NCBI GenBank assembly: GCA_013373515.1 | Contig: JABXHR010000193.1 | Span: 1-35,610 of the forward strand | Reading direction: 5' to 3' | DNA from: Gammaproteobacteria bacterium | GTDB lineage: Bacteria; Pseudomonadota; Gammaproteobacteria; JABXHR01 | Length of the DNA: 35,610 nt | In this document: positions 1 to 35,610 of the stretch, piece after piece | Numbering within the stretch: the first letter of the stretch is position 1 | Layout of the letters: each line of letters begins with the position of its first letter | Position numbers and translations under genes: made by a program | Notes under the pieces: model-generated | Seen by the model: the letters and a program-made list of their open reading frames with translations, nothing else | Told to the model about the DNA's origin: nothing | Database searches by the model: none

Positions 1-337
1 CCAAATCAAGCAACAAATCTAAAAAGCAACCTTCGATGGAACAGCATTTGCCCTGTCGCAATAAGAAGGTGCTGTCCTCTGTGTGTGTGTCCTGTGTTGT
101 TTGTTTTTCAACAAACAGAGCAAACTAGGACGGCCCATCTTAACAAAATGGTTACTATCCATCTGCCTTGTCAGCGCGATGCTGGAGGCTATCATGCAAC
201 CTTAACCACATGACCAAACCACGTGCAGACATCGTCTACCTAGAGCACGCCAAGCATCTTACAGAGATTTGTTCGAAGAATGTCCAGCGACTGGATTTCA
301 CGATTGAATGCAGCAACGAAGATGCGCCGTCACAACC
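1..337. other. non-coding left edge
   Basis: I see no convincing gene here. The stretch lies downstream of the minus-strand lipase gene. It contains a short GT run near 80-90 and a perfect 8-bp hairpin (stems 98-105 and 110-117, loop TTTC; read from the minus strand the loop is a GAAA tetraloop). The hairpin is not followed by a T run on either strand, so I do not call it an intrinsic terminator, although it could be the 3' end structure of the lipase transcript. Confidence 0.4.
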
Positions 338-1441
338 CTAAGGATTACTGACACCATTTTGATCTTCCTGCCAACTCTGACGCGATTCATCGAAATAGAT
401 CGTGGTGTAAGACATCAATTGATCAAGATCATTGTCAGCGTCGAGACCAGCGGCAGAGATTTGGCTGTCGTCGATATTAACCAGTGCGTTGCTACCTACG
501 GACTCGGTGTCGGTTTGATCGAGGCGTAAGGCGGGATTGGACAACAATTCGAGCTCATCGATCATCGCGGGCATCGAGTGCAGCGACACGGGGCGGGAGA
601 ACCCATCGACATTGAGCCCCAACAGATCTGGATTCCAGTGCTCATCGCTCAGGTAGAAAACATCACCAAACAATCGGTTATCTTGACCGTAGGTACCCGC
701 GTCCATCTCGCCGTCTGAATCGCCGACAAACTCTCCTCGTATATGATAGTTGTCGATATTCTGTGCATTCGCTTGCCAGTCAGACGCTTCACCACCGTCT
801 TCTTCAAGCATGCTTCTGACTTCATTGAGCATGGGCGCGTTGATGCCCAGTGCATCGAAGTTGCTCGTTTCGAGACCGGTATACAAACCGGCCATGGTCG
901 CCAAAGTTCCCCCTAGGCTATGCCCTGTGAGATCGATATTTGCATCAGGATAACGCTGCTGCACGGACTTGACATATTCGAGCGCTTTTTCGGATTGTTT
1001 CGGAACTTGGTTGGTACCGATTTGCTCGTTGGTCGTCCAATCTGCGTCGCCCATTTCGCTTCCGCGATAGGCGATGGTCATTTCATTGGTTTGATTATTG
1101 CGGTACAGCACGGCAGCCATGCCACTTTGCTCATCGCGAACTGTTTCAACGCGCGTAAAACCCTCGGGTGCGCCGCTGTTGTTATAGGCATCCTCTGATA
1201 GCTTGGCCTTCTTAGCAGCATCGTTGGCCTGACTGACAGAGGGCGGTTGCTCAGGCGAGTAAATCTGCCCCTGGGTGGCTGCCTGGTGACCGGGCGCTTC
1301 TTCTGGCATCACCTCATCGCGAAAGTTTGTGAGCTTCTTTGTGACTTCCGCGACTTTGACTAGATCGCCAATACCGCCAAAAAAGTCAGGCACAACCGGC
1401 GCTAGCGCCGCAAATGGACTCGGGGTGTTGGTGATATTCAT
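338..1441 (-). CDS. class-3 lipase-like alpha/beta hydrolase
   Basis: A predicted 367-residue serine hydrolase of the lipase class 3 fold. The nucleophile elbow GHSLGG lies at residues 173-178, with Ser175 as the likely nucleophile, preceded by an AYRGS strand (about 124-128) typical of the oxyanion-hole region of this family. A longer reading frame extends to 1513, but I choose the ATG at 1441 because AAGGAG stands just upstream of it and the extra N-terminal residues look like noise. There is no Sec signal peptide and no clear membrane segment, so the protein is cytoplasmic or leaves by another route. The first 80 residues are low in hydrophobic character and rich in Pro, Ala and Gln. Substrate is unknown. 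It is transcribed away from the TRAP operon. Confidence 0.75.
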   Translation of the reverse strand: MNITNTPSPFAALAPVVPDFFGGIGDLVKVAEVTKKLTNFRDEVMPEEAPGHQAATQGQIYSPEQPPSVSQANDAAKKAKLSEDAYNNSGAPEGFTRVETVRDEQSGMAAVLYRNNQTNEMTIAYRGSEMGDADWTTNEQIGTNQVPKQSEKALEYVKSVQQRYPDANIDLTGHSLGGTLATMAGLYTGLETSNFDALGINAPMLNEVRSMLEEDGGEASDWQANAQNIDNYHIRGEFVGDSDGEMDAGTYGQDNRLFGDVFYLSDEHWNPDLLGLNVDGFSRPVSLHSMPAMIDELELLSNPALRLDQTDTESVGSNALVNIDDSQISAAGLDADNDLDQLMSYTTIYFDESRQSWQEDQNGVSNP

Positions 1442-1823
1442 TGACTCTCCTTCTCTGCGTATCGAGGGGCCTTCTCTTTTGCAACGCCTTCGCAATCGTG
1501 CGCCCAGCTGCATTCACATCACAGCCCTCTGGGCACTTATTAGCCGATCTAGTTAAACGTACAGATGACCATAGCACGGGCTAAATTCAACGACGTAGGA
1601 CTGAATTTTCGTGTGTCGAAAATTACAATTTGCCAAGCCAATAACGCTTCTGTCGGCTCAGTTAAACGCTCTGCCTATGTGCTTACATGGCTGAGCAGTG
1701 GAACTACACGACTGCGTCACTTACTACACACGACAATCCACTAATGGGTAGAAATCTACACACTCAGTCTTCGTGGTAGGTTTTTATTTTGAATAAAATC
1801 AATTACTTGCAAACAAAATAGTA
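1442..1823. other. intergenic region between lipase and dctP
   Basis: This is a non-coding stretch between divergent genes. Near 1748-1759 there is a short dyad, GTAGA-AA-TCTAC, about 75 bases upstream of the sigma-54-type promoter. That is a plausible distance for an enhancer-binding activator site, but the dyad is short and could be chance. I saw no coding sequence or RNA gene. Confidence 0.35.
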
Positions 1824-1840
1824 TTGGCACATCTGCTGCA
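1824..1840 (+). promoter_or_regulatory. sigma-54 (-24/-12) promoter of dctP
   Basis: The sequence TTGGCACATCTGCTGCA carries GG at 1826-1827 and GC at 1838-1839, exactly the 12-base phasing of RpoN promoters, and matches the TGGCAC-N5-TTGCA consensus at all but one or two positions. It lies 65 bases ahead of the dctP start. C4-dicarboxylate TRAP systems are classically controlled by the DctB/DctD two-component system acting on sigma-54. No dctBD genes lie in this window. The assignment is from sequence pattern only. Confidence 0.65.
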
Positions 1841-1905
1841 ATAATTCGCCCACATGCCGTTCCTAACGGTGTTTTCTATCCCCCAAAGAAATTGGAGAGA
1901 GTGTA

Positions 1906-2889
1906 ATGAAACTAGTCGCAGCGGTGATTTCAGCCGCGTTAATGAGCTTCGGCGTTGCCCACGCACAATGTGACGACGGCGAAATCGTCGCCAAACTGAG
2001 CCACGTCACTGGCGGCACCACCCACCCAAAAGTGGTTGCTGCTAACAACCTCGCAGAGCGCGTCAACAGTGAACTCAATGGCAAGATGTGCATCGAGGTA
2101 TACCCAAACTCGACGCTGTTTGGCGATAGCAAAGAACTCGAAGCGTTGCTGCTTGGCGATGTTCAGTTGTTGGCCCCATCACTATCGAAGTTTGGCTCGT
2201 ACACGCGCAAATACGGCGTCTTCGATCTGCCCTTTATCTTTAAAGACATGGACGCCGCCATGGCTTTCACCAACTCGGAGACCGGCAAAGGCCTGTTGAA
2301 CGAAATGGAAGACGTTGGCTTTACCGGCTTGGGTTACTGGATGTCAGGTATGAAGTACTTCTCTGCCAACAAGCCTTTGTTGACGCCATCAGATGCCAAC
2401 GGCTTGAAATTCCGCGTTCAGTCTTCTGACGTTGCCAAGGCGATGATCGCCGCGATGGGTGGTTCTCCGCAGCCAATGGCGTTTGCTGAGGTATACGGCG
2501 CACTGCAAACCGGTGTTGTCGACGGCCAGGAAAACACTTGGTCAAACATCTACACCAAGAAGTTCTTTGAAGTTCAAGACGGCACAACCGAGACCAACCA
2601 CCAGTTGTTGGCTTACTTGTTCATGACCTCTACTGAATGGCTCGGCAGCTTGCCGGAAGACGTGCGTGCTGATTTCTTGCGCATTGCAGACGAAGTCACA
2701 CAGGAAGCCAACCTTGCCGTCAAGGCGGCAGAGGAAGCTAACCGTCAAAACATCATTGATGCAGGTGGCGAAATTCGCACGCTCGATGCCACTCAACGCC
2801 AAGCATGGGTTGACGCGATGAAGCCTGTTTGGAAGCAATTTGAAGATGAGATCGGCGCCGATGTCATCAACGCAGCAGCTGGCTCTTAA
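1906..2889 (+). CDS. dctP: TRAP transporter solute-binding protein DctP
   Basis: Periplasmic substrate-binding protein of a tripartite ATP-independent periplasmic transporter, 327 residues, the usual family length. A Sec signal peptide (about residues 1-20, cleavage after AHA) is followed by the DctP fold. Recognisable blocks are YPNSTLFGDSKELEALLLGD, the LPFIFKD strand, and KFRVQSS, whose Arg is the conserved carboxylate-binding residue of the family, then FAEVYGALQTGVVDGQEN. The pattern is closest to C4-dicarboxylate binders (malate, succinate, fumarate), but ligand specificity is inferred. GGAGAG sits 7-8 bases ahead of the ATG. It is first gene of the dctPQM operon, separated from dctQ by two strong hairpins that probably favour higher DctP levels. 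Confidence 0.92.
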   Translation: MKLVAAVISAALMSFGVAHAQCDDGEIVAKLSHVTGGTTHPKVVAANNLAERVNSELNGKMCIEVYPNSTLFGDSKELEALLLGDVQLLAPSLSKFGSYTRKYGVFDLPFIFKDMDAAMAFTNSETGKGLLNEMEDVGFTGLGYWMSGMKYFSANKPLLTPSDANGLKFRVQSSDVAKAMIAAMGGSPQPMAFAEVYGALQTGVVDGQENTWSNIYTKKFFEVQDGTTETNHQLLAYLFMTSTEWLGSLPEDVRADFLRIADEVTQEANLAVKAAEEANRQNIIDAGGEIRTLDATQRQAWVDAMKPVWKQFEDEIGADVINAAAGS

Positions 2890-2908
2890 TCCCTTTCGGG
2901 AATAACGA

Positions 2909-2928
2909 CTTGGGGCGCTAGCCCCAAG
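2909..2928 (+). promoter_or_regulatory. intercistronic hairpin 1 (dctP-dctQ)
   Basis: Perfect 8-bp stem CTTGGGGC / GCCCCAAG with a GCTA loop, 20 bases after the dctP stop codon. No T run follows, so it is more likely to stabilise or partly attenuate the transcript than to end it. Such structures are common after binding-protein genes, which are needed in excess over the membrane subunits. Confidence 0.6.
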
Positions 2929-2932
2929 CACT

Positions 2933-2953
2933 GCCGCGCCACGCCGGCGCGGC
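2933..2953 (+). promoter_or_regulatory. intercistronic hairpin 2 (dctP-dctQ)
   Basis: A second perfect 8-bp stem, GCCGCGCC / GGCGCGGC with loop ACGCC, begins only four bases after the first. It is followed by GTTTG rather than a true T tract. Together the two form a tandem barrier to 3' exonucleases between dctP and dctQM. Confidence 0.6.
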
Positions 2954-2975
2954 GTTTGCTCTGACGGATTTCACC

Positions 2976-3650
2976 ATGAACGTTACGCTTACTTTGGCGC
3001 TATTTATCGCCGCTTGGGCGCTGCTGGACTATTTAAAGCCCCAGTTTGTCGCCAACTTAGAAGACAACATTTTGAGCTTTTTGCTCGCCATCATCACCTT
3101 GGTGTCCTTTGGCCAAGTGGTGGCTCGATATGGCTTCAACACCGGCTGGTCCGCTGCACTGGAGTTCAACATGCTGGCGTTCTCGTGGTTGATACTGTTC
3201 GGTATGAGCTATGGCATTCGCACCCGATTGCACCTCGGTGTCGATATTTTGCTGCAAAAAGTCGGGCCGCAAACCGCGAAAATGTTGGGCATTTTCGGCG
3301 GATTACTCGGTGCATTTTATGCACTCATTATTTTGGACGGTGCAGTGCTCAGCATTGTCGGCGTCGACAAAGAAGGTGGTGCGATCACCTACTTTGCCAA
3401 AATGTACAAAGTGGGCATCGGTGTTGAGGAAATGAAATACCCCGCGTTTGTCCAAGAAATGTTCGGTCTCAAGCGCCCGCACGTACAGCGCTGGGTGGTG
3501 TTACTCATTCTACCCATCAGCTTGGGATTGCTGGCTTATCGCTGCCTGCAAGCCTCTTGGCACATTTATACCGGCCAGTGCGGCTCATTGATTGCAGGCC
3601 ATGAGGCCGAATCTTTGGTCGAAGAAAACCGTGGCGCATTGAAGGACTAA
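2976..3650 (+). CDS. dctQ: TRAP transporter small permease DctQ
   Basis: Small integral-membrane subunit of the TRAP transporter, which docks the binding protein and pairs with DctM. The 224 residues contain four to five hydrophobic segments (about 1-20, 32-52, 66-86, 100-125 and 168-187) and the family-typical run Q-VVARYGFNTGWSAALEF followed by the IRTRLHLGVDILLQ loop. It is longer than many DctQ proteins (about 160-180 residues). The extra length is a hydrophilic stretch around residues 128-165 and a charged C-terminal tail. The dctM start follows after three bases, so translation is probably coupled. Confidence 0.88.
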   Translation: MNVTLTLALFIAAWALLDYLKPQFVANLEDNILSFLLAIITLVSFGQVVARYGFNTGWSAALEFNMLAFSWLILFGMSYGIRTRLHLGVDILLQKVGPQTAKMLGIFGGLLGAFYALIILDGAVLSIVGVDKEGGAITYFAKMYKVGIGVEEMKYPAFVQEMFGLKRPHVQRWVVLLILPISLGLLAYRCLQASWHIYTGQCGSLIAGHEAESLVEENRGALKD

Positions 3651-3653
3651 ACC

Positions 3654-5264
3654 ATGACTGCATTAATTTTATTGGGGTTCGTGCTGCTGTTTTTGGCCAT
3701 TGGCTTGCCAGTTGGCTTGTGTCTCGGTCTCAGCTCGCTGCTATTTATTGCGTTCTTTTCGCATGACTCGATTTCCTCGGTGGCCATCCAGCTGTTTGGC
3801 GTGGGCACCCATTACACGCTACTTGCCATTCCGTTTTTCGTATTGGCCTCGGCGTATATGTCGACCGGCGGCGTGGCCAAGCGCTTAATTCGATTTGCAA
3901 TCGCCTCGGTTGGGCATTTCCGCGGCGGTTTGGCCATGGCCTCGGTGCTGGCGTGTATGTTGTTTGCGGCGCTGTCCGGCTCTTCGCCTGCCACGGTGGT
4001 CGCTATCGGCACCATCGCCATTGCGGGCATGCGTCAGGTCGGCTACAGCAAAGAGTTTGCTTCTGGCATTATTGCTAACGCGGGAACGCTCGGCATCTTG
4101 ATTCCGCCCTCGATTGTGATGGTGGTTTATGCGGCGGCGACCGATGTGTCGGTCGGCCGTATGTTTTTGGCCGGGGTGATTCCTGGGCTGATGGCGGGCG
4201 CCATGTTGATGGCAGCGATTTATATTGTGGCTCGGGTTAAGGGGTTACCGTCGGGCGAGTGGAAAGGCATCGGCGAATGGCTCTCTGCTGCCAAAGAAGC
4301 TGCTTGGGGCTTATTCCTAATCGTTATCATCATGGGCGGTATTTACGGCGGCGTGTTTACCCCAACCGAGGCGGCAGCAGTTGCAGCCATTTACTCGGCA
4401 TTTGTGGCGCTATTTATCTACCGCGATATGGGGCCTTTAAAAGACACCCCTTGGACGGACGACAGCGACAGTGCGCTCGCCGTCACTGGCTTCAAGTCGA
4501 TCGTCTACGGCATCAGCTTTTGGGCGCTTTGGATGGTGTTGAGTTTCTTCGCCACCGCCGACAACGAGAACATTGGTTTTGCAGGTCGTGCGCTGGCCGG
4601 CGTGGTGCTGTCGGTCGCATTGGCGGTGTTCTACCTCAACAAGCGCGCAGCAGGCCAAGACAAGGGCGAAGCGCTGCGCGCTGGAAGCCAAATTTTGGGT
4701 CGCAACCTTGCCTTGATTGTGATGCGTTTTTTCCCCACCATGTTCGGCGGCGAATCTAAGCACGTCACACTGGAAGCAGCGCGTACCACAGTGATGCTCA
4801 TGTTTATCATCGGCAACGCGTTGTTGTTTGCCCATACCCTAACCGCAGAGCGTATTCCACAACTGATTACCGAGGCGATGCTCGATGCGGGCTTTAACTG
4901 GTTTACTTTCCTAATTGCGGTGAACATTCTGCTGTTGATTGGCGGCCAGTTTATGGAGCCATCAGGTCTGTTGGTCATCGTGGCGCCGGTGGTATTCCCG
5001 GTGGCAATGGAGCTTGGGGTCGACCCTATTCACCTCGGCATCATCATGGTGGTGAACATGGAAATCGGCATGATCACCCCACCGATTGGGCTCAACCTTT
5101 TTGTCACCTCTGGCATTACGGGCATGAGTCTCGACAAAGTCGTCCGAGCCGCAATGCCATTTGTGGCGGTGTTAATGATCTTCCTAATTATGGTCACTTA
5201 CATCCCTGCACTGAGCACTTGGCTGCCGTACTCGATTATGGGCCCCGAAATCATTACCAAATAA
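3654..5264 (+). CDS. dctM: TRAP transporter large permease DctM, with internal insertion
   Basis: Large transport subunit that carries the substrate across the inner membrane using the sodium gradient. The N-terminal half is canonical: IPFFVLAS, the GSSPATVVAIGTI re-entrant loop near residues 113-125, GTLGILIPPSI, and FTPTEAAAVA. So is the C-terminal part, with the GGQFMEP and MITPPIGLNLFV loops. The protein has 536 residues against about 430 for most relatives. Roughly 110 residues (about 258-368) are inserted after the FIYRDM strand, before the segment that resumes with TLEAARTT. The insert appears to hold two membrane spans plus a charged stretch. AAGGA lies upstream of the ATG. The gene ends at a strong terminator. 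Confidence 0.9.
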   Translation: MTALILLGFVLLFLAIGLPVGLCLGLSSLLFIAFFSHDSISSVAIQLFGVGTHYTLLAIPFFVLASAYMSTGGVAKRLIRFAIASVGHFRGGLAMASVLACMLFAALSGSSPATVVAIGTIAIAGMRQVGYSKEFASGIIANAGTLGILIPPSIVMVVYAAATDVSVGRMFLAGVIPGLMAGAMLMAAIYIVARVKGLPSGEWKGIGEWLSAAKEAAWGLFLIVIIMGGIYGGVFTPTEAAAVAAIYSAFVALFIYRDMGPLKDTPWTDDSDSALAVTGFKSIVYGISFWALWMVLSFFATADNENIGFAGRALAGVVLSVALAVFYLNKRAAGQDKGEALRAGSQILGRNLALIVMRFFPTMFGGESKHVTLEAARTTVMLMFIIGNALLFAHTLTAERIPQLITEAMLDAGFNWFTFLIAVNILLLIGGQFMEPSGLLVIVAPVVFPVAMELGVDPIHLGIIMVVNMEIGMITPPIGLNLFVTSGITGMSLDKVVRAAMPFVAVLMIFLIMVTYIPALSTWLPYSIMGPEIITK

Positions 5265-5274
5265 CTCAATTCAG

Positions 5275-5302
5275 ATGGCCCCAAATTGGGGCCATTTTTT
5301 TT
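5275..5302 (+). terminator. rho-independent terminator of the dctPQM operon
   Basis: A perfect inverted repeat TGGCCCC / GGGGCCA with loop AAATT (5276-5294), followed directly by eight T residues, begins 11 bases after the dctM stop. This is a textbook intrinsic terminator and separates the TRAP operon from the NADH dehydrogenase gene. Confidence 0.95.
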
Positions 5303-5396
5303 ACCGGAAAAATGGTGCATTGCACAAAATAGATAGTATCCTCACCCAGTTATGTCCATACTTTGCACTGTCGATTGAAACTATGCAGGTACGACA

Positions 5397-6698
5397 ATGG
5401 TGCAAACCCGACCAATAATCGTGATTGTGGGCGGCGGCGCAGGCGGTTTAGAACTGGCCACCGATCTTGGACACCGGCTCGGACGTAAAGGGCGTGCACA
5501 AGTGATTCTGGTAGACCGCAACCGCAATCATATGTGGAAGCCACTTTTGCACGAGGTCGCCTGTGGATCGCTGGATACAAGTCTAGATGGCGTCAGTTAC
5601 AGCGCCCATGCGATGCGCCATGGCTATGAGTTCAAGCTCGGCGAAATGTGTGGGCTCGATCAAGCCGAACAAACCATCACCCTTGCGCCGCTCTGCGACG
5701 ATGACGGCAACGCACTACTGCCCGCACGAACCATCCGCTACGACCGCTTGGTGCTGGCGTTTGGCAGCGTCAGCAACGACTTCGGCACGCCCGGCGTGCG
5801 CGACAATTGCTACCTGCTCGACAGCCTCGAGGAGGCCGAATTATTCCAGCGCAACCTGATCAATCAGCTCACGCAACTTGACCAGCGTGGCGACGACGCT
5901 GAGTTACGAGTCGCTGTGGTGGGCGCCGGCGCGACCGGTGTCGAGTTTTGCGCAGAATTACACCACGTGATGGCGCAAGCGCAGAACTATGGACTAACGC
6001 AACGGCAACACCATGCACTAAAGATCATATTGATCGAAGCAGGACCACGTGCGGTTCCTGCATTGGCGGCAAGAATCTCAACCTCTGTCGAGAAGCGCCT
6101 TGCAAAACTGGGAATTGACGTTCGCACCCAAACCGCGGTCGCATCCGTAGAGCCCGACGGACTGCTATTGGCCAGCGGCGAAAAAATAATCGCCGATATG
6201 ATGATTTGGTCTGCGGGTGTAAAGGTCAGCGATTTCGTGCGTGAACTGGGTAATTTTGAACTCACGCCAAGCAACCAAATCAACGTCAAAGCCAGCCTTC
6301 AAAGCACGCGAGATGACAATATTTTTGTGATTGGAGATGCCGCGGCTTACATCACGCCGGAAGGTGTGCGAGTGCCTCCACGTGCTCAATCAGCACATCA
6401 GATGGCAAGCACCGCTAGCAAAAATATCCGCGCCAGCTTACGCGGACGCTCGATGACTCCATTCGTTTATCGTGATTATGGCTCGTTGGTTAACTTATCG
6501 CGATTTAGTACCGTGGGCAGCTTAATGGGCAATTTGTCCAAACATTCATGGTTTGTTGAGGGACAAATTGCGCGGCTGATGTATGTATCGCTCTACCGCA
6601 TGCACCAAGTGGCAATCCATGGCTATGCCAAAACGGCGGCGCTGTGGTTGGGCGAACGCTTGATGCGCATGATTCGTCCCAAAATGAAGCTACACTAG
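5397..6698 (+). CDS. ndh: type II NADH dehydrogenase (NDH-2)
   Basis: Single-subunit, non-proton-pumping NADH:quinone oxidoreductase of the inner membrane face, 433 residues, the usual length. Two Rossmann motifs are visible: IVIVGGGAGGLE near the N-terminus (FAD) and VAVVGAGATGVEFCAEL near residue 172 (NADH). IFVIGDAAAY near 310 is the C-terminal FAD-binding block, followed by PRAQSAHQMA, which is typical of NDH-2. The C-terminal 60 residues hold amphipathic and basic stretches expected for membrane attachment. AGG precedes the ATG. An 11-bp palindrome GTGCA-T-TGCAC (5315-5325) lies upstream and might be an operator. The 3' end faces the AI-2E gene with an 11-base gap and no hairpin. Confidence 0.88.
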   Translation: MVQTRPIIVIVGGGAGGLELATDLGHRLGRKGRAQVILVDRNRNHMWKPLLHEVACGSLDTSLDGVSYSAHAMRHGYEFKLGEMCGLDQAEQTITLAPLCDDDGNALLPARTIRYDRLVLAFGSVSNDFGTPGVRDNCYLLDSLEEAELFQRNLINQLTQLDQRGDDAELRVAVVGAGATGVEFCAELHHVMAQAQNYGLTQRQHHALKIILIEAGPRAVPALAARISTSVEKRLAKLGIDVRTQTAVASVEPDGLLLASGEKIIADMMIWSAGVKVSDFVRELGNFELTPSNQINVKASLQSTRDDNIFVIGDAAAYITPEGVRVPPRAQSAHQMASTASKNIRASLRGRSMTPFVYRDYGSLVNLSRFSTVGSLMGNLSKHSWFVEGQIARLMYVSLYRMHQVAIHGYAKTAALWLGERLMRMIRPKMKLH

Positions 6699-6709
6699 AG
6701 CGCCCTACG

Positions 6710-7771
6710 CTATTCGCTCTCCAAATCTATACTCGGCCAGACTTTGAGCACCGCTTGCACCAATGTGGCAAGCGGGATGGCAAAGAAAACGCCCCACATG
6801 CCCCAAATGCCACCAAAGAAAGTCACCGCGACAATGATTGCCAACGGATGCAGGTTAACCACTTCGGAGAACAAAATCGGCACTAGAACGTTGCCATCCA
6901 ACACTTGGATAATGAGATAGACCACCAACAAGGTGTAAAAATCCGAGCCAATTCCCCATTGGAAGAACCCAATCAACAATACGGGCACTGTGACCGCAAA
7001 TGCACCGATAAAGGGAATAATCACCGACAAACCGACCAACAAAGCCAGCAACAGCGAATAATTCAGCCCTAGGAACACAAAGGACACATAGCTGGCCCCC
7101 CCAATAATGAGGATTTCGATAAATTTGCCGCGAATGTAGTTGGCGATTTTTTCATCGACATCGGCCCAAACGCGGCTAGAAATGTCCGAGCGATTGGGTA
7201 AAAAACGGCTCACCCAGCGCAGAATCACCACCTTATCCTTGAGTGCAAAAAACACCATCATGGGCACCAATATCGAGTAGATGGTCAGCGAAATCACATT
7301 GCCGACATTGCTCAATGAGAAGGTGACGATCACTTGTCCAAGCTGGCTCAATTGCGCGCGCAGTGAATTGAACAGTTCATCGGCAGAGCTGGCCGTCAGG
7401 ATTTCGGGGTATTGCGCAACCAACGCAAGCCACTGCCCTTGCAACGAACTGATCATTCGTGGTGTTTCGCTGATCAGCTGGCTGATTTGTTCGTAAATCA
7501 GCGGCACCAAGCCAAAGGTAAACGCAAGTCCAAGTGCCAAAAATCCCAACATCACCACAATGGCACCAATCGGTCGCGGAATCTTGAACCGCTCCATCGA
7601 CATCACCACCCCTTCGAGCAGATAAGCCAAAACGGTTGCAACAATCACCGGCGCGAGCACATCCCCAATCAGCAGCACTGCGGCCAAAACCCCACCAATG
7701 ACCAATACCAGCGCGACAGCATTGGGATCGGAAAAATGGCGCTCATACCAGTTTTTTATGATTTCAAACAC
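6710..7771 (-). CDS. AI-2E family transporter (PerM-like)
   Basis: Polytopic inner-membrane protein of the AI-2E/PerM (UPF0118) family, 353 residues, the family norm. The N-terminal hydrophobic segments are followed by a long amphipathic stretch (about 85-150) and then the characteristic C-terminal block of spans with GxxxxIPFIGAF, GNVLVPILFSEVVNLHPLAIIVA and GGIWGMWGVFFAIPL. The start is GTG. Members have been linked to AI-2 export or Na+/H+ exchange, but the substrate cannot be told from sequence. In Pseudomonas-type genomes a PerM gene often lies between purM and hda; here it is about 6 kb from them. Confidence 0.85.
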   Translation of the reverse strand: MFEIIKNWYERHFSDPNAVALVLVIGGVLAAVLLIGDVLAPVIVATVLAYLLEGVVMSMERFKIPRPIGAIVVMLGFLALGLAFTFGLVPLIYEQISQLISETPRMISSLQGQWLALVAQYPEILTASSADELFNSLRAQLSQLGQVIVTFSLSNVGNVISLTIYSILVPMMVFFALKDKVVILRWVSRFLPNRSDISSRVWADVDEKIANYIRGKFIEILIIGGASYVSFVFLGLNYSLLLALLVGLSVIIPFIGAFAVTVPVLLIGFFQWGIGSDFYTLLVVYLIIQVLDGNVLVPILFSEVVNLHPLAIIVAVTFFGGIWGMWGVFFAIPLATLVQAVLKVWPSIDLESE

Positions 7772-8055
7772 GCAACAACACGCTCTCTCGGGATTGAATT
7801 AAATGGATAAAATCTCACCGCAAACGCGGCCAACCGATATAGGCCCAATATCGCTGCGACGTACCAAATCTGAGCGGTAGATTCTACACTAGCTTTGGAT
7901 AAACCGTCGCTTCGACACTAAACGTTCAAACTATCGTCCGAAAACATGGCCTGAGTATGACAGACCAATGGGCGAACAGACGTTCAACTGATCGACAATT
8001 TTGCCGCTAACTGTGACACCTGCCACCATTGGCACCCACAGACCACCGTGATCGA

Positions 8056-9261
8056 ATGACTGAAGTATTCATCGGACGACAACCAATCCTCGACCGCGAG
8101 CGCAGGCTTTTTGGCTATGAATTGCTATTTCGAGGCCAAGCGCAGGACACACAGGCCCATTTCATTGATGGCGATGCTGCCACCTCACAGGTGATGTGGA
8201 ACGCGGTCAATGAATTTGGTCTCGACAAATTGGTCGATGGCCGCAATGCCTTCGTCAATATCACTGAAAACTTTATGCGCCAACCGAAGCTGGTGGTATT
8301 GCCGACGCGAAAGACCTTCTTAGAAATACTTGAGAGTACAAAAGTCGACGACCGTGTTGTGCTGGGATGCCGAGAGCTTAAGCGAAGAGGCTACAGCTTG
8401 GCACTCGATGACTATCATTTTCAACCCAATCTAGCGCCACTGATCGAATTGGTAGATCTAATCAAAGTAGATGTTCCCAAACTCACTGAAGAAACCCTTG
8501 AGCTTCGATTTGGTGACCTGCAAAAGACGGGGGCCAAGCTACTGGCAGAAAAGGTGGAGACGCCAGAGCAATACGCCTATCTAAGTGAATTGGGCTTTGA
8601 CTATTTCCAAGGGTATTACTTTGCCAAGCCCAACACCCTCTCAGCGAAGAAAATCGAGAGCAATCGTGCCATTTTGATACAGCTGATCTCCAAGCTGCAC
8701 AACACCCAAACAGAACTGCGCGAACTGATAGAGATCATCAACCGCGACGTTGCGCTCTCTGTCGGAGTGATGCGCTATGCCAACTCCCCTGCCAATGGCT
8801 TTGTTCGCAAAATCGGCTCGGTACAGCAAGCCGTCGTGTTACTTGGACGGATCACCATTCGCAACTGGGCCACTTTGTTGCTCCTCATTCGCGAAAACAC
8901 CAAACCCAACGAGCTCTTTCGCCTGACGCTGTACCGCGCACGCTGTTGCGAATTACTAGCCAAAGCAGCCAATCACGACCAAGCCGACACCTTCTTTACG
9001 GTCGGCCTACTGGCCTCGCTCGATGCCATCTTGGACATGCCAATTGCCGACGTGCTGACGCAAATCGGCATTGAGCCCGGCATGCAGCTGGCAATCATCG
9101 AAGGAAAAGGCCTACGGGGCAAAGCGCTAGAATGCGCAATGGCCATGAGCATGAATCAACCCGATCAGGCCCAATTTGGGTCCTTGCCAAGCACACAGCT
9201 GCTTGAAATCCATAACCAAGCCCGCGCTTGGGCGGATGAATCCATTGCGTTGCTAGTTTAG
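8056..9261 (+). CDS. EAL-HDOD domain protein
   Basis: A 401-residue signalling protein with an N-terminal EAL-like domain (about 1-195) and a C-terminal HDOD domain (about 200-400). The opening VFIGRQPILDRERRLFGYELLFR is typical of the YuxH/CdgJ class. The EAL signature is reduced to ELL (22-24), the DDFGxG loop reads LDDYHF, and several metal ligands of active phosphodiesterases are not recognisable, so c-di-GMP hydrolysis is unlikely. The protein may bind the nucleotide or act only as a scaffold. An upstream TTG at 8029 keeps the frame open, but homology begins at the ATG of 8056; neither has a clear ribosome binding site. A 7-bp stem (TAGCGCC 9259-9265 / GGCGCTA 9273-9279) overlaps the stop codon. 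Confidence 0.85.
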   Translation: MTEVFIGRQPILDRERRLFGYELLFRGQAQDTQAHFIDGDAATSQVMWNAVNEFGLDKLVDGRNAFVNITENFMRQPKLVVLPTRKTFLEILESTKVDDRVVLGCRELKRRGYSLALDDYHFQPNLAPLIELVDLIKVDVPKLTEETLELRFGDLQKTGAKLLAEKVETPEQYAYLSELGFDYFQGYYFAKPNTLSAKKIESNRAILIQLISKLHNTQTELRELIEIINRDVALSVGVMRYANSPANGFVRKIGSVQQAVVLLGRITIRNWATLLLLIRENTKPNELFRLTLYRARCCELLAKAANHDQADTFFTVGLLASLDAILDMPIADVLTQIGIEPGMQLAIIEGKGLRGKALECAMAMSMNQPDQAQFGSLPSTQLLEIHNQARAWADESIALLV

Positions 9262-9312
9262 CGCCCTCGATTGGCGCTATACTTTGGCACTTTCCATTGT
9301 TGTGCTCTGTCG

Positions 9313-11025
9313 ATGCGCCTGTCCAAATTTCATCTCAATACTTTGCGAGACACCCCTGCTGACGCAGAGGTCATTAGTCACCAATTGATGCTGCGTGCCG
9401 GCATGATTCGCCGCTTGGGTTCAGGCTTATACTCATGGCTGCCACTAGGGCTGCGCGTGCTACACAAAGTCAGCAATATCGTGCGCGAAGAGATGAATCG
9501 CGCCGGTGCGCTGGAGGTATTCATGCCTTCCGCACAGCCCGCCGAGCTATGGGAAGAATCGGGCCGCTGGCAGAAATTTGGCCCAGAGCTGTTGCGGTTT
9601 AAAGATCGCCACGAGCGCGACTTTTGTATGGGGCCAACGCACGAAGAGGTCATCACCGATATTGCGCGCAACGAGCTACAAAGCTACAAGCAATTGCCGA
9701 TCAATTTCTACCAAATTCAAACCAAGTTCCGCGATGAAATCCGCCCCCGTTTTGGCGTGATGCGTTCGCGGGAATTCATTATGAAAGATGCATACTCATT
9801 TAGCGTCAACGCCGAAGGTTTGGTGGCCGAGTACGACAATATGTATCAAGCCTACTGTGCGATTTTCGACCGCTTTGGCCTTGAGTACCGTGCGGTTGCA
9901 GCGGACTCTGGCGCCATCGGCGGCGATGCCTCTAAAGAATTTATGGTGCTGGCGTCATCGGGTGAGGACGATATCGTCTACTGCCCCAATAGCGACTACG
10001 CGGCTAATATCGAAGCGGCCGAGGCCATGGCCATCGAAACCGCCGATGAAGCGCCTTTAGAAATGATCAAAACCGCCACGCCAAACACCAAAACCATCGC
10101 GGCGCTGGTCGAGAATCACAACCTCCCCATCGAGAAAACCGTTAAAACGCTAATGGTCAAAGCCAGTGACGACTGCGACGCCGAAATCGTCGCACTGATG
10201 GTGCGCGGTGATCACGAGCTGAACGAAGTTAAAGCGGAAAAGCTCCCCCAAGTGGCAAGCCCGCTTGAAATGGCCGACGAAGCCACCATCCGCCGCTTGG
10301 TCGGTGCAGGCCCGGGCTCTCTGGGTCCCATTGGACTGCAGATCCCATTGGTCATCGACCGCAGTGTGGCCACCATGAAAAACTTTGGTGCCGGTGCCAA
10401 CGAAGACGATTTCCACTATTTCAATATCAACTGGGGCCGTGATCTCCCGTTGCCAGAAGTGGCCGATATTCGCAATGTGGTGCGCGGCGATGCCTCCCCT
10501 GACGGCCAAGGCTCACTCGACATCATGCGTGGCATTGAAGTCGGGCATATTTTCCAGTTGGGCCGCACTTACTCTGAGGCCATGGACTGCACCGTGCTCG
10601 ACGAAAACGGCCAGCCACAAGTGCTGTGGATGGGATGCTATGGCATCGGTGTCACACGTGTCGTCGCCGCTGCGATTGAGCAAAATAATGACGACAGCGG
10701 CATTATTTGGCCCGAGGCGATTGCGCCATTTACGGTGGCGATCTGCCCGCTCAACGGCGCAAAATCCGAAGCGGTACGCAGCAAAGCAGACGCTCTTTAC
10801 AGCGAGTTGCAAGCGCGTGGTGTCGACGTATGCTTGGATGATCGCGGCTTGCGACCAGGTGCAATGTTCGCCGATCTAGAACTTATCGGTGTGCCGCATC
10901 GTTTGGTCATTTCGGATCGCGGTCTCAATAACGGTGAAATCGAATATAAAGGCCGGCGTGACAGCGAAGCGACCATGTTTGCCGCAGAAGACGCCATTGA
11001 CAGCTTGTTAGCCCGACTACAGTGA
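9313..11025 (+). CDS. proS: prolyl-tRNA synthetase
   Basis: Charges tRNA-Pro with proline; class II aminoacyl-tRNA synthetase, bacterial type, 570 residues against 572 in E. coli. The start at 9313 gives [20 protein letters not shown], which aligns with known ProS N-termini, so the 14 extra residues of the longer frame are dropped. [10 protein letters not shown] (motif 2 region), an insertion (INS) editing domain in the middle third (about 225-400), [16 protein letters not shown] (motif 3) and the C-terminal anticodon-binding domain are all present. TATACT at 9278-9283 could serve as a -10 element, but no good -35 accompanies it. The gene converges on the GspE-type ATPase with a 21-base gap. 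Confidence 0.97.
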
Positions 11026-11046
11026 TCTTGTGATGGCCTGTTTGAA

Positions 11047-12816
11047 TCAGCCCAGCACCTCTGGGCTAGAACTCAGCGCTTCTTCCAATGTCGTTTTACC
11101 ACTGGCCACCTTGGTCAGTGCGCTCTGACGCAGTGACTGCATCCCGCCTTTGACCGCGGCAGTACGCAGTTGGCGATTGGTGGCATCCTGCAGCAAACGC
11201 ATGTCCCCCAATTGCTGGGGCGTAAATATCTCAAAAAGTGCACTGCGGCCTTTATAGCCCGTTTGGTTACACTTGGCGCAACCATTGGCCGTCTGAACTT
11301 TAGCGGGTTTACTGGCTTTGAGCGGCTTTGCCGCAGATTGCCAAGCCACATCGTCCAACTCGATGGAAATCGCACAATGTGTACATACATTACGCACCAA
11401 CCGCTGCGCCAGCACACCATTGAGCGTGGCCTCGATAAGGTAAGGCGCAACGCCTAAGTCGCGCAAACGCGCCACCGCGCCGGGCGCATCGTTAGTGTGC
11501 AAGGTCGCCAACACCAAGTGCCCCGTCAATGCGGCTTGTATCGTCATTTTGGCGGTTTCTGCATCGCGAATTTCACCAACCATGATCACATCTGGATCTT
11601 GGCGCAGCAAGGTACGGATACCCGATGCAAAATCGAGCCCAATGCTCGAGTTAACTTGCAGCTGTGAAAATGCAGGGAAGACATATTCGATCGGATCCTC
11701 AATGGTACAAACATTGAGCCCTGGGTGATTTATTGCTTGTAGGGTCGCATATAAGGTACTGGTTTTGCCTGAGCCAGTAGGGCCGGTGACCAGCACCAAT
11801 CCATGCCGTCGATTGACGAGCTCGCGCCACACAACGAGCTCTGATTCAACCATGCCCAACTGATCCATCCCACGCTCAAGCGCGGTGGGGTCAAGCAGCC
11901 GCAACACGGCTTTCTCACCCGCTGCCGCAGGCATCAGCGAGACGCGAATGTCATACTCCACGCCCCCATCGCCCCGAATACGCATCCGACCATCTTGTGG
12001 CTTTCGGTGTTCGGCCACATCAAGCCCAGCCATGTGTTTGATTCGGCTGACAAAGCCTGCGTGTAGTGCGACGGGAAAGCTTTGAACCTCTTGCAGTTGT
12101 CCATCCTGGCGAAAGCGCAGCACGGAATGCGTGCGATTGGGTTGAAGGTGGATATCGCTGGCGCCGTGATCGACCGCTTCTTGAAGAATCCAATCGACCA
12201 ACTTGGCCACATGTCGCTCGTCCCCGCCTTTGAGTCCCTCGACATCAATCAGACGCTCTAGGTTCTGCCCACCGATTCGCTCGCCACGGGTATCTGCCTT
12301 GTCCATTGAATTGGCCAGACCATAGATTTGCGAACGCAATTTAGCGAGCGCTTTAGGCGAGATCAACTCGATCACAATTTCTCGCTGACTGGCTTGGGCG
12401 ATGGTGCTGCGCCAGCTGCGATCAAACGGCTCGATGGTCGCGATGGTTATGCGCTGCTTATCGATGGCCACTGGAATAAAGTGGTAGCGGTTGGCAAAGG
12501 GTTCTGCCGCAACACTGGCCAGCGCTTGGGCCGCTGTAACCCGTCGATGTGACGGTAAAACTGGGAGCGAGTAGGTTTCTGCAAGCCAAGTAATCACTCG
12601 ATCTGCATCAATTAAAGTGCCATCAGTACAGGGCAACGCGAGGCGTGAAAACAACGACAGTGCAGGCTCGGTGGGCTGCGCCGCGCTTTCGCTGGTGATA
12701 CGGCGTACCGCCACATCATCCAACAGCCCAAGGCTTTGAAATTGATTGGCCACCGCCACGGCTGACAGTCTGTCAAAGCCGTCAGTAATGCTGGGGAGTT
12801 GTTTTGCGAGTTCCAT
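11047..12816 (-). CDS. GspE/PilB-family secretion or pilus ATPase
   Basis: Cytoplasmic hexameric ATPase powering type II secretion or type IV pilus assembly, 589 residues. The N-terminal T2SSE-N-like region (1-165) leads to the ATPase core: Walker A GPTGSGKT at 345-352, Asp box TIEDPIE at 371-377, Walker B VIMVGEIRD at 410-418 and His box LATLHTND at 436-443. A tetracysteine zinc site is present as CTHC (478-481) and CAKC (513-516). All catalytic motifs look intact. It stands alone, with no pilin, PilC, PilD or Gsp genes in the window, so its machine cannot be assigned. No strong ribosome binding site precedes the ATG. A 7-bp hairpin (11049-11067) overlaps the stop codon in the gap to proS. 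Confidence 0.85.
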   Translation of the reverse strand: MELAKQLPSITDGFDRLSAVAVANQFQSLGLLDDVAVRRITSESAAQPTEPALSLFSRLALPCTDGTLIDADRVITWLAETYSLPVLPSHRRVTAAQALASVAAEPFANRYHFIPVAIDKQRITIATIEPFDRSWRSTIAQASQREIVIELISPKALAKLRSQIYGLANSMDKADTRGERIGGQNLERLIDVEGLKGGDERHVAKLVDWILQEAVDHGASDIHLQPNRTHSVLRFRQDGQLQEVQSFPVALHAGFVSRIKHMAGLDVAEHRKPQDGRMRIRGDGGVEYDIRVSLMPAAAGEKAVLRLLDPTALERGMDQLGMVESELVVWRELVNRRHGLVLVTGPTGSGKTSTLYATLQAINHPGLNVCTIEDPIEYVFPAFSQLQVNSSIGLDFASGIRTLLRQDPDVIMVGEIRDAETAKMTIQAALTGHLVLATLHTNDAPGAVARLRDLGVAPYLIEATLNGVLAQRLVRNVCTHCAISIELDDVAWQSAAKPLKASKPAKVQTANGCAKCNQTGYKGRSALFEIFTPQQLGDMRLLQDATNRQLRTAAVKGGMQSLRQSALTKVASGKTTLEEALSSSPEVLG

Positions 12817-13007
12817 ACAGTGGTTATCGGCTCAGGCCATAGGCTCTGAATAGCCGTTTTCATAACGCACTAGGGCAAGTCTGTGAGGCGCGTGGCGCAT
12901 TAGACAAAAACCTGCTTACTTGCGATTTAGGCACAAATTCAAAATGCACACTTGATTCCAGAGGCGGGGCACTTACTATGGGCGTTTGACCTTTTACAGA
13001 GACTGCT

Positions 13008-13559
13008 GTGGAAATACTCGTCGCTTGGCATTCCCGAGATGGCCATACTGCTGCCTTAGCCGATCATATCGCTCGTGGAATTGAGCTTGAGCATTGCACG
13101 GCGCGGATGCGTCAGAGCCCAGACAGCAATGGCGACATGCCCCTACTGTCACCGGACGATTTTGTCGGTATTGGCGGTATTGCACTCGGGTCTGCCTGCT
13201 ACTTCGGCGGCATGGCGGGTTCGTTAAAGCGTTGCCTCGATGCAACCAGCGACCTCTGGGTGGAGCAAGTGCTCAGAGACAAGCCATTTTTAGTGTTTAC
13301 CAGTGCTGATGCGCTGCACTCTGGCTTGGAGTCTACGTTGCTCAGCATGGCCGTGCCGCTTTTACATCACGGCATGATTTATCTCGGCGCACCGCTCAAT
13401 AGCCCAGAGCTCGGTCGCGGCGCAGGCAGCATCTACGGCGCCAACCAACACCCGGCGGGCAGTCCTAAAATGCAGCCCAACCGAGACGAAGGGGCGCTTG
13501 CCCAAGCCTGTGGCCAACGCTTGGCCAAAGTGGCTAAAGCACTGGAGGGACAGCTATGA
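13008..13559 (+). CDS. WrbA-like flavodoxin-fold protein
   Basis: A 183-residue flavodoxin-fold protein, probably an FMN-dependent NAD(P)H:quinone reductase of the WrbA type. The N-terminal strand and phosphate loop EILVAWHSRDGHTAALADHI, the central GSACYFGGMAGSLKRCLD block, the FTSADALHSGLESTLLSM strand-helix and the GRGAGSIYGANQHPAG loop match the WrbA layout, though it is slightly shorter than E. coli WrbA. It starts with GTG; the ribosome binding site is weak. The stop overlaps the DUF2069 start by four bases, so the pair is translationally coupled, as in many Gammaproteobacteria. Confidence 0.82.
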   Translation: MEILVAWHSRDGHTAALADHIARGIELEHCTARMRQSPDSNGDMPLLSPDDFVGIGGIALGSACYFGGMAGSLKRCLDATSDLWVEQVLRDKPFLVFTSADALHSGLESTLLSMAVPLLHHGMIYLGAPLNSPELGRGAGSIYGANQHPAGSPKMQPNRDEGALAQACGQRLAKVAKALEGQL

Positions 13560-13903
13560 GCCGCACGGCGACGTTGGTAGGCGCACTCGGCTTGATCGCG
13601 CTAGGGCTGGTTGGATTTTCGTTTTGGCTGTCGCCAGAGCGTATTCCGCGCAGCCTGTTGATTTTGGTGTTTTGCGGGCCACTGTTGCTGCCGCTTCGCG
13701 GCGTGTTGCGCGGCAATGTTCGATCACATATTTGGCTCGGGTTTTTAGCTTTCGCCTATTTTGCCATTGGCATCGATGTCGCCATCAACCGCATCGACGC
13801 CGAACGGCAATTCGGCATTGCGACCACGGTGCTCAGCTTGCTCATGTGGTTTGGCAGTATCGGCTTTGTCCGTCAGCACTCGCCCAAGAAACCGAAGCGA
13901 TAA
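13556..13903 (+). CDS. DUF2069 family membrane protein
   Basis: A small integral-membrane protein of 115 residues with four hydrophobic segments (about 7-25, 34-50, 57-77, 85-103) and a basic tail ending KKPKR. The pattern and the position after a WrbA-like gene match DUF2069, a family without known function. It starts in an ATGA overlap with the flavodoxin gene. Its last 159 bases lie antisense to the 3' end of hda, so the two coding sequences constrain each other. Confidence 0.78.
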   Translation: MSRTATLVGALGLIALGLVGFSFWLSPERIPRSLLILVFCGPLLLPLRGVLRGNVRSHIWLGFLAFAYFAIGIDVAINRIDAERQFGIATTVLSLLMWFGSIGFVRQHSPKKPKR

Positions 13904-14572
13904 GGGTTTTTGCTCGGCTTGCGCCAGCTTGGCCAAATCGGCTTGCAAGTTCAATAGTGCGCGTGGCGTGCGTGCACAGTGTCGCAATAAATACTGGCTA
14001 AACCGAGGCTCCCAGTTCGCGCCTAGACGTTTGGCCGCATTGGTCAAAATTTGATCAAGCTGAGCATCACTGAGCGCCGCCACCAACAATCGCTCTGCCC
14101 CCATCAATCTAGAGCTCAAATCCGGCACCAACGGTTTGACTTGCGCGGGCTCTAGGTGACTGGCCAACACCACACAATTGTGTTGCGATTGGCAGCGATT
14201 GAGAAAATGGAACAAGGCTTCTTCACTTTGCCAATCGCCCAACAGACGATCAAACTCATCGAGCACCAATAGGTCGTAACGCTCAAGGTCATTTAGCGGC
14301 GATAGCTCGATGTCATCGAACTGCCCCACCAGCGATGAGGTACGTAGATACAGTGCAGATTGCCCCGCTGCCGTCGCCTCGCCAACCAACGCCATACAGG
14401 CGGTGGTCAAGCCTGACTTGGCCGGGGTACGCAGCCAAAACCGTCCACGTGCTTCGCCCTTTGCCAGCGCCAACAAGCGCGCACGAATGTTGTCCGCGCA
14501 GACCAAATCGCTCAAGCGCTGCGGCACGCTGGGCGTACTGAGGTCTAGAACCAGTTGCGGGGATGTGGGCAT
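13745..14572 (-). CDS. hda: DnaA-homologue Hda, regulator of replication initiation
   Basis: AAA+ homologue of DnaA that, with the DNA-loaded sliding clamp, promotes hydrolysis of DnaA-ATP and so prevents re-initiation. The N-terminal QLVLDL (6-11) matches the clamp-binding motif of Hda. Walker B LLVLDEFDRL lies at 101-110 and the DLSSRL box VII motif at 151-156. Walker A is poorly conserved (RTPAKSGLTT, 48-57), as it also is in E. coli Hda. I use the ATG at 14572 rather than GTG at 14578 because it places the clamp motif normally. The product has 275 residues against about 235 in relatives; the extra tail of roughly 40 residues is encoded opposite DUF2069. It diverges from purM. Confidence 0.85.
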   Translation of the reverse strand: MPTSPQLVLDLSTPSVPQRLSDLVCADNIRARLLALAKGEARGRFWLRTPAKSGLTTACMALVGEATAAGQSALYLRTSSLVGQFDDIELSPLNDLERYDLLVLDEFDRLLGDWQSEEALFHFLNRCQSQHNCVVLASHLEPAQVKPLVPDLSSRLMGAERLLVAALSDAQLDQILTNAAKRLGANWEPRFSQYLLRHCARTPRALLNLQADLAKLAQAEQKPLSLRFLGRVLTDKADTAKPHEQAEHRGRNAELPFGVDAVDGDIDANGKIGES

Positions 14573-14585
14573 GAACACGATGCGC

Positions 14586-14613
14586 TTCGACTGCGAGCCG
14601 CCTATGGTATCAT
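14586..14613 (+). promoter_or_regulatory. candidate purM promoter
   Basis: TTCGAC (14586-14591) and TATCAT (14608-14613), 16 bases apart, form a reasonable sigma-70 pair about 25 bases ahead of the purM start, inside the 66-base gap between the divergent hda and purM starts. I see no PurR-like operator. The call rests on pattern only. Confidence 0.4.
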
Positions 14614-14638
14614 TTCGCTTTTACCTCCTGCGTAAATC

Positions 14639-15661
14639 ATGTCCAGCGATTCCATCAGTTACCGCGACGCGGGTGTCGATATCGACGCCGGCGAGCAGCT
14701 CGTCCAAAACATCAAACCCCTGGTCGCCAAAACGCGGCGCAAAGAACAACTCGGCGGCATTGGCGGCTTTGGCGGGCTGTTTGAAGTACCGCAAGGCTAC
14801 AAGCGTCCCGTATTGGTTTCCGGCACCGATGGTGTGGGCACCAAATTGCGACTGGCCATCGACACTGGCAAGGTCGATACCATTGGCCAAGACCTCGTTG
14901 CGATGTGCTGTAACGATATTTTGGTCTGCGGTGCTGAACCACTCTATTTCCTCGATTACTACGCCACTGCCAAGCTCGATGTCGATGTGGCCACCCGCGT
15001 GGTGGGCGGCATTGCCGATGGTTGCGCCTTGGCAGGCATGGCGCTAATCGGCGGTGAAACCGCAGAAATGCCGGGCATGTACGAGGGCGATGATTTTGAC
15101 TTGGCGGGCTTTTCGGTCGGCATCGTCGAGCACGATGACATTATCGATGGCAGCGAAGTCAACGCAGGCGATGTACTTTTAGGCTTGGCCTCTAGCGGCC
15201 CCCATTCAAATGGCTACAGCTTGGTGCGCAAGGTCTACGACAAAGCCACCAGCAAACCTGACATCGACGGCAAGCCTTTGATGGACGCACTGCTGGCGCC
15301 CACGCGCATCTATGTGAAAAGCCTGCTTGCGGCCATCGAACAAGGCGGCATTCACGCCATGGCCCACATCACCGGTGGCGGCTTGACCGACAACATCCCG
15401 CGCGTACTGCCAGACCATTTGGCAGCCAAAATCAACTTGTCCAGCTGGACCTTACCCGAGGTCTTCCAGTGGCTACAAAGCGAAGGCCCCATCGAGCAAA
15501 GCGAAATGCTGCGCACCTTCAATTGCGGCATCGGTATGGTGGTTGTGGTTGCGGCGGACAAAGCCGCCGAGCTTGAAGCATTTTTGCGTGCACAAGGCGA
15601 GACCGTCTACACCATCGGTGAGATTGTTGAGCGCACTGATGGTGCCGTGGTCTACGAATGA
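14639..15661 (+). CDS. purM: phosphoribosylformylglycinamidine cyclo-ligase (AIR synthetase)
   Basis: Catalyses the ATP-dependent closure of FGAM to aminoimidazole ribotide, the fifth step of purine synthesis. The 340-residue product is close to the 345 of E. coli. Recognisable blocks are [38 protein letters not shown], the [13 protein letters not shown] strand-loop, [16 protein letters not shown] and [16 protein letters not shown], all typical of PurM. The start is well supported by homology although the region ahead lacks a clear Shine-Dalgarno. The stop overlaps the purN start (ATGA), giving a coupled purMN operon. Confidence 0.97.
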
Positions 15662-16299
15662 AGCGATTAGTGGTATTCATTTCGGGCCGCGGCTCGAATA
15701 TGCAAGCCATCGTCAATGCCTGTACCAGCGGTGTGCTCAACGCCAAAGTGGTCGCAGTGATTAGCGATCAACCTGACGCGGCAGGGCTCGCTTGGGCCAG
15801 CGCACAAGGGCTCAATGCGCGCTGTGTGCCGCGCGGCGACTACGCAAGCAAAACCGAGCACCAAGCCGCGCTGCTCGCCGCTGCAAACGATACAAATCCT
15901 GACTGGATTTTACTTGCGGGCTTTATGCGCATTTTGAGCCCAGCGTTTATTGCTGGGGCCGTCGCGCCCATCGTCAATATTCACCCCTCTCGATTGCCAA
16001 AATACAAAGGACTCGACACCCACCAACGCTGCTTAGACGCAGGCGATACGGTGCATGGCGCCAGTGTGCACATTGTGACGGCCGAACTGGATGATGGTCC
16101 CGTGATTGCACAATCATGCGTGGAAGTTCTCCCACAAGATGACGCCGACTCCCTCGCCGCACGGGTCTTGAAAACCGAGCATCCACTCTACATCTTTAGC
16201 ATTCACAAGCTATTAACCGATGCTGTTGAATACTCTGACGGTCATTTAATTCCTGGCGATCTATGCGAACCTCTTCCGCTGCAATTCTCCGAGTTCTAA
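15658..16299 (+). CDS. purN: phosphoribosylglycinamide formyltransferase
   Basis: Transfers the formyl group from 10-formyl-THF to GAR in purine synthesis. The 213 residues match the E. coli length. The phosphate-binding loop [10 protein letters not shown] is at 8-17, and the catalytic triad residues appear as Asn107 and His109 (in [13 protein letters not shown]) and Asp145 (in AELDDGP). It is coupled to purM by a four-base overlap. Its last 37 bases overlap the DUF3108 gene in another frame, so the three genes probably form one transcript. Confidence 0.96.
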
Positions 16300-16919
16300 C
16301 CCTAAGCACCCTAATTTTGGGCAGTGCAAAACTATGGGCAATCGAGCCGATTACCGTGATTTATGCTGCCAGCAATGGCGTCATCGAAGCGGCACAAATG
16401 GAGATGGCGCTTAAACACAACGGCGACGTCGGCACCATACAGGCAAAATCTACCCCACGCGGGCTCGGCAAAGCCTTCTCCAAGCAGCTCACTAACACCG
16501 AAACCTCACGCTTCAAAATCATCAATGGCGGCTTTGTCGAGACCATCGATTACAGCCTTGAGACGCACAAGAGCAGCAAGGTGTGGAAGCGCACCGCCGA
16601 TGGAACCCCCACGGCGGACCGGCTCGGCCTACAATTGAACCTAGCCCAGTTCCTAAGCCAAGGCGTCAGCTCGGGCGATTTAAGCTACCTCACCCCCAAC
16701 AAATCCCTAGCCACGTTTAGCTGGTACGTCGACGGCGATGAAACCGTCGAGTTCAATGGCGAAACGCTCCCCGTCAAACGTGTCATCCGTGTCGACGGTG
16801 ATCGCAAGGTCATCGGTTGGCACTCTGCAAAAACCAATTGGCTACCCACCAAAATGGAGCTTTGGGATGAGGGCAAACTCGTCGCTCGACTTACGTTAGA
16901 AAGCATTCGACGGAACTGA
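16263..16919 (+). CDS. DUF3108 family exported protein
   Basis: A 218-residue protein with an N-terminal signal peptide (about 1-26, cleavage near KLWA) and a beta-rich mature part. The order purM-purN-DUF3108 and the pattern of alternating short strands fit the DUF3108 family, usually predicted to be periplasmic and of unknown function. The start lies inside purN (37-base overlap), which suggests translational coupling. No catalytic motif is visible. Confidence 0.72.
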   Translation: MRTSSAAILRVLTLSTLILGSAKLWAIEPITVIYAASNGVIEAAQMEMALKHNGDVGTIQAKSTPRGLGKAFSKQLTNTETSRFKIINGGFVETIDYSLETHKSSKVWKRTADGTPTADRLGLQLNLAQFLSQGVSSGDLSYLTPNKSLATFSWYVDGDETVEFNGETLPVKRVIRVDGDRKVIGWHSAKTNWLPTKMELWDEGKLVARLTLESIRRN

Positions 16920-16957
16920 TAACACGTTACAATTTGGGTTTTTGCGGCGCGTGAACT

Positions 16958-17854
16958 GTGAACCCGATCGCTGAGCGAATTCTCGCCACCCTTGTCCCAG
17001 TCTTACTGATCGTGTTGACGGGCGTGATCTACGCCCATTACAAAAAGCCAGATATGCGGGCCACCAATGTGCTGAACATGGACCTACTGGTGCCGTTTTT
17101 GATTTTCAGTGCACTTGGCAACGCGCAGATCGATCTGCATAGCTATTTGCCCCTAGCGCTCGGCGCGCTGGCCATTATGCTGCTCTCGGGCATTTTGGCT
17201 TATCCCTTCAACCGCGCACTAGGTTACGACTACCGCACCTTTTTGCCGCCGATCATGTTTCCCAACACCGGCAATCTGGGTCTACCTCTGGTCTTGTTAG
17301 CCTATGGCAGCAATGCAATGCCCGCCGCAGCGGTGGTGTTTGTGATGTCGATGGTGCTGCACTTTACGCTTGGGTTTTATATGCTCGATCGGCATGCCAA
17401 AGTGCTCAATAGTACCTCTTTGCCGACATTGATCGCTTCAGTCGCAGCCCTGTGTGTAAACCTACTCGAAATACCGGTTTATTCCGAAGTGACCACCGCG
17501 ACAGAAATGCTCGGTCAAGCCTGCGTACCATTGATGCTATTTTCGTTGGGCGTACGGATGCACACCGTCAAACTCAACGATCTACCCATTGCTTTATGGG
17601 TGGCCATGCTCTCACCCATTATCGGCATCGCGCTAGCGTTTGCTTTGCAGCCACTGCTGCAGCTTAATACACAAGATTTTGCGGTGTTTGTGGTCTTCGG
17701 TGCGCTCCCCCCTGCGGTGCTTAACTTTATGGTGGCCGAGCGCTACAACCAAGAACCCGCCAAAGTGGCCAGTATCGTTTTGATCAGCAATATGTTTGCC
17801 CTGCTTTGGATGCCAGTGGCGTTTGTCATCACACCGGGCTTTGCCACGCTCTGA
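16958..17854 (+). CDS. AEC-family (auxin efflux carrier-like) permease
   Basis: An inner-membrane carrier of 298 residues with about ten hydrophobic spans arranged as two five-span halves, the AEC layout. Typical blocks are the N-terminal ILVLTGVIYAHYKKPDM, the FPNTGNLGLPLVL motif in the middle of the first half, and FGALPPAVLNFMVAERYN in the second half. The family moves small organic acids (for example malonate or malate) or other anions; the substrate here is unknown. It starts with GTG. It lies 38 bases after the DUF3108 gene, with no hairpin between, so it could be part of the same transcript. Confidence 0.85.
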   Translation: MNPIAERILATLVPVLLIVLTGVIYAHYKKPDMRATNVLNMDLLVPFLIFSALGNAQIDLHSYLPLALGALAIMLLSGILAYPFNRALGYDYRTFLPPIMFPNTGNLGLPLVLLAYGSNAMPAAAVVFVMSMVLHFTLGFYMLDRHAKVLNSTSLPTLIASVAALCVNLLEIPVYSEVTTATEMLGQACVPLMLFSLGVRMHTVKLNDLPIALWVAMLSPIIGIALAFALQPLLQLNTQDFAVFVVFGALPPAVLNFMVAERYNQEPAKVASIVLISNMFALLWMPVAFVITPGFATL

Positions 17855-17931
17855 TGATGACATTTTGGATAGGTTTGCCGATTTTGCAGTCGAGTTGGTT
17901 AAACTTGTCGGCCAGCTCGGCTTAAGCTCCC

Positions 17932-19740
17932 ATGACACAAACCGCTCTAGACATCCTGAAAACCCGCTTTGGCTTTGAACATTTTCGCGATCAACAAGCT
18001 GAGGTGGTCAACCATCTTATTGAGGGACACGACGCCCTAGTGCTGTTTCCAACCGGCGCAGGCAAAAGCGTGTGCTATCAACTGCCCGCCATCGCAAGGG
18101 CCGGTGTGGGCGTGGTGATCTCGCCGCTAATTGCGCTGATGGACGACCAAGTGCGCCACCTACATGCGCGGGGATTCAGCGCAGGCTTTCTCAATTCGTC
18201 CATTGACGGCCAAGCCCAAGCCCAAGTGATGCGCTCTGCAGAGCGCGGTGAGTTGGAGCTTCTGTATTTATCGCCCGAGCGCTTGCTGCACCCATCGACC
18301 TACGCTTGGCTGCAGGGCATCCAGATATCCCTATTTGCTGTCGACGAGGCGCACTGTATTTCGCAATGGGGGCATGATTTTCGTCCAGAGTATGCACAGC
18401 TAGGTGCACTGGCAAGGGACTTCCCCAACGTGCCTAGAGTGGCACTCACGGCCACAGCCGACGGCAACACCCAACGCGACATTGTGCATCAATTGCAGCT
18501 GCACTCGGCGCGGCGCTTTGTCAGCAGCTTCGACCGACCCAATATTCACTACAGCATTCAAGTGCGAGGTCGCGATTTTGTCGCTCAACTGCAGCACTTT
18601 ATTGAACAAAATCATCGAGATGATTCCGGCATCGTCTATTGCTTGAGCCGAAAACGCTGCGAAGAAGTGGCCGCAGAACTCGCGGCGAGCGGGCTGCCTG
18701 CCAAGGCCTACCATGCGGGCATGCCAAGCGACACGCGCAAGGCGATACTGCACGAGTTTCTCTATGCCGAACGCATGATTATCGTGGCGACGATTGCGTT
18801 TGGCATGGGCATCGACAAACCCGATGTGCGCTTTGTTGCGCATGTGGATTTACCCTCCTCGATTGAGGCCTACTATCAAGAAACCGGCCGCGCTGGGCGC
18901 GATGGACTCCCAGCCAGTGCTTGGATGCTTTACGGCAATCAAGACGCGGCCAGACGGCGTTCAATGATCGAGGACTCCGGCGGCGACAACACCGATGGGC
19001 AGACGCTGCGCACCATCGCTCACGGCAAGCTCAATGCGCTATTGGGGCTGTGTGAGACCACCGAATGCCGCCGCCAAGTGCTGCTGGGCTATTTCGACGA
19101 GAATACCCCGCCATGCGGTAACTGCGACCATTGCGATGCACCGCCATTAAAAATGGATGTCTCCACCCAAGCACAGCAAGCCTTATCGGCCGTCTATCGC
19201 ACCGGCCAGCAGTTTGGTGCAGCCTATTTGATCGATGTGTTGCGCGGGAGCAAAGATCAGCGCATTTTGGCCAATCGCCACGACCAACAGTCGACCTACG
19301 GCATTGGCAAAGACACCGACACAGAGACTTGGCAAGCGGTGTTTCGCCAGCTGTCCGCCAACGGCTGGATCAGCGCCAACCCTGACAAACGCGGGGCGCT
19401 GCAACTGACTGAGTCCGCGCGTGCGGTGTTGCGCGGTGAGGTCGATGTCAGCATCGCCAAACCCAGCACCACCGCCAAGCCCACGCAGAAAAAGCGCAAG
19501 ACGCTCCCTGAGGATATTGACCGCGAGCAATTCGACGCGCTGCGCCACACACGCCTTGAACTGGCCGACGAATGGTCGGTGCCGCCCTACGTCATTTGCG
19601 GCGATGCGCAACTATTTGAGATGCTGCGCGACTGGCCGCAAGACATCGACGATATGGCGTGTATCAAAGGCTTTGGTGCCAGTCGTGCCGAAAAATACGG
19701 TGATCACTTCTTGGACACGCTGGCAAGATTAAAAGTCTAA
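17932..19740 (+). CDS. recQ: ATP-dependent DNA helicase RecQ
   Basis: A 3'-5' DNA helicase used in RecF-type recombinational repair, 602 residues. Motif 0 [10 protein letters not shown], Walker [19 protein letters not shown] box [16 protein letters not shown], the TATAD motif III and the [13 protein letters not shown] and [10 protein letters not shown] motifs are all intact. The zinc-binding RQC part shows the four cysteines (in CETTECR and CGNCDHC), followed by a winged helix and a C-terminal HRDC domain (about 525-600). No ribosome binding site is evident. It converges on the esterase gene with a nested hairpin between. Confidence 0.96.
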
Positions 19741-19757
19741 ATAACATTCCGCCTGCT

Positions 19758-19803
19758 TGTGGTGATGGCGATTCGAGCAATCGTCCGGTCAACCATCACC
19801 ACA
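19758..19803. terminator. bidirectional nested hairpin between recQ and the esterase gene
   Basis: A perfect 11-bp outer stem (TGTGGTGATGG 19758-19768 / CCATCACCACA 19793-19803) encloses a second 5-bp stem (CGATT 19769-19773 / AATCG 19779-19783). It fills almost all of the 71-base gap between two converging genes. Neither side carries a T run, so it may act as a rho-assisted or RNA-protecting 3' end rather than a classical intrinsic terminator. Confidence 0.6.
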
Positions 19804-19811
19804 CAGACTCA

Positions 19812-22214
19812 TTACTGCGCCGTGACCTCAACTTCGGCAAGACTCAGATAGCCCGCATCCGCCTTCTGAATCCGCAGATATCGACCGTAAGCATCCAGTT
19901 CAATCGTCGCCGTGCCAGAGAGCACATCTGGATAATGATATTTGGCAACCGCATCGTTGGTTAGCAATTGGGCTAAACCGAAACCTTCCATATCAAAATC
20001 AGCCACCAACACGTAGAAGTTCTTCAGTCTATCCTCGCAACAATCCGTGCGATTCCAGATGGAAACAGAAGACAATGCATTGGCAGCGCCAAGATCAACT
20101 TGCCACCACGGGTTGGCTTCAAACTGCGTATGGGTGATCGTTTTGCTTGCAAAATGGCCAGATTGATCGCCATCGACTGCGCGACTACTGTATGCACCAT
20201 TTCGGGTGGTGGATTGCTTGGTCAGACGATCGCGACTGATATTGTTAAAGTCAAACTGATCATCCAACAGTTCAGCCCACTGCTGTCCATGGTGTTGCAG
20301 CCCTGCAGCCGTAAAGTGCACGCCATCGCGCAGGAACCCGCGTTCGCCATAATCATTGGTTTCGGCGCCCTTAAACACCGAAGGCGTATTATCGATGACC
20401 GCTTGCTGTCCTGCGATGACCGCCTGCTCTGCACTCTCGGTTGATTTCGGATGGAATGAGGCCAGTGCAACGCCCCATGGCACTTGAAAGCCCGCATCTT
20501 CGCGCGACCATGCAATCACCTGATTTAATAGCGTCTGATAGTTTTCTGCCGATGTATTGGCAATCGAATCCGACTCGCCTTGATGCCAAAGAATTGCTCT
20601 AAAGCCGTCGGTGCCCAGATCTTCAATCACCGGCTTTAATCTTGACTGATAGAGACTCGAATGCCACTGCCCGACACGCGTACCCCCCTGCCCCGTGGCA
20701 ACAACACCAATGGGTATACCGAGTTTTTCGTACAACCGATCTCCCATCGCAGGCCAAGCACTACCGTTAGTACCGGTAGCATTAGGCTGCGGATCTACCG
20801 CAGTTTGCCAAAAGCGATCTGTGCCGAGGGCCAAAATTTGATCGTAGCTCGGCACCTGAGCAGGCTTACCAAAGTTTGCCGAATTAGATTGGCCTGCCAT
20901 CAGAAATATCTCACCGATGCCGATCTTCTCAACCGTGGCAAAACTCACGGTGTTCTCGTCACGCACACCCTTGATTTCTAGGTCATACCAACCCGCCTGC
21001 GCACTGAGCTGCCCGACGAACTCTCCGTTGTCCGCTACTTGGCTATCCAGTTGTACCCAGGGCGTCGTGTAACCGCGTTGGCTATCTTCACGCTTTACCA
21101 GACGAGCCTCTACCTCAGTGGCCCCCTCAACCGTGCCAGACACGTCAATTGAGGCCACGTTGTTGTGCTGCTGGTACAGGTCAAATTCACGCGGCGTCGC
21201 TACCGACATCGAACCGGGACGCGTAAATTGAAAATTCGGCCCCAAATAAACGTGCTTCGACATGACCCCAGTAGGATAGGTAAAAACGTCTGACTTAACC
21301 GCACGGCCCGCACCGATTTGTATCTCTGAATGCGGGTCGATGACCGCATCAAACCAAAATCGCTCGCCGCCGTTGTGGTTGAGCGCTGCGATCGTATAGA
21401 CGCCAGGCGCAAGGTCTATCGCCTCGATGTCAGCATAGAAAACACCATCCACCGCCGAAGCCGAAAGCGGCACATCAATCGAGCCAAGCAAGTCGTCTTG
21501 CGAATTCCACAAACCGACTGTAGGAGACTTTGATTCGTCTAATATACCGTTGCCGTTCTGATCGAAGACCCCAAGGCGATTCACAGTGATGGGTGTATCA
21601 ACAGTAAAGTCATAGCCGACCATATAGCTGTCGATGTTGTTTGTCTTTCCGCCAGCGCTTCGACTAACACCCGCGTATGAGAATTCAAAATTAGGCCCCA
21701 AATAGATATTTTGCTCGCTAACGGACGCAGGGTATTTGAGCTGAGCACCCGCGGTGAAACGGCCCCGCACCACATTGACCGCGGGATCTACTGCAGAGCT
21801 CGCTTGAAACAAAAAGCGTTCGCCATCCTGATAATTCACTGCGCCAATGGTGTAACTGCCAGGCTCTAGGGCAATTGGGGTGATCGGCTGAAAGAAAGTA
21901 TCGTTCTCTACTATGCTATCGTCGGCGATTTGTGCAGAACCAAGCAGCGCGCCATCCGAGTTCCAAATGCCTACGGACGGCGCTGTACTCTCGTCTAACA
22001 CACCGTTCTTATTCGCGTCGATGATGCCAAGTTTCTCGATCAGAACGCGCTCTTGAAGCGTAAAGTCATAACCGACAACATAGCTTGAGATGTTATTCAC
22101 ACTGCCGCCTGTGAACGACTGGATGGCAACGTCAGCACTGCCAATGGTGGTCAGGCTAAGCAAACAGATGGAGGAGAGTAAAACTGCGCCTTGCAGTCGC
22201 TTGATCGGCTTCAT
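19812..22214 (-). CDS. secreted sialate-O-acetylesterase-like protein with lectin-like domains
   Basis: An 800-residue exported protein. The signal peptide spans about 1-28. Two tandem repeats follow (about 34-180 and 188-332), each with VGYDFT, LG-D-N-NG-LDES, VG-WNS, a GERF block and a closing YLGPNF strand; they look like beta-sandwich ligand-binding modules. A linker domain (340-430) leads to an SGNH/SASA hydrolase core with GQSN at 441-444 (Ser443), WHQGESD at 543-549 and Asp630/His633. The C-terminus (about 665-800) is an F5/8-type C or F-type lectin domain with WWQVDLG and NRTDCCEDRLKNF. It probably removes acetyl groups from extracellular glycans. Its GAGGA ribosome site is strong. 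Confidence 0.82.
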   Translation of the reverse strand: MKPIKRLQGAVLLSSICLLSLTTIGSADVAIQSFTGGSVNNISSYVVGYDFTLQERVLIEKLGIIDANKNGVLDESTAPSVGIWNSDGALLGSAQIADDSIVENDTFFQPITPIALEPGSYTIGAVNYQDGERFLFQASSAVDPAVNVVRGRFTAGAQLKYPASVSEQNIYLGPNFEFSYAGVSRSAGGKTNNIDSYMVGYDFTVDTPITVNRLGVFDQNGNGILDESKSPTVGLWNSQDDLLGSIDVPLSASAVDGVFYADIEAIDLAPGVYTIAALNHNGGERFWFDAVIDPHSEIQIGAGRAVKSDVFTYPTGVMSKHVYLGPNFQFTRPGSMSVATPREFDLYQQHNNVASIDVSGTVEGATEVEARLVKREDSQRGYTTPWVQLDSQVADNGEFVGQLSAQAGWYDLEIKGVRDENTVSFATVEKIGIGEIFLMAGQSNSANFGKPAQVPSYDQILALGTDRFWQTAVDPQPNATGTNGSAWPAMGDRLYEKLGIPIGVVATGQGGTRVGQWHSSLYQSRLKPVIEDLGTDGFRAILWHQGESDSIANTSAENYQTLLNQVIAWSREDAGFQVPWGVALASFHPKSTESAEQAVIAGQQAVIDNTPSVFKGAETNDYGERGFLRDGVHFTAAGLQHHGQQWAELLDDQFDFNNISRDRLTKQSTTRNGAYSSRAVDGDQSGHFASKTITHTQFEANPWWQVDLGAANALSSVSIWNRTDCCEDRLKNFYVLVADFDMEGFGLAQLLTNDAVAKYHYPDVLSGTATIELDAYGRYLRIQKADAGYLSLAEVEVTAQ

Positions 22215-22587
22215 TAATGGTCCTCATCGCCACAATTGGCGTTTGATTCAGAAAATCTGAGTCAAAAGTCCATTTTGGTGTATCACTTTGGTCAGCGTCC
22301 CTACCGCACTCAGGCGTCGGTAAATCGATATTATTTTTGTCATAGGGCCATGCGGCGGTTAACCGCTATCGATCACCCAGTGCAATCATACACAAAAATT
22401 TATACCATATATGAAATATAATACCTTGTGCTGATCGCCCCAAAAAAATTCGGACTGGCATGCAACTGATGATCAAGGGATCTCGCGCTGAACGATCGGC
22501 AAGCGGAGTTAGGAAGATCGATATTCTGCGAGTCAAACATAAGACACTTTCGGCTCACCAACAGTCAGCGCATACGCTTGAGCAAAG
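22215..22587. other. intergenic region upstream of the esterase gene
   Basis: A 373-base non-coding stretch between two minus-strand genes. It should hold the esterase promoter. Visible elements are a perfect 12-bp palindrome GCGGTTAACCGC (22355-22366), an AT-rich tract around 22390-22425 with ATACC repeated in direct orientation 19 bases apart, and TTGCAC on the minus strand (22380-22385). I could not fix a convincing -35/-10 pair. No hairpin with a T tract follows the GGDEF-EAL gene. Confidence 0.4.
22355..22366. promoter_or_regulatory. 12-bp palindrome, possible operator of the esterase gene
   Basis: GCGGTTAACCGC is a perfect palindrome located about 140 bases ahead of the esterase start codon. 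Symmetry and place suggest a binding site for a dimeric regulator, but there is no regulator gene beside it and no second copy seen in the window. Confidence 0.35.
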
Positions 22588-25017
22588 CTATATCGAAAAA
22601 AGCTCCGGCAATGAGGTTGCACCGTGCCGACCAAAACGTCGACCCACCTCGTCTAGACTTTGTAGCGGCACCGTAAAGAAATAACCTTGTAGCGTGTCAA
22701 CACCATGCGCTCGCAACCAGGTGAGGTTCTGCAAGTTTTCGATGCCCTCGGCCGTTACAGGTAGCCCGAGTTGGTTGCACATATCAATCACACTTCGGCA
22801 GACGGTCTGTCGCTTTTGATTGAAACACAACCCATCAACGAAAGACTTATCGAGCTTGATAAAATCCACTGGCAATTCAATCAGGCGCGTCAGCGAACTG
22901 TGCCCAACGCCAAAGTCGTCAATTGCAATTTTGTAGCCACGCTCGCGGACGGTTCGCAGTGAGGCCAAGACTTGATCGTGTAACTTAAATGCGGCGTGTT
23001 CGGTCATTTCGAGCGTGATTCTCGTCGGCGAAATGCCGTAGCGACGCGAGGCATCGTCTAACCGAGCTGCAAAATCACTCTCTCGAATGACACATTCGGA
23101 AATATTGATATTGAGTCTCACCTCAGAATCGACCATCTGAGTACACCCTGCAAACTGCTGCAAAGCCTTTTCAATCGCCAAGAATCCTGCCTTTACGCCA
23201 AACTCTCTAGATTCGAGCAAGTCGACAAAATACTCGGTTGAGTTCACCATCGGCCGATCATCCTGTTGCCAGCGCAGCAGCGCCTCAACAGCCACCAAGT
23301 CAGAGTGTTTTGCACCGACGATCGGCTGCCAATAAACCGAAATTTGATCCTTGCTCAGCGCAGCGCGGAATTGCTCGATGATTTGACTCTTTTGGGTGGC
23401 TTGATCCAGAAAGGCGCGTTGATAGCGCACCAACTCACCTGCCTTAAGCTGCTTAGAATGGTACATCGCCAAATCGACAGCCTGTGTCATCCCGAGTGTG
23501 GTCGGTGAATCGTCCGGGTATACCGCATAGCCAAACGAGGCTTGAATGGAAATATTGCGATCGCCCAGCATCAAATCGTTGGCGAATGCTTTCTGTATCC
23601 GCTGATGTAAGGTATGCATGGCGCTTTCATCATGTGGACCTGGAAGCAGAACCGCAAACTCATCCCCGCCCCAGCGGTAGGCCGAGTTATGGGGCGCAAT
23701 CAATTTCAAGCATTTGCCAATTTCAGCCAAGAGCTGATCACCCGTTAAATGCCCCTCGCTATCGTTAATCTGTTTAAAACCAACTAAATCAAAGAACAGC
23801 AGACAAAAGCTGCTAGTCTCAGACTCTTTCATTAAGCGGTGCTCAAAAGCCAAACGATTGGGCAAACCGGTCACCACGCATAACTCACGGAATCGATCCA
23901 ACTCGCGTTTGGCCGCATTGATCGCTCCCAGCTCTAAATTGAAGAATTGACGAATCCGCAGGATTTTGTTTTTCAGGTATTCTGCGTTATCCGCAACATC
24001 ATCCAAAGGCTCACTGAGAAGGGTTTCAATACGGCCCATCTCAAGCGAATCCTTCTCAATGTCGTACTCTGGGTACTGACGCAGACGATCCGTCCAACAT
24101 TCAATCTCCTCATAATCTCGGTTGCGATACATCACTTCAAAAACATCTGTCGCCGTGCCTTTCAAAAAGTGAAATGCGCCAACCTCGATCTGCAAAGCTA
24201 GGGTCTTTTCACCATAGTGTTGAGCCCTCTCCCACTTGCGCAAGGCGCGATAAGCTTCGAATAAATTGCCGGTAATAAAGATGCTAAGGAAGGCATTTTT
24301 ATTGGGCAAACGGCGTAGAAATCGCCGAGCCTTTGCAAGTAAGCCCACACTGCGTGCTGGTTCGCCTCGAACAGTCAAATAGTGAGCGCTGCTCAGCAGA
24401 ATTAGGATTGCTTGGGGTAAAAAGCCTTCAGCCATGGTCTGATCAACAAAGCGATCAATGATGTCTAGTTGGTAATTAATTCCCTCGCTTACCTCCAAAC
24501 AACCCACTAAAAATTGCCCTTTCCAAATCAGGTGCTGACGTCGATATTGTGTCGAGTAAAGTTTTTCGATGCGTTTTCGGTAAGGCAACATGGCCCTAAA
24601 GGTATTTTGCCCAGTCGTCGGCAGTCGCAAGCGCAGTTCGTCCGTAATCGAAATCGCCAAATCGGCATATTCCTTCTGCACTGGGTGAGTAATTTGGCGC
24701 AGCTTAGATTTAAATTCTAATGCGAATTTATGCGGCAAAAAGTGATGATAGCGATATACCTCGATACTCACCCAAACCTTTATCACATCAGGCAAATCAT
24801 CGCGTGCTAATAGCAACTGAGCAGCACGGCTCATGACAACAAACTCAAATAAGTTGCTTGCCGCTTTTACCACTGCGGCGAGTTCGACGGAGGAGCAATT
24901 TGTGGGTCTAGGATTAGACCACCAATGACGGTTCAATATGGCATGACAAAGGTCGTCAGAAAATGGTTGGGTGTAGCAGTTTTCAATATCGATCGAGTCG
25001 ACTGAGGTGAGTTCCAT
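22588..25017 (-). CDS. GGDEF-EAL protein with a long helical N-terminus
   Basis: An 809-residue cyclic-di-GMP enzyme. The GGDEF domain (about 375-535) keeps the intact GGDEF at 450-454 and the FDLVGFKQINDSEGH metal and substrate block. The EAL domain (about 550-800) keeps EALLRW (578-583), NINIS, LEMTE (669-673), DDFG (700-703), Lys721 and AEGIE (756-760), so both synthesis and hydrolysis are possible. The first 370 residues contain no membrane span or known sensor that I recognise; they are helical and rich in aromatic and basic residues, perhaps TPR-like around 200-340. The protein is therefore likely cytoplasmic. The ribosome site is a modest AGAG. Confidence 0.9.
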   Translation of the reverse strand: MELTSVDSIDIENCYTQPFSDDLCHAILNRHWWSNPRPTNCSSVELAAVVKAASNLFEFVVMSRAAQLLLARDDLPDVIKVWVSIEVYRYHHFLPHKFALEFKSKLRQITHPVQKEYADLAISITDELRLRLPTTGQNTFRAMLPYRKRIEKLYSTQYRRQHLIWKGQFLVGCLEVSEGINYQLDIIDRFVDQTMAEGFLPQAILILLSSAHYLTVRGEPARSVGLLAKARRFLRRLPNKNAFLSIFITGNLFEAYRALRKWERAQHYGEKTLALQIEVGAFHFLKGTATDVFEVMYRNRDYEEIECWTDRLRQYPEYDIEKDSLEMGRIETLLSEPLDDVADNAEYLKNKILRIRQFFNLELGAINAAKRELDRFRELCVVTGLPNRLAFEHRLMKESETSSFCLLFFDLVGFKQINDSEGHLTGDQLLAEIGKCLKLIAPHNSAYRWGGDEFAVLLPGPHDESAMHTLHQRIQKAFANDLMLGDRNISIQASFGYAVYPDDSPTTLGMTQAVDLAMYHSKQLKAGELVRYQRAFLDQATQKSQIIEQFRAALSKDQISVYWQPIVGAKHSDLVAVEALLRWQQDDRPMVNSTEYFVDLLESREFGVKAGFLAIEKALQQFAGCTQMVDSEVRLNINISECVIRESDFAARLDDASRRYGISPTRITLEMTEHAAFKLHDQVLASLRTVRERGYKIAIDDFGVGHSSLTRLIELPVDFIKLDKSFVDGLCFNQKRQTVCRSVIDMCNQLGLPVTAEGIENLQNLTWLRAHGVDTLQGYFFTVPLQSLDEVGRRFGRHGATSLPELFSI

Positions 25018-25299
25018 CTCTAGCTCTCTGGCGCAAAAGTATTGAGTGATGCACGGTCACCACCACTGGCGTTATACCGTGTCAAATTCCGGTGCCCCTT
25101 CGTAGGGCGACAAAGAGGCATGCAAGATTCGAACCGCATACCAACAATCGTAAGCAAGGGACGCCGGCTATGACCGGCAAAATGCAGGTTAAGGGCGAAC
25201 AATCAGTCGTAATGAGACTAAGGCGCAGAGCGTGTGACCATATCGCCTGTCAATGGACGATTAAGCTCTAAATTAAGCGCACTTATTTCGGAGTTTCAC

Positions 25300-25650
25300 A
25301 TGCAATACACCAACAAATTTCAAGCCATGGCCGATGCTGCGCGTGCGCGTGTTCAATCTGTTCAAGCGTCGGACGTTGATTCACTGATGGCCGATGGCGC
25401 AATTGCGCTGGATATTCGAGATCCAGACGAACACGCCGCCGGACACATTTCAGGCTCACAAAATCTGAGCCGTGGCAAATTAGAAATGCTGGTGGAGGGC
25501 CGTATCCCCGAGCTGGATACCAAAATTATGTGCTACTGCAATGCCAACAATCGCGGCGCATTATCCGCCGCTGCATTGGTGGATATGGGCTATATCAATG
25601 CCACCTATATTGAAGGCGGCTTAAATGCTTATAAGGCGCTAAGTGCCTAA
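25300..25650 (+). CDS. single-domain rhodanese-like sulfurtransferase
   Basis: A 116-residue single rhodanese domain. The active-site loop CNANNR (80-85) has the six-residue form of sulfurtransferases, with Cys80 as the persulfide carrier; the preceding CH2A-type LDIRDPDEHAAGHI block is also typical. A longer frame begins at 25234, but GGAG at 25290-25293 lies six bases before the ATG of 25300, which decides the start. No signal peptide, so cytoplasmic. Upstream is a 7-bp direct repeat, ATTAAGC (25260-25266 and 25272-25278), of unknown meaning. The sulfur donor and acceptor cannot be inferred from neighbours. Confidence 0.85.
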   Translation: MQYTNKFQAMADAARARVQSVQASDVDSLMADGAIALDIRDPDEHAAGHISGSQNLSRGKLEMLVEGRIPELDTKIMCYCNANNRGALSAAALVDMGYINATYIEGGLNAYKALSA

Positions 25651-25653
25651 AAT

Positions 25654-25677
25654 AATGGCGGCCTATTGGCCGCCATT
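25654..25677. terminator. bidirectional terminator
   Basis: A perfect 10-bp stem AATGGCGGCC / GGCCGCCATT with loop TATT sits between the converging rhodanese and GcvT-family genes. On the minus strand the stem is followed by ATTATTTT, a fair U tract for the leftward gene; on the plus strand the tail is weaker and runs into the other gene's stop codon. Confidence 0.8.
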
Positions 25678-25679
25678 GA

Positions 25680-28094
25680 TCACCCGCGCATTCGAGATGC
25701 TTCAGGGTCAAACAAAGGGGCGCTAAACAAGCGTGCTTGGTAACTTTCGCCCAATATCTCAATCGAAACTTCTAAGCCTTCTTTTACCAATTCCACGGGC
25801 AAGAACCCAAAGGCCACCGACTTTTGCACATGGTGTGCATAGCCACCAGAGGTCACAAAGCCCACCAATTTGCCCTCGTACCAGATGGGCTCATCCGCAT
25901 GCACATCCGCGTCTGCCGCATCGACCACAAACGAACACAATTGCCGTTTTGGGCCATTATCGCGCTCGGCGGTGACAGCAGCCTTGCCAATAAAATCCGC
26001 CGCCTTGTGATAGGCCACAAAGCGCGACATGCCCGTTTCTGCAGGCAGATAGTCTGGTTTAAATTCTCGCATCCAAGAGCCGAAATTCTTCTCCAAGCGC
26101 AAACTCATCATGGCGCGCATACCAAACGGACGCATAGCGTACACCTCGCCAACGGCCATCAGCGCGCGGTAGAGCGCAACTTGATCTTCGGCGTCGCAGT
26201 AGATTTCATAGCCAAGATCCCCGGTATACGTGACCCGCTGTACCCAAACCTCAATACCCGCAACCTGCATGGCATGGGCACTTAAGAATGGAATGGCCTC
26301 ATTGCTGCAATCTGCGCCGCTGGCGACGGCCAACACCTCGCGCGATTTTGGACCTGCGATTTGAAATCCAATCCTGCCGAGCGAGACATTCTCGATCTCA
26401 ACTTTGGCATCGCCCAGTTGCTGCTCGAACCAACGTTGATGAAAGGCCTGAAAACCGTAGCTTGCCGTCAACAAATAGCGCGCATCGCCTAAATTGGTGA
26501 TGGTGAAATCACCCAGCAATTTGCCGCTTGGGCTGCACATTGGACTCAAGCTAATTCTGCCGGGCTTTGGCAAGCGGCCCGCCATCACTTTATCGAGCCA
26601 AATTTCCGCGTCGTCGCCAGACACCATGTACTTGCCAAAGTTGGCGATCTCATTGATACCGACTGCGGTACGAACCGCATTGCACTCTGCGGCGGTGGCA
26701 GCAAACGCATTTGAACGCCTAAAGCTGGGCGTTTCGTAACGATCGTCTTCACCAAGCGCGAAGTAATTGGGCACTTCCAGACCATATTGCGCCCCAAATA
26801 CGGCACCAGCCTCGGCCCAGGTGTCGTACATCGGCGTCTTCACCTGCCCACGCGCAGCGGGTAGCTCCTCATTGGGATACACAATTGAGAAGCGCTTTTG
26901 GTAATTTTCGGTCACTTTTAAGCGCGTGTACTCGCGGTCAATCCATGGTCCAAACCGTGCGACATCCATGGCGAACACGTCGGTCTCTGGCTCGCCATGC
27001 ACCATCCACTGCGCCAATGACAAACCAACGCCACCGCCTTGCGAGAAGCCCGCCATCACGGCACAGGCAGACCAGTAATTGCGCAATCCGGGCACTGGCC
27101 CCACCAGTGGGTTGCCATCTGGGGCAAAGGTAAAGGGGCCGTTGATGACAGTTTTGATGCCTGCACGCTCCAACACGGGATACCGTTGGAACGCAAACGC
27201 CAATGAGTCGCCGATGCGGTCGAGATTGTTATCCAACAACTCGTGCCCAAAATCCCATGGCGTGCCGTTGACGGCCCATGGGTCGCATTGCTGCTCATAA
27301 AAACCGATACAAAGCCCTCGGCCCTCTTGGCGCAAATAGCTTTCACCGGCTGGATCCATCACATGCGGCAGCTCGGCGTCGCGCTCGAAAACCTCTGGGA
27401 TATCCTCGGTGACCAGATATTGGTGTTCCATTGGGTGCAGCGGCAGATAAACCCCTGCCATTTCGCCCACTTCACGCGCCCATAAGCCTGCGGCATTGAC
27501 CAAATGCTCACAGTCGATGGTGCCTTTGTCGGTGATCACTCGCCAACCCTCTGCGGTGGGCTCGGTGGCAGTGACCTTGGTGTGCAATTCGATTTCAGCC
27601 CCGGCCATTTTGGCGGCTTTAGCATAGGCGTGCGTGGTACCGGAGGGGTCAAGGTGCCCGTCCAGCGGGTCGTAGAGACCACCGAGCACCCCATCAATAT
27701 TGGTGACTGGCGAGAGCTTCGCGATTTCCTCTGGCGTGACAATTTCGGTATTTAAGCCCATATATTGGTGCTTGGCACGCTCGGCTTTGAGCATATCGAG
27801 CCGCTCCTTGCTCGAGGCCAGCGTGACGCCACCAACATGGTGCAAGCCGCAGGACATGCCAGTTTGTGCTTCGAGCTCTTTGTATAGCCGGATGGTGTAG
27901 CCCTGCAGTGCCGCCATATTGGTATCGGAGTTCAGGGTATGAAAGCCCCCAGCGGCGTGCCAAGTCGACCCCGATGTTAGCTCTGAGCGCTCTAGCAACA
28001 CACAGTCCGTCCAGCCCAGCTTGGTCAAGTGATACAACACCGAGCAACCGACGACACCACCCCCGATGATGACGACTTGAGCATGGGTTTTCAT
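25680..28094 (-). CDS. dimethylglycine/sarcosine dehydrogenase-like GcvT-family flavoprotein
   Basis: An 804-residue FAD enzyme of the dimethylglycine/sarcosine dehydrogenase class. The N-terminal DAO domain begins with VVIIGGGVVGCS (8-18), and STWHAAGG (43-50) carries His46, the position of covalent FAD attachment in this family. The C-terminal half (about 430-800) is the GcvT-type folate-binding domain with its C-terminal barrel. The enzyme probably oxidatively removes an N-methyl group and passes it to tetrahydrofolate, but dimethylglycine, sarcosine and other methylated amines cannot be told apart here. AAGGAG gives a perfect ribosome site inside the preceding gene, and the start overlaps that gene's stop by four bases. 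No signal peptide. Confidence 0.86.
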   Translation of the reverse strand: MKTHAQVVIIGGGVVGCSVLYHLTKLGWTDCVLLERSELTSGSTWHAAGGFHTLNSDTNMAALQGYTIRLYKELEAQTGMSCGLHHVGGVTLASSKERLDMLKAERAKHQYMGLNTEIVTPEEIAKLSPVTNIDGVLGGLYDPLDGHLDPSGTTHAYAKAAKMAGAEIELHTKVTATEPTAEGWRVITDKGTIDCEHLVNAAGLWAREVGEMAGVYLPLHPMEHQYLVTEDIPEVFERDAELPHVMDPAGESYLRQEGRGLCIGFYEQQCDPWAVNGTPWDFGHELLDNNLDRIGDSLAFAFQRYPVLERAGIKTVINGPFTFAPDGNPLVGPVPGLRNYWSACAVMAGFSQGGGVGLSLAQWMVHGEPETDVFAMDVARFGPWIDREYTRLKVTENYQKRFSIVYPNEELPAARGQVKTPMYDTWAEAGAVFGAQYGLEVPNYFALGEDDRYETPSFRRSNAFAATAAECNAVRTAVGINEIANFGKYMVSGDDAEIWLDKVMAGRLPKPGRISLSPMCSPSGKLLGDFTITNLGDARYLLTASYGFQAFHQRWFEQQLGDAKVEIENVSLGRIGFQIAGPKSREVLAVASGADCSNEAIPFLSAHAMQVAGIEVWVQRVTYTGDLGYEIYCDAEDQVALYRALMAVGEVYAMRPFGMRAMMSLRLEKNFGSWMREFKPDYLPAETGMSRFVAYHKAADFIGKAAVTAERDNGPKRQLCSFVVDAADADVHADEPIWYEGKLVGFVTSGGYAHHVQKSVAFGFLPVELVKEGLEVSIEILGESYQARLFSAPLFDPEASRMRG

Positions 28095-29005
28095 GAGCGG
28101 ATCTCCTTGGATTGACGCTGACTATGATGAATGAGTTCATCTTTGACACTTAGGCCATAGCGACGGCCGATTTCGTGGTACCCGGAGAACCAATACGCCC
28201 CGTTCAATCGCTGCCAGTGCGCCTTTTTTTCACGATAAACCCGTGGAATGGCATACCAAGGCACGCCCGGCAATGTGTGATGAACAATATGTAGATTATT
28301 GTGCAAAAACAAAAAGCTCAAAACGACATTGGTTTCCACGATTGCCGTAGACTCTTCATTGCTCTGCGCGGGGCGGTGCTCGTAATAACTGCGAAGCGAA
28401 ATTAGCGCCGCTCCCGGCCAAGCGACGCAGAACAAATAAACCCACAGGCTCATTCCCGCAGCAATAAGCCCCAAGCCAAGCCCGACCAACCCTATCAATT
28501 GAAGCGATAAATTGGCCATAATCTCGCCAGTTGGCCTTTCTAAAAGCTGGCGAACCCCCGCCCACGCGCCGAGCCACGGCCCCAAAACCAACCGCCCAAT
28601 CAAACAACTATTGATACGGTACAGCCACCGCATGGGACGGCTAAGTGCAGCCCAGTCTTCAGCGGTGAAAAAATAGGACTCGGGGTCAGTCTTTGGGTGT
28701 GTGAGCTCGTCGGTTACATGGTGCGCCAAATGCGAACGGCGATACTCCAAATAACAGGTCCACGGGATCAGTGGCCAAAATATCAGCGCTGTATTGAACC
28801 ACTGATAACGCGTTGGATGACCATGAATGCACTCATGCTGTAACGAGGAATGCAACCCTGCGCATAAGGCCATCGGCAGGCACCAAACTAAACTCGGCGC
28901 AGCCGCATAGCCCACTAGTGCCCCCACAAACACCCCGTAGCATCCCAATATCGCCAACCATGTCGGCCATTCGTAGGGTTTTATCAATGTCGTCATTTGC
29001 TTCAT
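28091..29005 (-). CDS. fatty-acid-desaturase-like membrane di-iron protein
   Basis: A 304-residue membrane protein of the fatty acid desaturase superfamily. Three histidine clusters expected to bind two irons are present: HECIH (57-61), HLAHH (92-96) and HNNLHIVHH (235-243). Several hydrophobic segments flank them (about 15-50, 68-84, 165-200). The family includes lipid desaturases and also hydroxylases acting on small molecules. Tight coupling (ATGA overlap) with the dehydrogenase downstream suggests a role in the same pathway rather than in membrane lipid adjustment; this is inference. It is the first gene leftward of the 86-base divergent control region, and its own ribosome site is weak. 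Confidence 0.83.
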   Translation of the reverse strand: MKQMTTLIKPYEWPTWLAILGCYGVFVGALVGYAAAPSLVWCLPMALCAGLHSSLQHECIHGHPTRYQWFNTALIFWPLIPWTCYLEYRRSHLAHHVTDELTHPKTDPESYFFTAEDWAALSRPMRWLYRINSCLIGRLVLGPWLGAWAGVRQLLERPTGEIMANLSLQLIGLVGLGLGLIAAGMSLWVYLFCVAWPGAALISLRSYYEHRPAQSNEESTAIVETNVVLSFLFLHNNLHIVHHTLPGVPWYAIPRVYREKKAHWQRLNGAYWFSGYHEIGRRYGLSVKDELIHHSQRQSKEIRS

Positions 29006-29030
29006 AGGTCAGAAGTGTAAAGAAACGTCA

Positions 29031-29080
29031 TTGCATACCACAGTGTTTTGTAGTTAACATCTGCTAACACTGTTTATATT
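29031..29080 (+). promoter_or_regulatory. divergent control region with inverted repeat CAGTGTT-N18-AACACTG
   Basis: CAGTGTT (29041-29047) and AACACTG (29066-29072) form a perfect 7-bp inverted repeat. Inside it lies GTTAACATCTGCTAAC, itself partly symmetric. A possible rightward promoter is TTGCAT (29031-29036) with TAACAT (29055-29060), 18 bases apart; TATATT (29075-29080) is another -10 candidate. The repeat covers these elements, so a bound regulator would block or reposition polymerase. The adjacent XRE protein is the natural candidate to bind it. Confidence 0.5.
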
Positions 29081-29091
29081 TAATTAACACC

Positions 29092-29934
29092 ATGAACAAG
29101 CAGCTACTCGTCCACCAATTTCAACAGCGGGTTACTCGGCGAATCGACAGCGAAAACATCTCGAGAGCCCAACTCGCACGGCTGATTGGTGTTGAGCGTT
29201 CGGCGGTTACCCAGCTGCTTCACCCTGAAAGCACTCGCATGCCGCGCTCAGACACGCTGGCCGCAGTTGCCGCTGCACTGAGCGTCTCCACAGATTGGCT
29301 ACTTGGAATCGAGGCTACCCCTCAAAAAGGCGCCGACATTCTCGTCGCGCCGCAAAGCTTGGTCGAAGAAAATCCAATCCATCCCGAGGAGCACCTTGAG
29401 CTTTGGCATCAAGAGAGCCTCGGCGAAAAAATCCGCTACTTCCCTGCAACCCTGCCCGACATCTGCAAGATAGAAGCAGTGGTGGACTATGAAAATGACA
29501 ACTTGCCGGAGCCAACGCCTCGGCGCGGCCGATTTCATATTTTTCAATCTAAGCGCCACGACATTGAGGAAAGCCTCGAGGGACTGGACATGGAAATTTG
29601 CCTGCCCAAACATCATTTATATGACTTAGCTGACGGCAGTGGATTGTGGCGAGAGCTACCACTTGAGGTTAGGCGCGAACAGCTGGCAGCGATTGCGGGT
29701 TTTATCGATCAGACCTACCCAAGGGTGAGAATTTACTTGGTCGATATGCGCGAGAGCATGGGCGCGCCGTATACATTGTTTGGCCAACGCCGTGTTGCCA
29801 TCTACCTAGGGAGAGCATACTTTGTGTTCACCACCGAGCGACATATCCGCCAGATGCACCGCCATTTTGATACCATGATCCGTCGCGCAACCCACCAACC
29901 TACCGACATAATTGAGTTAATCGAGTCCCTATGA
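29092..29934 (+). CDS. XRE-family transcriptional regulator with uncharacterised C-terminal domain
   Basis: A 280-residue DNA-binding regulator. The Cro/C1-type helix-turn-helix lies at about 12-70, with SRAQLARLIGVERSAVTQLLHP as its recognition part and STDWLLG closing it. The remaining 200 residues are alpha/beta in character, with repeated Arg, Glu and aromatic residues; I do not recognise this domain, which may bind a ligand or protein. The gene overlaps the next by four bases (ATGA) and diverges from the desaturase-like gene, so autoregulation and control of both transcripts are likely. No Shine-Dalgarno is seen before the ATG, so the message may be leaderless or poorly translated. Confidence 0.8.
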   Translation: MNKQLLVHQFQQRVTRRIDSENISRAQLARLIGVERSAVTQLLHPESTRMPRSDTLAAVAAALSVSTDWLLGIEATPQKGADILVAPQSLVEENPIHPEEHLELWHQESLGEKIRYFPATLPDICKIEAVVDYENDNLPEPTPRRGRFHIFQSKRHDIEESLEGLDMEICLPKHHLYDLADGSGLWRELPLEVRREQLAAIAGFIDQTYPRVRIYLVDMRESMGAPYTLFGQRRVAIYLGRAYFVFTTERHIRQMHRHFDTMIRRATHQPTDIIELIESL

Positions 29935-30677
29935 TTGTTCGCTTTCCCATGTATCGCACCGAAGCCGTCGACCAAGCCTACCAAGCGCTTTGGGAGGCAA
30001 TATTGCAGGGACTGCCCGAACATCTCGTTGAGATTTTGCCTACGTCTGTAAGCCAAGACAGCGACGAAGAACTGATCGCACATTGGCAAAGTACGGAAAC
30101 CATTTTGTCGCAAACTTGCGGCTACCCGCTATTGACCGAACTCTCCAACCAACCGCTAGTGGTTCCACACTATGCTGTCGAGGGCTGCGAAGGCGCGAAT
30201 TACCGCAGCGTGATTTTGGTGCGTGCCGACAACAAAGTTCGCCATCTCCAAGATCTCTACAAGGCTCGCCCGGTGATCTCTGAACGTGACTCTTGGTCCG
30301 GCCACCACACGTTGTTACGAGAGTTTGCGCGGCTTGGGCGCAGCCATCGCCTCGAGCATGCCTTTGTCAGCGGCTCGCATGTTGGATCGATCGAAGTGCT
30401 ACTCAATAACCGCGCCGATTTTTGCGCCGTGGACTGCGTCACTTGGCACCATCTTCAGCAAAGCTCTCCAGAGGCGATCGAAGGGACACGGGTACTCAGC
30501 ATGACCGCCCCATCACTTGGTCTGCCGTGGATATCCAACGCGCCTCGCCGTATACAATCTGCGCTACAAACAGCAATTTTGGCGCTTGATCTCGAGAGTG
30601 ACTTTGCGAAAACACTCGCACTGAGTGGCTTCTCACTTCACAGCCGTGAAGACTATGAAACCGCGATGGCGCTGTAA
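29931..30677 (+). CDS. PhnD-like substrate-binding protein without signal peptide
   Basis: A 248-residue protein resembling the PhnD/SsuA/transferrin-type periplasmic binding fold. Markers are SQTCGYPL near residue 57-64, the loop VILVRADNKVRHLQDLYKARP, ERDSWSGHHTLLREF and SHVGSIEVLLNNRADFCAVDCVTW, which match PhnD-type phosphate/phosphonate binders. The N-terminus MIVRFPMYRTEAVDQAYQAL is not a signal peptide and no lipobox is present, so it should stay in the cytoplasm. No ABC permease or ATPase accompanies it. Coupling with the XRE regulator suggests a sensory or enzymatic role rather than transport. The ligand is unknown. Confidence 0.78.
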   Translation: MIVRFPMYRTEAVDQAYQALWEAILQGLPEHLVEILPTSVSQDSDEELIAHWQSTETILSQTCGYPLLTELSNQPLVVPHYAVEGCEGANYRSVILVRADNKVRHLQDLYKARPVISERDSWSGHHTLLREFARLGRSHRLEHAFVSGSHVGSIEVLLNNRADFCAVDCVTWHHLQQSSPEAIEGTRVLSMTAPSLGLPWISNAPRRIQSALQTAILALDLESDFAKTLALSGFSLHSREDYETAMAL

Positions 30678-30755
30678 CAGACAGCACCACCCGAAGACCA
30701 CACCCAGCCCCGTGAGGCCGTCGAACTTTCTTAACGATTGAACGACAGATTTGCC

Positions 30756-30789
30756 GTAAATGACCGCCAACAATAGGGTAGTCATTTAC
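30756..30789. promoter_or_regulatory. perfect inverted repeat ahead of the metzincin lipoprotein gene
   Basis: GTAAATGAC (30756-30764) and GTCATTTAC (30781-30789) are perfect 9-bp arms, 16 bases apart, ending 10 bases before the start codon. The arms flank a possible -10 region (TAGGGT, 30774-30779; -35 TTGCCG, 30751-30756). They could be an operator or, in RNA, a stem close to the start codon of a gene that lacks a Shine-Dalgarno. Confidence 0.5.
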
Positions 30790-30799
30790 TTGCACAGAT

Positions 30800-33700
30800 A
30801 TGTCGCCTCGAAAACTCGTCACGCTTAGCCTGCTGATCGTATTTATCCAAGCTTGTGGGGAAGCGACGCTCATTGGAAACAATGTCTCTGATAGCTCTGC
30901 GGCAACGAACACTGGCAATCACACAGACAGCAATATTGACAGTACGGTGGGCACCGAGACTGGCGCAACCGTACCCACGACACCAACCGATTCAGGTTCG
31001 TCGTCTAGCTCAACGGAGCAAACCGCTGCACCGCAAACCGTTGGATGCATCGTCGGCGCACCACTGACAGCACTCCGTCCCGGCAGCGGTGATCTCGACG
31101 GTGACGGTCTTAGCGATCAACAAGAGCAAACAGCAGGCTCAGATCCCAACGACCCCGATTCACCTATCTACGGTGGCAATGCTGATCTTGATCAAGATGG
31201 CGTGGCAAATGCTATCGATAACGACTATGCACCAGATTCGGATTGTGACGACGATGGCGCCAGCAATCAGTTTGAATATGCCATGGGCACCAATCCAGCA
31301 GAAGCCACAGTGGTCATTAGCGCAGACGCAGCGACTGAGCAGATCTATTCACGGTTAAATACCCGCTTTACAGCGCGCAATCTGGCCGGTGAACCGCTAG
31401 CAAATGAACCCTTGGTGGTATCCATGGCGGTTTCCACCAACACCATCGGCGCGACAACCAATCTAACCTTGGAGCGCACCACCGATGAAAACGGTGTTGC
31501 GACCTTTAATTGGCTACCCAACTTAGATGGCCAGGTGTATGCGAAGGTTTACCTAAAGGGTCGACCCAATCAGCACTCAACATTTGGCCCTTTCAGTGTC
31601 ACTCGCGCCAACCCGTCAACAACGTTCTACAACCCGGACAACACCAACCGTCGCTACTCGAGTCTTCACAGTAGCTTGGATGATACCGTTGATTCACGCA
31701 TCAATGCCCCGCAGGGCTGGTATGCCGCTGACAAAGCCATCGGCGATTGGATTGAATTCGATATACCAAGACGCACGCTGGTCGCAGGAGTGGTCATACA
31801 ACCTCGGCAAGGCATTGAGCAAAAAATCACTGAATTCAGGCTACAAAAGCAGCTAGATGATGGCAATTTCGTCAATATCCCAGGACGATATCGCCCCGCA
31901 TATGACGGCGAATCCCCAGTTGAAATTAAACTCAATCACTATGTCGCTGCCAATAAATTGCGGGTTGTTATCGAGGATTTCGTGGGTCACCCTTCGGCTC
32001 GGATTGGCCTCTTGCTGATCGATACGCCATCGATTTTGAGCCTAGATCCTGAGCAAGACAGCGATGGGGACGGCTGGACTGATTTGGCTGAAAAGCGCAT
32101 GCAGACCGACCCAAATGACGCCACAGATCCGCAGCTGATCGATCCCGAGGCCGCAGCGCGACGATATAGTGACAGCCAAGACAATGCCGCTTGCAACGAT
32201 GGGCGATTGGCTGGCTCGGGTTGGTGCCCGCCGACTCAACAAGTGAATCCCTGGGCTGAAGTTGATGTGCCAGCCAATCAGATATTGGTCGGCGTTCGAG
32301 TTGACGCCAACGCAGACAACCCCGCTTGGCACTTCACCCGCTTCAAGCTCGCAGGGCGCGCGCACAACGACCTAATGCTGCCGTTTACGCGTCATCAAAC
32401 CTTCAACGCAATTGCGGACAAAACCCAACCCACAGATCTCATCTTGGGACATCAACTCAGCCTTAAATCCATACGCTTTTATGGGCTTGAGTACGAGGGC
32501 AAGCCCTCAGCCAGAATCGGACTTTGGGTCCGCGACCGGCACAACGCAAACATCGTACTGCCAGACACCGATGGTGACGGCCTGAGTGATATGCACGAAA
32601 GCCTATTCAAAACCGATCCCAGTCAGATCGATAGTGATGGCGATGGCTTGAGCGATGCCGATGAAATGAAACTCGGCTACAACCCTCTGAGTCGCGATAG
32701 CAATGCAAACGGCGTGGCCGATGCGGTCGAATGGATGCTAGTCCAAGGATTGGGGCTCGACGAGGCATTGAATGATCGCGATGGCGATGGGCTTCCAGAT
32801 GCAGCCGAGCACTGGTATCAAACGGATGCAGATCAGTACGATACCGACAATGACGGGCTGAGCGATCTTGAAGAAATCGGCTTTAGCGACACCGACCCGA
32901 CCGACGCAGACTCGGACAATGACGGTGCCAAAGACGGGCTGGAGTACACCCACGGCACCAATCCTTGGGAGTGGGCCGATCCGACCAGTGATAGCTGGCT
33001 CGATAAGGATGAAGACGGATTGGCTGCCTCAGAAGAAATCATCTATCAGCTCAGCAATCTAGATGACGATTTTGACGATGATGGCTTGTTAGACGGTGAA
33101 GAGATTGAACTGGGTAGCAATCCCGCCAATGCCGACAGCCCGATCACCAATGGTGGACTAGACACCGACAGTGACGGCCTAAGCGATGCCCGTGAGTACT
33201 ATTTACTCAGCCTTGCCAACGACCCAGATTCGCCGGTGGAATTCGGCCATAAAGACCATGATCTCGATGGTATCCCCAATGCCGCCGACCAAACTTATGT
33301 CCCCGAACGCAATATGGATGGCGATCATTTAAGTGACGCCGAGGAAATGGCCATCGATAGCCGTGCTTTCGATGGCAATAGCCCAATGATCGGCGGTCAC
33401 CAAGATCTCGATGACGACGGCGAACGCAATGCCATTGATACAGACTTTGAAGCCCATGCCGATGCGGACGGCGATGGTCTAAGCAACGCACAAGAATACG
33501 CCATGGCGGCGCTACCAAATGAGGCCAACAGTCCGAGCCTTCTGGTCGGTGCGGATCTCGACGGCGACACTGTACCCAATGCGATCGATCCAGACTATGA
33601 TCCCTACGCCGATGCTGACGCAGACGGCCTAAATAACGCATTTGAATATCGAAGTGGCACCGATCCCTTGGTGGCCACAGACACCAGCCAGTGGGCCAAC

Positions 33701-34945
33701 ATCACGCTCACCAAACGTGCGCGCAATACCATTCACAATGTCCTCAACGAATTTGAAATTCCTGCGGCCGCCCTAGGCGATCAGCGGTTTTATTCACAAA
33801 ACTCCTTGACCCTCCCGAAGGTGAGCATCATTGACCGCGAGCCCACCGAGGAAATTTATGCACGCCAAAGCAGTGGTTTTGATAGCCGAGCGCTGAGTTT
33901 GGAACACGACGACAACACCACATGGTTAATCAACCGCACACCGCGGACCTTTTCAGGACTTGGACTGCTCGATGCCAACAGCGGTCGCTTCACCCACCTT
34001 GACGGTTATATTTCCAGCTTCAGCAAAATGCGCCTAAGCGAGCACAATGAACAGTGGCAAGTGGTCGATCCAAACCCACTGACGCCGATTGTGGTGTCCG
34101 CCTACACCAATGCCAGCCAAAAGTCCGCGCGTCGCAAAGTGGTTAATGAATATATCGATGAATATGACCGCATGATCATCGGACTAAAGCTGCTCTACAA
34201 CCACCCTCTGACATGGGATATGGTGTTTGACTACCCACACAGCTGTGGCGGCAGTTACACCATTTGCGATGAAAGTAAGCACAGCTACTTCCAAGAGGCG
34301 ATTTATCGCAACCTCAACCGCGTCAAAGCGATCGAACATGGCATTTTGTGGAAGCACTCGGCGGTCGGCCTAGCTTGGGGAAGCGTGCAAACCCAAACCA
34401 CTGGAACCCTCGATGAGTACAACACCTTTCATCATGAGCGAAATCACAACCTTGGCTATCCGCACAGCTCTGGTCTGACTTATGGCTTGTCGCCCTATAT
34501 GTCCACAGTGTCCAGAGACAACGACCTATTTTGGCCGGGCCACAACTCACGCAACTACCCGATGTGGGTGGAGGCACCGAGGTTCTATCGCAGCTGGGCG
34601 GATGAAAGCACTAACACCGTTGAAGTCGAGATTTTTAGCGACATGGCGCTTGATCGGGTTTATGCCTTCAATAATCAAAGTTTGGATGACTTCACCCAGG
34701 CCTACTTTGATCCCAAAACCAAGCGCTTTGTGTTTGAGCTGACCGATACCCAGTGGGCGAGTCGGCATTTGAATCTGGTGTTCTTTGATAGCCAGTCAAA
34801 ATGGGATTATGTACCGGTGAGCGTGGTGCTACCGGCTGCCAGCCAACTGCTTGAAGATCCTCTGCACAAGATAGATCACGCACCTTGCGAGCCCGACGAT
34901 ATTGACCCACAGACCGGTGCTTGCGTCTGCCTAGAAACGCACTAA
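30800..34945 (+). CDS. giant calcium-repeat lipoprotein with metzincin zinc protease motif
   Basis: A 1381-residue exported protein. A signal peptide ends in IQAC with Cys19, a plausible lipobox, followed by a Ser/Thr/Gly-rich linker (20-90). Then come two TSP3-like calcium repeats (94-170), an Ig-like module (172-270), two discoidin-like modules (about 271-412 and 454-585, each ending ARIGL), and a long array of DxDxDG-type repeats (about 587-954; roughly 19 such motifs in the whole protein). The C-terminal domain (955-1381) holds HERNHNLGYPH at 1212-1222, an exact HExxHxxGxxH, with a possible Met-turn at Met1234 (PYMST). That pattern defines metzincin metalloproteases. I cannot assign the family further. 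It probably acts at the cell surface on proteins or glycoproteins. No Shine-Dalgarno is visible. Confidence 0.8.
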   Translation: MSPRKLVTLSLLIVFIQACGEATLIGNNVSDSSAATNTGNHTDSNIDSTVGTETGATVPTTPTDSGSSSSSTEQTAAPQTVGCIVGAPLTALRPGSGDLDGDGLSDQQEQTAGSDPNDPDSPIYGGNADLDQDGVANAIDNDYAPDSDCDDDGASNQFEYAMGTNPAEATVVISADAATEQIYSRLNTRFTARNLAGEPLANEPLVVSMAVSTNTIGATTNLTLERTTDENGVATFNWLPNLDGQVYAKVYLKGRPNQHSTFGPFSVTRANPSTTFYNPDNTNRRYSSLHSSLDDTVDSRINAPQGWYAADKAIGDWIEFDIPRRTLVAGVVIQPRQGIEQKITEFRLQKQLDDGNFVNIPGRYRPAYDGESPVEIKLNHYVAANKLRVVIEDFVGHPSARIGLLLIDTPSILSLDPEQDSDGDGWTDLAEKRMQTDPNDATDPQLIDPEAAARRYSDSQDNAACNDGRLAGSGWCPPTQQVNPWAEVDVPANQILVGVRVDANADNPAWHFTRFKLAGRAHNDLMLPFTRHQTFNAIADKTQPTDLILGHQLSLKSIRFYGLEYEGKPSARIGLWVRDRHNANIVLPDTDGDGLSDMHESLFKTDPSQIDSDGDGLSDADEMKLGYNPLSRDSNANGVADAVEWMLVQGLGLDEALNDRDGDGLPDAAEHWYQTDADQYDTDNDGLSDLEEIGFSDTDPTDADSDNDGAKDGLEYTHGTNPWEWADPTSDSWLDKDEDGLAASEEIIYQLSNLDDDFDDDGLLDGEEIELGSNPANADSPITNGGLDTDSDGLSDAREYYLLSLANDPDSPVEFGHKDHDLDGIPNAADQTYVPERNMDGDHLSDAEEMAIDSRAFDGNSPMIGGHQDLDDDGERNAIDTDFEAHADADGDGLSNAQEYAMAALPNEANSPSLLVGADLDGDTVPNAIDPDYDPYADADADGLNNAFEYRSGTDPLVATDTSQWANITLTKRARNTIHNVLNEFEIPAAALGDQRFYSQNSLTLPKVSIIDREPTEEIYARQSSGFDSRALSLEHDDNTTWLINRTPRTFSGLGLLDANSGRFTHLDGYISSFSKMRLSEHNEQWQVVDPNPLTPIVVSAYTNASQKSARRKVVNEYIDEYDRMIIGLKLLYNHPLTWDMVFDYPHSCGGSYTICDESKHSYFQEAIYRNLNRVKAIEHGILWKHSAVGLAWGSVQTQTTGTLDEYNTFHHERNHNLGYPHSSGLTYGLSPYMSTVSRDNDLFWPGHNSRNYPMWVEAPRFYRSWADESTNTVEVEIFSDMALDRVYAFNNQSLDDFTQAYFDPKTKRFVFELTDTQWASRHLNLVFFDSQSKWDYVPVSVVLPAASQLLEDPLHKIDHAPCEPDDIDPQTGACVCLETH

Positions 34946-35196
34946 GTCGGGTCTGGTGCGGCTGTGCCATCGATCGGCGCAGCCGAAGGCGCTGAGGCAA
35001 ATGCGGCCATCACTTCGGTGGCCTCTTCCACATCCGAGTCGTGCACAGACACCGTGTGCAAGTCAAAACAGGCCAACTCGCCGATCCCGCCTTGCAAAAA
35101 ACCACCGCCAACATAGCACGCCACCCCAGCATGCCGAAGCCAAGCAGCAGCGAGGTTTGCATCGATGACATCGGCGGCTCGATAAATAATCTGCAC
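34942..35196 (-). CDS. DUF2007-like small protein
   Basis: An 84-residue cytoplasmic protein whose opening QIIYRAADVIDANLAAAWLRHAG, followed by GELACFDLHTVSVHDSDVEEATEVM, resembles DUF2007, described as a putative signal-transducing family (often one small alpha/beta domain). The open frame runs back to 35250, but homology starts at the GTG of 35196; no ribosome site supports it firmly. Its stop codon overlaps that of the metzincin lipoprotein by two bases. The C-terminal 20 residues are Ala/Pro-rich and look disordered. Confidence 0.62.
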   Translation of the reverse strand: MQIIYRAADVIDANLAAAWLRHAGVACYVGGGFLQGGIGELACFDLHTVSVHDSDVEEATEVMAAFASAPSAAPIDGTAAPDPT

Positions 35197-35264
35197 AATA
35201 ACAACCACTTCGGCCAAAACCCTATGATAGCGCGAGCCTGAACAAAACACACAACCGCAGGATC

Positions 35265-35372
35265 ATGGTCCCTCAAAAAGAATTCTATGCAGTGACGCAG
35301 AGGCCAGTTGATCGCGCACGTCGACAATTCATTGATGGGTTACGGGCAGGACTCGCCGGGGTTCAATGTTGA
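35265..35372 (+). CDS. possible 35-residue ORF, perhaps a gene remnant
   Basis: A short reading frame starts MVPQKEFYAVTQRPVDRARRQ and ends GLAGVQC, in the space between the DUF2007-like gene and the IS5-type end. AGGA precedes the ATG but only two bases away. Composition is protein-like, so it could be a small gene or the head of a gene interrupted nearby; with 35 residues alone I cannot tell. Confidence 0.25.
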   Translation: MVPQKEFYAVTQRPVDRARRQFIDGLRAGLAGVQC

Positions 35373-35451
35373 AATTAACAAGGATTAGTAGACTCTGCCG
35401 CTTGAATAGCTAAGGCGTTTAATCCAGATCGTGATAGCAATGAGACGCTAG

Positions 35452-35610
35452 GGAACCTCCGAACAAGTCCCTGCACGTTTCGACAAAGCGAGATTCACTC
35501 AGGCAAGGCGGATTGTGCAGGGAATGACGAGTCCTTTTCAAACAATCCAACGCAGAATGAGTGAATCTCGCAAAGTCCCTCCGGGCGGGGCTTTGAGGGG
35601 GCGGCCCTCC
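35452..35610 (+). mobile_element. one end of an IS5-family insertion sequence, running off the window
   Basis: From 35452 the sequence GGAACCTCCGAACAAGTCCC strongly resembles the terminal inverted repeat of IS5, whose transposase-side end begins GGAAGGTGCGAACAAGTCCC. It is preceded by CTAG (35448-35451), which fits the 4-base YTAR target duplication of the IS5 group. The remaining 140 bases contain two inverted repeats and a hairpin but no recognisable transposase; that gene would start beyond the window. The other end is not visible, so the target duplication cannot be confirmed. Confidence 0.65.
35468..35595. repeat. nested inverted repeats inside the IS5-type end
   Basis: Three dyads are packed here: TCCCTGCAC (35468-35476) with GTGCAGGGA (35515-35523); GCGAGATTCACTC (35488-35500) with GAGTGAATCTCGC (35559-35571), a perfect 13-bp pair; and CAAAGTCCC (35571-35579) with GGGGCTTTG (35587-35595), allowing one G-T pair. 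They can be protection against read-through into the transposase or binding sites for it. Confidence 0.7.

Follow-up and report, generated by a model that had tools for sequence, protein, structure and literature searches.

Cobalamin-dependent demethylation of glycine betaine has been assigned to the MtgBCDE gene set of marine bacteria, Ruegeria pomeroyi among them, in which it is coupled to methionine synthesis; no desaturase is mentioned for this system (PMC12478193). Further protein groups relevant here are the mitochondrial and bacterial dimethylglycine dehydrogenases (DMGDH), the membrane fatty acid desaturases and the substrate-binding proteins of the PhnD, PtxB, AioX and ArrX type, and these groups are treated individually below. 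In the binding proteins, an SxSG stretch together with a histidine holds an oxyanion.

Here we analyze a 35,610-nucleotide stretch of gammaproteobacterial DNA (the window), which is the entire contig C216 of a 3.65-Mb genome in 287 contigs. It encodes a four-gene locus consisting of an XRE regulator, a desaturase-like membrane di-iron protein (DES), a cytosolic PhnD-like protein (PHN) and a DMGDH-like flavoprotein. The genome has in common with the MtgBCDE system of R. pomeroyi (PMC12478193) a PF06253 methyltransferase, a corrinoid protein of the MtgC type and MetF-, MtgD-, RamA- and MtgB-like neighbors, and the pathway proposed below is also similar in its tetrahydrofolate-linked follow-up demethylation. 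In contrast to MtgBCDE, the four-gene module adds the XRE regulator, the membrane di-iron protein and the PhnD-like protein, and its associated MttB and DMGDH proteins belong to other clades. Each of these families is known but their association appears to be undescribed, with no published link among them found in the open-licence literature, where few subscription journals and preprints are covered. In many marine bacteria, the conserved four-gene unit accompanies the B12-dependent enzymes that remove methyl groups from betaine-like compounds, and it looks like an undescribed, oxygen-using and self-regulated branch of this pathway.

Organization and protein families of the four-gene locus

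The locus occupies positions 25680 to 30677 of the window and contains the following features.

25680..28094, minus strand: DMGDH-like flavoprotein, 804 amino acids (open reading frame list, Pfam, alignment with DMGDH, tree)
28091..28094, minus strand: ATGA overlap of the DES stop and DMGDH start codons, 4 bases (sequence)
28091..29005, minus strand: DES, desaturase-like membrane di-iron protein, 304 amino acids (open reading frame list, Pfam, alignment)
29006..29091, no strand: divergent control region between the DES and XRE start codons, exactly 86 bases (sequence)
29092..29934, plus strand: XRE regulator, 280 amino acids, with HTH_3 at residues 20-70 and a C-terminal domain (about 180 residues) that is conserved
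29931..29934, plus strand: ATGA overlap of the XRE stop and PHN start codons, 4 bases (sequence)
29931..30677, plus strand: PHN, cytosolic PhnD/AioX-fold binding protein without signal peptide, 248 amino acids

A preliminary description of this DNA had proposed four open reading frames in two divergent units, each coupled by an ATGA overlap and separated by 86 bases, and all of these elements were confirmed, strands and positions included. Pfam assigns DAO, FAO_M, GCV_T and GCV_T_C to the DMGDH-like protein, FA_desaturase to DES, HTH_3 to XRE and Phosphonate-bd (PF12974) to PHN. The DMGDH-like gene is flanked by genes for a GGDEF-EAL protein (22588-25017) and a rhodanese-like protein (25234-25650), neither of which was seen recurring as a partner. 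Directly 3' of PHN lies a gene for a 1381 amino acid protein (30800-34945) that begins like a lipoprotein and contains many acidic repeats of the DxDxDG type, likewise not seen as a member of the island described below. A TRAP transporter (DctP/DctQ/DctM) is encoded at 1906-5264, about 20 kb from the locus.

The DMGDH-like protein possesses the four domains of a dimethylglycine dehydrogenase and aligns end to end with the human and rat enzymes (E 1e-188; residues 2-802 with human). It retains the STWHAAG motif, whose histidine we take to be the flavin-linking residue. The full-length domain order and the motif, the latter visible in the alignment with 5l46, are shared with mitochondrial and bacterial dimethylglycine dehydrogenases (PDB 5l46, 4p9s), while the window protein differs from these in that its clade is associated with XRE and MttB.

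DES carries both the PF00487 domain and the eight-histidine di-iron site of the fatty acid desaturase superfamily, with H57, H61, H92, H95, H96, H239, H242 and H243 invariant in an alignment of 31 relatives. These features are common to the membrane fatty acid desaturases CrtR and GntB, but unlike them DES scores weakly against every curated family, far below the respective cut-offs (34.9 against 475 bits for CrtR, 18 against 350 for CrtW and 24.7 against 380 for GntB). No relative was found in the PDB at E 1, and the window sequence is not firmly placed in the DES tree, in which the L037 row is a fragment. At one locus (L074 10240-12062, genome G052), two desaturase-like genes are arranged in tandem with an ATGA overlap, with no XRE or PHN detected.

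PHN combines the PF12974 fold with the oxyanion-site motif of PhnD, PtxB and AioX proteins. Its model (pLDDT 92) represents a PhnD-type binding protein with AioX, ArrX and PtxB as the nearest folds (Foldseek E 2e-14 for AioX), and residues C63, S93, S121, S123, G124, H150, D168 and P199 are invariant in the family alignment, C63 aligning with the cysteine of the CGYP segment of AioX. PHN differs from AioX, ArrX, PtxB and PhnD in lacking a signal peptide and an ABC transporter or kinase partner and in adjoining a DES or XRE gene. A hydrophobic N-terminus is absent from PHN, where the maximum 15-residue Kyte-Doolittle mean within the first 45 residues is 0.86 (family median 0.42), and from every other member of the family; neither an ABC transporter nor a sensor-kinase gene lies beside PHN in the window. 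N-terminal hydropathy and neighboring genes thus bear out the earlier suggestion of a non-exported PhnD-like protein without ABC partner, and PHN represents a case of a binding-protein fold retained in the cytosol beside a transcription factor. PHN would bind an oxyanion-bearing substrate or product and then either report to the regulator or pass the ligand to the enzymes. An arsenic-related role, considered in view of the AioX and ArrX folds and the aligned cysteine, was rejected as unlikely, as no arsenic gene was noticed nearby.

Distribution of XRE, DES and their partner genes

To locate related loci, 84,980 species genomes were scanned with DES as seed, yielding 41 loci (42 rows, L037 being counted twice due to a split match) with 29-44% identity. 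Most of these have a divergent XRE gene on one side of DES and PHN after it, with PHN adjoining DES more often than XRE. DMGDH is found nearby at 14 loci, MttB (PF06253, E 1e-190) at 15 and a sarcosine-oxidase-like FAD protein at 8. Since DES seeding favors DES, an alignment of XRE was taken as a second query, which retains some bias as most of the aligned sequences came from DES loci.

The XRE search identified 29 positive genomes among 398 Pseudomonadota genomes. All 29 contain DES compared with 18 of the 369 genomes without XRE, and 27 contain an MttB-family methyltransferase (the exceptions being G380 and G741) compared with 15 of 369. The corresponding Fisher P values, 5e-32 for XRE-DES and 6e-29 for XRE-MttB, ignore relatedness, and families f219 and f223 alone contribute many of the 29 genomes. 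The pattern is nevertheless also present in f1, f242, f243, one of two f210 genomes and, from the gammaproteobacterial search described below, four further families. The neighborhood is more than chance, its associations recurring over several families of Alpha- and Gammaproteobacteria. Several f223 genomes possess MttB without XRE. DES without XRE is only weakly linked to MttB (5 of 18 genomes, and none of the 12 DES-positive, XRE-negative gammaproteobacteria), indicating that the DES accompanying MttB is the one marked by XRE. When 369 gammaproteobacterial genomes were searched, XRE was found in 6 genomes as 8 copies, several of which sit with MttB, DMGDH and PHN; one locus (L093) reads MttB-XRE-DAO-DMGDH with no DES near.

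At the 29 XRE-seeded loci on the alphaproteobacterial side, DES is divergently adjacent in 27, PHN lies within 3 kb in 12, MttB within 9 kb in 13 and DMGDH is found in 10. Many f223 loci contain the divergent XRE and DES genes with MttB, PHN and DMGDH absent within 9 kb. The co-occurrence of the four families predicted in the preliminary description is therefore seen across genomes, DES accompanying XRE throughout and PHN and DMGDH recurring at XRE loci. The proposed unit itself stands but its internal pairing does not, as XRE and DES form the steadiest pair, PHN is more often found by DES, and DMGDH is an accessory that the locus shares with MttB.

Because DES, PHN, MttB and DMGDH recur around XRE loci, the window carries part of a larger island, XRE/DES-PHN-MttB-(sarcosine-oxidase-like)-DMGDH, where the slash marks the divergent region. 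The fullest island, XRE/DES-PHN-MttB-DAO-DMGDH, is present in Kiloniella, while the order in Pararhodobacter is MttB-XRE/DES-PHN-DMGDH. In family f219 (L135), the order is MttB-DMGDH-DddP-like M24-PHN-DES/XRE, followed by a BHMT/MtgE-type gene, and the same 18-kb stretch also holds genes for another MttB and for a corrinoid protein. At L138, XRE and PHN are separated by a formaldehyde-activating gene, and on a Phaeobacter plasmid the XRE/DES pair is located near genes for carnitine 3-dehydrogenase and a BKACE enzyme.

These arrangements also bear on the narrower scheme of the preliminary description, according to which DES would supply DMGDH directly, with no MttB step, and PHN would serve as a dedicated sensor for XRE. 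The ATGA couplings in the window agree with such a scheme, as does the presence of PHN beside XRE at L092, L127, L138 and L140. However, direct adjacency of DES and DMGDH is found in the window alone among the loci examined, DMGDH elsewhere coming after PHN, MttB or the sarcosine-oxidase-like gene; PHN follows DES and not XRE at most loci, and MttB recurs with XRE. We consider this narrow version very unlikely.

DES and PHN are convergent and lack XRE at several Rhizobium loci, and on a Klebsiella plasmid (NZ_CP084831.1, L081 7004-8783) they form an overlapping tandem without XRE or MttB. As such pairs occur without XRE, the function of DES and PHN extends beyond the MttB pathway. Next to the Klebsiella pair are genes for an ABC transporter and for a monooxygenase of the NtaA/DmoA type.

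In several genomes (L128 3549-4928, L135 5125-6480 and L025 15240-16640), DMGDH or PHN is adjoined by an M24 protein with similarity to DddP, a DMSP lyase; this protein is absent from the window. It scores 473 bits against a curated cut-off of 600, and its substrate may be different from DMSP. A link of the locus to DMSP is suggestive only. In genome G361, two XRE copies flank genes for HutG, HutF, an aromatic amino acid (histidine-type) ammonia lyase and an imidazolonepropionase-like amidohydrolase (L091 10172-15875, L092 11778-13007), with HutG overlapping the XRE stop codon. Hercynine (histidine betaine) was considered as a substrate based on these hut genes (HutG, HutF, HutH-like and the amidohydrolase read as HutI), but was not adopted because tblastn found them at no fetched locus outside G361.

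An MttB-type methyltransferase elsewhere in the genome

No Pfam-scanned open reading frame of the window matches PF06253, and none of the six MttB matches in the genome is located on C216. In addition to these six MttB genes, the genome encodes one PHN, one DES, one further XRE paralogue (C21) and, if those of only GcvT or DAO type are counted, 17 matches to the DMGDH-like protein. The single B12-binding_2 protein (corrinoid, MtgC) is encoded on C122, where it is followed by DUF1638-like, MetF, MtgD, formaldehyde-activating-type and RamA-like open reading frames and, further on, by a GlxA/AraC-like regulator and an MttB gene (MtgB-like); apart from MttB and the corrinoid protein, these names are readings of the sequences rather than family-search results. 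A different MttB, at C139:29301-30797, groups with the island MttBs of G074 and G213 (support 98/95), and the window DMGDH groups with the island DMGDHs (97/99). The C122 genes correspond to the set described for R. pomeroyi (PMC12478193), and the genome therefore holds an MtgBCD-type gene set as well as an island-type MttB. As the C139 MttB and the window DMGDH both fall in island clades, the island is present but split in this genome, and C139 cannot join the four genes directly because the window contig extends at least 4.9 kb past them on both sides. The MttB-type methyltransferase is the missing key enzyme, which lay on another contig and hence outside the view of the preliminary description, whose assignment of the locus to methylated-amine metabolism is supported.

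We propose that the four genes supply regulation and an oxygenase to a conserved module that is accessory to the cobalamin-dependent catabolism of quaternary amines, and give this reading, including the full scheme that follows, about even odds (roughly 0.5). The island-type MttB, here that on C139, would move one methyl group of a quaternary amine to MtgC and, with MtgD, to tetrahydrofolate. The DMGDH-like enzyme would take the next methyl group, from the tertiary amine, to tetrahydrofolate, and the sarcosine-oxidase-like enzyme, where present, would take the last. DES would hydroxylate or oxidatively N-demethylate a betaine-type compound or close derivative. It need not act on the MttB substrate, as the DES-PHN pairs of Klebsiella, Pseudomonas and Rhizobium lack XRE and mostly MttB. 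Counting against the module are the location of the island MttB outside the window contig, the many f223 loci at which XRE and DES stand without the other partners, and the two XRE genomes with no MttB match. As a conserved marker of genomes with the pathway, the pair of regulator and oxygenase would offer a handle on its substrates and hints at an unsuspected oxygenase step.

Ordinary glycine betaine catabolism, with DMGDH handling dimethylglycine and with XRE, DES and PHN as an extra regulator and side functions, would be consistent with the full-length homology of the DMGDH-like protein and with the f219 locus, where genes for another MttB, a corrinoid protein and a BHMT/MtgE-type protein are found. 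Yet the mtg cluster of the genome comes with an MtgB-like gene of its own, several other paralogues of the DMGDH type are encoded, and the clade of the window DMGDH is a distinct one of island proteins travelling with its own MttB clade, which makes this explanation rather improbable.

XRE regulator and control region

The C-terminal domain of XRE is conserved in the family alignment, and the fold of its model (pLDDT 83) matches phospholipase-D-like proteins, phosphatidylserine synthase among them, only weakly (E about 0.02 to 0.1). At E 0.02 or worse, these matches are too weak to name the domain, which is perhaps a degenerate sensor domain judging from the model. They would nevertheless fit a role in lipid or stress adaptation, where DES modifies fatty-acyl chains or head groups, XRE senses the membrane state and the closeness of osmolyte genes reflects shared salt or osmotic regulation. 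Membership of DES in the fatty acid desaturase family and the occurrence of DES-PHN without MttB point in the same direction. Against this, beyond the weakness of the fold matches, DES lies far below every curated family, XRE is associated with MttB at the level of whole genomes, and the genes that recur in the vicinity are those for DMGDH, sarcosine-oxidase-like, BHMT/MtgE-type, corrinoid and carnitine functions, no lipid gene family being seen recurring around the locus. A lipid function is thus unlikely.

Within the proposed quaternary-amine module, XRE would control the divergent DES gene and probably itself, and in the window would control PHN and DMGDH along with DES. Two candidate operators, both with weak evidence, can be discerned in the control region.

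29071..29089, no strand: imperfect dyad TGTTTATATTTAATTAACA shortly before the XRE start codon
29040..29073, no strand: inverted repeat ACAGTGTT-N18-AACACTGT, read from the sequence

A conserved XRE operator was not established from shared dyads, as 17 of 62 divergent regions contain one (7.8 expected) but a control stretch also gives 14 (7.4 expected).

A more specific version of the module, which we regard as doubtful, is that XRE and the non-exported PhnD/AioX-fold protein form a two-part cytosolic switch sensing a betaine that carries an oxyanion, as sulfonate betaines like taurine betaine do. PHN would act as the sensor and the switch would turn on the di-iron oxygenase, resulting in an oxygen-dependent route into B12-dependent demethylation. 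If true, both the pathway and the sensing arrangement would be so far undescribed.

The second XRE-family copy of the window genome (L095, G000:C21, 10388-11242) stands alone with no partner genes near. A small DUF2061 gene is found between XRE and DES in Phaeobacter and, in Mesorhizobium, divergent to XRE with no DES (L077 8681-9849, L078 8627-9852).
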